The notes beneath the pieces were generated by a model. The model was given only the letters and a program-made list of their open reading frames with translations. It was not told the origin of the DNA and did not search any database. The translations under genes and the position numbers were made by a program. From Aureibaculum sp. 2308TA14-22 (GTDB lineage: Bacteria; Bacteroidota; Bacteroidia; Flavobacteriales; Flavobacteriaceae), in contig NZ_JBEWXT010000001.1 of the NCBI RefSeq assembly GCF_040538665.1, positions 1,700,501 to 1,764,500 of the forward strand: a DNA stretch of 64,000 nt, written 5' to 3'. This document shows positions 1 through 64,000 of this stretch, one piece after another (position 1 is the first letter of the stretch; every line of letters starts with the position of its first letter).

Positions 1-1171
1 AATTAATATTATACCAAACCGTAGCACCAAGTGGTACAGGCGAATTAAACGTTATAGGATTGTTACTGGTATCTTCTACACTGGTTAAAACCTGTAAAAC
101 AGGCTCAATAATATTAATTGAAAATGTATTTAAAAAAGTAAAAATATGATCTCCTCCCGTAGTATTGGTAACACGGACCGTTGCTCCTGTTTCACCATTT
201 CCTATAAGTGCATTACCTCCATTTAAAGGTGTAAAGTCTAATATTTTTTGATCCCATCCTAAAGTATTAGTACTATTTAAATTTCTATTAGTAACTATAG
301 CACCATCGTGCGTAATATTACTGCTGAAAAAATTATCTACATCATTAGCCGCATCATACAACGGGGTAAAAGTGGCATTTGCATCTGCTCTAAATTGCAT
401 TTGGTCTCCATATAGACCTAAATCACCTTCCAATGCAGCAACTCCAACTTTTCCTTCAACAGGCCCAGAGGGTGGTGTCGTAAATCCAGAATAGCTGAAA
501 TCAACGATTTCATTAGGAGCATTTCTAACTGCAGACATTCCATCAAAAGTGCTAATATACTTCCTTGGTTCGGACGGATCTTCGTAAACTATTACCAAAG
601 ACCACCCAGCTGCATTATTTGTTCCTTCATTTGTACTTAAATCTGCTACATAATAATCCCCGTTAGGATCTGTTATTGAAGTTACGATACTTGTAACATC
701 CTTATAGTAAATTAAATCCAATTCTTCCCTTTTTGTTACATCAACTATATCAGCAGTTATGGTCTGGTAAGCACCTCCAGGTATTTTAAACTTTACCACA
801 TTTGGTGCAGGTGTAGAAGGAGCTCCCACGGCTCCCCAATACAAACCAGCATAAACCACTCTATTACATGATCCTGTAGTAAAATTTGCACTACTGGAAT
901 TAAATGTTGATGCATCATTGTCAATATCAACAAAAACCATATCAATATCATTGTTACGGTCTGTGCCATTATAAGGTTGGTTACTGGTTTCTCCTAATAT
1001 TGAGTTACCGATTATGGTCAACTCACCATTTATACCAGTGCTTTCATATCTTTTTTCAAAAGGAACTGTAGTTTGTGCATTTGATACTAATGGAAAGATT
1101 AATAATGCTATTAGAATTAAAAGTGTTATGTAAATAAAATTACACTTTTGAGCAGTTTGGGTAGATTTCAT
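1..1171 (-). CDS. Secreted surface protein, N-terminal part (probable DUF11-type/T9SS substrate)
   Basis: The reading frame starts at ATG 1171 on the minus strand and runs off the window start, so about 390 residues of a longer protein are present. It begins with a clear signal peptide (basic start, a hydrophobic stretch near residues 13-28, ending in SNAQ). The mature part has the phrase VVYAGLYWGAVGAP followed by beta-rich, low-lysine sequence, as seen at the start of large flavobacterial surface proteins built of DUF11-like repeats and usually ending in a type IX secretion sorting domain. The C-terminus that would prove T9SS sorting lies outside the window. Function is unknown; adhesion or matrix is an inference. 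Secretion is well supported, the family is not certain. Confidence 0.7.
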   Translation of the reverse strand, partial: MKSTQTAQKCNFIYITLLILIALLIFPLVSNAQTTVPFEKRYESTGINGELTIIGNSILGETSNQPYNGTDRNNDIDMVFVDIDNDASTFNSSSANFTTGSCNRVVYAGLYWGAVGAPSTPAPNVVKFKIPGGAYQTITADIVDVTKREELDLIYYKDVTSIVTSITDPNGDYYVADLSTNEGTNNAAGWSLVIVYEDPSEPRKYISTFDGMSAVRNAPNEIVDFSYSGFTTPPSGPVEGKVGVAALEGDLGLYGDQMQFRADANATFTPLYDAANDVDNFFSSNITHDGAIVTNRNLNSTNTLGWDQKILDFTPLNGGNALIGNGETGATVRVTNTTGGDHIFTFLNTFSINIIEPVLQVLTSVEDTSNNPITFNSPVPLGATVWYNIN

Positions 1172-1397
1172 GTCATAAAAGTATTTAGCGAATTACTAGT
1201 TAAACGAATGTATGTTTCTTTTAGTATGCAAATAGTTATTAAGACCTAAAATTTTCTACTATCGAGTATATTGTAGCGAATGATTTTTGGACAAAAATTC
1301 TAAAAAAGAATTATTTTTAGGAGATATATTTATGTGCTTAATGTCGTGGTATTTAAACCAGAGTTAAAATAATTTATACAGAGAAAATCTAGAAAAA

Positions 1398-2141
1398 TTA
1401 TTTTTTAAAAAGTGAAATTTTTACTAAAGATAAAATAACATAAGTAATTATTATTAAAGGAATTGAAACAATATTAAAAATTAAAACTAACGTAATGGAA
1501 AGTACCAAAAATAATAGTTCTATAAAGTTATTTTTTAACGAGAAGTTCTTAAATTTTAGGGAAAAAAGAGGGATTTCAGTATTCATTAAAAAGCTAAAAA
1601 CCAATACCACACTTACAAGAAAATAAATATTTGAAATTAAATTGATAATAAAATCATTAGCACTGTAAGCTAAGATAACAGGAAGACTAAGCACAAACAA
1701 TGCCATTGCAGGCGTAGGCAAACCTATAAATGAAGAAGTCTGGCGTTCATCCAAATTAAATTTTGCCAAACGATATGCGGCAAATACAGTTAATAACAAA
1801 CCAACAAATGGCAATAGTTGAATAGGCTGGAATTTAAAGCCTGTCCATATCATCGTTTCAGTATTCTCAACTGTGGTATATTTCTCAAAGAAAGATGCCT
1901 CAAAAGATTTTTGATTCACCGAACGCATTAACAATTGGAACATTACAATGCCAGGTACCACCCCACTAGTAACGACATCTGCTAAAGAATCTAACTGCAA
2001 ACCCAATTCACTTTGCACATTGAGTAATCGTGCTACCAAACCATCAAAAAAATCAAAGAATATCCCGATTAACGCAAAAATCGCCGCAGTTACTAAATCA
2101 TTATTTGCCGCGAACATAACTGCAATTACACCTGATAACAA
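1398..2141 (-). CDS. pssA: CDP-diacylglycerol--serine O-phosphatidyltransferase
   Basis: Phosphatidylserine synthase, the membrane enzyme joining CDP-diacylglycerol and serine on the route to phosphatidylethanolamine. The CDP-alcohol phosphatidyltransferase signature D-x2-D-G-x2-A-R-x8-G-x3-D-x3-D is complete near residues 30-55 (DFFDGLVARLL, then GLQLDSLAD). Several membrane segments follow. The 2141 start is a TTG and is probably too short: in-frame upstream codons to about 2183 encode IIKKNIPNIITLLN, matching the N-terminus usual in this family, with no ATG before the stop at 2208-2210. The true start may therefore be a rare ATT near 2178-2183. The gene stands alone, divergent from parE. 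Confidence 0.85.
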   Translation of the reverse strand: MLSGVIAVMFAANNDLVTAAIFALIGIFFDFFDGLVARLLNVQSELGLQLDSLADVVTSGVVPGIVMFQLLMRSVNQKSFEASFFEKYTTVENTETMIWTGFKFQPIQLLPFVGLLLTVFAAYRLAKFNLDERQTSSFIGLPTPAMALFVLSLPVILAYSANDFIINLISNIYFLVSVVLVFSFLMNTEIPLFSLKFKNFSLKNNFIELLFLVLSITLVLIFNIVSIPLIIITYVILSLVKISLFKK

Positions 2142-2337
2142 ATTTAATAAGGTAATTATATTGGGAATATTCTTTTTAATAATATTTGGTTTTAGTCCGT
2201 AACAAATTTAGAGAAATATAAACAAACTCATTTTAAATTTTAATAAGATAACTCTGTTAATAAAATATAGGGATACTATTTTGTATTTTATTATGATTTC
2301 TTACATTAGCAAACATACAAAAATCCCAAGCAATTTA

Positions 2338-4194
2338 ATGTCAGAGCAAGCCAAATATACTGAAGATAATATTAAATCATTAGACTGGAAAGAGCATATC
2401 CGTATGCGTCCGGGTATGTATATTGGTAAATTAGGTGATGGTTCTTCTGCAGATGACGGTATTTACATTCTTATCAAAGAGGTAATTGACAATTCTATTG
2501 ATGAGTATGTGATGGGTGCTGGTAAAACCATTGAAATTTCTGTCAGAGATAAAACAGTAACGGTTAGAGATTATGGTCGTGGTATTCCACTAGGGAAAGT
2601 AGTTGATGTAGTTTCGAAGATGAATACGGGTGGTAAGTACGATTCTAGAGCTTTTAAAAAGTCAGTGGGACTGAACGGTGTGGGTACAAAAGCCGTAAAT
2701 GCCTTGTCTTCACATTTTAAAGTGCAATCTGTACGGGATAATAAAACGAAAATTGCTGAATTTGAACAGGGTAATTTAGTTGTTGATGAAAAAGCACAAA
2801 CTTCGTCGTTGCGGAAAGGCACAAAAGTGAGTTTTACTCCCGACGAAACCATTTTTAACAAATACAAATACAGAAACGAGTATATAATAAAAATGATTAA
2901 AAATTATGTGTATCTCAATCCGGGATTGACTATAATTTTTAACGGCGAAAAATATTTTTCTGAAAATGGATTAAAGGATCTGCTAGAAGAAAATATTGCC
3001 GAAGATGATATGGCGTATCCTATCATTCATCTGATGGGTGAAGATATTGAAATTGCCTTAACACATAGTAAATCACAGTATAGCGAAGAATTTCATTCTT
3101 TTGTTAACGGACAACATACCACACAGGGCGGAACACACCAAAATGCGTTTAGAGAAGCACTTGTTAAAACAGTTCGCGATTTTTTTGGTAAAAATTACGA
3201 GGCATCAGATGTTAGAAAATCTGTAGTCTCTGCGATTAGCGTTAAAGTAATGGAACCCGTTTTTGAAAGCCAGACCAAAACAAAGTTAGGCTCAACAGAA
3301 ATGGGTGGTAAACTGCCCACCGTGCGGACATTTATCCTTGATTTTGTAAAGCGAAACCTGGACAATTACTTACATAAAAATCCCGATGCGGCGGAACAAT
3401 TGCAAAAGAAAATCCTACAAGCCGAGCGGGAACGGAAAGACTTATCAGGCATTAGAAAACTCGCAAGAGCAAGAGCCAAAAAAGCAAGTCTGCACAATAA
3501 AAAATTACGCGATTGCCGTGTACATTTGGGCGATATGAAAAAAGACAATCGCTTAGACAGTACTCTATTTATTACCGAGGGTGATTCTGCTAGTGGTTCC
3601 ATAACAAAATCTCGAGATGTCAATACCCAAGCGGTGTTTAGTTTACGTGGTAAACCCCTGAATTCTTTTGGTATGAGCAAAAAAATCGTTTATGAAAATG
3701 AGGAATTCAATCTGCTACAAGCTGCACTCAATATTGAAGATGGCATTGAAAACCTGCGTTATAACAATATTGTAATTGCCACAGATGCCGATGTGGATGG
3801 AATGCACATTCGCTTACTATTGATTACATTTTTCTTGCAGTTCTTTCCCGAATTGATAAAAGAAGGCCATTTGTACATTTTGGAAACGCCACTTTTTAGG
3901 GTTAGAGACAAAAAAGAGACGTTTTATTGTTATTCCGAAATCGAAAAACAGGAAGCCATCGAAAAACTCCGCGGAAAGCCAGAAATCACACGATTTAAAG
4001 GACTTGGAGAAATATCACCAGATGAGTTTGCTAATTTTATCGGCGACACCATTCGCTTAGATCCTGTAATGCTTGATAAAGAAATGTCCATAGAACAGTT
4101 ATTGACTTTTTATATGGGTAAAAACACACCTGACCGACAAAAATTTATCATTAATAACCTAAAAGTTGAACTAGACCTAGTAGAGGAAGTATAA
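2338..4194 (+). CDS. parE: DNA topoisomerase IV subunit B
   Basis: ATPase subunit of the type IIA topoisomerase that decatenates chromosomes. Visible in order: the GHKL ATP-binding region (DNSIDEY near residue 50, then GRGIPLGK and [13 protein letters not shown]), the transducer domain, and the TOPRIM domain (EGDSASGS, later [13 protein letters not shown]). The start is placed at ATG 2338, giving 618 residues; an in-frame TTG at 2281 would add 19 residues unlike the family. At 618 residues it matches ParE rather than the longer GyrB. The stop codon overlaps the parC start by one base (TAATG), so the two subunits are translationally coupled. Confidence 0.95.
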
Positions 4195-6869
4195 TGCAAG
4201 AAGAAGAAAACCAACCTATAGATAACCCAGAAAACCACTCGGAAGAAACCATTACAAAGGTAACCGGTATGTACAAAGACTGGTTTTTAGACTATGCCTC
4301 GTATGTAATTTTAGAACGTGCTGTACCAGCTATTGATGATGGATTAAAACCCGTGCAACGCCGTATCATGCAGTCTATGAAAGATTTAGACGATGGCCGT
4401 TACAACAAAGTGGCTAATCTGGTTGGGCACACTATGCAGTACCATCCGCACGGTGATGCCAGTATTGCAGATGCCATGGTGCAACTCGGTCAAAAAGAGT
4501 TGTTAATAGATATGCAGGGTAACTGGGGAAACATCCTTACGGGAGATAGGGCCGCGGCATCAAGATACATTGAAGCCAGATTATCAAAGTTTGCCCTAGA
4601 AGTAGTTTTTAACCCAAAAACAACCGATTGGCAAGCTTCTTATGACGGCAGAAGAAAAGAACCGATAGATTTACCCGTTAAGTTCCCGTTATTATTAGCA
4701 CAAGGTGCTGAGGGAATAGCAGTGGGCTTATCCACAAAAATACTACCACATAACTTTAATGAGCTTATTGATGCCTCTATAAAACATTTAAAAGGTAGAA
4801 GTTTTAAACTTATTCCCAATTTTTTAACGGGTGGTATTGCCGATGTTACCAATTACAATGATGGTAAACGCGGTGGAAAAGTTAGAGTTCGTGCTAAAAT
4901 AGCTCAATTAGATAAGAACACACTCATAATTAGCGAAGTACCCTACAATACTACAACTTCTTCTTTAATAGACTCTGTACTCAAAGCCAATGATAAAGGC
5001 AAGATAAAAATTAAGCGGATTGAAGATAACACCGCCGCAGAAGTAGAAATTTTGGTGCATTTACCAAACGGTGTTTCGCCAGATAAAACCATCGATGCAT
5101 TGTATGCATTTACCAATTGTGAAGTCTCCATTTCACCATTGTGCTGTGTCATTGAAGAGAACAAACCCATTTTTATTGGAGTTAGTGAAATGTTACGTAA
5201 GTCAACAGATCATACAGTGGCTTTATTGAAGCAAGAGTTAGAAATACAACTCAAAGAACTTGAAGAACAATGGCATTTTGCTTCGTTAGAGCGAATATTT
5301 ATCGAGAACCGTATTTATCGCGATATTGAAGAAGAAGAAACTTGGGAAGGTGTAATTTCTGCCATAGATAAAGGCTTAAAACCATATACCAAGCATCTTA
5401 AAAGAGCAGTAATCGAAGAAGATATTGTCCGACTAACCGAAATCCGTATTAAAAAGATCTCGAAATTTGATATTGACAAGGCCAAACAACATATTGAGAG
5501 TTTGGAAGAAAAAATTGCCGAAGTAAAACATCATTTGGCCAATTTGATTGATTTTGCAATTGATTACTTTAAAAACCTAAAAACAAAATACGGCAAAGAC
5601 AAAGACCGAAAGACAGAAATTAGAATTTTTGAGGACATTGTAGCGACTAAAGTGGCTATGAAAAACGCCAAACTCTATGTAAACCGTAAAGAAGGGTTTT
5701 TCGGTACATCATTACGTAGAGAAGAGTTTGTGGCAGATTGTTCTGACATAGATAATATTATCGTTTTCTTGGCGGATGGACGCATGATGGTTTCAAAAAT
5801 TGATTCGAAGGCTTTTGTGGGTAAAAACATTATTCATATTGCAGTCTTTAAGAAAAAGGACAAACGTACCGTGTATAATATGATTTACAAAGATGGTAAG
5901 TCTGGTCCTACTTATATGAAACGTTTTTCAGTAACCAGTGTAACTCGCGATAAAGAATATGACCTAACCGCAGGTAACAAAGGCTCTAACGTACTCTATT
6001 TCTCGGCAAACCCCAATGGTGAAGCAGAAGTGGTTACCGTTCATTTAAGAGCCGTTGGAAGCATTAAAAAGCTGAAATGGGACATTGATTTTGCCGATTT
6101 AGCCATTAAAGGACGTGGCAGCAAAGGAAATACAGTTACCAAACACTCTGTTAAAAAGGTAGAACTTAAGGAAAGAGGCATTTCTACCTTAAAACCACGT
6201 AAAATATGGTTTGATGACACCGTACAAAGACTGAATGTTGAAAGTAGAGGCGATTTATTAGGTGAATTCACCGCAGAAGACCGGTTATTAATTATTACCC
6301 AATCCGGTAATGTAAAAACCATTAGACCTGAACTTTCTACTCATTTTGATGATGATATGATTGTGTTGGAAAAATGGATACCCAACAAGCCTATTTCTGC
6401 CATTCATTTTGATGGCGAAAAAGAAAAGTATTATGTCAAACGATTTATGATTGACAACCCCAATAAAGAAGAGTTATTTATTTCGGAGCATCCTAAATCT
6501 CAATTGGAAATTGTAGCGACTGATTTTAGACCGATGGCGGAGGTGGTGTTCTCCAAACGAGCTTTAGCAAATGACACTGTAAACTTTGAAGAGTTTATTG
6601 CTGTAAAAGGCATTAAAGCTATTGGAAATCAACTCACTACTGAAAAAATAAAACAAGTAAATTTATTAGACCCACTACCCTACGAGGAGCCCGAAGTAAA
6701 TCAAGTTGAGGTAGTTGAGGAAGAGGAAATAGACTCTGAAACAGAAGCTGATGAGCCAGTAAAAGACACTCAAAAACCGTCTGCTAAAGAAACAAAAGAT
6801 GTCAAAAAGAATGATGCTCAAGATGATGATAACAATACTGAAGAAGACGGTCAAATAACATTGTTTTAG
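4194..6869 (+). CDS. parC: DNA topoisomerase IV subunit A
   Basis: DNA cleavage and religation subunit partnering ParE. The catalytic tyrosine is Tyr125 in AASRYIEARL, preceded by the quinolone-resistance region around HPHGDASIADAMV (residues 85-97). The breakage-reunion core occupies the first half, followed by a coiled-coil region near 400-460 and a beta-pinwheel C-terminal domain. The last 50 residues are a very acidic tail rich in Glu and Asp, ending GQITLF. Length 891 is in the range of Bacteroidota ParC/GyrA-like proteins. It is the second gene of a two-gene operon with parE. Confidence 0.95.
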   Translation: MQEEENQPIDNPENHSEETITKVTGMYKDWFLDYASYVILERAVPAIDDGLKPVQRRIMQSMKDLDDGRYNKVANLVGHTMQYHPHGDASIADAMVQLGQKELLIDMQGNWGNILTGDRAAASRYIEARLSKFALEVVFNPKTTDWQASYDGRRKEPIDLPVKFPLLLAQGAEGIAVGLSTKILPHNFNELIDASIKHLKGRSFKLIPNFLTGGIADVTNYNDGKRGGKVRVRAKIAQLDKNTLIISEVPYNTTTSSLIDSVLKANDKGKIKIKRIEDNTAAEVEILVHLPNGVSPDKTIDALYAFTNCEVSISPLCCVIEENKPIFIGVSEMLRKSTDHTVALLKQELEIQLKELEEQWHFASLERIFIENRIYRDIEEEETWEGVISAIDKGLKPYTKHLKRAVIEEDIVRLTEIRIKKISKFDIDKAKQHIESLEEKIAEVKHHLANLIDFAIDYFKNLKTKYGKDKDRKTEIRIFEDIVATKVAMKNAKLYVNRKEGFFGTSLRREEFVADCSDIDNIIVFLADGRMMVSKIDSKAFVGKNIIHIAVFKKKDKRTVYNMIYKDGKSGPTYMKRFSVTSVTRDKEYDLTAGNKGSNVLYFSANPNGEAEVVTVHLRAVGSIKKLKWDIDFADLAIKGRGSKGNTVTKHSVKKVELKERGISTLKPRKIWFDDTVQRLNVESRGDLLGEFTAEDRLLIITQSGNVKTIRPELSTHFDDDMIVLEKWIPNKPISAIHFDGEKEKYYVKRFMIDNPNKEELFISEHPKSQLEIVATDFRPMAEVVFSKRALANDTVNFEEFIAVKGIKAIGNQLTTEKIKQVNLLDPLPYEEPEVNQVEVVEEEEIDSETEADEPVKDTQKPSAKETKDVKKNDAQDDDNNTEEDGQITLF

Positions 6870-6899
6870 AACTTCAATTCTTTAAGTGGGTTAGGGTAA

Positions 6900-6946
6900 G
6901 CTTTTGCAACCTCTTACGCTTCATCATATAAATTCGGAAAAGGATT
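6900..6946 (-). pseudogene. Decayed fragment of the thioredoxin-like gene at 7872-8429
   Basis: Forty-seven bases here match 8083-8129, inside the intact downstream gene, at 38 of 47 positions by direct comparison and in the same orientation. Translated on the minus strand the fragment reads NPFPNLYDEA, stop, EVAKAY, against YPFPYLYDETQEVAKAY in the intact gene. An in-frame stop and lack of similarity on either side show it is a remnant. Together with the intact gene it forms direct repeats around the two orphan genes at 7003-7869. Confidence 0.7.
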
Positions 6947-7002
6947 AGGGCTTGCCTATATTCTATTCGGTATTTATTAAATTAGTTACTTAACCAGACA
7001 AT

Positions 7003-7401
7003 ATGACGTTAAAAGAAAGATTAGAATTTTGCAATATATGTGAAAATCGAAAAATTGATATGAAAGTTGGGCTTTTATGTAATTTGACAGATAAAAAACC
7101 AGAATTCGAGAATAAATGTGAATTTTTCATAAAAGATGAAAAAGAAGCCGAAAGAAAATTAAAACTTAAGCTTGACGGAACTGGAACTTCGAGAAGTCAA
7201 AATGGCTCATTGGTTCCTTCAAAAAATATTAACTACGGAACTTTCTTAACTATAGCTGGAATTCTCGTATTATTACTGTTATCTCCTTTATTTGGAGCAA
7301 TAATTCTAACAGGAGGGGTTTCGTTTTTAATTAGAGGTTATTCACAGAAAAAAATCTTAGCGGAAAATAAATCTTTTAACGAAAAGTTGAATGAAAAATA
7401 A
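7003..7401 (+). CDS. Hypothetical protein with N-terminal Cys cluster and membrane helices
   Basis: A 132-residue protein that I do not recognise by function. The first 45 residues carry C-x2-C (CNICENRK), then a cysteine in GLLCNLTDKKPEF and one in NKCEFF, spaced like a small zinc-binding module that is common in short Bacteroidota membrane proteins. A hydrophobic stretch near residues 78-108 can form one or two membrane helices, followed by a basic cytoplasmic-type tail. It starts at ATG 7003. It is the first of two orphan membrane-protein genes in an accessory patch between parC and the thioredoxin-like gene. Confidence 0.7.
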   Translation: MTLKERLEFCNICENRKIDMKVGLLCNLTDKKPEFENKCEFFIKDEKEAERKLKLKLDGTGTSRSQNGSLVPSKNINYGTFLTIAGILVLLLLSPLFGAIILTGGVSFLIRGYSQKKILAENKSFNEKLNEK

Positions 7402-7464
7402 TATAACGCACGCAGGAACTTAACATACCCAAACGCATTGCCCGAAATGCTAAGTAAATACAAC

Positions 7465-7869
7465 ATGAAATTTTACAAACCTCTATTTTCCATAATTGTA
7501 ATTGTTGTACAACTGATTCTATCTCTGAAAGCTCATTTTCGATTACTTGAACGGATAAAAAATAACCCAGAATTATTTGAATTGATTAGCTATAGAGTAA
7601 CTTACGACACCTTGTTTTTATTCGTTTTAATAATCGGATTTTATGAAATGTTAACGAAACCAGGTTGGTTTAAAACAGCAATTAGAATTTTCTTAGTATG
7701 CATTGTTTTAGGAACACAATTTTCAGGCCTTATCCCTATCGAAGACTTTTATTTTGGTGTTTATAATACCGCATGGTTTTCGGCGGTTATTGCCTTTGTA
7801 GCGTCACTATATAAAATTGCAAAAAATGTTGATGAAAAACGAAATGAAAATAGCACAAACAACAGCTAA
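7465..7869 (+). CDS. Hypothetical integral membrane protein
   Basis: No family recognised. The protein is mostly hydrophobic with about four predicted membrane helices and a charged C-terminal end rich in Asn, Lys and Glu. The start is set at ATG 7465 (MKFYKPLFS, 134 residues). Earlier in-frame candidates at TTG 7438 and ATG 7447 lie inside a short hairpin (GCATT at 7435-7439 pairing with AATGC at 7446-7450) and look non-coding. It ends two bases from the convergent thioredoxin-like gene. Together with the preceding gene it appears to be accessory material. Confidence 0.65.
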   Translation: MKFYKPLFSIIVIVVQLILSLKAHFRLLERIKNNPELFELISYRVTYDTLFLFVLIIGFYEMLTKPGWFKTAIRIFLVCIVLGTQFSGLIPIEDFYFGVYNTAWFSAVIAFVASLYKIAKNVDEKRNENSTNNS

Positions 7870-7871
7870 AC

Positions 7872-8429
7872 TTAACCCTTCCACTTAATATTACACCCAA
7901 TACTCGGCTTTTGAAGAGCATTGTTTTCTTTACCCAACAATAAACAATCCAAAGCATTGCGTAAATCCTTACCAGTAATTGCTACTCCATTGCCAGGTCT
8001 AGAATCGTCTAATTGTCCACGATATACTAATTTTAAATCCTTATCAAAAACATAAATATCTGGTGTACAAGCAGCATCATACGCTTTAGCCACCTCTTGG
8101 GTCTCATCATACAAATACGGAAAAGGATAACCTACGTCGTTTGCCAACTTTTTCATTAAATACGGAGCATCTTGCGGGTAATTTTCTACATCATTAGAAG
8201 AGATAGCAACAAAAGAGATTCCTTTTGAACCATAATCATTAGCAATTTTAACCAACTCATCGTTTACATGAATTACAAACGGACAATGGTTACAGATAAA
8301 GAAAATAACCGTTCCTTTTTCGTCTTTTAAATCAGTCAAAGACATCATGTCGTCACTTACGGTGTTTATCAATTCAAAATCTGGGGCTTTTGTCCCTAAG
8401 GGAATCATATTTGAGGGTGTTCTCGCCAT
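7872..8429 (-). CDS. Thioredoxin-fold/peroxiredoxin-like protein (AhpC/TSA type)
   Basis: A 185-residue cytoplasmic protein with the thioredoxin fold of the AhpC/TSA-Redoxin group, subgroup PRX-like-1. The redox motif is Cys46-Asn-His-Cys49-Pro, followed by the conserved cis-proline loop in ACTPDIYVF. No signal peptide is present. The family's substrate is not established; peroxide or disulfide reduction is inferred from the fold. The start ATG at 8429 lies only 13 bases from the inverted-repeat element at 8443-8601, so its promoter must lie in or next to that element. A fragment of this gene is duplicated at 6900-6946. Confidence 0.88.
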   Translation of the reverse strand: MARTPSNMIPLGTKAPDFELINTVSDDMMSLTDLKDEKGTVIFFICNHCPFVIHVNDELVKIANDYGSKGISFVAISSNDVENYPQDAPYLMKKLANDVGYPFPYLYDETQEVAKAYDAACTPDIYVFDKDLKLVYRGQLDDSRPGNGVAITGKDLRNALDCLLLGKENNALQKPSIGCNIKWKG

Positions 8430-8442
8430 TATTTGAGTATTT

Positions 8443-8601
8443 ATATCGAAAGAATCTATATTTGGTCTGATAAATCAATTCTTTTTCCTTGTATTTTCGT
8501 TAAAAATACTCGCTTTAGCTATGGCTAGAACTGCGTTTTTTGCCTCAATTCAAAAAAAATATTTTAATTTAATTTAAACCAAATATAGATTCTTTCGATA
8601 T
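8443..8601. repeat. 159-bp element with perfect 24-bp inverted repeats
   Basis: Bases 8443-8466 are the exact reverse complement of 8578-8601. The 111-base interior is AT-rich except for a central part near 8509-8545 that includes the small palindrome TAGCTATGGCTA. Each arm contains TATATTTG, pointing inwards. The element fills nearly the whole space between two divergent genes. It may be a non-autonomous mobile element, an invertible segment, or a symmetric regulatory site. No clear target duplication was seen. Confidence 0.75.
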
Positions 8602-8609
8602 TATATTTG
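8602..8609 (+). promoter_or_regulatory. Promoter -7 box of the CsaA-like gene
   Basis: TATATTTG is an exact match to the Bacteroidota -7 consensus TAnnTTTG, 29 bases before the ATG at 8639. It directly abuts the right arm of the inverted repeat, so its -33 region would lie inside that arm. Confidence 0.55.
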
Positions 8610-8638
8610 TAGTTTTATAGTTTAAAATTACTAAAAAT

Positions 8639-8977
8639 ATGGCAGACACTATTTCTTTTGAAGATTTTACCAAAGTCGATATCCGTACAGGTACAATAAT
8701 CGAGGTAAACGAGTTTCCGAAGGCTAAAAAACCAGCCTATCAGCTGACGATAGATTTCGGCAAATTAGGTATTAAAAAATCTAGTGCTCAGATTACGAAA
8801 TTGTATTCAAAAGAAGATTTACTGAACAAACAAATTACCGCTGTCGTTAATTTCAAACCCAAACAAATAGCCAATTTTGTTAGTGAATGCTTAGTATTAG
8901 GCATTGAAAACGACAAGGGCGAGGTTACACTTTTAAAATCTGCAACAAAAACAATTAACGGAACAACTGTGAATTAA
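8639..8977 (+). CDS. tRNA-binding domain protein, CsaA-like
   Basis: A 112-residue cytoplasmic protein made of a single tRNA-binding OB-fold, as in CsaA and the C-termini of MetG and PheT. The signature VDIRTGTIIEVNEFPKAKKP is at residues 13-32 and the KPKQIANFVSECLVLG block near 73-88. The length is typical of CsaA. CsaA has been described as a secretion chaperone in Bacillus and binds tRNA; its role in Bacteroidota is not established. The gene is monocistronic and divergent from the thioredoxin-like gene. Confidence 0.9.
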   Translation: MADTISFEDFTKVDIRTGTIIEVNEFPKAKKPAYQLTIDFGKLGIKKSSAQITKLYSKEDLLNKQITAVVNFKPKQIANFVSECLVLGIENDKGEVTLLKSATKTINGTTVN

Positions 8978-8984
8978 AATTCCA

Positions 8985-9004
8985 ATCCCGATAGTTATCG
9001 GGAT
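8985..9004. repeat. Short palindromic intergenic hairpin
   Basis: ATCCCGATA and TATCGGGAT form a perfect 9-bp stem with a 2-base gap, between the CsaA-like gene and the FAD/Fe-S gene. The core resembles palindromes dispersed in many Bacteroidota genomes. No T-run follows, so it is not a typical intrinsic terminator. Confidence 0.6.
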
Positions 9005-9030
9005 AAATTCCAACTATTTACAAAACCTAA

Positions 9031-11958
9031 ATGCCAGTAACAACCAATACACATCTACAAAAATTAGCAGAAAAACTGGCTGGCGAACTCTTTTATGACG
9101 ATTTACATAAAAGTATTTATGCCACGGACGCTTCCGTGTATCGGAAAATTCCGTTAGCTGTTGCATTTCCTAAGCATATCGACGACCTAAAAATCCTTAT
9201 AGATTTTGCCCAAACCAATCAGATTACGTTAATACCGAGGGCGGCAGGTACATCACTGGCCGGACAATGTGTGGGTGATGGTATTGTGGTAGATATTTCA
9301 AAACATTTTACCGAGATTCTCGCATTTGACGAAAATGCTAAAACCATTACGGTACAACCTGGCATTGTAAGAGACGAGCTCAATCTTTACCTGAAACCTT
9401 ACGGATTGTTTTTTGGTCCCAACACCTCAACTAGTAATCGCTGCATGATTGGCGGTATGGTAGGCAACAACTCTTCTGGAACTACTTCTATTCAATACGG
9501 TGTTACACGTGATAAAATTATTAAATTAAATACTTTACTTTCAGATGGTTCAGAAGTATTATTTAAATCATTAAGTAAAAAAGAATTTAAACAAAAAAGT
9601 GTTGGACATAAATTAGAAAACAGTATTTATGCTACCCTTTTACATGAGTTATCCAACAAAGAAAATCAACAAGAAATTGTAAACGAATTTCCGAAACCTT
9701 CTATTCATAGAAGAAATACAGGCTATGCAATTGACGAGTTATTAAATACTGATGCTTTTACGGATGCTGAAGAAAACATCAATATCGCTAAACTACTCTG
9801 CGGAAGCGAAGGTACATTGGCATTTACAACTGCTATTACCTTACAATTAGACGACTTACCTCCACCAAAAAGCCTAGTGGTTGCAGTACATTTTAAGAGT
9901 ATTCAAGAAAGCTTAGAAGCTACGGTTATAGCCATGAAGCACAATTTATATACCTGTGAATTGATGGACAAAACCATACTTGATTGTACCAAAAATAATC
10001 GCGAGCAACTAAAAAACAGGTATTTTGTTGAAGGCGACCCAGAAGCGATATTGTTACTAGAAATCAAAGCTGATTCTGACGAAGAAACCAACAGGTTAGC
10101 CGACATTTTAATTGCCGACTTGCAGCAACACAAGTTCGGTTATGCCTATCCTAAATTAGTTAATGAAGACAGCTTAAAAGCCGCTGAACTCCGCAAAGCT
10201 GGACTGGGATTATTAGGAAACATAGTAGGCGATAATAAAGCCGTGGCTTGTATAGAAGATACTGCAGTCGATTTAAACGACTTACCCGCTTATATCAAGG
10301 AATTTACCGCAATGATGGACAGTTATGGGCAAAAAGCGGTGTATTACGCCCATGCTGGAGCTGGGGAATTGCACCTCCGCCCCATTCTGAACCTTAAAAA
10401 ATCAGATGATGTGGTGCTGTTTAAAACGATAACCACTGAAACTGCCAAACTCGTAAAGAAATATAAAGGTTCTTTTAGTGGCGAACACGGTGATGGTATT
10501 GTGCGTGGCGAATTTATTCCACTCATGATTGGTGATAAAAATTACGAATTGCTCAAACGTATTAAACATGCTTTTGATCCCAATAACATTTTTAATAAAG
10601 GAAAGATTGTGGATGCTTTTCCGATGGATGAATCGTTACGGTACAAAATTGACCGAAAAGAGCCTGAAATTGGAACCCTAATGGATTTTTCAGATTCTGA
10701 AGGCATTTTAAAAGCAGCAGAAAAATGTAATGGCTCAGGCGATTGCCGCAAAACCACTAACATGGGCGGAATGATGTGTCCGAGTTACAGAGCCACCTTA
10801 GATGAAAAAGATACCACAAGAGCAAGAGCCAATGCCTTACGGGAATTTTTAACGAACGGAACAGATAAAACCAACAAGTTTGACAATGCAGAACTCAAAA
10901 AAGTTTTTGACTTATGTTTGAGCTGTAAAGCCTGTGCCAGTGAATGTCCTAGTAATGTGGATGTCGCCAGTTTTAAAGCGGAATTTTTATACCAATATCA
11001 GAAGGTTAATAAACCTTCGTTTAGCACTAAAATGTTTGCCAATAATGTAAAATACAACAAGCTAGGCAGTATTTTTCCGACATTGACCAATGCTATTTTA
11101 AATACTTCGATATCTAAAAATATTATGGGCATTGCCAAGGAACGGAGCATACCCAAATTAGCAAAACAAACCTTAAAAAAGTGGATTAAACAAAATGAGT
11201 CCGAATTAAAACCAGCACAACCCGCAAAAGGAACACTAACCCTTTTTTGTGATGAATTTACCAATTTTTTTGATGTTCAGGTTGGTGTTGATGCCATACA
11301 ATTACTGTCCAAATTAGGCTACAATATCAATTTTATTAATCATGTAGAAAGTGGTAGAAGCCATATTTCTAAAGGTTTTTTAGATGAAGCCAAAGCATTA
11401 GTCGATAAAAATGTTGCTGTTTTTAAGGATAATATTGATAAAGACAATCCACTTATTGGGCTAGAACCTTCCGCTATTTTATCATTTAGAGATGAATACT
11501 TACGCCTAGCAGATGATAAAGAAGCGGCCAAATCTCTAGCAACGCATGTGTTTACTATTGAGGAATTTTTGAATCAAGAAATTGCAAAAGGAAATATTAC
11601 TTCTGCACAATTTACTGGTCAATCCAAAGAAATAAAAATTCATGGGCATTGTCATCAGAAGGCATTATCTAGTATTTCAAACACGTTTGCCATGTTAAAT
11701 TTACCCGAAAATTACAACGTAACCATTATAAATTCCGGTTGTTGTGGAATGGCAGGATCCTTCGGTTATGAAAAAGAGCATTATAAATTGAGCATGCAAG
11801 TTGGCGAGCAATCACTCTTTTCAAAAATTAGAAAATTCGATCCTCAAACCGAAATTTCTGCTGCTGGTACCAGTTGTCGACATCAAATTTATGATGGAAC
11901 GGAAAAGGTGGCGTTGCATCCGGTGCAGCTGCTTTTGAAGGCTTTGAAACAGGTTTAA
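9031..11958 (+). CDS. FAD-binding and Fe-S (GlpC-like) oxidoreductase
   Basis: A 975-residue fusion of a D-lactate dehydrogenase/glycolate oxidase-type flavoprotein with an iron-sulfur subunit, comparable to E. coli YdiJ. The N-terminal half holds the FAD-binding domain (PRAAGTSLAGQCVGDG near residue 70) and the FAD-linked oxidase C-terminal domain (SGEHGDGIVRGEF). The Fe-S part has C-x5-C...C-P around residues 566-583 and a full C-x2-C-x2-C-x3-C-P set at about 630-641 (CLSCKACASECP). The C-terminus carries cysteine-rich motifs of heterodisulfide-reductase type (HGHCHQ, SGCCGMAGSFG). It likely oxidises a 2-hydroxy acid and passes electrons to the quinone pool; the exact substrate cannot be read from sequence. 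Confidence 0.9.
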   Translation: MPVTTNTHLQKLAEKLAGELFYDDLHKSIYATDASVYRKIPLAVAFPKHIDDLKILIDFAQTNQITLIPRAAGTSLAGQCVGDGIVVDISKHFTEILAFDENAKTITVQPGIVRDELNLYLKPYGLFFGPNTSTSNRCMIGGMVGNNSSGTTSIQYGVTRDKIIKLNTLLSDGSEVLFKSLSKKEFKQKSVGHKLENSIYATLLHELSNKENQQEIVNEFPKPSIHRRNTGYAIDELLNTDAFTDAEENINIAKLLCGSEGTLAFTTAITLQLDDLPPPKSLVVAVHFKSIQESLEATVIAMKHNLYTCELMDKTILDCTKNNREQLKNRYFVEGDPEAILLLEIKADSDEETNRLADILIADLQQHKFGYAYPKLVNEDSLKAAELRKAGLGLLGNIVGDNKAVACIEDTAVDLNDLPAYIKEFTAMMDSYGQKAVYYAHAGAGELHLRPILNLKKSDDVVLFKTITTETAKLVKKYKGSFSGEHGDGIVRGEFIPLMIGDKNYELLKRIKHAFDPNNIFNKGKIVDAFPMDESLRYKIDRKEPEIGTLMDFSDSEGILKAAEKCNGSGDCRKTTNMGGMMCPSYRATLDEKDTTRARANALREFLTNGTDKTNKFDNAELKKVFDLCLSCKACASECPSNVDVASFKAEFLYQYQKVNKPSFSTKMFANNVKYNKLGSIFPTLTNAILNTSISKNIMGIAKERSIPKLAKQTLKKWIKQNESELKPAQPAKGTLTLFCDEFTNFFDVQVGVDAIQLLSKLGYNINFINHVESGRSHISKGFLDEAKALVDKNVAVFKDNIDKDNPLIGLEPSAILSFRDEYLRLADDKEAAKSLATHVFTIEEFLNQEIAKGNITSAQFTGQSKEIKIHGHCHQKALSSISNTFAMLNLPENYNVTIINSGCCGMAGSFGYEKEHYKLSMQVGEQSLFSKIRKFDPQTEISAAGTSCRHQIYDGTEKVALHPVQLLLKALKQV

Positions 11959-12022
11959 TTTTGTTTTTTTGTGAGTTATCAATTATATTAATCCTGATTA
12001 TTCGTTTTATTTCATAGATGGT

Positions 12023-12163
12023 TCGTCACCCTGAACTTGTTTATTCATTAATTACTTATTAATTTTGATAGAATTCATGAATCTTCGATTTCAGGGTCGC
12101 ATTTATTAAAAACTTGTATGTAAAATAGAAATGTGATGCTGAAACGAGTTCAGCATGACGTTA
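12023..12163 (+). repeat. Dispersed 141-bp repeat, copy A
   Basis: This region is the inverted counterpart of 28835-28975. The first 80 or so bases are identical, the remaining 60 diverge in the middle and become near-identical again at the end. Internally ACCCTGAA pairs with TTCAGGGT, and ATGCTGAA with TTCAGCAT. Such CCCTGA/TCAGCATGAC repeats occur widely in Flavobacteriaceae intergenic DNA. Confidence 0.85.
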
Positions 12164-12219
12164 CCCGAGATTATTACGAATTACGAATATTCAATATTAC
12201 TATTTCAAATAATATAAAA

Positions 12220-13312
<1,093 letters not shown>

Positions 13313-13367
13313 AAAGTTTAGTTTTAGTGATTAATAGTTAGTAATGACGTTCCAATTGTCTAATAAC

Positions 13368-13395
13368 ACACCCCTAACCCCTCTCAAGAGGGGAA
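13368..13395. repeat. CCCCT/AGGGG hairpin repeat, copy 1
   Basis: ACACCCCTAA is followed by a perfect stem CCCCTCT/AGAGGGG (13378-13393) with a 2-base loop. Related elements are at 55570-55596 and, inside a gene, at about 31580-31613. Just downstream, 13411-13437 holds degenerate ACTG-type short repeats abutting the lepB stop codon. Confidence 0.65.
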
Positions 13396-13436
13396 CAACA
13401 ACCTCCATAAACTGGAGACTGCGAACTGAATACTGT

Positions 13437-15002
13437 CTACTCTTTTTTCTTTCTTTTTCTAAAAAAGTCAAATGCAAACCAAAGCACTACTAAACCAATA
13501 AACCATTTGAAATATGAAACAGGTTTTCCGTTACCACCAACGGTTGTAAAGAAACGTTCCCAACGTGGACTCCAGCCTTCCCAGCTCATCCAAATTAACA
13601 CGGGCTTACCGACCACATGGTCAAAGGGTACATATCCCCAAGCACGTGCATCTAACGAATTTTGACGGTTATCTCCCATCATCCAATAATAATCTTGTTT
13701 AAACGTGTAGTTATCTGTATCTTTTCCGTTGATAAGGATTTCATCACCGTTTATTATCAAATTATTACGTTCATACTCTCTAATCAATCTTTTATAAAAA
13801 GGGATGCTTTCTTTTGTCAATTTAACAGTTTCTCCTTTTTTAGGAATATAAATAGGTCCAAAATTGTCTGTATTCCATCCCAAAGAAGGTACTTGTGGAA
13901 AAACACCTCCATCTCTACCTTTGGGTTGTATTGTTTTTGTAACACTTTTCACGGCAGGATTTTTAGCGATTAAAGCAGCCTCCTCATCCGTCAAGGTTAA
14001 AAAATAATTGCCATCTTGCATTCTACCACCTTCCCTAACATTGTATCTACCACTTAAAGCTGCTGGACTTATAGCCTGACCACCAGTATTAACTGAAAAA
14101 TTATACTGTATTTTGGCTCTATCATTGTAGGTAGTTCGCTCTCCGTTGATGTAAATATAACCATCACGAATCTCTAAGGAATCCCCAGCTACGGCAACAC
14201 AACGTTTTACCAAATTTGTCTTTTTATCAATAGGTTTATAGTAATTTCTATCAGGATTGAATTTGTTCATATCCAACAAGGTATCCGCAGGTTGGTTGAA
14301 GACTACAATATCGTTGCGTTTTATTTTTTGAAAACCTGGCAATCGCATATAAGGTAACTGCAATTTGTTTTTCCACGAAGTTTCTTTTTTCTCAATACGA
14401 TCATCAAAAAGGTAAGATTTACTATTAGTGAATGGGATAGTATCATGTACCATGGGCAATGCCACGGTTGTCATAGGCACCCTAGCTCCATAATGGAATT
14501 TACTTACAAAAAGGAAATCACCTATTAACAATGTCTTTTCTAATGAAGAAGACGGAATGGTATAAGGCTGCATAACATACGTATGTACCAGAGTTGCCGC
14601 AATTATTGCAAAAACAATAGAACTAATCCATTCTCCTGCAGTTGTTCTTGGTGTTAAACTTCTATCCTCAATATACTCAACATCTGTAGCATAATTAATA
14701 TAGTAAATATAAAACCCAAGTGTTAAAATGACTAAGATAGTATCTAACCTTGAGTTTCGACCAAAACTTCTGATGGTCTCAACCCAAACCACGGGGAACA
14801 TCAATAAATTAACGATAGGAATAAACAATAGAATTACCCACCACCAAGGGCGATTGATAATTTTCATTAAAACTACAGCATTATAAATAGGAATTGCTGC
14901 TTCCCAAGCCCTTCGACCCGCTTTTACATATAATTTCCAAGTTCCTAAAAAGTGGATTACTTGTATAACTAGAAAAAATATAAACCATTCTGTAAAAGTC
15001 AT
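13437..15002 (-). CDS. lepB: Signal peptidase I, long Bacteroidota form
   Basis: Removes signal peptides from exported proteins at the outer face of the inner membrane. Residues 1-110 form several extra membrane helices (DUF5684-like) not found in E. coli LepB. The catalytic serine lies in YTIPSSSLEKTLLIGD (near residue 155) and the general-base lysine in NLVKRCVAVAGDSLEI (near 265). The last box, MMGDNRQNSLDARAWGYV, is also intact. A C-terminal membrane helix precedes a basic tail. At 521 residues it is long compared with proteobacterial enzymes but usual for this phylum. It follows dapB by 34 bases. Confidence 0.95.
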   Translation of the reverse strand: MTFTEWFIFFLVIQVIHFLGTWKLYVKAGRRAWEAAIPIYNAVVLMKIINRPWWWVILLFIPIVNLLMFPVVWVETIRSFGRNSRLDTILVILTLGFYIYYINYATDVEYIEDRSLTPRTTAGEWISSIVFAIIAATLVHTYVMQPYTIPSSSLEKTLLIGDFLFVSKFHYGARVPMTTVALPMVHDTIPFTNSKSYLFDDRIEKKETSWKNKLQLPYMRLPGFQKIKRNDIVVFNQPADTLLDMNKFNPDRNYYKPIDKKTNLVKRCVAVAGDSLEIRDGYIYINGERTTYNDRAKIQYNFSVNTGGQAISPAALSGRYNVREGGRMQDGNYFLTLTDEEAALIAKNPAVKSVTKTIQPKGRDGGVFPQVPSLGWNTDNFGPIYIPKKGETVKLTKESIPFYKRLIREYERNNLIINGDEILINGKDTDNYTFKQDYYWMMGDNRQNSLDARAWGYVPFDHVVGKPVLIWMSWEGWSPRWERFFTTVGGNGKPVSYFKWFIGLVVLWFAFDFFRKRKKKE

Positions 15003-15036
15003 ATTTACTGTTTTTTATTTTGAATTATTACTATTA

Positions 15037-15738
15037 TCAAATACCTAACACGTCCTTCATTGTAAAAACGCCTTTTTTATCCTTAAGCCATTCGGCAGCA
15101 ATTACTGCACCAAGAGCAAATCCGTCCCTATTTTTAGCAGTATGGGTAATTTCAATTTCATCAACGCCAGATGTATAAGAAACAACATGTGTACCTGGCA
15201 CATTCTCTATACGTTTAGATGTTATTGGTATAGCTTTCTCATCGTCCGTTACATCTAAACTCCATTTTTCTTTTGAAGTTTGCTCAATAACAGCCTCAGC
15301 CAAAGTAATGGCTGTACCGCTAGGAGCGTCCAATTTTTGTATATGATGCGTTTCTTCTAAACTTACATTATATACATCAAAATTCTTCATTAGCTTAGCC
15401 AGTTGCTGGTTCAATTCAAAAAACAAATTGACCCCTAAACTGTAATTGGATGCATAAATAAATGCTCCATTTTTCATTTTACAATTCTCAATAGCTTTAT
15501 CAAAATTATCCAACCAACCTGTTGTACCTGAAATAACTGGAACCCTTTTATTAAAGCATAAATTTATATTGTTAAAAGCCTCGTTTGGCACACTGAAATC
15601 TATAGCAACATCCGCTTCTGACAAATCAAAATCGGCAGTATCCACATCAATTTTAGCCACAATAGTATGACCTCTTTCTATTGCAATCCTTTCAATGGTT
15701 TTACCCATTTTACCATATCCGAATAAAGCGATGTTCAT
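15037..15738 (-). CDS. dapB: 4-hydroxy-tetrahydrodipicolinate reductase
   Basis: NAD(P)H-dependent reductase of the diaminopimelate/lysine route, supplying peptidoglycan precursors. The Rossmann motif GYGKMGK is at residues 7-13 and the catalytic block EETHHIQKLDAPSGTAI near 128-144 contains the paired histidines and lysine. At 233 residues it is a short DapB as in other Bacteroidota. It lies 9 bases downstream of the DUF5683 gene in the parAB cluster. Confidence 0.95.
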   Translation of the reverse strand: MNIALFGYGKMGKTIERIAIERGHTIVAKIDVDTADFDLSEADVAIDFSVPNEAFNNINLCFNKRVPVISGTTGWLDNFDKAIENCKMKNGAFIYASNYSLGVNLFFELNQQLAKLMKNFDVYNVSLEETHHIQKLDAPSGTAITLAEAVIEQTSKEKWSLDVTDDEKAIPITSKRIENVPGTHVVSYTSGVDEIEITHTAKNRDGFALGAVIAAEWLKDKKGVFTMKDVLGI

Positions 15739-15747
15739 TTGGCTAAA

Positions 15748-16329
15748 TTAAAAATTAAAACTGATTGTTGCACCGAATACCGCTTGATTTGTTGCGGGTA
15801 TCGTAAAAATTGTGGGATTAAACGAAATATTGGTATTTAAAGCTTTATCTGGTAAATGTGCATCAACATTGGCTTCAATAATATTTAAAATATATAACCC
15901 AATGGTTATAAATAATGACAAATCTCTATTCTTTTTATAAAAATTCTGAGCACGTTCCAAACTGGCTTCCGTTAGCTGCGGTTTTTCTCCAGTTCCATCA
16001 AATTCATGAGGTCTATTGGCAAGTTCAAGTTTAAATGCCTCTCTATATTTATTGTATTTGTTGTTGTTATCTATATAAAAATAAGTGCCTGTACCCACTG
16101 CAGCCCAAACTATAGGTGCTTTCCAGTACTTTTTATTATAGACTTGACCTAAACCAGGAAAAACTGCAGAATAAAATGCCGCTTTTGAAGGGGCCAGTAT
16201 ATTTATTTCATCTGCTACAAAAGAGGTGTCTATTTTACTGACTTTTAATTTAGAGGGAATTGTGTCTTGTGCAAAAACCGTCGCAAAAGAACTTATAAAA
16301 AAAATAGTATAGACACACCATTTGAACAT
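15748..16329 (-). CDS. DUF5683 domain membrane protein
   Basis: A 193-residue protein of unknown function, with a signal peptide (residues 1-20, ending VFAQ), then the conserved block PSKAAFYSAVFPGLGQVYNKKYWKAPIVWAA split over residues 49-79, and membrane segments. It begins immediately after the parB stop codon (16329/16330), so it is co-transcribed. DUF5683 genes are conserved between parB and dapB in Flavobacteriaceae; an envelope role is inferred from the signal peptide and the neighbours. Confidence 0.85.
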   Translation of the reverse strand: MFKWCVYTIFFISSFATVFAQDTIPSKLKVSKIDTSFVADEINILAPSKAAFYSAVFPGLGQVYNKKYWKAPIVWAAVGTGTYFYIDNNNKYNKYREAFKLELANRPHEFDGTGEKPQLTEASLERAQNFYKKNRDLSLFITIGLYILNIIEANVDAHLPDKALNTNISFNPTIFTIPATNQAVFGATISFNF

Positions 16330-17223
16330 CTATTGCAATAGCTTTTTAATGCGATTAAAATCTTCTTGAGAATTGAAAGGAATTTCAATTTTTCCTTTAT
16401 TTTCTCCTGAAAGTTTTATTTTTACGGTATTCCCCACAAAATCACTAATCTCTTTAGTACTTTGCTTAATGTAGTCTGGAACAGTATTAGTGATAGTAAT
16501 TTTCTCATTGGTTTTACCATCACGTACATTTTTCACCAATTGTTCAGTTTGTCTTACAGAAAGGTTGTTTTTGATAATTTTTTCATAAATATCTAGTTGC
16601 TTAACAAAATTATCGACACCAATTAAGGCTCTACCATGCCCCATAGACAAAAATCCGTCACGCATACCTGTTTGAATAATGGGATCTAACTTTAACAATC
16701 GTAAATAGTTAGTAACCGTTGACCTATCTTTACCCACACGCTTACTCAATTCTTCTTGTGTTAGATTAATTTCGTCAATTAAGCGTTGGTATGACAAAGC
16801 TACTTCAATAGGATCAAGATCTTTTCGCTGAATATTTTCAACCAATGCCATCTCAAGCATCTCTTGATCATTAGCTAGCCTTATGTAAGCAGGTATGGTT
16901 TTTAAACCAATCAATTTTGAAGCTCTAAAACGCCGTTCACCAGATACTAATTGAAACTTATTTCCATCCAATTTTCTGACAGTAATTGGCTGTATTACGC
17001 CTAATTCTTTTATAGAACTAGCTAACTCTCTTAAGTCTTCTTCATTAAAATAGGTTCTTGGTTGAAAAGGATTCACTTCAATTGAAACCAAATCAATTTC
17101 GACAATACTACCAACTAATTTATCAGCATTTTTATCTCTTACAGAACGAATATCTTCAACAGGGTCTTTTAGCAATGCGGAAAGCCCTCTACCCAATGCT
17201 TGTTTTTTAACAGCTTTAGCCAT
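16330..17223 (-). CDS. parB: Chromosome partitioning protein ParB
   Basis: CTP-dependent parS-binding protein of chromosome segregation. The N-terminal domain has NPFQPR (residues 52-57) and the CTP-binding box GERRFRASKLIGL; ENIQRKDLDPIEVALSY follows, and a helix-turn-helix is seen in LTQEELSKRVGKDRSTVTN. The C-terminal dimerisation part ends IKKLLQ. Length 297 is normal. It overlaps the end of parA by eight bases. No good 16-bp parS palindrome was found by eye in the window. Confidence 0.95.
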   Translation of the reverse strand: MAKAVKKQALGRGLSALLKDPVEDIRSVRDKNADKLVGSIVEIDLVSIEVNPFQPRTYFNEEDLRELASSIKELGVIQPITVRKLDGNKFQLVSGERRFRASKLIGLKTIPAYIRLANDQEMLEMALVENIQRKDLDPIEVALSYQRLIDEINLTQEELSKRVGKDRSTVTNYLRLLKLDPIIQTGMRDGFLSMGHGRALIGVDNFVKQLDIYEKIIKNNLSVRQTEQLVKNVRDGKTNEKITITNTVPDYIKQSTKEISDFVGNTVKIKLSGENKGKIEIPFNSQEDFNRIKKLLQ

Positions 17224-17986
17224 TCTTGTTCTTTTTTAAAATTTCGTGTGCTAAGTTAATATAATTTACCGCACCTTTACTGGTAGCATCATACGCAATA
17301 ATGCTTTCGCCATAACTCGGTGCTTCGCCCAAGCGGATATTTCGCTGAATAATGGTTTTAAAAACCATATTCTGAAAATGTTTTTTTACTTCGGCAACTA
17401 CTTGATTTGATAATCTGAGCCGCGAATCGTACATAGTGAGCAACAATCCTTCAATGTCTAACTCAGGATTATGGACTTTCTGAACACTTTTTATTGTGTT
17501 TAATAGCTTTCCTAGACCTTCTAGGGCATAATACTCACATTGAATAGGAATAATAACAGAATCGGCTGATGTTAAGGCATTTAAGGTAATCAATCCTAAA
17601 GAAGGGGCACAATCAATTAGAATAAAATCGTATTGATCCTTAACTTCTTCAATAGCTTGTTTGAGCATGTACTCACGCTCATCCTTATCTACCAATTCTA
17701 ATTCTATAGCCACTAAATCAATATGCGATGGTACAACATCTACATTGGGTGAATTAGTTGTGACTATTGCGTCTTTACTATTTACAGAGTGCTCCAGCAA
17801 CTGATAAGTACCCGCGGTAACAGCCTCTACATCAATACCCAAACCAGAAGTTGCATTGGCTTGTGGGTCGGCATCAATCAATAAAACCTTTTTCTCTAAA
17901 ACTCCAAGAGCAGCAGCTAAATTAACTGTTGTGGTAGTTTTACCAACACCACCTTTTTGATTTGCAACGGCTATTATTTTCCCCAT
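17216..17986 (-). CDS. parA: Chromosome partitioning ATPase ParA/Soj
   Basis: Deviant Walker ATPase that positions ParB-parS complexes. The deviant Walker A motif is KGGVGKTTT at about residues 10-18, Walker B is DFILIDCAPS, and DPQANATSG is also intact. The start is set at ATG 17986 (MGKIIAVANQKGG), three codons after an alternative ATG at 17995. It is the first gene of the leftward cluster parA-parB-DUF5683-dapB-lepB. A terminator of the upstream M16 gene separates it from the next transcription unit. Confidence 0.95.
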   Translation of the reverse strand: MGKIIAVANQKGGVGKTTTTVNLAAALGVLEKKVLLIDADPQANATSGLGIDVEAVTAGTYQLLEHSVNSKDAIVTTNSPNVDVVPSHIDLVAIELELVDKDEREYMLKQAIEEVKDQYDFILIDCAPSLGLITLNALTSADSVIIPIQCEYYALEGLGKLLNTIKSVQKVHNPELDIEGLLLTMYDSRLRLSNQVVAEVKKHFQNMVFKTIIQRNIRLGEAPSYGESIIAYDATSKGAVNYINLAHEILKKNKNG

Positions 17987-18064
17987 TAATTGCATTAAAT
18001 TTTAGGCTATAAAAATACAACTATTTATGAGTTATTGAAATGAAGTTGTAAACAAAACATGAAC

Positions 18065-18103
18065 AAAAAACTGCCTTAGGATTGTTTCCAATCACTAAGG
18101 CAG
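18065..18103 (-). terminator. Intrinsic terminator of the M16 peptidase gene
   Basis: CTGCCTTAG and CTAAGGCAG, extended by GATTG/CAATC with one unpaired base, form a strong hairpin. On the minus strand it is followed by six T residues. It lies 23 bases after the stop of the peptidase gene. Confidence 0.85.
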
Positions 18104-18125
18104 CCTATTAGAATGTTAATAAGTT

Positions 18126-20939
18126 TTATTCGTGGTTTTCAGGATAAAGAACGGCCAAGATATAACCTTCGGTCAGGTATTTATTGGCAACCGCTTGAAT
18201 ATTTTTGACCGTTATATTATCAATTTCTTTGGTTTTACCCATTATTTTTGATCTGTCCGCTTTATTGTAATCGGCATTTTTTAACGCTCTTATCCAGTAG
18301 TTGTTTTTCTTTAAATTTTCTTTGTATTCCAATAACTGGGCTTGTTTCACTTTTTCAACGTCTTCTTCTGTTGGTCCGTTTTCAATAATTTCCTGAACCT
18401 CAGCCAAAGCAGCCTCTTTTAATTTTTCAACATTTTCAGGACCACACGGGAAAGAGATTGTAAAATTATAAGAACCATAAGGCAATTTATTAAGTCCACC
18501 TCTAGCTCCTACTCCATAAACGCCAGCTTCTTCTTCACGGAGCTTTTCAATCAATTTAATAGTTAAAATTTCACCAAGACTTTGAAGCATGTGATCGTCT
18601 TTAGCATTATATTTAGTCTCACCAGTGTATCGAATCATTACGCTACTTTTAGGCTCAGTACCTTTTTTTATAATTTTTTCATGCGAACCTGACAAAGATC
18701 TAAATCCTAAATCTTTAATATCCTCTTTTTTGTCAGTACTAGGAAGGCTTGCCAAATATTGTTTTGAAAATTCTCTTAATTTAGCCTCATCAAAATTCCC
18801 TACAAAATAGAAATTGAAATCTCCAGCATTTGCAAAACGCTCTTTATACTTCTCATGAGCTAAGTTATAGTCAGCATTATCAAACTCTTCTGGAGTTGGA
18901 AACCCTAAATATCTTTCATTGTCCTTATTCATAAACTTTCCTAACTCTATTTGAAAGTAAATATTGGGGTTAGACATTACACTTCCTAAAAAAGCTTTTT
19001 GCTTGTTCGCAAAAGACGCAAATGCTTTTTCATCTTTATTTAATGCAGTAAAATTCAGATGAATCAATTGAAATAAGGTTTCTAAATCTTTTGGGGTAGA
19101 CCTACCTGACAAGCCCTCGCTAGCCGACCCAATAAAAGAACGTACAGAAGCAATTTTACCAGTTAGCAATTTTCCTAAGTCGGTTTTGTTAAAACCATTT
19201 ACACCAGCTTCGTTTAGCCCTCCATTTGCTCTTGCCGTCTTTTTATAGGTATCTAAATCATACTCGTTTGTACCACCATAACTAAAGGCCTCAAATAAAA
19301 CTTCATCATCTTTAAAATCAGTTTTTTTATAAACTACTGTTGCTCCATTAACCAAGGTTAATGTAGTTGTACCCAAGTTTTCATCTTTAACCTCTTTAAT
19401 AATAGCACCTATTTTAGGCATCTTTGTCATTAAAGACTCACCTAAATCAGAATCTTCATAAGGTTTAATATCTGCTTTTTCAACTTCCGCTAATAAATTG
19501 GTTACTTGCTGTTCTGTAATTTTAGGAGTACCCTCTTTATCTGAACCCGTCAACACCACTACTCTATTATCCTCATGCAAATAATTGGAAATTAATCCAT
19601 TAATTTCATCCAATTGTATAGTTGGCAATGCTTTTTTATAAAAATTATATTCCCATTCAATTCCCGGGATTGGTTCTTTCTCTAAAAAATTACGTACATA
19701 CTCACCTACATATCTACCAGATTCATTTTTATCCTTATTCTGAAATGCTTTGTCCATTCTAGCTAAAATAGCTGTCTTAGCACGTTCAAATTCTCCTTTT
19801 TGAAAACCATAACGCTTAACACGTTCATTTTCTTCTAATAGCGTTTTTAAAGCAGTTAATTGTCCTGTTGGACTGGACATTGCCATCGATTGATACGCAT
19901 TTTTACTTCTAGCCCAAGTACCTCCGTAATAGGATGACCCAAATACAAAAGGTGGATTTTCGCCATTTGTCAATTCTTGTAATCGATTATTTATCATTTG
20001 AGAAAACAGTCCTTTTACTATTGATTTTCTATAATCTTCTAAAGTAGTTTCAACTTTTGGTTGGCCTTTGTCCTTATACAATAATTGCACTTGATTAAAA
20101 GTAGCTTCTTTGTCAGTTTCTACGGCAATAAATGTTTCTTCGTGATTTGGTACTTTGAAAACTTTACGCTCACGCGGATTGGTTTTGACTTTGGCTTTGC
20201 TGAAGTGTTCTTTAATTTTAGCTTCTAATCTATCTAAATCAACATCACCTACAGCAATTACTGCCATTAAATCTGGTCTGTACCAATCATCTCTAAACCT
20301 TTTAATAGCTTCAGGTTTAAAATTCTCAAGAATATCTTTTTTTCCTATTGGCAATCTTTCGGCGTATTTAGAATTGTACATCATTTTAGGTAAATAATTT
20401 GCCAACATACGTTTATCAGCTCCTAAACCTATTCGATATTCCTCTAGCACTACGCCTCTTTCTTTTTCAATTTCGTCATCAGTAAGTAGTGTGTTAAATG
20501 CCCAATCTTCCAAAATTTGAAATCCTTTATCTAATTTATCTTCATCATCACTTGGTATTGGTAAGATATACACGGTTTCATCAAAACTGGTATAAGCATT
20601 TAAGTGTGCCCCAAATTTTACGCCGATACTTTGCAGATAATCCACCAACTCATTCTTTTTAAAATTCTTAGTACCATTAAAATTCATGTGCTCCATAAAG
20701 TGAGCTAAACCTTGCTGGTCATCATCTTCTAATATTGAACCCGCATTAATTACCAGTCTTAATACAACCTTGTCTGCAGGTTTGCCATTATTACGAATGT
20801 AATATGTTAGTCCATTTTCAAACTTACCCGTTCTGATATTAGGGTCAGTTGGGATTTTAGAATTTAAGTCAATTGTTTGTTGTGCAAAAGCAGTAGCACT
20901 AACAACTAGTACTGCTAGTGCGAAAATTAGTTTTCTCAT
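18126..20939 (-). CDS. M16 family zinc metallopeptidase (two-lobed)
   Basis: A 937-residue exported peptidase of the pitrilysin/insulinase family. It has a signal peptide (residues 1-20, ending AFAQ). The inverted zinc motif HxxEH is His80-Phe-Met-Glu83-His84 in GLAHFMEHMNF, and the third zinc ligand Glu is expected in the ERGVVLEEYR block near residue 160. A second, inactive M16 half follows, giving the clam-shell architecture. It acts in the periplasm or outer membrane; the substrate is unknown. The gene has its own terminator and lies 29 bases downstream of the short-chain dehydrogenase gene. Confidence 0.93.
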   Translation of the reverse strand: MRKLIFALAVLVVSATAFAQQTIDLNSKIPTDPNIRTGKFENGLTYYIRNNGKPADKVVLRLVINAGSILEDDDQQGLAHFMEHMNFNGTKNFKKNELVDYLQSIGVKFGAHLNAYTSFDETVYILPIPSDDEDKLDKGFQILEDWAFNTLLTDDEIEKERGVVLEEYRIGLGADKRMLANYLPKMMYNSKYAERLPIGKKDILENFKPEAIKRFRDDWYRPDLMAVIAVGDVDLDRLEAKIKEHFSKAKVKTNPRERKVFKVPNHEETFIAVETDKEATFNQVQLLYKDKGQPKVETTLEDYRKSIVKGLFSQMINNRLQELTNGENPPFVFGSSYYGGTWARSKNAYQSMAMSSPTGQLTALKTLLEENERVKRYGFQKGEFERAKTAILARMDKAFQNKDKNESGRYVGEYVRNFLEKEPIPGIEWEYNFYKKALPTIQLDEINGLISNYLHEDNRVVVLTGSDKEGTPKITEQQVTNLLAEVEKADIKPYEDSDLGESLMTKMPKIGAIIKEVKDENLGTTTLTLVNGATVVYKKTDFKDDEVLFEAFSYGGTNEYDLDTYKKTARANGGLNEAGVNGFNKTDLGKLLTGKIASVRSFIGSASEGLSGRSTPKDLETLFQLIHLNFTALNKDEKAFASFANKQKAFLGSVMSNPNIYFQIELGKFMNKDNERYLGFPTPEEFDNADYNLAHEKYKERFANAGDFNFYFVGNFDEAKLREFSKQYLASLPSTDKKEDIKDLGFRSLSGSHEKIIKKGTEPKSSVMIRYTGETKYNAKDDHMLQSLGEILTIKLIEKLREEEAGVYGVGARGGLNKLPYGSYNFTISFPCGPENVEKLKEAALAEVQEIIENGPTEEDVEKVKQAQLLEYKENLKKNNYWIRALKNADYNKADRSKIMGKTKEIDNITVKNIQAVANKYLTEGYILAVLYPENHE

Positions 20940-20968
20940 TGTTGTTTTTAATTTTAACGTTTTATTAT

Positions 20969-21856
20969 TTAGCTTTTATTCTTTTTAGATCGTATCATCA
21001 TTTCTAGCATATCCCACATTTCTTGAGGTATTTGTTCTAACATATTAAACTGACCAGCACCTTGCAACCACTCACCTCCATCTATTGTAATAACTTCACC
21101 ATTAACATACGATGAAAAATCTGACATTAAATACGCTGCCAAATTTGCTAACTCTTGATGCTCGCCCACCCTACGTAATGGGACTTTCTTTTTCATATCA
21201 AATTTATCCTTTAAATCTCCAGGTAATAACCTGTCCCAAGCTCCTTTAGTAGGAAAAGGTCCTGGAGCAATGGCATTAAATCTAATATTATATTTTGCCC
21301 ATTCCACAGCCAAAGAGCGTGTCATCGCCAACACTCCTGCTTTTGCAGTAGCAGACGGAACTACATAGGCGGAACCTGTCCATGCATAAGTAGTTACAAT
21401 ATTTAATACTGTAGCATTATCTTGTTTTTCAGAAATCCAATGTTTACCAAAAGCTAACGTGCAATTTTTTGTACCTCTTAATACAATGTCAATAATAGTA
21501 TCAAATGCATTTGCCGATAACCGTTCGGTTGGGCTGATAAAATTACCAGCAGCATTATTTAACAACCCATCTACTCTTCCATATTCTTTTATAGAAGCCT
21601 GAAGCATTGCCTCTACCTCTTCATAATTACGAACATCACATTGTACCGGTAAAACTTTTCCACCTGTCTTTTCTTCAAGTTCAGCTTTTACCGTTTTTAA
21701 TTTATCAATGTTTCTAGAGGTAATTACTACATTGGCTCCCAACTCTAAAAAATAAGTCGTCATTGCTTTTCCAAGTCCGCTGCCGCCACCAGTAATTACA
21801 ATTGTATTATCTTTTAGGCTACCCTCTTTTAACATGGGTTTTTGATATGTATTCAT
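20969..21856 (-). CDS. SDR family oxidoreductase, 2,4-dienoyl-CoA reductase-like
   Basis: A 295-residue short-chain dehydrogenase. The cofactor motif TGGGSGLGKAM is near residues 22-32 and NNAAGNF near 96. In place of the classical Tyr-x3-Lys it has VPSATAKAG, as in peroxisomal/mitochondrial 2,4-dienoyl-CoA reductases, where the lysine of the SAxAK motif and an upstream Tyr act. The C-terminal DGGEWLQGAGQFN also fits that subgroup. A role in unsaturated fatty acid oxidation is inferred from this resemblance. It reads into the M16 gene with a short gap. Confidence 0.85.
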   Translation of the reverse strand: MNTYQKPMLKEGSLKDNTIVITGGGSGLGKAMTTYFLELGANVVITSRNIDKLKTVKAELEEKTGGKVLPVQCDVRNYEEVEAMLQASIKEYGRVDGLLNNAAGNFISPTERLSANAFDTIIDIVLRGTKNCTLAFGKHWISEKQDNATVLNIVTTYAWTGSAYVVPSATAKAGVLAMTRSLAVEWAKYNIRFNAIAPGPFPTKGAWDRLLPGDLKDKFDMKKKVPLRRVGEHQELANLAAYLMSDFSSYVNGEVITIDGGEWLQGAGQFNMLEQIPQEMWDMLEMMIRSKKNKS

Positions 21857-21938
21857 TTAGTTTATTTTCCAGTAAAAATATTGAAAAATACTAAAAATGA
21901 CCAGAATAAACCGCTTTATTTTTTTATTCAAAAAACTG

Positions 21939-21968
21939 TTGTAAAAAACAAAAGGATTTGTATATTTG
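21939..21968 (+). promoter_or_regulatory. Promoter of rpmH
   Basis: TTG at 21939-21941 and TATATTTG at 21961-21968 match the Bacteroidota -33/-7 consensus with a 19-base spacer, about 73 bases upstream of the rpmH ATG. Confidence 0.65.
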
Positions 21969-22040
21969 CCACCGATTTTAGCAGGGGTTTATTTGAATCC
22001 TTATTTAACTGATAAGAAGATTTTTTAAAGATATAGAATA

Positions 22041-22202
22041 ATGAGTAAAAGAACGTATCAACCGTCAAAGAGAAAAAGAAAGAACAAACACGGCTTTAGA
22101 GAAAGAATGGCAAGTGTTAACGGAAGAAAGGTTTTAGCTCGCAGAAGAGCTAAAGGCAGAAAGAGACTTTCAGTTTCATCAGACCCTAGCCCGAAAAAAT
22201 AA
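22041..22202 (+). CDS. rpmH: 50S ribosomal protein L34
   Basis: A 53-residue, strongly basic ribosomal protein. The sequence begins [19 protein letters not shown] and continues with [20 protein letters not shown], the universal L34 pattern, with a short Ser/Pro/Lys tail typical of Bacteroidota. It has its own promoter and an intrinsic terminator, so it is transcribed alone. The rnpA and yidC genes that often neighbour rpmH in other phyla are absent here. Confidence 0.97.
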
Positions 22203-22227
22203 TGATAATTTATTCAATTATATATAA

Positions 22228-22258
22228 AGGTGTTACTTTTTTAGTAACACCTTTTTTT
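22228..22258 (+). terminator. Intrinsic terminator of rpmH
   Basis: GGTGTTACT (22229-22237) pairs perfectly with AGTAACACC (22243-22251) and is followed by seven T residues. It lies 26 bases after the rpmH stop codon. Confidence 0.92.
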
Positions 22259-22347
22259 ATATCTTCTTAATAAGTTTTTAAAATTATAGACACAAAAAAA
22301 ATAGAAAATTCAAATATTTGTAATCCATAAAAATAGACAGACAGAAA

Positions 22348-25197
22348 ATGCCAAAAAATCCAGCAATCAAATCCGTTTTAATTATAGGTTCAGGTCCAAT
22401 TATAATAGGTCAAGCTTGTGAGTTTGATTATTCAGGAAGTCAATCCTTAAGATCTTTAAGTGAAGAAGGAATAGAAACTATCCTTATCAACTCGAATCCT
22501 GCTACAATCATGACGGATCCCTCAATGGCAGATCATGTTTACCTATTACCATTAACCACAAAATCTCTGGTTAAAATATTAAAAGAGCATCCTCAAGTAG
22601 ATGCCGTTTTGCCAACAATGGGAGGCCAAACTGCACTTAACCTGTGTATTGAGGCTGATAATAAAGGTATTTGGAAAGATTTTGATGTTGAACTCATAGG
22701 TGTTGATATAGATGCCATAAACGTAACTGAAGACAGAGAGCAGTTTCGTAATTTAATGGGTGAAATCGGTGTTGAAATGGCTCCTCAAGCTACGGCAACA
22801 TCATTTTTAAAAGGTAAAGAAATAGCTCAAGAATTTGGTTTTCCGTTGGTAATACGATCATCTTACACACTAGGCGGTGCGGGAGCATCAATTGTTTACA
22901 AGGCAGAAGATTTTGATGAATTACTAAGAAGAGGCCTTGAAGCGTCCCCTATCCACGAAGTGATGATTGATAAAGCAATGATGGGATGGAAAGAATACGA
23001 ACTAGAATTATTACGCGATAACAATGACAATGTTGTTATTATTTGTGCTATAGAGAATATGGATCCAATGGGTATTCATACAGGAGATTCCATTACAGTT
23101 GCACCTGCAATGACCTTGTCGGATAAAACCTATCAAAAAATGCGTGATATGGCTATACACATGATGCGTTCTATAGGTGATTTTGAAGGTGGATGTAACG
23201 TACAATTTGCGGTAAGCCCTGATGAAAAAGAAGATATTATAGCTATTGAAATCAACCCTCGTGTTTCACGTTCTTCCGCATTGGCAAGTAAAGCAACAGG
23301 TTACCCAATTGCAAAAATTGCAACGAAATTGGCTATTGGTTTTACGTTGGATGAACTGGACAATCAGATTACAAAATCTACTTCTGCTTTATTTGAACCT
23401 ACGTTAGATTATGTTATTGTAAAAATACCACGTTGGAACTTTGATAAATTTGAAGGTTCTGATCGTACCTTAGGCTTACAAATGAAGGCGGTTGGTGAAG
23501 TAATGGGTATTGGTAGGTCTTTTCAAGAAGCTTTACATAAAGCAACGCAATCTCTTGAAATTAAGCGAAATGGGATTGGTGCAGATGGCAAAGGTGAAAA
23601 AGATTATGAGAAAATTATTGACAAATTAAGAAACCCTAGTTGGGATCGTGTTTTTATTATTTATGATGCCATTCAGATGGGAATGCCGTTGAGTAGAATC
23701 CATGAAATTACTAAAATTGACATGTGGTATCTACGTCAATATGAAGAATTGCACTTTTTGGAAAAAGAAATATCAACTCATAGCTTAGAGACCTTACCAA
23801 GAGATTTATTGTTAGAGGCTAAACAAAAGGGCTATGGTGATAGACAAATTGCACATATGTTAGATTGTTATGAGAGTGAAGTCTATAAAAAGCGTCAAGA
23901 GCTTAACATTAACCGCGTTTATAAATTGGTTGACACCTGTGCTGCAGAATTTAAGGCTCAAACACCTTACTACTACTCTACTTTTGAGAATAATAGTATA
24001 GTAAACGGTGTGGCTTCTGCTGAAAACGAATCTGTGGTTACAGATAAAAAGAAAATTATTGTATTAGGCTCAGGCCCTAATCGAATTGGACAAGGAATTG
24101 AGTTTGATTATTGTTGTGTTCACGGCGTATTAGCGGCTAAAGAAGCAGGTTATGAAACCATAATGATTAACTGTAATCCTGAGACGGTTTCTACGGATTT
24201 TGACACCGCTGACAAACTGTATTTTGAACCCGTTTTCTGGGAACATATTTATGATATCATTCAACACGAAAAACCAGAAGGTGTTATTGTACAATTAGGC
24301 GGACAAACTGCATTAAAACTATCTGAAAAGCTAGAAAAATATGGTGTGAAAATTATAGGGACTTCATTTGAAGCGTTGGATTTAGCTGAGGATAGAGGTC
24401 GTTTCTCTACACTACTAAAAGAATTGGATATTCCTTATCCACGATTTGGAACAGCAACAACTGCGGATGAGGCTTTAGCCGTAGCTGATGAATTAGACTT
24501 TCCGATTTTAGTCCGACCTTCTTATGTATTGGGTGGACAAGGGATGAAAATCGTCATCAACAAAGAAGAGTTGGAAAACCATGTGGTGGATTTACTTCGT
24601 AAGATACCAAATAATGTACTGTTATTAGATCATTATTTAGATGGTGCTATAGAAGCGGAGTCCGATTCTATTTGTGATGGCGAAGATGTTTATACCATTG
24701 GCATTATGGAACATATTGAGCCATGTGGTGTCCATTCCGGAGATTCAAATGCTACATTGCCCGCTTTTAATTTGGGTGAATTTGTAATGCAGCAAATAAA
24801 AGACCACACTGTTAAAATTGCAAAAGCACTAAAAACGGTAGGGCTTATCAATATTCAATTTGCCATAAAAGACGATATTGTTTATATTATAGAAGCCAAC
24901 CCAAGAGCTTCAAGAACGGTTCCTTTTATTGCCAAAGCCTATGGCGAACCGTATGTAAATTATGCTACCAAAGTAATGTTAGGCGATAAAAAATTAAAAG
25001 ATTTTGACTTTAATCCAAAACTAAACGGCTTTGCCATTAAGCAACCTGTGTTTTCATTTAATAAGTTTCCTAATGTAGATAAAAAACTAGGGCCTGAAAT
25101 GAAATCAACCGGAGAGAGTATTTTATTTATTGACAGCCTAAAAGATGACCAGTTTTACGAATTGTATTCTAGAAGGAAGATGTATTTGAGTAAGTAG
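22348..25197 (+). CDS. carB: Carbamoyl-phosphate synthase large subunit
   Basis: Makes carbamoyl phosphate from bicarbonate, ATP and ammonia delivered by CarA, for pyrimidine and arginine synthesis. Two homologous ATP-grasp halves are visible: the first begins VLIIGSGPIIIGQACEFDYS and the second IIVLGSGPNRIGQGIEFDY (near residue 570). ATP-grasp loops (SYTLGGAG and SYVLGGQG) are intact in both. At 949 residues it ends soon after the second ATP-grasp half and lacks the roughly 130-residue MGS-type allosteric domain of the E. coli enzyme, which is usual for Flavobacteriaceae. No carA lies next to it. Confidence 0.96.
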   Translation: MPKNPAIKSVLIIGSGPIIIGQACEFDYSGSQSLRSLSEEGIETILINSNPATIMTDPSMADHVYLLPLTTKSLVKILKEHPQVDAVLPTMGGQTALNLCIEADNKGIWKDFDVELIGVDIDAINVTEDREQFRNLMGEIGVEMAPQATATSFLKGKEIAQEFGFPLVIRSSYTLGGAGASIVYKAEDFDELLRRGLEASPIHEVMIDKAMMGWKEYELELLRDNNDNVVIICAIENMDPMGIHTGDSITVAPAMTLSDKTYQKMRDMAIHMMRSIGDFEGGCNVQFAVSPDEKEDIIAIEINPRVSRSSALASKATGYPIAKIATKLAIGFTLDELDNQITKSTSALFEPTLDYVIVKIPRWNFDKFEGSDRTLGLQMKAVGEVMGIGRSFQEALHKATQSLEIKRNGIGADGKGEKDYEKIIDKLRNPSWDRVFIIYDAIQMGMPLSRIHEITKIDMWYLRQYEELHFLEKEISTHSLETLPRDLLLEAKQKGYGDRQIAHMLDCYESEVYKKRQELNINRVYKLVDTCAAEFKAQTPYYYSTFENNSIVNGVASAENESVVTDKKKIIVLGSGPNRIGQGIEFDYCCVHGVLAAKEAGYETIMINCNPETVSTDFDTADKLYFEPVFWEHIYDIIQHEKPEGVIVQLGGQTALKLSEKLEKYGVKIIGTSFEALDLAEDRGRFSTLLKELDIPYPRFGTATTADEALAVADELDFPILVRPSYVLGGQGMKIVINKEELENHVVDLLRKIPNNVLLLDHYLDGAIEAESDSICDGEDVYTIGIMEHIEPCGVHSGDSNATLPAFNLGEFVMQQIKDHTVKIAKALKTVGLINIQFAIKDDIVYIIEANPRASRTVPFIAKAYGEPYVNYATKVMLGDKKLKDFDFNPKLNGFAIKQPVFSFNKFPNVDKKLGPEMKSTGESILFIDSLKDDQFYELYSRRKMYLSK

Positions 25198-25276
25198 AGA
25201 TAATGAAGAATCAGATATCGATTTAAAGATTTAAGTTATTACTTCGTATATTGTTACAATTATTAAAAGCATTATA

Positions 25277-27037
25277 ATGAAGCTTCCAAAAATCGCCATT
25301 GCTCTAATTTATTTGCTAGTATTTACTCAATTTGGAATTGCTCAAAATACAAAACACCCAAATGTAATACTAATTATAACAGACGATCAAGGCTATGGAG
25401 ATTTGGGTATTACAGGCAATCCACATGTAAAAACACCCGTACTAGATAATCTCGCTAAAGAAAGTTTAAGGTTTACTAATTTTTATGTTTCACCTGTGTG
25501 TGCTCCCACTCGAGCCAGTCTAATGACAGGACGATACTCGTTACGCACTGGTATCAGAGATACGTATAACGGCGGTGCAATTATGGCTTCCAATGAAGTA
25601 ACCATTGCAGAAATGCTAAAACAAGCCAATTACACAACCGGAATTTTTGGAAAATGGCATTTAGGTGATAATTACCCAAGCAGACCAAGCGATCAGGGTT
25701 TTGATGAATCGCTTATTCACCTTTCGGGAGGAATAGGACAAGTGGGTGATTTTACCACTTACTTTAAGGGAGACAGAAGTTATTTTGACCCTGTGCTTTG
25801 GCATAATAACAAGCAAGAAGCTTATACTGGTTATTGTTCAGATATTTTTACGGATAATGCCATTGCGTTTATTGAAAAAAATAAAGAAACACCTTTTTTT
25901 TGTTACTTATCTTTTAATGCTCCGCATACGCCTTTGCAAGTTCCAGACAACTATTATCAACAATATGTATCTGTTGACCCCGCTTCAGGTTTTGAAAACG
26001 ATGACAGGCCTTTTGTAAAAATGAGCGAAAAAAACAAGGAAGACGCTCGAAAAGTATATGCTATGGTTACAAATATTGATGATAACTTGGGTAAGCTCTT
26101 TAAAAAATTGGACGATTTAAATATTGCCGATAATACAATTGTCATTTTTATGACTGATAACGGACCACAACAAGTAAGATATGTAGCTGGAATGCGTGGA
26201 CGTAAGGGCAGTGTATTTCAAGGTGGCGTTAGAGTCCCATTTTACATGAAATACCCTTCATCCTTTAAAGGAAATAAGGATATTGAAAGTACTTCTGCTC
26301 ATATAGATATTTTACCTACACTTTCAGAATTATGCAATGTTGGCTTGCCCAAAGAAAAAACTATTGATGGTAAAAGTCTTGTCCCGCTTATTGAAAATAA
26401 GCCTATTAATTGGCATAACAGGTCATTATTTTTTTACTGGACAAGACGTTATCCAGAACGGTATAACAATATGGCGTTATTGAAAGGAAATCATAAACTC
26501 GTTGGGCATACAGATTATAATGCCAATATTGAAAATTTTGAGCTATTCAATCTTAAAAAAGATCCGTACGAGCAAAAAAATATCATGCTTGAAAACATCA
26601 GCACTGGAAATAAACTTAAAAAAGAACTTGACAGCACCTATAAAGAACTCATAAACTCTAAAAATCTCGTTAATCAACCTCGGATTATTGTTGGCAGCAA
26701 ACATGAAAATCCTATTTTTTTGAACAGAAACGATGCGGGTGGACAACGTGGTATTTGGAATCAAGAAGAAATTTATGGAAAATGGAAAGTTAACATTAAA
26801 GAAGGTACTTATAATATCCGGTTCAAATTTATTAAACCAATTAAAGCCAACGGAAAAATGTATTTGGAAACAAATACAATGGTGAATCAAATGGTGAATA
26901 ATAGCCTAGACAATACAGATGTTATTGAAATGAATAACATTCATTTTCCTGAAATGGATTGTGATATAAGATCATTTTATGCCGAAGGTGGAAAAAACAT
27001 ATTCCCGTTTTGGGTAGAGCTAGAAAAGATTGATTGA
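25277..27037 (+). CDS. Secreted sulfatase (formylglycine-dependent)
   Basis: A 586-residue type I sulfatase with a signal peptide (residues 1-22, ending GIAQ). The nucleophile is Cys75 in the CxPxR motif CAPTRASLMTGR, to be converted to formylglycine. Metal-binding DDQGYGDLG (residues 36-44), GKWHLG and TDNGPQ are present. The C-terminal 100 residues look like an extra beta-rich region. It should hydrolyse sulfate esters in the periplasm or outside; polysaccharide sulfates are likely in a marine bacterium. No glycosidase flanks it directly, and the substrate subfamily cannot be assigned here. Confidence 0.93.
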   Translation: MKLPKIAIALIYLLVFTQFGIAQNTKHPNVILIITDDQGYGDLGITGNPHVKTPVLDNLAKESLRFTNFYVSPVCAPTRASLMTGRYSLRTGIRDTYNGGAIMASNEVTIAEMLKQANYTTGIFGKWHLGDNYPSRPSDQGFDESLIHLSGGIGQVGDFTTYFKGDRSYFDPVLWHNNKQEAYTGYCSDIFTDNAIAFIEKNKETPFFCYLSFNAPHTPLQVPDNYYQQYVSVDPASGFENDDRPFVKMSEKNKEDARKVYAMVTNIDDNLGKLFKKLDDLNIADNTIVIFMTDNGPQQVRYVAGMRGRKGSVFQGGVRVPFYMKYPSSFKGNKDIESTSAHIDILPTLSELCNVGLPKEKTIDGKSLVPLIENKPINWHNRSLFFYWTRRYPERYNNMALLKGNHKLVGHTDYNANIENFELFNLKKDPYEQKNIMLENISTGNKLKKELDSTYKELINSKNLVNQPRIIVGSKHENPIFLNRNDAGGQRGIWNQEEIYGKWKVNIKEGTYNIRFKFIKPIKANGKMYLETNTMVNQMVNNSLDNTDVIEMNNIHFPEMDCDIRSFYAEGGKNIFPFWVELEKID

Positions 27038-27107
27038 TTCCTCTAGGCTATCTAACAATTAGTAACAAGCAGCACATAGTTAAAAGACTTTTTCTATCTT
27101 CGCATTT

Positions 27108-28781
27108 ATGCAACAAGAAAAAGCCCTGTCCATATTAAAATCAGGTAAGAATGTGTTCTTAACAGGTTCAGCTGGTACAGGCAAAACCTATGTGCTTAAT
27201 GAATACATCAATTATTTACGAGCCAGAAAAGTACCCGTTGCCGTAACCGCTTCTACGGGTATTGCTGCTACGCACATGAATGGCATGACCATACATTCTT
27301 GGGCGGGTATTGGAGTTAAAGAGCATCTGACCCAAGGAAATTTGGTAACGATGAAAACCAAAAAGTACCTTAAAAAAAATCTGGAAAAGGCAAAAATCCT
27401 GATTATTGATGAAATTTCAATGCTGCATAAAAACCAATTGAATTTGGTTGACAAAGTGTTGCGTTATTTTAAAGGAAATCATGAACCTTTTGGCGGAATT
27501 CAAGTCGTACTGAGTGGCGATTTTTTCCAGCTCCCTCCTATTGGTAATTACAGCGAAAAAAGCAGGGATAAATTCTCTTTTATGTCAGAGGCTTGGGTAA
27601 ATGCCAATTTTACCATATGCTATTTAACAGAACAATTCCGGCAAAGCGATTCAAGCTTGAATGATATTCTAAACGAAATTAGAACAGGCAATGTATCAGA
27701 ATATAGTATGCAATTATTAAATGATGCAACACAAAACAAACTGGAGAACAAAGAAGTTCCTACTAAATTATATACCCATAATGCAGATGTTGACAAGATT
27801 AATAATGAACATTTAGTGACGTTAGAAGGCAGAACTAGAACCTTTAAAGCCTCATCAAAAGGCAACAAAAAGTTAATAGACACCTTGAAAAATGCCGTTT
27901 TGGCCAATGAAAATTTACAGTTAAAAGTTGGAGCAAAAGTAATGTTTGTAAAAAACAACAACGAAAAAGGCTTTGTAAATGGTACACTAGGCAAAGTAAT
28001 AGGTTTTAACGAAGAAGGCTCTCCTAAAGTTAAGACATCAAACGATAGAATTATTACCGTGGAAAGAGAAGATTGGTCTATTCAAGACGATCATAATAAA
28101 TTACTGGCAAGTTTTAGTCAATTTCCATTACGACTGGCCTGGGCAATCACTGTTCATAAATGCCAAGGAATGACATTGGATGAAGCCGAAGTAGACCTTT
28201 CCAAAACTTTTGAACGCGGACAAGGCTATGTGGCATTATCACGATTGAAAAAAATTGAAAACCTACATTTAAAAGGGTTGAATGAAATGGCCTTAAAAGT
28301 AGATGCGTTGGCTCATAAAGCGGATATCCGATTTCAAGAGCTTTCTAACGATGCCGACGAAAAATATACTATTGGCGAACTAAATAAAATGGCTCCACCA
28401 TTTATTAGAAGCTGTGGAGGAATAACTGATGTTAAGGGTATTGAAAAGAACAAGAAAAAAATTAAAGAAAAAAAGACAAAGAAGCAATCCACCTATGAGT
28501 TGACACTGTCTTATTTAAAACAAAAAAAATCTATTGAAGCTATTGCTGAAGAAAGAGGAATGACAGCGGGTACCATATCAGGTCATATTATTAAAATTCG
28601 CCAAGATTATCCAAAAGAAGACTTGAGTTTTTACAAACCAAAAAATGCACTTTTCAATAAAGTTAAAAAAGTATATGACTTACAACCTAAAGATAAGCCC
28701 ATTAGCTCAAAAACTATTTTTAGTGCTCTAAATGGTAGTGTAAGTTATCAAGATATTAAATTATGTATTGCGTTTATTTAG
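27108..28781 (+). CDS. Pif1/RecD2-like helicase with C-terminal helix-turn-helix
   Basis: A 557-residue superfamily 1B DNA helicase. Walker A is GSAGTGKTY near residues 20-28, motif II is IIDEISML, and the later motifs VLSGDFFQLPP, TEQFRQS and WAITVHKCQGMTLDEAEVDL are intact, as in Pif1 and the RecD C-terminal part. The last 100 residues contain a helix-turn-helix of the HTH_40 type (SIEAIAEERGMTAGTISGH), commonly fused to these helicases in Bacteroidota. A role in DNA repair or G-quadruplex/replication-fork processing is inferred from the family. It is monocistronic and followed by a dispersed repeat. Confidence 0.9.
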   Translation: MQQEKALSILKSGKNVFLTGSAGTGKTYVLNEYINYLRARKVPVAVTASTGIAATHMNGMTIHSWAGIGVKEHLTQGNLVTMKTKKYLKKNLEKAKILIIDEISMLHKNQLNLVDKVLRYFKGNHEPFGGIQVVLSGDFFQLPPIGNYSEKSRDKFSFMSEAWVNANFTICYLTEQFRQSDSSLNDILNEIRTGNVSEYSMQLLNDATQNKLENKEVPTKLYTHNADVDKINNEHLVTLEGRTRTFKASSKGNKKLIDTLKNAVLANENLQLKVGAKVMFVKNNNEKGFVNGTLGKVIGFNEEGSPKVKTSNDRIITVEREDWSIQDDHNKLLASFSQFPLRLAWAITVHKCQGMTLDEAEVDLSKTFERGQGYVALSRLKKIENLHLKGLNEMALKVDALAHKADIRFQELSNDADEKYTIGELNKMAPPFIRSCGGITDVKGIEKNKKKIKEKKTKKQSTYELTLSYLKQKKSIEAIAEERGMTAGTISGHIIKIRQDYPKEDLSFYKPKNALFNKVKKVYDLQPKDKPISSKTIFSALNGSVSYQDIKLCIAFI

Positions 28782-28834
28782 AAATTTTATAATTTAATAA
28801 ATATTGTATATCCTTAATCCGTAATAATGTAGTG

Positions 28835-28975
28835 TAACGTCATGCTGAACACGTTTCAGCATCTCAATATTATTTGACATACAGCTATTTGTTCGATGCG
28901 ACCCTGAAATCGAAGATTCATGAATTCTATCAAAATTAATAAGTAATTAATGAATAAACAAGTTCAGGGTGACGA
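28835..28975 (-). repeat. Dispersed 141-bp repeat, copy B
   Basis: Inverted relative to copy A at 12023-12163. The half spanning about 28896-28975 is identical to copy A over some 80 bases; the other half is diverged in its middle. It fills most of the 254-base gap between the helicase and the hexapeptide transferase genes. Confidence 0.85.
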
Positions 28976-29035
28976 CCTGGTTATGTTCATTACGGACAAT
29001 TAGATTAAATAAATCAACTTAACTAGTAATAAATT

Positions 29036-29623
29036 ATGAATATTTCAGATTTTCTTTCTGACTTGCCTGAGTATTTCAACTCAGAACTATTACCTTGGGA
29101 ATTAACCAGTAATTTAAAAGAAATTGTCGAAGAAATAATTCCTAAACTTCAAGGAGATTTTAGAATAAGTGATGGAATTGCCATTCACAACTCAGTAATC
29201 TTTGAAAACAATGTAACTATTAAAAGGCCATTTATAGCGATGGAAAATTGCCATATTGGGGCAAATACCTATTTTCGAGAAGGAGTTTTCTTAGACAAGT
29301 CAGTTAAAATTGGTCCTTCCTCAGAAATTAAGAGTAGTATTATTTGTTCTAATACTTCAATTGCTCACTTAAATTATATTGGAAATAGCATCATTGGGGA
29401 ACACGTAAATTTTGAAGCAGGTTCCATTGCAGCTAATCACTATAATGAAAGAGAAGATAAAAGGATAGTTGTAAAATTTAATAATCAACAGATTGAAACG
29501 GGTGTTACCAAATTTGGAGCCTTGGTTGGTGATAATTCAAAAATTGGAGCCAATGCGGTGTTATCGCCCGGGACTATTTTGAAAAAGAATTCCATTGTAA
29601 AAAGACTTCAGTTAATTGAATAA
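29036..29623 (+). CDS. Left-handed beta-helix (hexapeptide) acyltransferase-like protein
   Basis: A 195-residue protein with an alpha-helical N-terminus (about 45 residues) followed by hexapeptide repeats of the [LIV]-G-x4 type, such as ENCHIGANTYFREGVFLDKS and VKIGPSSEIKSS, and ending GDNSKIGANAVLSPGTILKK. This matches the left-handed beta-helix of GlmU- and LpxD-like transferases. The central HLNYIGNSIIGEHVNFEAG resembles the acyltransferase half of GlmU, but the uridylyl domain is missing. Likely substrates are acyl-CoA and a sugar nucleotide; this is an inference. Confidence 0.8.
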   Translation: MNISDFLSDLPEYFNSELLPWELTSNLKEIVEEIIPKLQGDFRISDGIAIHNSVIFENNVTIKRPFIAMENCHIGANTYFREGVFLDKSVKIGPSSEIKSSIICSNTSIAHLNYIGNSIIGEHVNFEAGSIAANHYNEREDKRIVVKFNNQQIETGVTKFGALVGDNSKIGANAVLSPGTILKKNSIVKRLQLIE

Positions 29624-29668
29624 AAAGAGATTCAAGCTTTTATAACCAAAAAAAACTCTTGAATATAG

Positions 29669-29989
29669 ATGAGTAATCGAGTACTAGAAATTACTAGAAC
29701 CAAACAATATGCCAATAAAGCAAGAGCCATTGGAATCTATATAAATAACAAAAAAGTAGGTACAATTAAAGATGGGGAGACCAAAATTTTTATTCTCGAC
29801 GCTGAAGAAAATGAGGTTTATGCAAAAATTGATTGGTGCCAGACAGAACCACAAAAAATTAGTACCAAAGAAAACGAAACGACTATACTTAAATTGGGTT
29901 CTAACCTATCGGGCTGGAAATTATTGTTAGCGTTTTATTACATAACTGTCAACTCTTCTGAGTTGTTGTATTTGAAAGAAATAAACTAA
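29669..29989 (+). CDS. Hypothetical protein, small beta-rich
   Basis: A 106-residue protein of unknown function with no signal peptide. The first 70 residues are predicted beta-rich (ARAIGIYINNKKVGTIKDGE, then FILDAEENEVYAKIDWC), a pattern seen in small PEGA/DUF-type modules that display a polar sheet. A hydrophobic stretch near residues 80-95 (GWKLLLAFYYITV) may associate with membrane. It follows the hexapeptide protein by 45 bases on the same strand and may be co-transcribed. Confidence 0.65.
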   Translation: MSNRVLEITRTKQYANKARAIGIYINNKKVGTIKDGETKIFILDAEENEVYAKIDWCQTEPQKISTKENETTILKLGSNLSGWKLLLAFYYITVNSSELLYLKEIN

Positions 29990-30054
29990 CATGTATTGAA
30001 AATTAATATTTTGCCCTTTAACAAGAATTTAAAATTAACAATCACTTTTTTGCT

Positions 30055-30062
30055 TAGTTTTG
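30055..30062 (+). promoter_or_regulatory. Promoter -7 box of the OstA-like gene
   Basis: TAGTTTTG matches TAnnTTTG and lies 16 bases before the TTG start at 30079, implying a very short leader. No clear -33 TTG was seen. Confidence 0.4.
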
Positions 30063-30078
30063 CAGTAAAATATATAAT

Positions 30079-31647
30079 TTGAAGTATTTACTAATCATAG
30101 TTTTGGTTTTCACAACTTTCGGATTGCACGCCCAGGAGAAGCGTATTCAAATCTTGCATGCAGATAATTCTATTGAGGATGAAGAAAAGTATCCAAACCA
30201 AACGGTATTGTTGGGTGATGTAGTTGTTGAGCATGAAGGCATTACCTTACGAAGTAAAAAAGCAATACATTTTAAACTTCAAAACATAATAAGGGCATTT
30301 GGAAATGTGGTGCTAAATCAAGGTGATACTATTACCCAAACTAGCGATTATGTTCAGTATAATGGTAAGACTAAAAAAGCAAAATCGTGGGGAAAAGTAG
30401 TGTTGACTGACCCAACAATGACCTTAGCCACTGATACCTTAGACTTTGACCGAATAAAGCAATTATTGTATTATAAAAGTGGTGCAACTATTAAAGATAC
30501 TGCCAATGTGTTGGTAAGTGAAAAAGGAAATTACTATTTACAAACTTCAAAATTTGAAGCCCTTTCGGACGTAGTCTTAACCAATCCTGATTATGTGCTT
30601 AATTCTGAACATCTTGAATATTATACTAATAATGGACAAGCATTTTTATTTGGACCATCAACTATTGTTGGAGAAGATAATCATATTTATACCGAAAATG
30701 GGTTTTATGACACAAAAAAAGACATATCTCATTTTACAGAAAATTCCGTAATAACCTATAAAAACAGGTCAATTACTGCTGATAGCTTGTATTACGATAG
30801 AAACAAAGCCTTTGCATCTGCCACTAACAATATAAAAGTATTAGACACTTTAAATAAGGCCGTAATACGAGGTAATTATGGGGAGTTTTATCAAGAGTTA
30901 GATTCTGCTTATGTGATTGACAGAGCTGTCGCCATTACAGAAATTGAAAAGGACTCTATGTATGTGCATGGTGATACATTATTGGTTACTGGCAAACCAG
31001 AAAACAGAATCGTTAGAGCATATAATCGTGTTAAATTCTTTAAGAGCAATTTAAGCGGGAAATGCGATTCTATTCACTCCAATCAAAAAACAGGATTGAC
31101 ACAGATGTTTAGAAATCCTATCCTATGGTCGCAAGAAAGCCAGATTACAGGAGATACTATACACTTACTTTCCAATCCTGAAACCGAAAAATTAGACAGT
31201 CTAAAAATTCTACGAAACGCATTTGTTATTCAAAAAGATTCCGCGGGTTACAATCAGATAAAAGGCAGGAATATTTTAGGGAAGTTTATCAAGAACGATT
31301 TGGAGGATGTTAATGTTATTGGCAATGCGGAAAGTATTTTCTATGTCAGGGATGATGAGGATAATCTTAACGGAATAGATAAAAGTACCTGTAGTCGTAT
31401 TAATTTCAAACTAATGGATAAAAAAATAAAAGATATCACCTATTTTGTAAATCCGGAAGGAACTATTTTCCCTCCATCCAAATTGCCTAAAAGCGAACGT
31501 TTATTTCCAGGCTTTATTTGGCGTGATAAAGAAAGGCCCTATAAAATGGAAGATATTTTTATAAAGGATAAAGCAGCCTCCCCCTTGCCCCCTCCGAAGG
31601 AAGGGGAATCCGTCGAGACTAATAATAAACAATCCGTAAACAATTAA
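30079..31647 (+). CDS. OstA-like protein (LptA/LptD N-domain type)
   Basis: A 522-residue exported protein of the OstA family, whose members bridge lipopolysaccharide between inner and outer membranes. It has a signal peptide (MKYLLIIVLVFTTFGLHAQ) and two OstA-type beta-jellyroll regions, marked by repeats such as LRSKKAIHFKLQNIIRAFGN and ITQTSDYVQYNGKTKKAKS. The start is TTG 30079, which begins the signal peptide correctly. The last 25 residues (from KAASPLPPPKEGES) are low-complexity and encoded by a CCCCT/AGGGG hairpin repeat, so the native C-terminus seems extended or replaced. The aminotransferase gene follows by 46 bases. Confidence 0.87.
   Translation: MKYLLIIVLVFTTFGLHAQEKRIQILHADNSIEDEEKYPNQTVLLGDVVVEHEGITLRSKKAIHFKLQNIIRAFGNVVLNQGDTITQTSDYVQYNGKTKKAKSWGKVVLTDPTMTLATDTLDFDRIKQLLYYKSGATIKDTANVLVSEKGNYYLQTSKFEALSDVVLTNPDYVLNSEHLEYYTNNGQAFLFGPSTIVGEDNHIYTENGFYDTKKDISHFTENSVITYKNRSITADSLYYDRNKAFASATNNIKVLDTLNKAVIRGNYGEFYQELDSAYVIDRAVAITEIEKDSMYVHGDTLLVTGKPENRIVRAYNRVKFFKSNLSGKCDSIHSNQKTGLTQMFRNPILWSQESQITGDTIHLLSNPETEKLDSLKILRNAFVIQKDSAGYNQIKGRNILGKFIKNDLEDVNVIGNAESIFYVRDDEDNLNGIDKSTCSRINFKLMDKKIKDITYFVNPEGTIFPPSKLPKSERLFPGFIWRDKERPYKMEDIFIKDKAASPLPPPKEGESVETNNKQSVNN
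31580..31613. repeat. CCCCT/AGGGG hairpin repeat inside the OstA-like coding region
   Basis: CCCCTCC and GGAAGGGG can pair around GAA, in a context (CTCCCCCTTGCC, then GGGGAATCC) like the intergenic elements at 13368-13395 and 55570-55596. It encodes SPLPPPKEGES near the end of the protein. Confidence 0.55.
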
Positions 31648-31693
31648 ATTTAGTCTGTTTATTTATAATAATTCATGTTAATTAATACAATCA

Positions 31694-32881
31694 GTGTCTG
31701 AATCCGACTTTTTAAAATACCAAGCACAAACTTCTCCACATCCATTAGCTATAGAAATATCACATGCAAATGGCTCTTATATTTATGATACCAACGAAAA
31801 AGCATATCTAGATTTTATTGCTGGTGTTTCTGCAAACAGTTTAGGGCATAATCATCCTAAAATTAAAAAAGCCATAGTTGAACAGCTCAACACTTATGCT
31901 CATGTGATGGTTTATGGTGAATTTATCCAAAAACCATCGGTTGAACTTTGCAAACTATTAGTAGCTCAACTTCCTCAACGAGAAAACTGGTCTGTCTATC
32001 TTACCAATTCGGGAACGGAAGCTACTGAAGGAGCTTTGAAGCTTGCCAAAAAAAATACTGGCAGAACAGAAATTATTTCTGCAAAAAATGCCTATCACGG
32101 TAATACGCAAGGTGCTATGAGTGTGTGCGGTAATGAAAATCAGAATAGAGCCTTTAGACCTTTGGTGCCTGGAATAAAATTTATCTCATTTAACAATGAA
32201 GATGAAATTCAAAAAATAACCAACAACACCGCTGCTGTAATTTTAGAAACCATTCAAGGTGGTGCCGGTTTTATTGTTCCTAAAAATAATTACTTAGCAA
32301 AAGTAAAAAAACGTTGTGAAGAAGTTGGAGCCCTTTTAATACTAGATGAAATACAAACGGGAATAGGCAGAACAGGTGCATTTTTTGGTTTTAAAACCTA
32401 TAGTATTACACCAGATATTATTATTACTGGTAAAGGTTTGGGAGGCGGTATGCCTATTGGTGCTTTTATTGCTCCATCCGAAATTATGTCAACTTTAAAA
32501 GAAAATCCGAAATTGGGCCATATAACTACATTTGGGGGGCATCCTGTTATTGCCACATCGGCTTTAGCTACTGTGAAGGAAATTACTTCAACCAATATTA
32601 TGGCTAACGTTTTAAAAAAAGAAAAAATATTCAGAAAGCATTTACGGCATCCGGCTATTAAAGAGATTAGAGGCAAAGGATTACTATTAGCTTTAATTCT
32701 GGAAACTCCAGAGATTGCCTCGGAAATTATTTTAAAATCATTAGAAAAAGGACTATTACTATTCTGGTTGCTTTATGAAGGAAGAGCTATTAGAATTACA
32801 CCACCATTAAACATTTCTGAAGAAGAAATTGAAAAAGGATGTCAGATTTTACTTGAAGTAATTAACGAGATTAATTCTTAA
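31694..32881 (+). CDS. Class III PLP-dependent aminotransferase
   Basis: A 395-residue enzyme of the acetylornithine/ornithine/GABA aminotransferase group. Seen are the cofactor-binding GTEATEGALKLAKK (near residue 107), the LDEIQTGIGRTG block with the PLP-binding aspartate, and the Schiff-base lysine in TGKGLGGGMPIGAF (near residue 248). The start is GTG 31694; no ATG fits the family start. The exact substrate is not determined, and it is annotated in relatives as an aspartate aminotransferase family protein. It overlaps the convergent antiporter gene by four bases. Confidence 0.9.
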   Translation: MSESDFLKYQAQTSPHPLAIEISHANGSYIYDTNEKAYLDFIAGVSANSLGHNHPKIKKAIVEQLNTYAHVMVYGEFIQKPSVELCKLLVAQLPQRENWSVYLTNSGTEATEGALKLAKKNTGRTEIISAKNAYHGNTQGAMSVCGNENQNRAFRPLVPGIKFISFNNEDEIQKITNNTAAVILETIQGGAGFIVPKNNYLAKVKKRCEEVGALLILDEIQTGIGRTGAFFGFKTYSITPDIIITGKGLGGGMPIGAFIAPSEIMSTLKENPKLGHITTFGGHPVIATSALATVKEITSTNIMANVLKKEKIFRKHLRHPAIKEIRGKGLLLALILETPEIASEIILKSLEKGLLLFWLLYEGRAIRITPPLNISEEEIEKGCQILLEVINEINS

Positions 32882-34212
32882 TCTTCTGTCGAAGAAAATT
32901 CGCTTTCACCATTTTCAGTAACGTCATTTTTTTTATTAATATTGGCATGGTTATCTAATTTATTGATAACATCTTCTGCTTCATTTCGTTCTAATATTTC
33001 TTCGTCAATTTCATCCAAGGTTGTTCCAATTTTTTTCTTATCCTTAATCATAGCCCAAGTCATTAATAAACTAGTGGCAATAATCACAAAAAGTAAAATT
33101 CCAGATTCAAAATTTGCAACTTGCCCCTCTTTTGGAATACTGTAAAATAATAAAATGGTAATTAACCCTCTTGGAGCAATAAACAATTGCGGAAAAATAT
33201 CTTTACCAATAAAAACCCGTAAAATAATAAAACGAATAGCATAAATGGAAGCAATAATTAAAAGGCTAATACCTACAACACTAATACTTACTAAAGAAGA
33301 CAAAACTATTGTAAGTCCAAATATTACAAAGAAAAAAGTACGAACTACAAAAGCTGTTTCTAGTGTTATGATGTGCAATTCATGATAAATCTGATCAATC
33401 TTTTCTTTTTCTAAAAAAATGGCTGTTTTACCGGGAAAAAATAACTTTACATTGGCAATTACCAAACCGAAAATCAATATAATTATTAATGAAGATAAAT
33501 GGAATTTCTTTCCAATTGCATATAACAACAACAAAACTGCTATTAATAAGAAGAGTTTCGCCTGACTTTTAATTTTTTGGAAAATAAGAATAATTGCATA
33601 ACTGGCCACAAGAGCGATCACAATAGTTAGTGCCGTTGTAATGGCAAATTCAGAACCTCCTACGGCATGCTCAGGATCTAATCCATCAGCCACAAAATAA
33701 AATAGCATAATACCCATAATGTCTGAAAAGGTACTTTCATAAATATGAAATTCTTTTTTCTTTTCACCCAATCCACTCACACTAGGTATTATAATAGCAC
33801 TTGACAAAATTGATAACGGAATGGCGTACAGCCAAGCAGATGTCATAGACATGCCCTCAATTGTATTGTATAAAATAAGAGCTGCAATCCAAGCTGAGGC
33901 TACCAGTCCGAGCAAAGCGATTGCCATAGATTTTAGGATAGGTATTATTTTATCCCTTTTTAACTCTAACTCCAAGGCGGCTTCAAGTACAATCATAATT
34001 AACCCTACTGTACCTAATATTTCTAATGAAGGTTTAAAATCTATTTCGTCTCTTACAAAATAATCCATTGCAAATTTTAATAGTACACCAAGTGCTATAA
34101 GCATTAAAACAGATGGGATATTTGTTTTTTTAGAAATGCCAGTAAACCAAAAAGATAAAATAATAATGATTGAGGCTTCAATAATTAAGTTATAAGAGGA
34201 TAGTACTTCCAC
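32878..34212 (-). CDS. Cation:proton antiporter (CPA family)
   Basis: A 444-residue integral membrane protein with about 12 hydrophobic segments. The N-terminal pattern PSVLMLIALGVLLKF and the later VLEAALELEL (with acidic residues in a membrane segment) plus YESTFSDIMGIML are as in Na+/H+ or K+/H+ exchangers of the CPA1/CPA2 superfamily. The last 50 residues are charged, cytoplasmic and rich in Glu and Asn. No TrkA-N or UspA domain is attached. It likely serves sodium or pH homeostasis in a marine setting. The gene stands alone. Confidence 0.88.
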   Translation of the reverse strand: MEVLSSYNLIIEASIIIILSFWFTGISKKTNIPSVLMLIALGVLLKFAMDYFVRDEIDFKPSLEILGTVGLIMIVLEAALELELKRDKIIPILKSMAIALLGLVASAWIAALILYNTIEGMSMTSAWLYAIPLSILSSAIIIPSVSGLGEKKKEFHIYESTFSDIMGIMLFYFVADGLDPEHAVGGSEFAITTALTIVIALVASYAIILIFQKIKSQAKLFLLIAVLLLLYAIGKKFHLSSLIIILIFGLVIANVKLFFPGKTAIFLEKEKIDQIYHELHIITLETAFVVRTFFFVIFGLTIVLSSLVSISVVGISLLIIASIYAIRFIILRVFIGKDIFPQLFIAPRGLITILLFYSIPKEGQVANFESGILLFVIIATSLLMTWAMIKDKKKIGTTLDEIDEEILERNEAEDVINKLDNHANINKKNDVTENGESEFSSTED

Positions 34213-34448
34213 GAAGAATTAGTTTGGATTAATTTGGTAAAAGTACCATTTAATCTTCTACAAAGGTTTAAAACTCAAAAAAAATAAAAATAAAGAACTA
34301 TTATTGGCAAAACTACTTGCGTTTCTCTTAAATGTTAAAAATGTTAAGGTATCCTAAATTTTAGTTAAACTGATTTTTAGCAGTAACATTTCATTTTATA
34401 AACAGTCTATTAAGCATAACAAAAATTTAGTCTAAAAAAACATTTATT

Positions 34449-34802
34449 ATGAAAAAATTAAAATTAATTACCCTATCATTTGCTTTATTAGTTGGATCTA
34501 TATCTTTTGCTTCTAATGTTGAACCAGACACAAAATCAGAAATAAGAAGTCAGATTATAAGCTTATTAAATAAAAACAAAACCAAAATTAGTATTGATTC
34601 AGATGAATTAGAAGCCAATGTTTCATTCATGTTAAATGAAAAATCTGAGCTAGTCATCATTTCAGTTAGATCAAAAAATGATGAAACTAACAATGCAATA
34701 ATAGATGGCTATATTAAAAAGCGTTTAAATTATAAAAAAGTGAAAGTAAATAAGTTAAGAGTAGGCAAAGTATATGAAATGCCCTTCAAAATTGTAAAAT
34801 AA
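34449..34802 (+). CDS. Small secreted hypothetical protein
   Basis: A 117-residue protein with a signal peptide (MKKLKLITLSFALLVGSISFAS). The mature part is short and charged, with alternating hydrophobic residues (ELEANVSFMLNEKSELVIIS) suggestive of one beta-alpha-beta unit. Proteins of this size and pattern are common and uncharacterised in Flavobacteriaceae. It has its own 236-base upstream region and a bidirectional terminator downstream, so it is monocistronic. No function is proposed. Confidence 0.75.
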   Translation: MKKLKLITLSFALLVGSISFASNVEPDTKSEIRSQIISLLNKNKTKISIDSDELEANVSFMLNEKSELVIISVRSKNDETNNAIIDGYIKKRLNYKKVKVNKLRVGKVYEMPFKIVK

Positions 34803-34817
34803 CAATTGCTATTCCCA

Positions 34818-34852
34818 AAAAAGAGGTTGCTAAAAATTAGCAACCTTTTTTT
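34818..34852. terminator. Bidirectional intrinsic terminator
   Basis: GGTTGCTAA (34825-34833) pairs perfectly with TTAGCAACC (34837-34845). Seven T residues follow on the plus strand and an A-run precedes, so it can end both the secreted-protein gene and the convergent thioredoxin gene. Confidence 0.9.
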
Positions 34853-34863
34853 ATTTAAATTTA

Positions 34864-35445
34864 TTATTTTTCTTCAATTAAATCATCTAATAATTGCCTA
34901 ACTTTTTCACTGTTCCAATTTGCAGCAGTATATTCAGATAAGGCAATTTTTCCGTTTTTGTCCAAGATAAAAGTTGTTGGAATAGTTGATACTTCTATTT
35001 GCTTTGGTGGTTTTGACAACTGATTGTATGTAGGGAAATCGTAATCGTTCTTAGTATAAAATTTCTCCACTTTACCTTTACTATCGGTTGTTATAAAAAG
35101 GAATACCATTTTATTTTTATAATCTCCATACAAACTATTTATCATAGGCATTTCTGCGATACAAGGCGGACACCAAGTTGCCCAATAGTTTATGAAAACT
35201 ACCTTACCTTTTAAAGACTCCAAATTTATATCATTGGCGGCAACAATACCTTTTAAGCTTAAGTCATAAGTATCTAAAGCTATTCTTTCTTCTGGTTTAT
35301 CAACTGATGGTGAAAACACCAATGTTTTTACATAAGCAAAACCTTGATTAAACTTTGCTCTGAAACCCAAACTAAAAGGTGTAAAAAGGAAAATTATAAA
35401 TCCAAAAAATAAGATATTATATAGTGTCTTTTTGTTAAACTGCAT
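34864..35445 (-). CDS. TlpA family thiol:disulfide oxidoreductase
   Basis: A 193-residue membrane-anchored thioredoxin-like protein. An N-terminal hydrophobic segment (residues 8-27) anchors it facing the periplasm. The thioredoxin domain carries the active site WATWCPPCIAEMP near residues 90-102, and the cis-proline in STIPTTFILDKNG. It is likely a reductant for periplasmic protein disulfides or cytochrome c maturation, as for TlpA/ResA. It converges with the small secreted-protein gene and shares its terminator. Confidence 0.9.
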   Translation of the reverse strand: MQFNKKTLYNILFFGFIIFLFTPFSLGFRAKFNQGFAYVKTLVFSPSVDKPEERIALDTYDLSLKGIVAANDINLESLKGKVVFINYWATWCPPCIAEMPMINSLYGDYKNKMVFLFITTDSKGKVEKFYTKNDYDFPTYNQLSKPPKQIEVSTIPTTFILDKNGKIALSEYTAANWNSEKVRQLLDDLIEEK

Positions 35446-35501
35446 AAATTAGAATATTTAACTATTAGTTGTAAATCTATTACAATCTTACAAAAATCAA
35501 T

Positions 35502-35533
35502 AAAAAAAAGGTGCAACAAATGTTACACCTTTA
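35502..35533 (-). terminator. Intrinsic terminator of the RskA-like lipoprotein gene
   Basis: AAAGGTG/CACCTTT flanks AACA/TGTT with one mismatch, followed on the minus strand by eight T residues. It lies about 25 bases after the lipoprotein gene stop. Confidence 0.75.
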
Positions 35534-35553
35534 ACTAACTCAAAATTTATTAT

Positions 35554-36450
35554 CTATCTTGTTACAGTTCCTGAAGGAAACGAAGCGTTATCAAAAGCCA
35601 AATCATAAGCAGTTGGAGCGGTATCATTCCCTGCAGTACCTTTTAAAGGTTTTAATAAGAAAGGTGTTGGTGAATTATCTGGTGATGGTTCAACAGAAAT
35701 TACAACTGTTTTTCCTCTAATATCCAATGGGAATGTAAATCCGCTAGGAGCATTATTAAAAAAGTCTTCACCAGGAATTGGTGGTCCTGCATTTTCAGTT
35801 CCACTGAAAGAAGTAGCGTCACCAGCATTTTCGTCAGCTACATCAAAAGCTGTAAACGTTCCAGTAGATAAAGGTCCTTGTCCATCAACAACTACCCAGC
35901 CTTCATACTTCCAGCCTGCTTCAAGTGCCGGCAATGTAAACGCTGGAGATGGTGGTGCTCCTGGAGTGCCAAACCAAATTCCACTTTCGTCATTACCATT
36001 ATTGCCTGTTGCTTCATCAGTTGGAGATCTTAAAAAGAATTTTCCTGCTGGTGTAGCCGTTGTAAAATCTCCGACAGTACCAACAGAAACTGATGCACTG
36101 TTACCTGAAAAATCCCCTATAACCAATTTAGTATCAGAAGGAGTGGCAGCAGCTGTTCCAGTTTCTCCAGCTGGTTCAATACTTAAAACAAATTTGGTAG
36201 CCGCATCTAATTGCGTAGCATCTACAGAAAAAGTTTGACCAGTGGTTACGTCTGAAAAAGTACCAGTACTTACAGGAGCACCATTTACAATTATCCAACC
36301 TTCATAAACATAATCTGAACCTAAGCCTTCCAGACCAGTTATGTTAACTGTTAAATTTTTCTTGGAAGGTACATTGTCATCATCATTGTCACATGATGTA
36401 AATAGCAAACTAAAAGTTGCTAATGCTAAAAATAATTTTTTTCTTGTCAT
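35554..36450 (-). CDS. Lipoprotein with two RskA-like (anti-sigma C-terminal type) lobes
   Basis: A 298-residue predicted lipoprotein: the lipobox is LLFTSC with Cys20, followed by an acidic DNDDDN stretch that in Bacteroidota favours surface export. Two homologous lobes are visible: YEGWIIVNGAPVSTGTF (near residue 48) and YEGWVVVDGQGPLSTGTF (near residue 182), each followed by a VLSIEP or VISVEP strand. This pattern is the C-terminal fold of anti-sigma factor RskA, here without its cytoplasmic or membrane parts. No sigma factor gene lies nearby. The function is unknown. It is followed by its own terminator. Confidence 0.8.
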   Translation of the reverse strand: MTRKKLFLALATFSLLFTSCDNDDDNVPSKKNLTVNITGLEGLGSDYVYEGWIIVNGAPVSTGTFSDVTTGQTFSVDATQLDAATKFVLSIEPAGETGTAAATPSDTKLVIGDFSGNSASVSVGTVGDFTTATPAGKFFLRSPTDEATGNNGNDESGIWFGTPGAPPSPAFTLPALEAGWKYEGWVVVDGQGPLSTGTFTAFDVADENAGDATSFSGTENAGPPIPGEDFFNNAPSGFTFPLDIRGKTVVISVEPSPDNSPTPFLLKPLKGTAGNDTAPTAYDLAFDNASFPSGTVTR

Positions 36451-36556
36451 AATAGAATTTTTTTGTTAATAATTAATCTAAAGTAATATCTGAACCTTAA
36501 GATATTCTCAAGACGCTTTAAAAATAATTATATGACAAATTTATGGTAGGAGTATT

Positions 36557-36582
36557 TTATAAAATGTTAGCCAGCTAACATT
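36557..36582 (-). terminator. Weak hairpin at the end of the Crp/Fnr gene
   Basis: AATGTTAGC and GCTAACATT form a perfect 9-bp stem with a 2-base loop, overlapping the stop codon region; only a short TTTTAT follows on the minus strand. Confidence 0.5.
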
Positions 36583-37255
36583 AGGCAACTTTTTTTAAAA
36601 TTCTTATTTCTTTTCTATGAAAACTTAAGAATTTTTCATTTTTTAATTCATTAAGAATAATATTAAGCGTAGGTCTTGAAGTGCCAATTAACGAAGCAAT
36701 ATCTTTTTGTGTATAGGGGTGATGAATAACTTTATCTCCAGTAGTTTCACAATCATATCCATAATCTTCGCAAAGCTCGTCTAAAAACTCTAATAGCCTA
36801 GTTTTAGTATCTTTAAACAGCAATAATTGAATTCTACGCTCTAATTTCTTTACACGAAAACCAATAAACTTATAAATTTTAAGACTAACTGATATGTTAT
36901 CCCTCATTAATTCGAAGAGCGTATCTTTTGATACTGGACAAATAGAAGTAGTATTATCAATAGACTGTGCAAATTCATTTCTTTTATCATCTCCTAAAAT
37001 AGCTTTTTCTCCAAAAATTTCTCCTCTGGTTAAAATAGCACTGATAATTTCTTCTCCATCTTCGGTATAATGACCAATTTTAACCTTTCCTTTATCAATT
37101 AGATAAATTTTATTGGCTGAGTCTTCCTCAAAATAAATATAATCGCTTTTTTTATATGTACTTAGTTTATGATCTTTAGTATATGCAGGATATTTATGCG
37201 GACATAAAATTTTAAAGAGGTTTACATCATCAAAAAACCAAACATTAGTATTCAT
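36581..37255 (-). CDS. Crp/Fnr family transcriptional regulator
   Basis: A 224-residue regulator with an N-terminal cyclic-nucleotide-binding-like beta-roll (residues about 35-130, including GEIFGEKAILGDDKR) and a C-terminal winged helix-turn-helix (YTQKDIASLIGTSRPTLNIILNEL). No cysteine cluster for an Fe-S centre of the Fnr type is present at the N-terminus, so oxygen sensing by that route is unlikely. The effector is unknown. The downstream lipoprotein gene on the same strand is separated by 130 bases and a hairpin, so it may be a target or merely a neighbour. Confidence 0.9.
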   Translation of the reverse strand: MNTNVWFFDDVNLFKILCPHKYPAYTKDHKLSTYKKSDYIYFEEDSANKIYLIDKGKVKIGHYTEDGEEIISAILTRGEIFGEKAILGDDKRNEFAQSIDNTTSICPVSKDTLFELMRDNISVSLKIYKFIGFRVKKLERRIQLLLFKDTKTRLLEFLDELCEDYGYDCETTGDKVIHHPYTQKDIASLIGTSRPTLNIILNELKNEKFLSFHRKEIRILKKVA

Positions 37256-37321
37256 AATTATAGTATTCTTTCGACGGATTTTTAGTCGCTAAGAAGTAAT
37301 ATTTCTTACAAAGAAAATAAA

Positions 37322-37640
37322 AAAAGTAGACCATAAGCCGGATTCTGTAATTCAGTTTTGCTGAAACCCTTATCATTTATCTACATTATACATTACTGTA
37401 TAACTTTAGCTGTTCACCCCTTGGAATTGGACGCGTAACCCTTACCCTTTCGGGACTCCAATATACGTAACATTGCATCTCATAGAGTTTACCTGATTTC
37501 ACTACAGCCTAACTGTACTTGCTTTCTGTTGCACTTGTCCTCGGTTTGCACCGGACGGATGTTATCCGCTATGATACGCTACGATGTCCGGACTTTCCTC
37601 CTCCGAATATTCGAAGGCGATAAGGTAGCCTACTTTGTTG
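37322..37640 (-). ncRNA. rnpB: RNase P RNA
   Basis: The catalytic RNA of RNase P, bacterial type A-like. On the minus strand the conserved core is clear: GAGGAAAGTCCGGAC near the 5' end (CR-I), then GTGAAATCAGGTAAAC-type sequences, ACGCGTCC and GGGTGAACAG, and the 3' signature ACAGAATCCGGCTTATGGTC. The terminal stem pairs AAAGTAGGC at the 5' end with GTCTACTTT at the 3' end, followed by a T-run that ends transcription. The ends are approximate to a few bases. Confidence 0.96.
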
Positions 37641-37648
37641 CAAAAGTA
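37641..37648 (-). promoter_or_regulatory. Promoter -7 box of rnpB
   Basis: On the minus strand TACTTTTG matches TAnnTTTG, a few bases before the 5' end of RNase P RNA. Confidence 0.6.
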
Positions 37649-37667
37649 GAGTTAAAAATATTGTTTT

Positions 37668-37749
37668 AAAAAAAATCCCACTCCTTAATTAAAAAGAGTG
37701 GGAAAATTGCTATGAAAAAGAAATATTACTGAACTATTGCTCAGCAATA
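37668..37749 (-). ncRNA. Candidate small RNA, copy 2 (rnpB side)
   Basis: Read on the minus strand, a TATATTTG promoter box is followed by a 5' hairpin (TATTGCT/AGCAATA), a pyrimidine-rich linker, and a GC-rich hairpin CCCACTC/GAGTGGG followed by eight T residues. The same architecture recurs at 37875-37950. A 29-base block (37695-37723) is identical in both copies, whereas the 5' hairpins differ in sequence but keep base pairing. No coding frame of use exists. It is predicted as a transcribed, structured small RNA; its function and family are unknown. Confidence 0.6.
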
Positions 37750-37757
37750 CAAATATA
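37750..37757 (-). promoter_or_regulatory. Promoter -7 box of candidate small RNA copy 2
   Basis: Exact TATATTTG on the minus strand, immediately before the 5' hairpin of copy 2. Confidence 0.5.
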
Positions 37758-37874
37758 ATAACGCAATCTGTATTTTTTTATTGCAGAACCTAAACAATTA
37801 TTTAGAATACTTCTAAACGAATAAACAACTAATTGTTAATCAGAACTTTAAAAATTGTTAAAAAAAGATATTTA

Positions 37875-37950
37875 TAAAAAAACCCACTCTAAATTAGAGT
37901 GGGAAAATTGCTATGAAAAAGAAAAAGTGTTGAATTTTATAATTCAACAG
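37875..37950 (-). ncRNA. Candidate small RNA, copy 1 (dnaJ side)
   Basis: On the minus strand TATATTTG (37953-37960) precedes a perfect 5' hairpin (GTTGAATT/AATTCAAC), the shared linker block at 37896-37924, and a terminator hairpin CCCACTCTAA/TTAGAGTGGG with seven T residues. The dnaJ terminator at 37974-38016 isolates it from upstream transcription. Together with copy 2 it forms a tandem pair about 195 bases apart, upstream of rnpB. This looks like a duplicated small-RNA gene rather than a terminator repeat, because promoter, linker and terminator are all conserved. Confidence 0.6.
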
Positions 37951-37952
37951 CA

Positions 37953-37960
37953 CAAATATA
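37953..37960 (-). promoter_or_regulatory. Promoter -7 box of candidate small RNA copy 1
   Basis: Exact TATATTTG on the minus strand, located between the dnaJ terminator and the 5' hairpin of copy 1. Confidence 0.5.
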
Positions 37961-37973
37961 TAAATTATATTAA

Positions 37974-38016
37974 TAAAAACCGTTAAATTTTATCAAATAA
38001 ATAAATTTACGGTTTC
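37974..38016 (-). terminator. Intrinsic terminator of grpE-dnaJ
   Basis: AAACCGT-AAATTT pairs with AAATTT-ACGGTTT around an AT-rich loop, with one bulged base, followed on the minus strand by a T-run. It starts 8 bases after the dnaJ stop. Confidence 0.65.
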
Positions 38017-38023
38017 TTAACTA

Positions 38024-39154
38024 TCAAGAAAACATATCCTTAACCTTTTCAAAAAATGATTTATCAGAGTTTGTAGGAATCGGAGCAAAATGTTCGTCAT
38101 CTTTCATTGTTTCAAAAAACGCTTTTTGGTCTTTAGATAGACTTTTGGGTGTCCAAACGTTTACATGAATTAATAAATCGCCTTTACCGTATCCTTCCAA
38201 ACTTGGTAATCCTTTACCTCGTAAACGTAATATTTTACCAGACTGCGTACCTGCTTCAATTTTAATTCTGACCTTGCCTGTTAAAGTATCAATTTCTTTA
38301 CTTTCCCCTAAAACAGCTTCAGGAATACTTATATACATATCATAATGCAAATTATTTCCTTCGCGTTTTAACTTGTCATGCGGAATTTCTTGAATAACCA
38401 CAAGTAAGTCTCCAGAAACGCTATTACCTGGTGCTTCGTTACCTTTTCCTGATACTTTTAATTGTACACCATCAACAACACCTGGTGGAATTTTAATAGA
38501 AACACTTTCTTCTTTTTCCACTAAACCTTGTGCATTAGAACCGCTTGGCCTACTATCAATCATTTCACCGGCACCTTGGCAGGTGGGACAAGTAGTAGCA
38601 GTCTGCATTCTTCCTAAAATAGTATTGGTAACTCTAGTAACCTGACCCTGGCCATTGCATGTATTACAGGTTTTATAAGTAACTCCTTTGGCTTTAACCA
38701 AACGTTTTACTTTTACCTTTTTCTCAACACCATTAACAATTTCTTCTAATGTTAATTTTACACGAATTCTGAGATTACTACCTTTTACTCTAGTTCCGCC
38801 TCTACTTCTACCGCCACCGCCAAAACCTGAAAATCCACCACCGCCACCAAAAGCACCTCCAAAAATATCGCCAAATTGGCTAAAGATATCTTCCATATTC
38901 ATACCGCCACCACCAAAACCACCTTGACCGCCTTCAAAAGCAGAATGCCCAAATTGATCATAACGAGCTTTTTTATCGGGATTACCTAAAATTTCATAAG
39001 CTTCAGCAGCTTTTTTAAAGTTTTCCTCAGCAGTTTTATCATCCGGATTTTTATCAGGATGATATTTAATAGCCATCTTACGATATGCTTTTTTTATTTC
39101 AGCACTTGATGCACTTTTATCTACACCTAGTATTTTGTAATAATCTTCTTTCAT
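38024..39154 (-). CDS. dnaJ: Molecular chaperone DnaJ, reduced zinc domain
   Basis: Hsp40 co-chaperone that stimulates DnaK. The J domain (residues 1-70) contains HPDKNPDD. A Gly/Phe-rich region follows (residues about 75-120). The central zinc domain has only two CxxCxGxG motifs, CNTCNGQG and CPTCQGAG, instead of four, so only one zinc centre can form; the same reduction is common in Flavobacteriaceae. The C-terminal substrate-binding domains are complete. Length is 376. It is the second gene of a grpE-dnaJ operon, with a 9-base gap. Confidence 0.96.
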   Translation of the reverse strand: MKEDYYKILGVDKSASSAEIKKAYRKMAIKYHPDKNPDDKTAEENFKKAAEAYEILGNPDKKARYDQFGHSAFEGGQGGFGGGGMNMEDIFSQFGDIFGGAFGGGGGFSGFGGGGRSRGGTRVKGSNLRIRVKLTLEEIVNGVEKKVKVKRLVKAKGVTYKTCNTCNGQGQVTRVTNTILGRMQTATTCPTCQGAGEMIDSRPSGSNAQGLVEKEESVSIKIPPGVVDGVQLKVSGKGNEAPGNSVSGDLLVVIQEIPHDKLKREGNNLHYDMYISIPEAVLGESKEIDTLTGKVRIKIEAGTQSGKILRLRGKGLPSLEGYGKGDLLIHVNVWTPKSLSKDQKAFFETMKDDEHFAPIPTNSDKSFFEKVKDMFS

Positions 39155-39163
39155 GGTATTTTT

Positions 39164-39712
39164 TTATTGCCCTATAACAACCTTAGGATAACGAATAATC
39201 TTCTCTCCCAATTTGTAACCTTTCTCAGTTACGTCAATAACTTTACCTTTTAATTTTTTTGAAGGAGCGGGTATTTGAGTAATAGCTTCATGTATTTCAG
39301 CATCAAATTTATCTCCTTTTTTCACTTTCATTTTTGCCAATCCTTTTTGCTCCAACGTTTTTACCAACTTTTGATAAATTAATAACACTCCTTTGCGTAA
39401 TTCTTCTGCCTCTTTATCATCTTCAATATGTGTTAAGGCACGTTCAAAATCATCTAAAACCGGCAATAAGGCTGTCATTACTTCTTGATTGGCAGTTTTA
39501 AACAATTCTATTCTTTCTCTTGAAGTTCTTTTTTTATAATTTTCAAACTCAGCAAACAAACGTAAATACTTGTCCTTCTCTTGTTGGATCAATTCTTCGG
39601 TTGTTGGCTTTTCCTCCTCTTGCTCAATATTTTCATTGGCTTCAGCCTGTTCCTCTTGTAATTGCTCAGTATCTTGTATATCTTCTTGGTTTTTCTTTTC
39701 TTCAGTACTCAT
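39164..39712 (-). CDS. grpE: Nucleotide exchange factor GrpE
   Basis: Nucleotide exchange factor for DnaK. The first 45 residues are acidic and rich in Glu and Gln, followed by the long dimerising coiled coil (EKDKYLRLFAEFENYKKRT) and the C-terminal beta domain with DAEIHEAITQIPAPS and GYKLGEKIIRYPKVVIGQ. Length 182 is normal. The operon leader from 39713 holds a promoter box and, near 39773-39785, the palindrome-like TGCCATAATGTCAGCA, which may be a heat-shock operator; that is a guess. Confidence 0.95.
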   Translation of the reverse strand: MSTEEKKNQEDIQDTEQLQEEQAEANENIEQEEEKPTTEELIQQEKDKYLRLFAEFENYKKRTSRERIELFKTANQEVMTALLPVLDDFERALTHIEDDKEAEELRKGVLLIYQKLVKTLEQKGLAKMKVKKGDKFDAEIHEAITQIPAPSKKLKGKVIDVTEKGYKLGEKIIRYPKVVIGQ

Positions 39713-39745
39713 TTCTATGAATATTTTACATTAAAATTTAGTTTG

Positions 39746-39753
39746 CAAAAGTA
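39746..39753 (-). promoter_or_regulatory. Promoter -7 box of grpE-dnaJ
   Basis: TACTTTTG on the minus strand matches TAnnTTTG, 34 bases before the grpE start codon. Just upstream (39770-39785) two TGNCA-type half-sites spaced by three bases could bind a stress regulator. Confidence 0.5.
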
Positions 39754-39974
39754 CTGCCAATTCCTTTAAAATGCCATAATGTCAGCAGAATTATTTTTGT
39801 GAAAGTATCTTAATGGGAAAAGTCTATAATTATCAAGCTTACAAAGGCGACAAAATAGTTATAAGTAAATATGTACTTAGCTCTTGCTATACTTTTGAAA
39901 AATTGATAAAACCAAAAATTCCAACCTTAACTCAATAAAATTGGAATTTCATTCAATTAGTATTTTATCTTAAA

Positions 39975-41285
39975 CTATTCTACTCTGATAATTTTAGCTC
40001 CAATAGCTTGTAAACGCTCATCGATACGTTCGTAACCTCTATCAATTTGTTCAATATTATGGATGGTCGAAGTACCTTTTGCCGAAAGTGCGGCAATTAA
40101 CAAGGAAACCCCAGCTCTAATATCTGGAGAAGTCATTGTAGTTGCTTTAAGATCAGATTCAAAGTTATGCCCGATTACAGTAGCACGGTGCGGATCACAT
40201 AAAATAATTTTTGCACCCATATCTATTAGTTTATCGACAAAGAACAAACGACTTTCGAACATTTTTTGATGGATTAGTAAACTACCGTTTGCTTGTGTAG
40301 CCACAGTCAAAATAATACTTAATAAATCTGGTGTAAATCCAGGCCATGGTGCATCAGAAACCGTAAGAATCGATCCATCAATATAATTTTGTACTGTGTA
40401 ACCATCTTTATGCTCAGGTATATGAATATCTTCGCCTTGACGCTCGACAGTAATTCCTAATTTTCTAAAAACGTTAGGTATTACACCTAAGTCATCCCAA
40501 CTTACACCTTTTATTGTAAGCTCACTTTTTGTCATAGCAGCAAGACCAATCCAACTACCAATTTCAATCATATCTGGTAGCATTTTATGAGTTGTACCTC
40601 CTAAAGATTTTACACCTTCAATATGTAACATATTAGAACCTAAACCTGTAATTTTGGCTCCCATCCTATTCAACATTTTACATAATTGCTGTAAATAAGG
40701 TTCACACGCTGCATTATAAATTGTAGTTTTTCCTTCTGCTAATACCGCTGCCATAACTATGTTTGCCGTTCCTGTTACAGAGGCTTCATCCAAAAGCATA
40801 TAAGCACCTTTCAGTGTTTTAGCTTCAACACCATAAAAATGATCTTCTTTATTAAAACGGAACTTTGCTCCCAGCTTCATAAAACCTTCAAAGTGTGTAT
40901 CTAAACGTCTTCTCCCTATTTTGTCACCACCGGGTTTAGGTATATAGCCCTTACCAAAACGAGCTAGCAGAGGGCCTACAATCATTATTGAACCACGTAA
41001 TCCTGCACCATCAACCCTAAATCGTTCAGATTCCAAGTATTTTAAATTAATATCATCCGCTTGAAAAGTGTATGAACCTTGTCCGTTCTTTTGAATTTTT
41101 ACACCAAAATTTTCTAATAAATTGATCAACTTGTTTACATCAACAATATCTGGAATATTAGAAATTGTAACTTTTTCTGGTGTTAATAATACTGCACATA
41201 AAATCTGTAAAGCTTCATTTTTTGCACCTTGAGGTGTAATCTCCCCCTTTAGTTTATGACCGCCTTCTATTTTAAAAGTACCCAT
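39975..41285 (-). CDS. murA: UDP-N-acetylglucosamine 1-carboxyvinyltransferase, Asp-type active site
   Basis: First committed enzyme of peptidoglycan synthesis, transferring enolpyruvyl from PEP to UDP-GlcNAc. The inside-out alpha/beta barrel is complete at 436 residues. In the active-site loop the usual PGGC is PGGD: Asp121 in KPGGDKIGRRRLDTH replaces the cysteine targeted by fosfomycin. Enzymes with Asp at this place (for example in Mycobacterium and Chlamydia) remain active and are insensitive to fosfomycin, so natural resistance is expected. A 7-bp tandem repeat lies just before the start codon. Confidence 0.95.
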   Translation of the reverse strand: MGTFKIEGGHKLKGEITPQGAKNEALQILCAVLLTPEKVTISNIPDIVDVNKLINLLENFGVKIQKNGQGSYTFQADDINLKYLESERFRVDGAGLRGSIMIVGPLLARFGKGYIPKPGGDKIGRRRLDTHFEGFMKLGAKFRFNKEDHFYGVEAKTLKGAYMLLDEASVTGTANIVMAAVLAEGKTTIYNAACEPYLQQLCKMLNRMGAKITGLGSNMLHIEGVKSLGGTTHKMLPDMIEIGSWIGLAAMTKSELTIKGVSWDDLGVIPNVFRKLGITVERQGEDIHIPEHKDGYTVQNYIDGSILTVSDAPWPGFTPDLLSIILTVATQANGSLLIHQKMFESRLFFVDKLIDMGAKIILCDPHRATVIGHNFESDLKATTMTSPDIRAGVSLLIAALSAKGTSTIHNIEQIDRGYERIDERLQAIGAKIIRVE

Positions 41286-41289
41286 TTAT

Positions 41290-41323
41290 TTAGTGGTTAG
41301 TGGTTAGTGGTTAGTGGTTAGTG
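41290..41323. repeat. 7-bp tandem repeat (TTAGTGG), 4.9 copies
   Basis: Perfect head-to-tail copies of TTAGTGG occur between the DUF4290 and murA genes, starting five bases upstream of the murA ATG. Such arrays can change length by replication slippage and would alter the murA leader. Confidence 0.9.
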
Positions 41324-41397
41324 AATTTTAGTTTATTCATTTTTTGCAAGTCGAAAGCAACTATTCTCACTAAAGACCGTCAACTGCCGACATAAAA

Positions 41398-42030
41398 CTA
41401 CCTTTTTCTACGCCCTTTATTTGAATTGTTTTTATTCTTACTTTTATTTGAAGGTTTTTTTCTTAATAAATTTTTACTTTCAGATAATGTTTCATCTTCA
41501 ATTGATAAATCTATTTTCCCTCCAGATAATTCCTTTAAGTGTTTAAAAATAATTATATCTTCAACTGTATCCTTATTCCAATTGAGGTAACATTTTTTCA
41601 TATGATTGGCAATAGTAAAAACAAGTGCTTCTTTCAGTTCACCATCTTCCCAAGTTAACGCCGTATCTATCATAGTCTGAATATTATGACCATAAAACTT
41701 GTATTTTGAAGCCGATTTTGGATAATTTAACTTTTCAGGATGGGCAGAAAGTTCTTCTTTTGAAGGTGTGGGATAAGGTGAGTCCGCATCCAATTTAAAA
41801 TCGGACATTATAAAAAGCTGATCCCATAATTTGTGTTTGAAATCGGGTACATCTCTTAAATGCGGCTGTAAGTTACCCATGACATCTATAATGGCATTTG
41901 CCATCTCGTTACGTTTCTCTTTTGGTTCTAATTGAACACAATGATTAACCAATTTTTGAACATGTCTTCCATATTCTGGTATAATTAAATGTTCTCGTTC
42001 TGAATTGTATTCTAAATCGTAATCAATCAT
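41398..42030 (-). CDS. DUF4290 domain-containing protein
   Basis: A 210-residue cytoplasmic protein of the Bacteroidota-specific DUF4290 family, with no known function. The conserved N-terminus DYDLEYNSEREHLIIPEYGR and the central DFKHKLWDQLFIMSDFKLD mark the family. The C-terminus is a basic Lys/Asn/Arg-rich tail, possibly contacting nucleic acid. It directly precedes murA on the same strand, with a 112-base gap holding the tandem repeat. The pairing of DUF4290 with murA is common in the family. Confidence 0.88.
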   Translation of the reverse strand: MIDYDLEYNSEREHLIIPEYGRHVQKLVNHCVQLEPKEKRNEMANAIIDVMGNLQPHLRDVPDFKHKLWDQLFIMSDFKLDADSPYPTPSKEELSAHPEKLNYPKSASKYKFYGHNIQTMIDTALTWEDGELKEALVFTIANHMKKCYLNWNKDTVEDIIIFKHLKELSGGKIDLSIEDETLSESKNLLRKKPSNKSKNKNNSNKGRRKR

Positions 42031-42117
42031 ATTTTTATGTGTGTAGTATCCTTAACGGATATTTTTAAAAAGTATTTTTAGTTTGCAAATAAACAATTTT
42101 GAATAAAACATAGTGTT

Positions 42118-44469
42118 TTACCCTAAAATCTTAAGTTTGGCAAATTGCAATAATAATTTTTTATTTCCAACAGAATCAAAGTTTATTTCTGCTTTTTTAT
42201 TTGAGCCAACCCCTTCAAGGTTAATTACTTCTCCTTTTCCAAATTTAGTATGTTCAACCACATTACCCACGGTGATATTACTATCAAATAAGTTTTGACT
42301 GATATTACTAACTTTTTTTAGGTTTTTTGGAGTACTAATTTGAATTGTATCAGGCGTTGATTTTTGTTTGGATTTTGGCTTTATGGTATTTCGTTGTACT
42401 GGTTTTTTAAACCGAACTTTATCTTTAGGAACATCTCCAAAAATATCTTCATTTATAAATTTATTGATATTTGGCGATACTTTTGGTACCATAAAATCGA
42501 TATACTTATCGTCAATTTCCTCCAAGAATCGGCTAGGCTCGCAATCCACTAATTTACCCCAACGGTAACGCGAATGTGCGTAAGATAAATAGGCTTGTTT
42601 TTCAGCTCTAGTCAAGGCTACATAAAATAAACGTCGTTCTTCTTCAAGTTCACTACGTGTATTCATACTCATCGCAGACGGAAATAAGTTTTCCTCTAAA
42701 CCAACAATGTAAACATATTGGAATTCCAATCCCTTTGCCATGTGAACCGTCATTAAGGAGACACTATCTACATGTTTATCTTTTTCATTATCTAAATCAG
42801 TTGCTAAAGCAACATCTTCCAGAAAATAAGCTAACGAAATATCAGTTCTGCGTTCTTCACCATCTTCTGATTCTTCATTTTGTTCATCAATAAAATCTTT
42901 AACACCATTTAATAATTCTTGAACATTTTCAACTCTGCTAACTGCTTCTGGTGCGGCGTCTTTTTCTAATTCCTTAATTATTTTGGTTTGTTTTACCACA
43001 AAATCAGCAATTTCAAAAGCATTTTTTGTTTGGGCTTCTATCTGAAAACTCTTTATCATGGTTACAAAATTCTGTAACTTTAATTTTGTACCTCCATTTA
43101 TTTTTATATCAACTTTATCAAGACTTTCCAGTATTTCAAAAATGGATTTCTCATAATGATTCGCAGCTACACTTAATCTTTCAACTGTGGTTTGCCCAAC
43201 ACCCCTAGCGGGATAATTGATTACACGTTTTAAGGCTTCTTCGTCGTTCGGATTTACAATCAAACGTAAATAAGACAATACATCTTTAATTTCTTTACGT
43301 TGGTAAAAGGATAGCCCACCATAAATTCGGTATTTGATGTCTTTCTTACGCAAAGCGTCCTCTATAGCACGTGATTGCGAATTTGTTCTGTATAAAACGG
43401 CAAAGGATTCATTTTTAAGCTGATGGTTCATCTTGTTCTCAAAAATAGAATTGGCCACAAAACGACCTTCTTCACCCTCTGAAAGAGTCCGCATTATTTT
43501 TACTTTTTCACCCTTCACATTGTCCGTCCAAATTTCCTTATCTAGCTTGGTTTTGTTTTTATCGATTACGCTATTGGCAGCCTGTACAATATTGCTTGTA
43601 GAACGGTAATTTTGTTCCAATTTAAAAATCTTGACTTCTTCGTAATCACGTTGAAAATTGAGAATATTTTGAATATTTGCACCCCTAAAGGCATAAATAC
43701 TTTGGGAATCGTCTCCGACTACACAAATATTCTGAAAACGATCTGCCAAGGCTCTGACAATTAAATATTGTGAGTGATTGGTATCTTGATACTCGTCAAC
43801 CATTATGTATCTGAATCGATCTTGATATTTTGCCAACACATCAGGAAAACGGGTCAAAAGCTCATTAGTTCGCAATAATAAGTCATCAAAATCCATGGCA
43901 CCTGCCTTAAAACAACGCTCTACATATTGATGATAAATTTCGCCAATCTTAGGGCGATTTGCCATTTTATCAGTCTCTTGCAATTCAGAATTATTGTAAT
44001 AGGCTTTTACTGTAATCAAGCTATTTTTAAAAGATGAAATACGGCTGAACACCTGTTTGGGTTTATACCTGTCTTTATCCAATTGCATTTCTTTTATGAT
44101 AGATAATATCAAACGAACAGAATCCTGAGTATCGTAAATCGTAAAATTTCTTGGAAAACCCAATTTATCTGCCTCTGAGCGTAAAATCCTTGCAAAAACG
44201 GAATGGAACGTACCCATCCATAGATTTTTTGCTTCGCTATCGCCCACCATTCGGGCAATTCTATTTTTCATTTCTCTGGCTGCCTTGTTGGTAAAGGTCA
44301 ATGCCAAAATACTAAATGCATCTACACCTTGGTTCATTAAATGAGCAATACGATAGGTAAGCACACGAGTTTTACCAGAGCCCGCACCTGCAATAATTAT
44401 CATAGCACCGTCTTTATGCAAGACAGCTTCTTTTTGAGCCTCATTTAATTGATTAAGATAATTGGTCAC
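42118..44469 (-). CDS. ATP-dependent DNA helicase, UvrD/PcrA type
   Basis: A 783-residue superfamily 1A 3'-5' helicase for repair and removal of protein from DNA. Motifs in order: Q motif (LNEAQKEAV), Walker A AGAGSGKTR (near residue 28), TFTNKAAREMKNRI, DEYQDTN, GDDSQSIYAFRGA, NYRST, and VSLMTVHMAKGLEF with ALTRAEK in the C-terminal half. The C-terminal 100 residues form a PcrA-type tail with a Tudor-like module (VGNVVEHTKFGKGEVINLEG) known to bind RNA polymerase. It could equally be called pcrA or uvrD. Confidence 0.94.
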   Translation of the reverse strand: MTNYLNQLNEAQKEAVLHKDGAMIIIAGAGSGKTRVLTYRIAHLMNQGVDAFSILALTFTNKAAREMKNRIARMVGDSEAKNLWMGTFHSVFARILRSEADKLGFPRNFTIYDTQDSVRLILSIIKEMQLDKDRYKPKQVFSRISSFKNSLITVKAYYNNSELQETDKMANRPKIGEIYHQYVERCFKAGAMDFDDLLLRTNELLTRFPDVLAKYQDRFRYIMVDEYQDTNHSQYLIVRALADRFQNICVVGDDSQSIYAFRGANIQNILNFQRDYEEVKIFKLEQNYRSTSNIVQAANSVIDKNKTKLDKEIWTDNVKGEKVKIMRTLSEGEEGRFVANSIFENKMNHQLKNESFAVLYRTNSQSRAIEDALRKKDIKYRIYGGLSFYQRKEIKDVLSYLRLIVNPNDEEALKRVINYPARGVGQTTVERLSVAANHYEKSIFEILESLDKVDIKINGGTKLKLQNFVTMIKSFQIEAQTKNAFEIADFVVKQTKIIKELEKDAAPEAVSRVENVQELLNGVKDFIDEQNEESEDGEERRTDISLAYFLEDVALATDLDNEKDKHVDSVSLMTVHMAKGLEFQYVYIVGLEENLFPSAMSMNTRSELEEERRLFYVALTRAEKQAYLSYAHSRYRWGKLVDCEPSRFLEEIDDKYIDFMVPKVSPNINKFINEDIFGDVPKDKVRFKKPVQRNTIKPKSKQKSTPDTIQISTPKNLKKVSNISQNLFDSNITVGNVVEHTKFGKGEVINLEGVGSNKKAEINFDSVGNKKLLLQFAKLKILG

Positions 44470-44593
44470 AAATGCAATTTTTTTCTGTGCTTCAAAAATA
44501 CAATTGTAATTGCGTTATCACAATTTTATTGGGAAAAGATTTATAACTTTTCAAAGCAATTTAGTTTTTATCCGATTTGAATAAAAAAGTTTG

Positions 44594-44601
44594 TAAATTT
44601 G
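44594..44601 (+). promoter_or_regulatory. Promoter -7 box of the MG2/plug gene pair
   Basis: TAAATTTG matches TAnnTTTG, 28 bases before ATG 44630. It argues against a GTG start at 44603, which would lie at or before the transcription start. Confidence 0.5.
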
Positions 44602-44629
44602 AGTGTCTAAACACCCAAATAGTAAACCA

Positions 44630-47600
44630 ATGATATTAAATAAAAAGATTAGGAGTTTTAATTATTCAATAATTTTTATACTTCTTTTATTTCCATCAAT
44701 TACACTTCCAATTAACAACATACATTATAGCAACACTTTAGATACTTATGATAATTTAAGCCCTAATAACGAAAAAACAATACCAATTAATGGGGATATT
44801 ACAGAAATTAAACCTTTTGAAAAGAAGCTAAGTGAGGTAACACCAACAAATTCTAGTGATAAACAAGCAATTGACATTGTAAATAAAACAATTAATAAAT
44901 ATGAATCTACAAATAGTACTGCTCTGTATGGCAGAGCCTTATACAGACAAAGGTCTAAAAACGATGATTCGTTTTCTGAATTTGCTGAAATAATTTATGA
45001 TGTAAATTTTGATAATGATGGAATTATTGATTGGGATATTTATGAAGGTAGATATGCTCAAAAAAAAGAAACTATAAATAATAAAAATTTTACCTTATTA
45101 TCAAAAATACTAAGAGTTTATCAACCAAATAGTGATATTCTTATTTTCCCATTAATAAAAGAGTTTGAAGAATATTACACCGTAAACATTTTAAATACAA
45201 CTAATACTAAAAACGGCGAATTAGTTACCATAAGTTTTACTCCTTTAAATGACTTAAAAACGCCTACAGTCCAAGCAAATGTTGTAATAAATACTAAGTC
45301 ATTTGATGTTATAAAAGTTGAAGGAACTCTTAATAATGATGAAATCAAAATTATTACTTTAGGAGATAAAGATGCTCATAAAAAAAACTACCTATTAAAT
45401 TTTGAAATTTCCTACAAACAAGATGATTCATATGGCTTGGTCTTAGATTATATTAATGTAAATCATGAATTTGATTATTATAAAGAAAACACACTTTTAA
45501 GCCATCTTTATGCCACTTCAACTCTCCGTTTTTTTGAATATTACAATGAAATTCCCAACACAAAAAAATCTAAATCTAAGTTAAGTAATCTAAATAAACT
45601 TGGTATAGTTGGGTATAATAAATCTTTTTGGAATACCAATCCAATGATTAAAAGAACAGAAACTGACAATGAAATAATTGAAAATTTTGAAAAATTAAAC
45701 GCTTTTAAAGCTGTATTTATTAATTCTAAAGAGCAAATAGCGATTGTTAATTCAGGTATTTCAAATGATCCTTTTATTCAAAAAATTAATTCAACCATAA
45801 GTGATCATTATAAGAATAATCTAACTCAGAAAGTTTTTTTACATACCGATAAAAACAACTATTCAAAAGAAAATAAAATTTACTTTAGTGCATATGTTAC
45901 CTCAGAAAAGGAGGATCTTATTTTTAATAAAAAAGATGTGTTGTATGTAGATTTAATAAAAAGTGGAAAAATCGTAGCTTCAAAAGTGCTGAAAATAACT
46001 AACGGAAGAGGGTATGGTGCCTTTACCCTTGACAAAAGTTTTAGACCTGGAAATTATAAAGTTGTTGCTTATACCAATTTTATGAAAAACTTTGGTTTCA
46101 ATTCTTTTTTTATAAAAGATATCAAATTACTTAATTCATTAGACTCAAAAAATAGTTCAGAAAAAGATAAAGTTACACTTAAGTTCTATCCCGAAGGTGG
46201 AAATATCGTTAATGAAATTAACAATAAAGTAGCTTATCAAGCTCAAGATGCCAATGGAAATTTTGCAACTATTCAAGGAAAAATTATAGACTCAGATGGT
46301 AACTTTATAGCTACAACAAAATCTAAACATGAAGGTTTAGGTTTCTTTTATTTCAAACCGAAAAGTGGTAAATCATATTCAATTGTTTTAGATGATGGTA
46401 GTAAACATGAAATCCCCCATGGTAAACGAACCGGTTATTCTATTATGGTAAACAATATTAATTTAAGAACAATGACCGTTGACATTAGGTCATCAGTTGA
46501 TTTGAAATCGAACAAAATTTATGTACTGGGCTTAATGGATAACAAAAAATATTATCAAGGTGGTTTTACTTTTGACGGTAAAGATATAATCAGTTTTGAA
46601 ATACCAAAAAATAAACTTCCAAGTGGCGTAATGCAATTGGTACTATTGAATGAAGCTAAGAAAGTGATTGGAAATAGGTCTGTATATATCAATAATAATG
46701 ATAACATTAACATAATAGCCGAAATTGACAAAAACTATGTTGATAATGAATTTTTAAAGTTAAAAATTAAGACAGCAGGCCATACACCTTCAGCTTCTGA
46801 TATTTCTTTAGCTATTACTAAACAAAGGGATGGTAAACCAATTGATGGTAACGATAACTTAATATCACATTTTAAATTATCTTCATTTCTGAAAGATGAC
46901 AGAATTACTAAATATATAAATAAAACAGATCGTGCGTCTAATTATAAATTAGATTTAATGATGCTTATTGGTGATCCGATTGATTTTAATTGGCTAGAAG
47001 GAAACTCAAATTATGACGTAAAGAAATATCAAAATGAAAAAGGAATTGATATTACTGGAACGGCTAAAGATAAAAATGGCAACCCATTTAAAGGTATTAA
47101 GGTAAAGCTATTGACTAAAAATAAAGAAAGAATCTGGAATTATGAAGCTAAAACAGATACAAATGGAATGTTTTCCATAAAAGACTTTCATGAAGTAGAT
47201 TCTACTGAACTAGAGTTTAGAACGTACAATACTAAAAACAAGCAAATTTTTTCTAAAATTAGTCTAATCGAAAAAGAAGAGTTTAACTATTTAGATCAAC
47301 TAACTTTTGATGAAGAATATAGTTCACCGAATGTAAAAGAAGGTAATATAAGTGATTTTGAAGACGATTTTTACGTTGACGGTGAAATCTTAGAAGGTGT
47401 AGAAATAAAAGGAAAAGCAGAAAGAAAGACTTCCAGAAAATCTTTGTATAATACAAATCCAGATGCTGTTATTGAAGGAAAAGATATAAACACAACCAAT
47501 GATATTTTAACTTCATTGTCTACGGTTCCAGGAATAAGATATTTGGGTGGAGGAATTAGCATTAGAAGCGGTGGTTCCCCTTTATGGACTTTAGATGACA

Positions 47601-47989
47601 TGCCTATTGATGGTCCAAATGATGTTAACGCAAATGATATTGACAGAATAGAGGTAATTAAAAGTATGGCTAAAACTGCTGTCTATGGCCCAGATGGTGT
47701 TAACGGTGTAATAGCTATTTATACTAAAATAGGTGTTAATTCGAAATATAGAAATGATATTGAAACATCTATCTTCAATAAATTAGGATACAGTGCAACA
47801 GAAGAATTTAATTATAAAAGTAAAAATACAATATTCTGGGGCCCACAAATTTCAACAGATGAAAACGGTTATTTAGAACTACTTCTAAAAAAAACCAGTA
47901 TTAATACCAAATATATAAATGTAAATATTCAAACCATTAATAAAAATGGGGAGTTAGGATACTATAACAAGGTTTTAAAAACAGAATAA
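44630..47989 (+). CDS. MG2-like and TonB-plug protein, paralogue 1 (no CarboxypepD domain)
   Basis: A 1119-residue exported protein with a signal peptide (hydrophobic residues 11-28). The region from about residue 75 is highly similar to its downstream neighbour throughout. A macroglobulin MG2-like domain starts near 399 (LTQKVFLHTDKNNYSKENK). Near residues 945-1032 a TonB receptor plug-like domain is seen (ILTSLSTVPGIRYLGG, then NDIDRIEVIKS and VYGPDGVNGVI), but no beta-barrel follows, only about 90 residues. The N-terminal CarboxypepD-like domain present in paralogue 2 has been lost by internal deletion, leaving only its last strand. The mode of action is unknown. Confidence 0.8.
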   Translation: MILNKKIRSFNYSIIFILLLFPSITLPINNIHYSNTLDTYDNLSPNNEKTIPINGDITEIKPFEKKLSEVTPTNSSDKQAIDIVNKTINKYESTNSTALYGRALYRQRSKNDDSFSEFAEIIYDVNFDNDGIIDWDIYEGRYAQKKETINNKNFTLLSKILRVYQPNSDILIFPLIKEFEEYYTVNILNTTNTKNGELVTISFTPLNDLKTPTVQANVVINTKSFDVIKVEGTLNNDEIKIITLGDKDAHKKNYLLNFEISYKQDDSYGLVLDYINVNHEFDYYKENTLLSHLYATSTLRFFEYYNEIPNTKKSKSKLSNLNKLGIVGYNKSFWNTNPMIKRTETDNEIIENFEKLNAFKAVFINSKEQIAIVNSGISNDPFIQKINSTISDHYKNNLTQKVFLHTDKNNYSKENKIYFSAYVTSEKEDLIFNKKDVLYVDLIKSGKIVASKVLKITNGRGYGAFTLDKSFRPGNYKVVAYTNFMKNFGFNSFFIKDIKLLNSLDSKNSSEKDKVTLKFYPEGGNIVNEINNKVAYQAQDANGNFATIQGKIIDSDGNFIATTKSKHEGLGFFYFKPKSGKSYSIVLDDGSKHEIPHGKRTGYSIMVNNINLRTMTVDIRSSVDLKSNKIYVLGLMDNKKYYQGGFTFDGKDIISFEIPKNKLPSGVMQLVLLNEAKKVIGNRSVYINNNDNINIIAEIDKNYVDNEFLKLKIKTAGHTPSASDISLAITKQRDGKPIDGNDNLISHFKLSSFLKDDRITKYINKTDRASNYKLDLMMLIGDPIDFNWLEGNSNYDVKKYQNEKGIDITGTAKDKNGNPFKGIKVKLLTKNKERIWNYEAKTDTNGMFSIKDFHEVDSTELEFRTYNTKNKQIFSKISLIEKEEFNYLDQLTFDEEYSSPNVKEGNISDFEDDFYVDGEILEGVEIKGKAERKTSRKSLYNTNPDAVIEGKDINTTNDILTSLSTVPGIRYLGGGISIRSGGSPLWTLDDMPIDGPNDVNANDIDRIEVIKSMAKTAVYGPDGVNGVIAIYTKIGVNSKYRNDIETSIFNKLGYSATEEFNYKSKNTIFWGPQISTDENGYLELLLKKTSINTKYINVNIQTINKNGELGYYNKVLKTE

Positions 47990-48028
47990 AATCGCTACTT
48001 AACTTTGATCATCTAAAAATTAATTTTT

Positions 48029-51000
48029 ATGAAATTAAAAATAATATTCATCAATTTTAGTTTCATAATACTATATGTTTCTATATTATTTCCATCGATT
48101 ATCCATTCATTTAATTACGAGCTTGAAAACAATATTATAAGAGTTAAGGATACGTTAGATCTCAATAAGATGGAGTTGAGCGAGATTAACGGAAAAATTA
48201 TAGATACAGAAACAAATGAAACAATACCTTTTTGCCACATAGTTGTTAAAGAAAATAGTTACGCAACCGCTAGTAATGAAATTGGAGAGTTTAGTATAAA
48301 AGTTGAAAGTTTTCCAGCAACAATTGTTATTTCTCATTTAAGTTATGCTACTAGAGAAATTAAGGTTGAAAATACAAATTCATTAATTATTGAACTCAAA
48401 CCTTTACAAAACCAATTAAACGAAGTAATAATAACTAATACTAATAGTAAAAAAGCCATTGATATTGTTAATAGTGCAATCAATAAATATGAATCTTCAA
48501 ATAGCTCAGCCAACTATGGTAGATCATTGTACAGACAGAAATCAAAAAATGATGATGAGTTTTCTGAATTTGCTGAAATAATTTATGATGTAAAGTTTGA
48601 TAATGACGGTATTATTGATTGGGATATTTTTGAGGGAAGGTATGCTCTAAAAAAAGAAACTATAAATAATAAAAATTTTACTTTATTATCAAAAATACTA
48701 AGAGTGTATCAACCAAATAGTGATGATCTGATTTTCCCATTAATAAGAGGGTTTGCCAAATATTACACTGTTAAAATTATCAATATAATTAATACTAAAA
48801 ATGGAGAGCTAGTTACCGTAAGCTTTACACCTTTAAATAAAATAAAGACACCTATTATTGAAGCAAATGTTACCATAAATAAGGCATTAAATGATGTAAT
48901 AAAGGTTGAAGGAAGTTTAAAAAATGACAAGATTAAAATTGTCACTTTAAAAGACAAAGATGCTGTTAAGAAAAATTACAAACTAAACTTTGAGATTTCC
49001 TATCGGGAGGATGATTCATTTGGGCTGGTTTTAGATTATATAAATTTAAATCATGAATTTGATTATTATAAAGAAAACAAACTCTTGACCCATCTTTATG
49101 CCACCTCAAATCTCAGTTTTTTTGAATACTATGATGAAAATCCCAAAACAAAAACAAAAAAAAGAACCCGATTTAAATATAGATCAAGTGATTGGGATAA
49201 GCTTGATGCCGTAGGGTATAATAAATCTTTTTGGGAGAATAATCCAATAGTTAAAAGAACCGAAACTGAAAATGTATTAATAGAAAATTTTGAAGATTTA
49301 AGAGCGTTTGAGTCTGTTTTTATGAATTCGGAAGATCAAATTTCAATTACTGGTTCAGATATTTCTAATGATCCTTTTATACTTAAAGTTAATGAGGATG
49401 TTACCAAACATTACAGCAGCAGTCTAACACAAAAAGTTTTTTTACATACCGATAAAAACAGCTATACAAAAGAAAACAAAATATACTACAGTGCGTATGT
49501 AACCTCAGAAAATGCCGATTCCACTTTTAATGACAAAGACGTATTGCATATAGATATTGTAAATAAAGGAAAAATCGTAGATACTAAAACAATAAAAATT
49601 AATAATGGTAGAGGCTCGGGTGTGTTTAACCTAAGTAATAGTATTAACCCAGGAAATTATAAGGTGGTTGCCTATACCAATTTTATGAAAAACTTTGATC
49701 CCAATTCTTTTTTTGTAAAAGATATTAAAATATACAATCCCGCTGAAAAAGTACAACATTTAAAAAGTGATAAAATTATATTGGACTTTTATCCGGAAGG
49801 TGGAAATTTAATTAATGGAATTAGCAATAAAGTAGCTTATAAGGCAGAAGATTCCTATGGGAACTTTTCAGCTATTGAAGGAAAAATTATTGATTCTGAT
49901 GGTAATTTCATAGCTACAACAAAATCTAAATATAAAGGTTTAGGCTTTTTCTATTTAAAACCCCAAAACGGTAAATCTTATTCCATTGTTTTAGATGATA
50001 ATAGTAAATATGATATTCCTAAATCTCTAAACTCTGGATATTCTTTAATGGTAAACAATATTAATCCAAGAACCATATCTGTTGATATTAGAGCCTCAGA
50101 AGACTTAAAATCTAATATTATATACATACTGGGCTTTATGGATAACAAAAAATATTACCAAGGTAGTTTTGCCTCTGGTGCTAAAGATTTAATAAATTTT
50201 GAAATACCTAAAAGCAAACTTCCAAGTGGTATAATGCAATTAGTCTTATTGGATGCATCAAAGAAGGTCATTGGAAACAGGTCTGTATATATTAATAATG
50301 ATGACAACATTAATATTTCAGCCGAAATTGATAAAGTGTATGTTGATAATGAATTTATAAAGCTAAAAATAAAGGCAACTAGCAATGAAGCTCTTGCATC
50401 TGATATTTCATTATCCATAACTAAACAACAATCAAATGAGAACCTAAATGATTATAATGACGATAACTTAATATCACGGTTTAAACTTTCCTCATTCCCG
50501 AACGAATATGGACTTACTAAATTTATTAATAAAACAGATCGGCCCTCTAATTATAAATTGGATTTAATGATGTCAATTAATAATCAAAGTGATTTTAGTT
50601 GGTTAGAAGGAAATTTAAATTATCCTGTAAAGATATATCAACACGAAAAAAGAATTGATGTTTCAGGAATAGCCAAAGACAATAAAGGCAACCTTTTAAC
50701 GGACACAAAAATAAAACTATTAACTAAATCAAAAGAAAGAATATGGAATTATGAAGCTAAAACCGATAAAAATGGCGTATTTGTTATAAATGATTTTGAA
50801 GAAGTAGATAGCACAAGCTTAGAATTTAGAACCTATAATCTTAAAAATCAACAAATTTATTCTAAAATTAGTTTAATTGAGAAAGAAAAATTTAACTATT
50901 TAGACAAGCTCAACTTTGATGAAAAAGGTAGATCCTCTCTAACCAATAATAATGTTATGATTAATTCTAATTCTGCCTTCAGCAAGGAAGGTGAAATCTT

Positions 51001-51619
51001 AGAGGATGTAGAGTTAAAGGCAAAAGTAAAGAAAGAAAATCCAAGAAAATCGTACTTGGTTACCAATCCAGATGGAATTATTGAAGGCGAAAGTATAAAC
51101 AGTGGCAGTAATTTATTTAGAGAATTATCCAATATCCCTGGTGTAAAATACGTAAGTGACCACTATATAGACGGTGGTGAATCAATTAGTATTAGAAATA
51201 GCGACGAACCACCGTTATGGATATTAGACGGTATGAAAATTAGTGGCCCAGAAGCTGTGAATGTTAAAGACCTCGAAAGAGTCGAAGTAGTTGTAAGCCT
51301 TTCTAAAAGTGCTGTCTTTGGCCCAGAAGGTGTTAACGGCGTAGTTCTTTTTTATTCAAAAGAAGGTGTTGATTCTAAATTTAACAATGACATTAAAACA
51401 TCAAGCTTTAATAAAGTTATATACAATTCTTCTACACCATTTGAGTATAAAAATGATGATACATTATATTGGAATCCACAAATTGCAACAGATCAAAACG
51501 GATTTAAAGAGTTACTCATTAAAAAACCAGATGCTACTATAAAATATATAAATGTAAATATTCAAGCTATCAATAAAAATGGTGAGATTGGGTATTTAAA
51601 TAAGGTTTTAAAGTTGTGA
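48029..51619 (+). CDS. CarboxypepD/MG2/TonB-plug protein, paralogue 2
   Basis: A 1196-residue exported protein, in order: signal peptide (1-27), CarboxypepD-regulatory-like domain (about 53-127, from INGKIIDTETNETIPFCHIV to IIELKPL), linker with the LNEVII sequence typical before plug or receptor parts, a domain with FSEFAEIIYDV (135-330), MG2-like domain (464-560) and a plug-like domain (about 1016-1110, ELSNIPGVKYV ... RVEVVVSLSKSAVFGPEGVNGVV). No barrel follows. MG2-plug proteins of this kind occur in Bacteroidota envelopes and may assist outer-membrane transport or protease defence; both are inferences. It follows paralogue 1 by 39 bases, so the two are likely one operon. Confidence 0.82.
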   Translation: MKLKIIFINFSFIILYVSILFPSIIHSFNYELENNIIRVKDTLDLNKMELSEINGKIIDTETNETIPFCHIVVKENSYATASNEIGEFSIKVESFPATIVISHLSYATREIKVENTNSLIIELKPLQNQLNEVIITNTNSKKAIDIVNSAINKYESSNSSANYGRSLYRQKSKNDDEFSEFAEIIYDVKFDNDGIIDWDIFEGRYALKKETINNKNFTLLSKILRVYQPNSDDLIFPLIRGFAKYYTVKIINIINTKNGELVTVSFTPLNKIKTPIIEANVTINKALNDVIKVEGSLKNDKIKIVTLKDKDAVKKNYKLNFEISYREDDSFGLVLDYINLNHEFDYYKENKLLTHLYATSNLSFFEYYDENPKTKTKKRTRFKYRSSDWDKLDAVGYNKSFWENNPIVKRTETENVLIENFEDLRAFESVFMNSEDQISITGSDISNDPFILKVNEDVTKHYSSSLTQKVFLHTDKNSYTKENKIYYSAYVTSENADSTFNDKDVLHIDIVNKGKIVDTKTIKINNGRGSGVFNLSNSINPGNYKVVAYTNFMKNFDPNSFFVKDIKIYNPAEKVQHLKSDKIILDFYPEGGNLINGISNKVAYKAEDSYGNFSAIEGKIIDSDGNFIATTKSKYKGLGFFYLKPQNGKSYSIVLDDNSKYDIPKSLNSGYSLMVNNINPRTISVDIRASEDLKSNIIYILGFMDNKKYYQGSFASGAKDLINFEIPKSKLPSGIMQLVLLDASKKVIGNRSVYINNDDNINISAEIDKVYVDNEFIKLKIKATSNEALASDISLSITKQQSNENLNDYNDDNLISRFKLSSFPNEYGLTKFINKTDRPSNYKLDLMMSINNQSDFSWLEGNLNYPVKIYQHEKRIDVSGIAKDNKGNLLTDTKIKLLTKSKERIWNYEAKTDKNGVFVINDFEEVDSTSLEFRTYNLKNQQIYSKISLIEKEKFNYLDKLNFDEKGRSSLTNNNVMINSNSAFSKEGEILEDVELKAKVKKENPRKSYLVTNPDGIIEGESINSGSNLFRELSNIPGVKYVSDHYIDGGESISIRNSDEPPLWILDGMKISGPEAVNVKDLERVEVVVSLSKSAVFGPEGVNGVVLFYSKEGVDSKFNNDIKTSSFNKVIYNSSTPFEYKNDDTLYWNPQIATDQNGFKELLIKKPDATIKYINVNIQAINKNGEIGYLNKVLKL

Positions 51620-51641
51620 TAAAAAATAACTGACAACAGAC

Positions 51642-53129
51642 CTATTCTGTAACAATTTTATCAATCTTAAACGTCCAAGCATAGTTACTTTTAGGGTTGT
51701 TTCGTAGCTTTTCAGGAATTATCACTTTAAATCCTTTATCTAGCTTTTTCCATTTCAACCTTGTTTTTGAACCTAACATCGTAATTTTTGAACCTCTTTT
51801 TGGAGAAATAGATTCCACAATAATTTCACTAGGTATTTTGCCTTCTTTTTCATCCGCTAAATAAAAGAAAAATACATTTTCATCTTTATTTTGTGTAAAA
51901 CAAATATTATTTTCTTTGAATGGTGCTATGGGTTTAGTGTTATAAATTGCTGAACCATTAATTTTTATCCAATCTTCATATTCTTTCAATAAATTATAAG
52001 CTCCTTGTTGCCATTTTCCATCAGGGCCCGGTGCAATATTTAACAACAAATTACCCCCTTTTGCAACAATATCCACCAACATATGAATACCTTCTCTTCC
52101 ACTTTTATAAGTAGCATCAAAGGTATGCGACCACCCACCACCTGAAATAATACAAGATTCCCACGGATAGGGTAATGTCTTCTCTGGCACTCTGTTCTCT
52201 GGTGTTAAATAGTTTTGGTTCTTACCGTGTACGGCTCTATCTACCACAATTAAACCTGGTTGCTTTCGCCTTGCTTTCACAACCAATTCATCCATTTTAA
52301 TATCTTGGCTCACTGCACGGTGCTTTATAAACCCATTACCCGATTTGTTTTCAGCAAATTTAGATTTATAGTGGTTCTTTACTTCTTCATCGGATAGTTT
52401 AGCTACCCAACCTCCATCTAACCAAAGTATATCTACTTTTCCGTAATCTGTCAATAATTCTAAAATCTGATTATGGGTAAAATCAACATATTTTTGCCAT
52501 TTTTCAGGATATTCCAACGGATCATAATTTACATTTCTATCTTGTGGCGGAAAATACGGATCCCAATAATTTTTATGGTTCCAATCTGGTTTGGAAAAGT
52601 ATGCCCCCACCCAAAAATCCTTTGCTCTAAAAGCGTTAAAAATTTCTTTGGTAATATTAGCTCTCGGATTTGTACTAAAAGCACATTCAGGATCAGTAAC
52701 TTTATAATCCGTATATTTAGAATCAAACATAGAAAACCCGTCATGGTGTTTGGTGGTAAAAACCATATATTTCATTCCGGCTTTTTTTGCGGTTTCAGCC
52801 CACTTTTCAGGATTAAATTGGGTGGGATTAAATGTCTTTTTTAAATCTTCATATTCTTCTTTGTACGCATAGTAATTTTGTGGATTTTCGCCTTTTTTAC
52901 GCTGCGTCCAGCCATAATCTTCAGGACAAAGCGACCATGATTCTACTATACCCCATTGGCTGTAAGCTCCCCAGTGCATGAGCAATCCAAACTTTTTATC
53001 TTGCCATTCATCCAGTTTTTCCAGTACTAAAGGGTCGGTTTCAGGCACATAACGTTCATCCTCATAAATTGCTTGAGAAAAGCTAAAAGTTGTTGCTAAT
53101 AACAGTAAGGTTAGGAATTTTATATTCAT
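51642..53129 (-). CDS. Secreted alpha-L-fucosidase, GH29
   Basis: A 495-residue glycoside hydrolase family 29 enzyme that releases alpha-L-fucose with retention. It has a signal peptide (1-19, ending SFSQA). Family blocks are KFGLLMHWGAYSQWG (residues 46-60), TTKHHDGFSMFDSKYTD (125-141) and VDILWLDGGW (232-241), where Asp238 is the expected nucleophile. The acid/base residue is variable in this family and is not assigned. It is the last gene of the leftward PSD1-to-fucosidase set and lies 25 bases after the GH92 gene, pointing to a fucose- and mannose-containing glycan. Confidence 0.93.
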   Translation of the reverse strand: MNIKFLTLLLLATTFSFSQAIYEDERYVPETDPLVLEKLDEWQDKKFGLLMHWGAYSQWGIVESWSLCPEDYGWTQRKKGENPQNYYAYKEEYEDLKKTFNPTQFNPEKWAETAKKAGMKYMVFTTKHHDGFSMFDSKYTDYKVTDPECAFSTNPRANITKEIFNAFRAKDFWVGAYFSKPDWNHKNYWDPYFPPQDRNVNYDPLEYPEKWQKYVDFTHNQILELLTDYGKVDILWLDGGWVAKLSDEEVKNHYKSKFAENKSGNGFIKHRAVSQDIKMDELVVKARRKQPGLIVVDRAVHGKNQNYLTPENRVPEKTLPYPWESCIISGGGWSHTFDATYKSGREGIHMLVDIVAKGGNLLLNIAPGPDGKWQQGAYNLLKEYEDWIKINGSAIYNTKPIAPFKENNICFTQNKDENVFFFYLADEKEGKIPSEIIVESISPKRGSKITMLGSKTRLKWKKLDKGFKVIIPEKLRNNPKSNYAWTFKIDKIVTE

Positions 53130-53154
53130 GATATATTACTTAAAGTTCAATATT

Positions 53155-55479
53155 TTATTTTTTTACACTTTTACTCAATGAAAATGGAGTATTTTCTTCG
53201 TTGCTAGCCCATTCTTTATTTGGGTTACCATTCATATCGAACTCTAAGTATCCCCCAGCCTGTATATCTTCAAATTTAATAAAACTATTATTCCAAGGTT
53301 TTCCATTTAGCAATGCCGAATCTATATAAACATTATCTTCATTATTGTTTTCTGCATCAATAACAAAAGTGTTTCCATTTTGAAGATGTAAAGTAGCCTT
53401 ATCAAACAACGGACTCCCAATTATATATTCATCCGTTCCGGGAGCAACAGGGTAAAAACCTAAAGAACTGAAAACATACCAAACTGATGTTTGACCATTA
53501 TCTTCATCTCCACAGTAACCATCTGGAGTTGCAGTATATAATGTAGTTAATACATTTCTAATTTTTTCTTGTGTTTTATAGGATTCATTGGCATAGTTGT
53601 ATAAATAAATCATGTGCTGGATAGGTTGATTTCCGTGTGCATAATTACCCATATTTACAATTTGCATTTCACGGATTTCGTGGATGGTAAATCCGTAGTA
53701 CGAAGCATCAAATTTTGGAGGCATTTCAAAGACTTCATCTAATTTTTCAACAAACTTTTCATTACCACCCATTAATGAAATTAATCCTTCAATATCATGA
53801 AAAACCGACCATGTATAATGTAAACTATTACCCTCTGTAAAAGCATCGCCCCATTTTAATGGATTAAAAGGGGATTGAAATTGACCATCTTTGTTTTTAC
53901 CACGCATCCACTTGGTTTCAGGATCAAATAGGTGTTTATAGTTCATTGATTTTTTGTAATACTTTTCTGCAATTTCAGTTTTACCTAATTTTTCTGCCAT
54001 CTTAGCAATGGTAAAGTCTGCATAAGCATACTCCAATGTTCTGGCAGCATTCTCGTTTATACCAACATCATAAGGCACATATCCCAACTCATTATAATAA
54101 TCCACTCCTGCCCTACCAACTGAATTCACAGGTCGTCCTTCATTTACAGTTGCGTTTTTTAACATGGCTTCCATCAATATATCGGTATCCATATCTTTTA
54201 CACCTTTAAGAAAAGCATCCGCAATAATCGGTGCTGAATTTGAGCCTATCATCACATCACGATGACCGGGACTTGCCCATTCAGGTAGCCAGCCCGATTC
54301 TTTGTAGGTATTTTCCAAACCTTTCATTATTTTACTGTTAAGCTCTGGATACATCATATTGAAAAATGGAAAAACTGCTCTAAACGTATCCCAAAAACCA
54401 TTGTCGGTAAACATATAGCCAGATAAGACTTTACCATTGTACGGACTGTAATGTACTATTTCATTGGCTTCATTAAACTCATAAAATTTTCTTGGAAAAA
54501 GCAAAACCCTGTATAAGCAAGAATAAAAAGTTCTAATATTACCTATATTATCATCTTCAATTTGTATTCTGTTCAATTCGTTGTTCCAAGCTAGTTTGGC
54601 TTTTTCTTTGGTTTGCTCAAAAGTGTCTTTTCCGATCTCTCGATCGAGATTTAAATGAGCTTGTTTTGGACCAATAAAAGATGATGCCACCTTTACGTTG
54701 ACCACCTCGCCTTTCTTCGTTTTAAATCCGATGATCGCCCCTACATGTTCGCCTTCGCTAGCGGTTGTATTTTCTCGCAATTTCCAGTCATCAGTCCACG
54801 TGTGATTGATTTCAAAATCTTTGTCGAATTCAGCAACGAAATAGTTGTGAAAATTATCAGGCACACCTCCATTATTATTTCTAGCGTAACCAATAATTTT
54901 TCGCTCCTTTGGCAGGATTTTGACCATGGATCCTTTATTGAAAGCATCTAAAAGTATATATGATTTTTCCGAATCGGGAAAAGTAAATTTAAAATGGGCC
55001 GCTCTTTCGGTAGGCGAAACTTCGGCAGTAACATCATAATCTGCTAAATATACTTTGTAGTGATGTGGACGAACCGTTTCTGCTTTATGTGAAAACCACG
55101 AAGCACGTTCATCCTCTTGAAATTTTAAATCACCCGTGGTAGCCATTAAAGAAAAAGCCGCATAATCATTCAACCATGGGCTGGGCTGATGAGTTTGCTT
55201 AATTCCTCTGATTTTATACTCATCATATTTATAAGTCCAGCCATCTCCCATTTTAGAAGTCATGGGCGTCCAAAAATTCATGCCCCAAGGTGTGGCAATT
55301 GCTGGGTATGTATTACCATTGGACAAACTGAATTCTGAATCCGTCCCCATTAGCGGGTTTACGTAATCGACTAAGTCAATTGAAGGTTGATTGTTTGTAA
55401 CGGGATTAGTCGATTTGGTTTCTTTTTTACAGGAAACGACAAGTACCAATAGTGATACTATTAGAAGTTTTATTTTCAT
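53155..55479 (-). CDS. Lipoprotein alpha-mannosidase, GH92
   Basis: A 774-residue calcium-dependent exo-alpha-mannosidase of family GH92. The lipobox is LVVSC with Cys17, placing it on the outer membrane or cell surface. Family blocks include VDYVNPLMGTDS, GNTYPAIATPWGMNFWTP (near residue 57), DNGFWDTFRAVFP, RAGVDYYNELGYVPYD and GNQPIQHMIYLYNYA, and CGDEDNGQTSVWYVFSSLGF near the end. It acts on alpha-mannose residues of glycans such as N-glycans or algal mannans; linkage specificity cannot be read here. It is paired with the GH29 gene downstream. Confidence 0.94.
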   Translation of the reverse strand: MKIKLLIVSLLVLVVSCKKETKSTNPVTNNQPSIDLVDYVNPLMGTDSEFSLSNGNTYPAIATPWGMNFWTPMTSKMGDGWTYKYDEYKIRGIKQTHQPSPWLNDYAAFSLMATTGDLKFQEDERASWFSHKAETVRPHHYKVYLADYDVTAEVSPTERAAHFKFTFPDSEKSYILLDAFNKGSMVKILPKERKIIGYARNNNGGVPDNFHNYFVAEFDKDFEINHTWTDDWKLRENTTASEGEHVGAIIGFKTKKGEVVNVKVASSFIGPKQAHLNLDREIGKDTFEQTKEKAKLAWNNELNRIQIEDDNIGNIRTFYSCLYRVLLFPRKFYEFNEANEIVHYSPYNGKVLSGYMFTDNGFWDTFRAVFPFFNMMYPELNSKIMKGLENTYKESGWLPEWASPGHRDVMIGSNSAPIIADAFLKGVKDMDTDILMEAMLKNATVNEGRPVNSVGRAGVDYYNELGYVPYDVGINENAARTLEYAYADFTIAKMAEKLGKTEIAEKYYKKSMNYKHLFDPETKWMRGKNKDGQFQSPFNPLKWGDAFTEGNSLHYTWSVFHDIEGLISLMGGNEKFVEKLDEVFEMPPKFDASYYGFTIHEIREMQIVNMGNYAHGNQPIQHMIYLYNYANESYKTQEKIRNVLTTLYTATPDGYCGDEDNGQTSVWYVFSSLGFYPVAPGTDEYIIGSPLFDKATLHLQNGNTFVIDAENNNEDNVYIDSALLNGKPWNNSFIKFEDIQAGGYLEFDMNGNPNKEWASNEENTPFSLSKSVKK

Positions 55480-55569
55480 GTTTTAAATTTGATTTTGCTT
55501 TCTATTGTATTGATTTATACTACAAAGTTAGAAATTAAAAAAACTTAAAAGAATGGTAAGAGTTCGAAA

Positions 55570-55596
55570 ACACCCCTAAAGTCCCCTCAAGGGGAC
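55570..55596. repeat. CCCCT/AGGGG hairpin repeat, copy 2
   Basis: ACACCCCTAAA followed by the perfect stem GTCCCCT/AGGGGAC (55581-55596) with a 2-base loop. It lies between the cytochrome-LRR gene and the GH92 gene and could weaken transcription between them. Confidence 0.7.
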
Positions 55597-55624
55597 AATT
55601 CTTCAATTTTATCTTTTTAAAAAG

Positions 55625-57751
55625 TTACCACACAAAAATTTCATCGACAAAAATCCATGAGTCATTTCCAGCGGCTTCGTGCCATTTTGGTAATTTTTTT
55701 GGATTTTCAACTATTACTTTAAAATATTGAGCTTCTGTATTGGGAATGTTCACCGTAAACTTTTTTCGTTTAGCTTCCCGGTCCTGATCTTCTCTAATGA
55801 TTTTTAACTCTCCAACGGGTTTAAAATTTCCGTTTTTAGTATTGGATGCCAATACTTTTAACCTAGTGGGGAAAAGTATCCAACTTCCTATATTCTCCAA
55901 ACAATTTATTGAAATATTATCCACTTTCTTTACCGAACCCAAATCTATAGTTGTATTTACGTCATAACCCAAATACCCTGTCCATTTTCCATCATTAAAA
56001 AGTGAGCTAGCTTCCTGTAAATCAAATAGTTTTCCCGCATCAGGATAACGGTTATCCGGTCTTTCTTTTATTGTATAGTCTGTAATACGATGATTTATTT
56101 TAAAATAATCCTTTTGTAATACTTCACTTGTCAACCATCCCTTTTTGAAAGCCCTAGTTTTTAATATCTCGGTTTTGTCTATAATAATTGGGTCTTTAAA
56201 AATAGCCGAAGTAGAATCTGGGTCATCTCCATTAAGTGTATATCTCACCGTAACATTTTTAAATTTACTTGATATCTTAAGTGAAACCGTATCAACAAAC
56301 AATGTTTTTTCAGGAGTAACCGTTGGCACATCCAATTGACTCATTTCAACAAAGCCTTCTTCAAGTCCGCTATGGATAATCACTTCATGTTCTTTTTGCA
56401 GGTTCATTGCCATTTCTTTTGTTACATTCGTTTTCCAAACATAAATATCCTCAGGTTGTATTTGAGCTAATAATTCTTTAAGTCCGTTATCAGTTATGTT
56501 GGTATTAAAAAGGTTTAATACTTCTAAATTTTTTATAGCTTTAATATTTTTTATTGCCTTATCAGTTATACTAGAATTATCTAACCTAAGCATTTTCAAG
56601 TTCTTCATTTTCTTGAAAATGCTTGTCATATTATCAGTTATATTCACATTACTGAAATCCAATTCTACAATTTGCTCCTTAATGTTGGAAAGTTTGTTTA
56701 CCTGACCTTTAGTAATATCGCTATTTAAAGCCTTAACACTCAATTCAGGTTCACCCGGAACCAATTCAAGTACCATAAATCCAGCTTCTGTAGCTTCTGC
56801 AATATCAGCTTTAGAAGCTTTAGGTATAAAAACTTTATCAAAAACCAAGTATTTGTTCAACAGTTTGCTAAGTGTATCGTTTTGTGCAATGTTATCATAA
56901 TTCCCTTGAAATTTTAGCCCACTATCTATCCAATGTTTTAACAACCAGATTTCATCCTTTGTTAATTGGGGTTTTCCTTCAGGCGGCATACGGTCTTCAT
57001 CAGAAATTGGTAATAATAATTGTTTATACAATAAACTTCCATGAGCATTACCCGCTTCTATCACCTCACCGCTTTCACCTCCTTTTAAAATAGCATCCAT
57101 AGAAACTAACGAGAGCTCTCCTTTTGTTTTTGTCGGATTATGACATTGTATACATTTATCATCCAATATTTTATAAATAACATCATTAAATACTTGTAAG
57201 CTATCCACAACTTCAATAGTACGCTCCTTTTTTGGTGGACCTGCATACTCAGTTAAAAAGTTTTCACCGTGAGTTAACACACTACCATAATGTCCTGCTA
57301 CCGTTAAGCTAATCATAGTAGCGATAAAAACAGGCAAAACGGCTTTTTTAGATGCTAATGTTTTTTTTGTACTTAAAAAGAAAAGCACAGAAGCCAAAAT
57401 TGCTGTTAAGATTCCAGTGTAATAATGAATATCTAATACTTCTTGACCATAACCACCTTCTAACGATAGAAAATAACCCAAAATACAAGTTAAAATGGCA
57501 GTTACTGCTGAAAAACCAAGGGCATAAGTGATAATTTGTTCTGGATAATTTTTTCTTACCCGACCAATTATATCTATAAAAAAAGTAAGTGCTAACGCTC
57601 CAATAGGTAAATGCAATAAAACTGGATGGAACCTTCCAAAAAAAAGTAAAATCCTCGGAGCTTCTTCAGTATCCTGAGCACTTACAACTAATCCACTTAA
57701 TAACAAGCACAATAGCATGAAATATTTTTTATTTATCATTATTTTATTCAT
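55625..57751 (-). CDS. Membrane cytochrome c-type protein with LRRs and carbohydrate-binding-like domains
   Basis: A 708-residue protein. The N-terminus has a hydrophobic leader and about four membrane helices of the DUF2231 type (residues 35-170). A planctomycete-type cytochrome domain follows, with haem motif Cys200-x2-Cys203-His204 and DRMPPEGKPQLTKDEI as distal part. Then come leucine-rich repeats (NLKMLRLDNSSITDKAIKN and NLEVLNLFNTNITDNGLKE), a CHB_HEX_C-like module (YTLNGDDPDST), and a C-terminal discoidin-like region ending NDSWIFVDEIFVW. Start ATG 57751 overlaps the upstream stop by one base. It is probably the membrane electron-transfer member of the PSD1/DUF1501 set. Confidence 0.82.
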   Translation of the reverse strand: MNKIMINKKYFMLLCLLLSGLVVSAQDTEEAPRILLFFGRFHPVLLHLPIGALALTFFIDIIGRVRKNYPEQIITYALGFSAVTAILTCILGYFLSLEGGYGQEVLDIHYYTGILTAILASVLFFLSTKKTLASKKAVLPVFIATMISLTVAGHYGSVLTHGENFLTEYAGPPKKERTIEVVDSLQVFNDVIYKILDDKCIQCHNPTKTKGELSLVSMDAILKGGESGEVIEAGNAHGSLLYKQLLLPISDEDRMPPEGKPQLTKDEIWLLKHWIDSGLKFQGNYDNIAQNDTLSKLLNKYLVFDKVFIPKASKADIAEATEAGFMVLELVPGEPELSVKALNSDITKGQVNKLSNIKEQIVELDFSNVNITDNMTSIFKKMKNLKMLRLDNSSITDKAIKNIKAIKNLEVLNLFNTNITDNGLKELLAQIQPEDIYVWKTNVTKEMAMNLQKEHEVIIHSGLEEGFVEMSQLDVPTVTPEKTLFVDTVSLKISSKFKNVTVRYTLNGDDPDSTSAIFKDPIIIDKTEILKTRAFKKGWLTSEVLQKDYFKINHRITDYTIKERPDNRYPDAGKLFDLQEASSLFNDGKWTGYLGYDVNTTIDLGSVKKVDNISINCLENIGSWILFPTRLKVLASNTKNGNFKPVGELKIIREDQDREAKRKKFTVNIPNTEAQYFKVIVENPKKLPKWHEAAGNDSWIFVDEIFVW

Positions 57752-58557
57752 CAATTAAAAATCCATTCGTCCATAAACAACCAAGCTTTGCTCCCCGTAC
57801 CATCGTGCCAATCAGGAATTTGCTCCACATTTTTTACCGTAATGTCTAATGTACTCACTTCGTTATTTATAGGAATATTAAAACTCATCATTGCCTTATC
57901 CACCATACCTGTTATAGGTTCTAGCTGAAAAACAAGTTTATTTTTTTTATTATTATTAAGGATTATCTCAATTTCTGATGGAGGAAAAATCCAAGAACCT
58001 GGATCGTTTAAGTAACCAATATCAATACTTTTGATAGTTATCTTTTTATCAAATTTTACATTTGCTTTTGCAATAGTATCAAAACCCACCCACAGCGGGC
58101 TATTAAAGTTCATTGAGCCTTTTTTATCATCAATTAGGGTAGTTGCACCAGAACCTTCGTATCTTTGGTTAGGATTAGTAAACCATTTAATATCGCTAGC
58201 AGTATGTCCTTTTTTATATAACCTAAATGACGCCGTTTCACTAGCTTTAAACTTATTATGAAAAGCTTTAAATTTAAGTTCCTTTGGTTCTTTAATTTTT
58301 ATTTCTCCAGTAAATTTAGTTGATTGTTCTGTGGGTTCAGTACTGTCGTCTGTGTAAAAGAGCAATGTACCTTCTGTAAGTCTATCTGCTTTAATTGTTA
58401 CAAACGAATCAATTACCGTAGTTGAAGCTATAATTCTAGGTTGCACCAATTGCACATCTTCTTTTTGTAAATAATCAACCTTAACTTCTTCTTTTTTACA
58501 ACCAACTACGACTACACATAATAATAGTAGTAGCAATACTAGAACTCTCTGCATCAT
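57751..58557 (-). CDS. Lipoprotein with CHB_HEX-like and discoidin-like domains
   Basis: A 268-residue lipoprotein (lipobox LCVVVVGC, Cys20, then KKEE). The first half has a CHB_HEX_C-type module (TLLFYTDDSTEPTEQSTKF), and the second a discoidin/F5-8-like beta-sandwich with NPNQRYEGSGATTLIDDKKG and the ending GSKAWLFMDEWIFN, which strongly resembles the end of the downstream cytochrome-LRR protein. The two probably share an ancestral module. Start ATG 58557 overlaps the upstream TGA by four bases (ATGA). It is predicted to bind carbohydrate or a surface partner; this is an inference. Confidence 0.78.
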   Translation of the reverse strand: MMQRVLVLLLLLLCVVVVGCKKEEVKVDYLQKEDVQLVQPRIIASTTVIDSFVTIKADRLTEGTLLFYTDDSTEPTEQSTKFTGEIKIKEPKELKFKAFHNKFKASETASFRLYKKGHTASDIKWFTNPNQRYEGSGATTLIDDKKGSMNFNSPLWVGFDTIAKANVKFDKKITIKSIDIGYLNDPGSWIFPPSEIEIILNNNKKNKLVFQLEPITGMVDKAMMSFNIPINNEVSTLDITVKNVEQIPDWHDGTGSKAWLFMDEWIFN

Positions 58558-59606
58558 ACTCTTGTCAATTTTATAGGATAGGTCTGACCCGAATTCCATT
58601 GTGCAACATATACATTTTCATCTTCATCTATACAAACGTCATGTGGGTATTGAAACAATCGGATAGTCTGATACAATTCGTTTAATTCATTATTTTTATA
58701 CGTTGGAGCTGTTGCTCCAGGGCAGGAAACGACTTCATTCTTTTCATTCATTATCAATAAAAATCCAGAATCTGCATTCGGTGAATCTTTTGATTTTAAA
58801 ACTGCAAAATAAATATCATTTTTATGAATTACGGGTCGGCAAATTAGTGCTCCCAGAACTTTAATCGATTCTATAAACTTACCATCTAAACTAAATCGTT
58901 TCAATGTATTCATTTCTCTAGCAGAAATCAATAAACTTGTATTGTTAGGGTCTCTATTGTCATAACAAATTCCATGTGCATTTAAAAACTGGCCATCTTC
59001 TTTACCCCTACCTCCAAAAGAATTTAGAAGTTCTCCTTTGTGGTTGTAATGCGTAATATATTGGTTTCCATAACCATCTGCCACATAAAAATCACCATTT
59101 TCCAGCACAGTGGTCTCCGTAGGTTTATATTCTTCTTTATTTTTGTAATTGCCTGTATCGGCAGGATAATCCAGCTCAAAAATCACCTTTCCATCAATAG
59201 TTGTTTTTATGATTTGATGTCGTTCATAATCGGTAATCAATAAAAAATCTTCTCCATTTTCTTTTACCAATGTTAACCCATGTGCTCCAGGATAATCCGT
59301 TCCCCAAGTTTCTAACAACTTCCCTGATTTATCATAAATTATCACATTGTTTTTGGTGTGATTTGTCAGTAGCACAATTCTTCCTTTAGAATCTTGTACC
59401 ATTTCATGACAATCTTGAACAGGAGTTTTTAGAGGGTCCAAGTCGCCCCATTTCATATTGACCTTGTATTGGTGAGAATTGTGGCCAATAATTAAATCAT
59501 CATACTCATCTGAAGTAAATGCATTCGAAAATGTAGGGTAAGCCATAATACCTAAAGATAAGCAAGAGGATTGTTTTAAAAATTTTCTACGGTTATAGTC
59601 GGTCAT
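58554..59606 (-). CDS. Tat-exported six-bladed beta-propeller (NHL-like) protein
   Basis: A 350-residue protein with a twin-arginine signal (NRRKFLKQSSC at residues 5-15). The mature part has repeated blades of the NHL/6-bladed type, such as AHGLTLVKENGEDFLLITDY, ENGDFYVADGYGNQYITHYN, FLNAHGICYDNRDPN and YPHDVCIDEDENVYVAQWN. Relatives are peptidyl-alpha-hydroxyglycine lyase-like or signalling propellers; no catalytic claim is made. It overlaps the lipoprotein gene by four bases and follows the DUF1501 gene by 24 bases. Confidence 0.85.
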   Translation of the reverse strand: MTDYNRRKFLKQSSCLSLGIMAYPTFSNAFTSDEYDDLIIGHNSHQYKVNMKWGDLDPLKTPVQDCHEMVQDSKGRIVLLTNHTKNNVIIYDKSGKLLETWGTDYPGAHGLTLVKENGEDFLLITDYERHQIIKTTIDGKVIFELDYPADTGNYKNKEEYKPTETTVLENGDFYVADGYGNQYITHYNHKGELLNSFGGRGKEDGQFLNAHGICYDNRDPNNTSLLISAREMNTLKRFSLDGKFIESIKVLGALICRPVIHKNDIYFAVLKSKDSPNADSGFLLIMNEKNEVVSCPGATAPTYKNNELNELYQTIRLFQYPHDVCIDEDENVYVAQWNSGQTYPIKLTRV

Positions 59607-59630
59607 GATATTTCTTAGTTCTTGATATTA

Positions 59631-61088
59631 TTAAGCCAATACATCATGCACTACATGACCCGAAACGTCCGTAAGTCTGTATCTTCTACCTTGGTGCTTA
59701 TGTGTAAATTTAGTATGATCTACACCCATTAGGTGCATCATTGTTGCCTGTAAATCATGTACGTGCATTGGGTCTTTTACTATGTTATATCCAAAGTCGT
59801 CAGTTTCTCCATAGGTAAACCCGGGTTTTACGCCTCCACCTGCCATAAACATGGTAAAACATTTTGGGTGATGATCTCTACCGTAATTGGTATCTGTTAA
59901 CGTTCCTTGACTATAATTTGTACGCCCAAATTCACCACCCCAAACAACCAAGGTATCTTCTAATAAACCACGCTGTTTTAAATCCATTATTAAAGCAGCT
60001 GTTGCCTGATCTACATCCTTTGCTTGACCTGCTATCTGTGTTGGTAAATTTTCGTGCTGATCCCATCCCATGTGGTACAACTGTACAAAACGCACATCGC
60101 GTTCTACCAAACGTCTTGCTAATAGACAATTAGCGGCATAGGTTCCAGGAACGGTTGCATTCGCTCCGTACATTTGAATAATATGTTCTGGCTCGTCATC
60201 TACATTCATTGTTCCAGGAACCGAAGTTTGCATTCTATATGCCATTTCATATTGTGCAATTCTGCTATTTATTTCCGGATCACCAAACTCTTCTTCTTGT
60301 TTTTGATTGAGCTCGCTTATATAATCGAGCATTTTTCTACGTTGCTCACGAGACATACCTTCTGGATCTTTTAAATACAATACGGGATCTTTACCTGATC
60401 TAAACTGAACGCCTTGATGCAACGAACTTAAAAAGCCGTTACCCCAAAGTCTAGAATAAAGTGGTTGCGAAAACGGTCTTCCCGTTCCTCGGGACAGCAA
60501 TACGGTAAAAGTTGGTAAATTGTGATTTAAACTTCCCAACCCATAACTAAACCATGAACCAATGCTTGGTCTTCCTGGTTGTTGCGAACCTGTTTGGAAA
60601 AACGTAATTGCCGGGTCGTGATTTATAGCCTCGGTATGCATAGACTTGACAAAACACAGCTCATCTACAATTTTAGCAGTATAAGGCATCAATTCACTTA
60701 CCCAAGCTCTGGACTCTCCATACTGCTTGAACTTAAAATTACCGCCTACCAATGGAAAATTAGCCTGACCAGAGGTCATTCCTGTCAAACGCTGCCCTTT
60801 TCGAACCGAATCTGGTAAATCTTCGCCCCTCATTTTATTGAGCAAGGGTTTATGGTCAAACAAATCCAGTTGAGAAGGTCCTCCACTTTGAAAGAGATAA
60901 ATTACCCGTTTTGCTTTTGGAGCAAAATGCGGTAAGTTCATTCCTGCCAAGGGAGAATCGGCAGCCTCAACAATTGAAGAAAAAGGATCTAACATGGAAG
61001 CTGCAGCTAAGCCACCGATACCCAATCCCAATTTTTTTAGGAAATGTCTTCTATTATTATTTATAAAATGTTTTGAAAGTTCTTCCAT
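59631..61088 (-). CDS. DUF1501 protein, Tat-exported
   Basis: A 485-residue protein of the DUF1501 family, very abundant in Planctomycetes and Verrucomicrobia. It has a twin-arginine signal (NNRRHFLKKLGLG at residues 11-23) followed by a hydrophobic run. The core matches the alkaline-phosphatase/sulfatase-like fold, with YLFQSGGPSQLDLFDHKP (near residue 65), TGSQQPGRPSIGSWFSYGLG, and GGEFGRTNYSQGT...GRDHHPKCFTMF; the active nucleophile of sulfatases is not conserved as CxPxR, so no formylglycine is made. It lies 4 bases from the PSD1 gene, its usual partner. Confidence 0.92.
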   Translation of the reverse strand: MEELSKHFINNNRRHFLKKLGLGIGGLAAASMLDPFSSIVEAADSPLAGMNLPHFAPKAKRVIYLFQSGGPSQLDLFDHKPLLNKMRGEDLPDSVRKGQRLTGMTSGQANFPLVGGNFKFKQYGESRAWVSELMPYTAKIVDELCFVKSMHTEAINHDPAITFFQTGSQQPGRPSIGSWFSYGLGSLNHNLPTFTVLLSRGTGRPFSQPLYSRLWGNGFLSSLHQGVQFRSGKDPVLYLKDPEGMSREQRRKMLDYISELNQKQEEEFGDPEINSRIAQYEMAYRMQTSVPGTMNVDDEPEHIIQMYGANATVPGTYAANCLLARRLVERDVRFVQLYHMGWDQHENLPTQIAGQAKDVDQATAALIMDLKQRGLLEDTLVVWGGEFGRTNYSQGTLTDTNYGRDHHPKCFTMFMAGGGVKPGFTYGETDDFGYNIVKDPMHVHDLQATMMHLMGVDHTKFTHKHQGRRYRLTDVSGHVVHDVLA

Positions 61089-61092
61089 AAGT

Positions 61093-63456
61093 TTATGCTT
61101 TTACAATAGCTTCATCTAGGTTAAAAATTAAACTTGTAGTTTTAGACAATCCGTATAATTTTTCTGCCTTAATAGACTTGTTTTCGTTTACTAACTCTTT
61201 TATTTTTGTGGCTTCTTTCTCGTCATACTCTTTTTCAGCATTTGTTAAAAAAGATAACAATTTCTCTTTTTCTTCAAGGTTTGGTATCCTCGATGTTAAT
61301 TTTCTAAAAATTTGTTCAACACGCTGTTCATCAGTCATTGAATCACCTTCTTTTAAAACATTTAAAGCCACCATTTGTGCAGCCTCAATCAGAACAGGAT
61401 CATTTAACATAACTAAAGCCTGCAATGGTGTACTTGTTTTCTGACGTTCTACCTCACATAAATCGCGGCCAGCAGCATCAAAAGTCATCATTGAAGGAGG
61501 TGGCACCGTTCTTTTCCAAAAGGTATAAAGACTCCTTCTATATTGATTTCCACCAGTATCCATAAAATATTTAGTAAGCCCTTGCCCAGAGGTTGTCTCT
61601 TCCCAAATGCCTGGTGGCTGATAGGGCTTAACACTTGGTCCACCAATTTTATTTACTAATAAACCACTTACTGCCAACGCATTATCTCTAATCATTTCGG
61701 CGGTTAATTTATCTCTTGAGTTTCTTGCTAGATATATATTATTAGGATCCATTTCCAACAGTTTATCGTCGGTTTTAGAAGTTTGTTGATAGGTGTTTGA
61801 TAGCACCATACGTCTTATCATTTTTTTCATATCCCAGCCTTCTTCTCTAAACGTTATTGCCAACCAATCTAACAATTCAGGGTGCGATGGTAAAGCACCT
61901 TGATTGCCAAAATCTGCACTACTAGCCACAATACCTACACCAAAAATTTGTTGCCACAAGCGGTTTACTGCCACCCTAGATGTTAAGCTATTTTCTTCAC
62001 TAAAGAGCCATTCCGCCAAGCCCAATCTATTTCTAGGGTATTTACCTTCAAACGGAGCCACCATTTCAGGTGCACCTAATTGCACTTCCTCCGTTGGAGC
62101 GTCATAAGCCCCACGATTTAAAATATGAGTTTTACGTTCAGCTTTATTATCACGCATTACCATTGGTTTTGCCTCTTTAATACTATCTGGCATATTTACA
62201 AAACTCAAGGCTTCCTTTATTTCTTTTGGTGTTATTGTGATATTAGGTTCAGGAATTTCGTCATAACCAATCAAACCTTTTTCATCAACTTGATTAAAAA
62301 AACCATAAAAACTAAAATACTCTCGCTGCGAAATGGGATCGTATTTATGGTCGTGACATTGAGCACATTCCATGGTTAAACCCAACAAAGCTTTTGACGT
62401 TGTATTTGCCCTATCCAAGACATATTCCACACGATACTCCTCATCAATAACACCGCCTTCTTGAGTTATTTTATGATTTCTGTTAAAACCTGTTGCCAAA
62501 ACCTGTTCTAAAGTGGCATCGGGCAGTAAATCACCAGCCAATTGCCATTTTATAAAATCATCATAAGGTAAATTTCTATTAAAAGCACTAATCACCCAAT
62601 CCCGCCAAGGCCACATAACACGCTCTAAATCATCTTGATATCCATGTGTATCTGCATATCTTGCAATATCTAACCAATTGGCGGCCATTCTTTCTCCATA
62701 TGCTTCAGAGGCTAGCAGCCTATCTACCACTTTTTCGTAAGCGTCTGGACTATCGTCATTTAGAAAATTATCCAACTCTTCAATACTTGGTGGTAAACCT
62801 GTCAAATCAAAAGACACACGCCTGATTAATTTTTCTTTAGTCGCCTTTTCAGAGAGTTCGAACCCTTTTTGTTCAAGGGTTTTTAAAATAAAATTATCAA
62901 TTTCATTTGCAACCAATTCAGAATTTTTAACTTGTGGAATATCAGCTTTAACTGGAGCTACAAAAGCCCAATGATCTTTCCAAACTGCACCTTGTTGAAT
63001 CCATTTTGTTAATACTTTTCGTTCGTAATCAGATAAAGATAAATTTGAATTTAAAGGTGGCATTCTTTTCTCCTCATCAGGGTTGTTTATACGAAATACC
63101 ATTTGACTATTTATTGTATCTCCGGGAATGATAGCATGTTTATCTAAGTCCTTACCAATGGCGGCATAAGCAGTCTCCTTCAAGTCTAATCTGAGTCCTG
63201 CCTCTCGTGTACCTTCGTCTGGGCCATGGCATAAATAACATCTATCTGATAAAATTGGTTTTACATCAAAAATATAATCAACTGTTTCGGGAACTTTCAT
63301 CTCAGCAGTAGCATAACTACTTTCAGATGAATTAGCTAACGCAGTATAACCTTCGGCTTTATCTCTAGTAAAAAATTTAAAGAGCAATACCAATACAAAT
63401 GGTACAATAAAATAAAGTAACCATTTAGTAGTGTTTTTACTTTTCTTTTCAGACAT
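61093..63456 (-). CDS. PSD1 and planctomycete cytochrome C domain protein
   Basis: A 787-residue protein with an N-terminal membrane anchor (about residues 12-28) and periplasmic bulk. It contains a planctomycete cytochrome domain with the haem site Cys73-Tyr-Leu-Cys76-His77 and GLRLD, then DUF1549 (FDLTGLPPSIEELDNFLND, ERMAANWLDIARYADTHGYQ) and the PSD1/DUF1553 domain (PRNRLGLAEWLFSEENSLTSRV, NRLWQQIFGVGIV). The start is ATG 63456, avoiding 21 earlier unconserved residues. It is the first gene of the set. The family's chemistry is unknown; linkage to haem electron transfer is visible, and use in glycan breakdown is an inference from the neighbours. Confidence 0.93.
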   Translation of the reverse strand: MSEKKSKNTTKWLLYFIVPFVLVLLFKFFTRDKAEGYTALANSSESSYATAEMKVPETVDYIFDVKPILSDRCYLCHGPDEGTREAGLRLDLKETAYAAIGKDLDKHAIIPGDTINSQMVFRINNPDEEKRMPPLNSNLSLSDYERKVLTKWIQQGAVWKDHWAFVAPVKADIPQVKNSELVANEIDNFILKTLEQKGFELSEKATKEKLIRRVSFDLTGLPPSIEELDNFLNDDSPDAYEKVVDRLLASEAYGERMAANWLDIARYADTHGYQDDLERVMWPWRDWVISAFNRNLPYDDFIKWQLAGDLLPDATLEQVLATGFNRNHKITQEGGVIDEEYRVEYVLDRANTTSKALLGLTMECAQCHDHKYDPISQREYFSFYGFFNQVDEKGLIGYDEIPEPNITITPKEIKEALSFVNMPDSIKEAKPMVMRDNKAERKTHILNRGAYDAPTEEVQLGAPEMVAPFEGKYPRNRLGLAEWLFSEENSLTSRVAVNRLWQQIFGVGIVASSADFGNQGALPSHPELLDWLAITFREEGWDMKKMIRRMVLSNTYQQTSKTDDKLLEMDPNNIYLARNSRDKLTAEMIRDNALAVSGLLVNKIGGPSVKPYQPPGIWEETTSGQGLTKYFMDTGGNQYRRSLYTFWKRTVPPPSMMTFDAAGRDLCEVERQKTSTPLQALVMLNDPVLIEAAQMVALNVLKEGDSMTDEQRVEQIFRKLTSRIPNLEEKEKLLSFLTNAEKEYDEKEATKIKELVNENKSIKAEKLYGLSKTTSLIFNLDEAIVKA

Positions 63457-63593
63457 AGTTTGTGAATTTGACAGCAGTTTAGTAAAAAAAATAAAGTTAT
63501 TCGCTTTTTTTTCGACCAACGACCTAGTTTTTTGTTCTTAAAGATATAAAATATTAGATAATTGAGTATAAGAATTTTAACTTTATAGGATCT

Positions 63594-64000
63594 TTATTTA
63601 TTCATTTCTAAATTAAATTCGGCCATTATAGGATAATGATCTGAAAAGGTTTTTGTTTCTCCTTTGTTATAAATTGTAACATTGGTGCATAATTTAGAAA
63701 TAATTGGGCTTGTTAATATATAATCTATTCGTTCTCTTGTTTGAATGACCTCATCCATTGTTTTTCTATATGATCCAAGTAAAACAGGAGAAGGAAAAGT
63801 ATATCTATTACTTATATCAATAAAACTCTGGCTTACATCTATTGCGGGTACCGCTAAGAAAGTTGAAACTACGGAATAATCAAATTCTCCATATCTCAGG
63901 TTAGAATACTTACTCTTGTTCTCATTCCTTAGGTATTTCTTATGTAAATTTTCATTCCGTTTAAGTACCTCTTCATCAAATGGAGAATGTGCGTTAAAAT
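63594..64000 (-). CDS. Endonuclease/exonuclease/phosphatase family protein, C-terminal part
   Basis: The last 135 residues of a protein whose beginning lies beyond the window. The end is diagnostic of the EEP superfamily: QTRERIDYILTSP and FSDHYPIMAEFNL, giving the conserved Asp of IDYIL and the Asp-His of SDHYPI used for metal-dependent phosphodiester or phosphomonoester cleavage. Both nuclease and sphingomyelinase- or inositol phosphatase-like activities occur in the family. It lies upstream of the PSD1 gene on the same strand with a 137-base gap, so it may be part of the same unit or separate. Confidence 0.85.
   Translation of the reverse strand, partial: FNAHSPFDEEVLKRNENLHKKYLRNENKSKYSNLRYGEFDYSVVSTFLAVPAIDVSQSFIDISNRYTFPSPVLLGSYRKTMDEVIQTRERIDYILTSPIISKLCTNVTIYNKGETKTFSDHYPIMAEFNLEMNK

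Follow-up and report, generated by a model that had tools for sequence, protein, structure and literature searches.

What is encoded between dnaJ and rnpB on the minus strand of this part of the Aureibaculum sp. 2308TA14-22 genome? An earlier, sequence-only reading of the window (the whole stretch of 64,000 nucleotides analysed here) had proposed two small-RNA genes, and both sequence and predicted folds bear out the layout it described. Two units, A and B, lie on the minus strand between these genes and share the order TATATTTG box, 5' hairpin, unpaired pyrimidine-rich linker, and terminator stem with T run. Both flanks also agree with that reading. dnaJ (38024..39154, minus strand), the upstream neighbour of unit A that is kept across relatives, is followed by a terminator read from the sequence (hairpin AACCGT...ACGGTT and T run; 37975..38015, minus strand), which lies directly upstream of promoter A and ends 15 nt before its box. 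Downstream of the units is rnpB (37319..37636, minus strand; RNase P RNA class A, RF00010, 194.7 bits), with its own box, TACTTTTG, at 37648-37641. Directly behind rnpB is a CRP/FNR-type regulator gene (window 36581-37255), whose start reads ATAGCT-ATGAA in two related genomes.

The sigma-A-type box of unit A (TATATTTG, 37953..37960) precedes a predicted RNA of about 73 nt (37876..37948). It consists of a 5' hairpin, TGTTGAATT-ATAA-AATTCAACA (37928..37949), an exposed linker and putative seed, CTTTTTCTTTTTCATAGCAATTTT (37904..37927), and a terminator, CCCACTCTA-ATT-TAGAGTGGG with T run (37876..37903), the last placed by both the fold and pair counts. Unit B, the sibling copy, has the same box at 37750..37757 and a predicted RNA of about 78 nt (37668..37745); its fold gives a 5' hairpin, GTATTGCTGAGC-AATA-GTTCAGTAATAT (about 37723..37750, part of which may precede the start site), an exposed linker, TTCTTTTTCATAGCAATTT (37704..37722), and a terminator, TCCCACTCTTT-TTAATT-AAGGAGTGGGA with T run (37668..37703). 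The linker sequence CUUUUUCAUAGCAAUUUU is exposed in both units. In PMC9723704, the flavobacterial sigma-A box TAnnTTTG sits at -12 to -5, which would place the start sites near 37948 (A) and 37745 (B) and give the sizes above; the initial estimates of about 37945 and 37744, and of 75-82 nt, are corrected accordingly.

The 29-base block 37695-37723 is identical to 37896-37924, as first noted, and spans the linker and the beginning of the terminator. Conservation of the entire block holds for these twins; across the family, the constant part is the linker core, and the terminator stem varies outside the Aureibaculum group. The two 5' hairpins differ in sequence. Both had been said to pair perfectly, which is true of unit A (zero mismatches) and is true of unit B only when G-U pairs are counted. 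Compared with 200 dinucleotide shuffles, the fold z-scores are -6.6 (A) and -6.0 (B), and for each unit none of the 200 shuffles folds as well.

The family to which these RNAs belong had not been recognised at first, and it is still unmatched. In Rfam 15, Flavo-1 included, no family reached its gathering score on the units, and only RNase P did so in the window. The same search gave no match at gathering score on 20 orthologous loci or on 18 motif loci, and permissive thresholds returned scattered sub-threshold matches only. Flavo-1 and other Rfam families are likewise short structured Bacteroidota RNAs, but none reaches its gathering score on the units or the 20 orthologous loci. Open-access literature, searched by title and the start of the abstract, yielded no description of this RNA. 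This is apparently an undescribed sRNA family. While the family is new, its kind is known: short sRNAs in which a 5' hairpin is followed by an open seed and then an intrinsic terminator.

To follow the RNA across genomes we used a covariance model, R1. Since a first alignment of 71 units left the 5' stems out of register, R1 was built from 12 long-spacer units, including unit A and leaving out unit B. In the window, R1 scores unit A at 90.8 bits (37876-37951) and unit B at 65.7 bits (37670-37748). Another match, at 34773-34847 (21.6 bits, E 0.034), is a hairpin behind a thioredoxin-like gene and was taken as chance. Within the window's family, Flavobacteriaceae, R1 finds the RNA in 108 of 120 genomes, corresponding to 107 of 119 genera, with 12 genomes lacking a match; 98 genomes have exactly one match and 10 of the 108 have more than one. 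In an order-wide sample of 146 genomes there were matches in 14, all in Flavobacteriaceae, with 112 of the non-matching genomes assumed to represent other families of the order.

Loci were fetched from 20 of the 108 matching genomes, and their flanking genes were recognised by eye. In all 20, the RNA is directly downstream of dnaJ on the same strand, and an ABC-transporter ATPase gene comes next in 18; no rnpB was found at Rfam threshold in the 20 stretches. A correctly placed sigma-A-type box (TAnnTTTG) is present in 19/20, compared to 15/840 control windows, and CUUUUUCAUAGCAA is found in every one. The linker, which the sequence-only reading had described as exposed and conserved, is unpaired in both folds of the window and kept in these 20 model-found orthologues.

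A linker-pattern scan of the collection returned at least 117 stretches. Among the 80 matches listed, record titles name Tenacibaculum, Polaribacter, Lutibacter, Flavicella, Lutimonas, Aureibaculum and unnamed Flavobacteriaceae, and Cryomorphaceae, Flavobacteriales and Bacteroidia each appear in one title. The Cryomorphaceae entry (L149) is either misnamed or counts against strict family limits; as far as found here, the sRNA family is limited to Flavobacteriaceae. An rnpB core is present downstream of a unit in 23 of the 80 listed loci, 97-163 bases from the nearest unit. Within the family, genus g111 (probably Flavobacterium, by inference) stands out, with an R1 match in 1 of 15 genomes. In three of its non-matching genomes only a plain terminator separates dnaJ from the ABC gene, with no unit between them, suggesting that the unit was probably lost there.

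Aureibaculum itself typically carries twins: 15 of 17 genomes have two same-strand units 178-397 bases apart, and the two genomes lacking them (G007 and G013) are 86% and 79% complete. In our reading, unit A would occupy the ancestral site immediately behind dnaJ and be driven by a sigma-A promoter of its own, and unit B would be a duplicate. The window's genome contains a third sibling (L015, about 1000-1060; G000:C1:3304220) behind a MORN-repeat-like gene, with a TACGAC box that resembles that of its relatives in other species.

Are the hairpins under selection as structures? We counted pairs in 90 matches from 74 sources of our choosing (the window and 73 loci). In the 86 distinct sequences, 97.4% of cells are paired, and 350 cells are changed on both sides versus a shuffled mean of 98, in an alignment that was fitted to R1 and therefore leans towards the modelled structure. 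The covariation score is 0.663, compared with 0.198 (sd 0.011) for shuffles and at most 0.144 for slid versions. Counted by pair, 11 show changes on both sides, which is not clearly more than in shuffles (10.2; 186/500 reach 11). Within the 5' stem, both partners vary in all seven pairs.

Under a loose rule, 196 of 221 distinct motif hits fit the order 5' stem, linker, terminator, at least two of which (L018, L032) belong to Aureibaculum tandem elements. When units were chosen by terminator only, a strong 5' stem was present in 94.8% of 135 de-duplicated units versus 23% in shuffles, while among 17 terminator-less motif hits it was present in 11.8% versus 26%. In an unaligned test, a unit's own arms pair at 7/7 and swapped arms at 3.05/7, where the best stem was chosen and only the contrast with shuffles is meaningful. 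The linker is part of the search patterns, so its invariance arises partly by selection of the loci, those found by R1 being less affected. Among 22 units (the 20 orthologues and the window's two) only 4 contain any ATG; closed frames do not exceed 19 codons, and none is common to the set.

Stem sequences vary with pairing kept, and place and box are fixed in the dnaJ-linked copies, which by comparison are structured genes at an orthologous place, bounded by a promoter box and a terminator and having no conserved reading frame. From this comparative evidence we consider it close to certain that the two units are real small-RNA genes, and the proposal of small-RNA genes with a selected structure and a conserved exposed linker is supported by the covariation in 86 distinct sequences, the boxes at 19/20 loci and the matches in 108/120 family genomes. 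The constant same-strand position behind dnaJ would also fit a 3' regulatory element of the dnaJ mRNA, that is, a read-through product with no independent RNA. This is improbable, as the dnaJ terminator precedes unit A in the window, 19/20 loci have their own box, and many siblings with boxes of their own are located in loci picked regardless of dnaJ. We give very little credence to the idea that the units are terminator-like or mobile palindromic repeats (REP/MITE-like) with no RNA function of their own. Tenacibaculum and others do have several copies per genome, some in tandem, and terminators overlap or abut convergent genes. However, all 20 loci, from different genera, are behind dnaJ, the promoter box is at a fixed distance, the unpaired linker is constant, and the hairpin sequence changes freely while pairing is kept, whereas in a mobile repeat the stem sequence should stay the same. 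The homologues at the 20 orthologous loci are not simply terminators devoid of promoter boxes, an outcome that the initial reading had named as contrary to its proposal.

Some lineages have many more copies. One genome of the order-wide sample (G209) has 9 R1 matches, and G066, in the family sample, has 7. When two mismatches are allowed, the linker is found 18 times in Tenacibaculum sp. MAR_2009_124, including 14 exact hits; these are candidate units. Tandem runs reach three copies in L182 and four in L174. The three near-identical tandem units of L182 (1965-2368) adjoin a CRP/FNR-type regulator gene.

The siblings differ in their promoters. Of 129 de-duplicated units, 77 have a sigma-A-type box; ACG(T/A)C precedes the hairpin in 14 of the others, and the remaining 38 lack both. 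Although these 14 units were picked by ACG(T/A)C alone, all have G(T/C)AA(G/T) upstream, at a spacing of 15 nt in 13 units and 14 nt in one; this pair occurs in 0/77 and 0/38 of the other units. The combination, G(T/C)AA(G/T)-N15-ACG(T/A)C, resembles an ECF promoter. In PMC9723704, a Flavobacterium psychrophilum motif whose -10 region contains a CGT box is assigned to an ECF factor, with induction at low nutrient levels. With sigma-A-type and ECF-like classes together, one linker appears to be offered under at least two kinds of control.

If the linker is a seed, do its targets recur across the family? We counted 158 hits of the 13-mer TTGCTATGAAAAA, spread over 60 genomes of which 56 have a match, compared to 42 for the reversed pattern. 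As R1 matches in those 60 genomes number 73, at least about 85 of the 158 hits are outside R1 units. Units overlooked by R1, and the fact that many genes begin with ATGAAAAA, may explain the excess. Of 30 loci read among the matches listed, 14 are units and 16 are non-units, the latter in different genes; half of these 16 (8) have the 13-nt complement at a plausible ATG start. We recognised no conserved mRNA target by exact 14-mer complements, or by exact 13-mer complements in these 30 loci. One candidate, GGAAAAATTGCTATGAAAA, first taken as a target common to 14/20 genomes, was wrong: 14 of its 15 loci (L260-L274) fit the unit architecture with an extra T in the linker, L260 poorly, and L274 does not fit. 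GCT precedes 15 of 460 ATGAA starts; three of these are units and six had been fetched for this motif, leaving six (two of which are one gene in two species) versus 1-3 for letter permutations. This mild excess is suggestive at most as a target signal.

A different pattern is seen within Aureibaculum. The linker 20-mer, allowing two mismatches, occurs 93 times on both strands in 17/17 genomes, compared to once for the reversed pattern, and part of these occurrences are complements in other transcripts. The terminator-less motif hits form sets in which the apparently transcribed strand carries the linker complement. One set consists of tandem noncoding elements at four loci, with TTGCTATGAA in 6 of 14 copies and a diverged stretch in the others. 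We had considered that these elements carry the linker in sense, which is disfavoured by the T runs behind their tail hairpins. In the six copies with the site, 7-8 of 8 nt behind the hairpin are T on the complement strand versus 5-6 on the other; in the eight copies without it the values are 5-7 versus 0-5 in six, and two have no readable tail (3 and 3). Based on this modest difference, the complement strand is taken, with some doubt, to be the transcribed one. Arrays of a noncoding element at L011, L376, L378 and L384 have a spacing of about 350-475 bases and terminator-like tails; in L005 and L018 the gene ahead of the array is small and zinc-ribbon-like, and two array subtypes differ exactly at the stretch complementary to the sRNA linker.

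Another set is a transcript with a sigma-A-like box that runs towards a DoxX-like gene in the window's genome; among aligned members the exact TAnnTTTG is present only in L066, with near-matches elsewhere. Nine genomes have 4, 3, 3, 3, 3, 4, 5, 2 and 1 predicted linker sites in this RNA versus shuffle means of 0.17-0.53 and maxima of 1-3, where the search itself had picked one site in each RNA but not the additional ones (L070 has the picked site only). Predicted energies at the main site are -27 to -31 kcal/mol. The apparently noncoding transcript of the window's genome (L390, G000:C1:117400-120700; L002, about 1390-1720) has four predicted linker sites, is flanked by a divergent lipoprotein-like gene and the convergent DoxX-like gene, and has relatives in other Aureibaculum genomes. 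In the last set, the complement is in the 3' region of a small gene before its terminator in the window's genome, with similar sequence in four others.

The 33 main sites contain 27 substitutions: 16 are A to G and so leave a G-U pair in place, 11 break pairing and none is T to C. The sequences are related, and the pattern leans towards RNA-RNA pairing on the complement strand. A two-site antisense pattern matched 5 of 120 family genomes; the match in the window's genome is of the antisense-bearing class, the other four are candidates, and members of this class were seen in Aureibaculum only. These other apparently noncoding Aureibaculum transcripts with near-perfect linker complements, some of them multi-site, are possible targets or sponges of the sRNA.

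What, then, does the RNA do? Since the target evidence is suggestive at most, we assign a probability of about 0.55 to the reading we hold most likely, that the units form a family of trans-acting base-pairing sRNAs with the linker as seed. The antisense role first proposed for the linker gains partial support from the long complements in other Aureibaculum transcripts, but no conserved mRNA target was found to go with them. The main rival is protein binding, in which the RNA would serve an RNA-binding protein as a structured decoy or platform. The linker would then be a protein-binding motif, and its extra copies in some lineages would titrate the protein. CsrB and RsmZ are the model for such decoys. 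A decoy would account for a U-rich linker that is near-invariant over about 20 nt, yet has no conserved mRNA target, and for the raised copy number in several genomes (more than one R1 match in 10/108, up to 7, and 9 in another). However, it leaves the complement-carrying Aureibaculum transcripts, several of them multi-site, unexplained, and the units read have one motif each, with partly doubled exceptions that include L242 and L246. We therefore regard a decoy as a real but clearly lesser possibility. An invariant linker with no conserved mRNA partner could also mean that the target of the sRNA is one of the conserved cellular RNAs, for example rRNA, tmRNA or tRNA. This seems unlikely, as the five exact 14-mer complements in the window's genome (the search covering exact 14-mers only) are the two units of the window, the third sibling and two other loci.

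With base pairing as the preferred reading, the 5' hairpin and terminator would protect the RNA ends and keep the U-rich linker CUUUUUCAUAGCAAUUUUCCC open, allowing it to pair in trans with RNAs carrying AAUUGCUAUGAAAAA-like sites. One natural class of sites would be translation starts of the form UUGCU-AUG-AAA-AA, where pairing would block initiation. The Aureibaculum transcripts with linker sites might titrate the sRNA or be controlled by it, and in sibling-rich lineages, with some units under an ECF-like promoter, different signals could feed one seed. A bolder version, which we put forward only tentatively and consider doubtful as a whole, is a family-wide, Hfq-free sRNA hub with a near-invariant anti-start-codon seed (the complement of UUGCU-AUG-AAAAA) and lineage-expanded siblings under housekeeping and ECF-type promoters, opposed in Aureibaculum by multi-site antisense sponges.

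LhrC of Listeria, the csRNAs of Streptococcus and Qrr of Vibrio are multi-copy sibling sRNAs with one common seed. In the dnaJ-linked family, too, one genome can encode several short RNAs that have in common a constant, single-stranded, pyrimidine-rich stretch, with a terminator for each and different promoters. No sequence relation to the csRNAs was seen (the Rfam csRNA model scores 19.7 bits on the units versus a gathering score of 57). Unlike those systems, the common copy of this family is tied to dnaJ, genomes with one match predominate (98/108), and the host phylum is generally held to lack Hfq. sRNA regulation in flavobacteria is poorly known, and the dnaJ-linked RNA would offer an entry point for studying how sRNAs work in such a phylum. 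It is matched in 107 of the 119 genera sampled, and its place, box and 20-nt linker are constant in the loci examined; it would rank among the more widely kept regulatory RNAs of the family, and R1 could be used to annotate it at once.

Shine-Dalgarno pairing is rarely used in this host group. It is thus striking that a separate series of tandem elements (L373 at G000:C1:583900-585300, L375, L377, L383 and L385-L387), with a period of about 90-125 bases, carries GGGGAGAAAGGAG ... CTTTTCTCCTT, an extended Shine-Dalgarno-like sequence, and lies near a TACATTTG box at the locus in the window's genome. Another structured flavobacterial RNA for comparison is Rfp18 of F. psychrophilum, described in PMC9723704 as a strongly structured sRNA, conserved in several species, whose predicted pairing region is the third stem-loop. 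Compared by description only, the dnaJ-linked RNAs differ in having two stems and would pair through the open linker, and R1 matches only the single g111 genome among the 15 of the genus taken as Flavobacterium.
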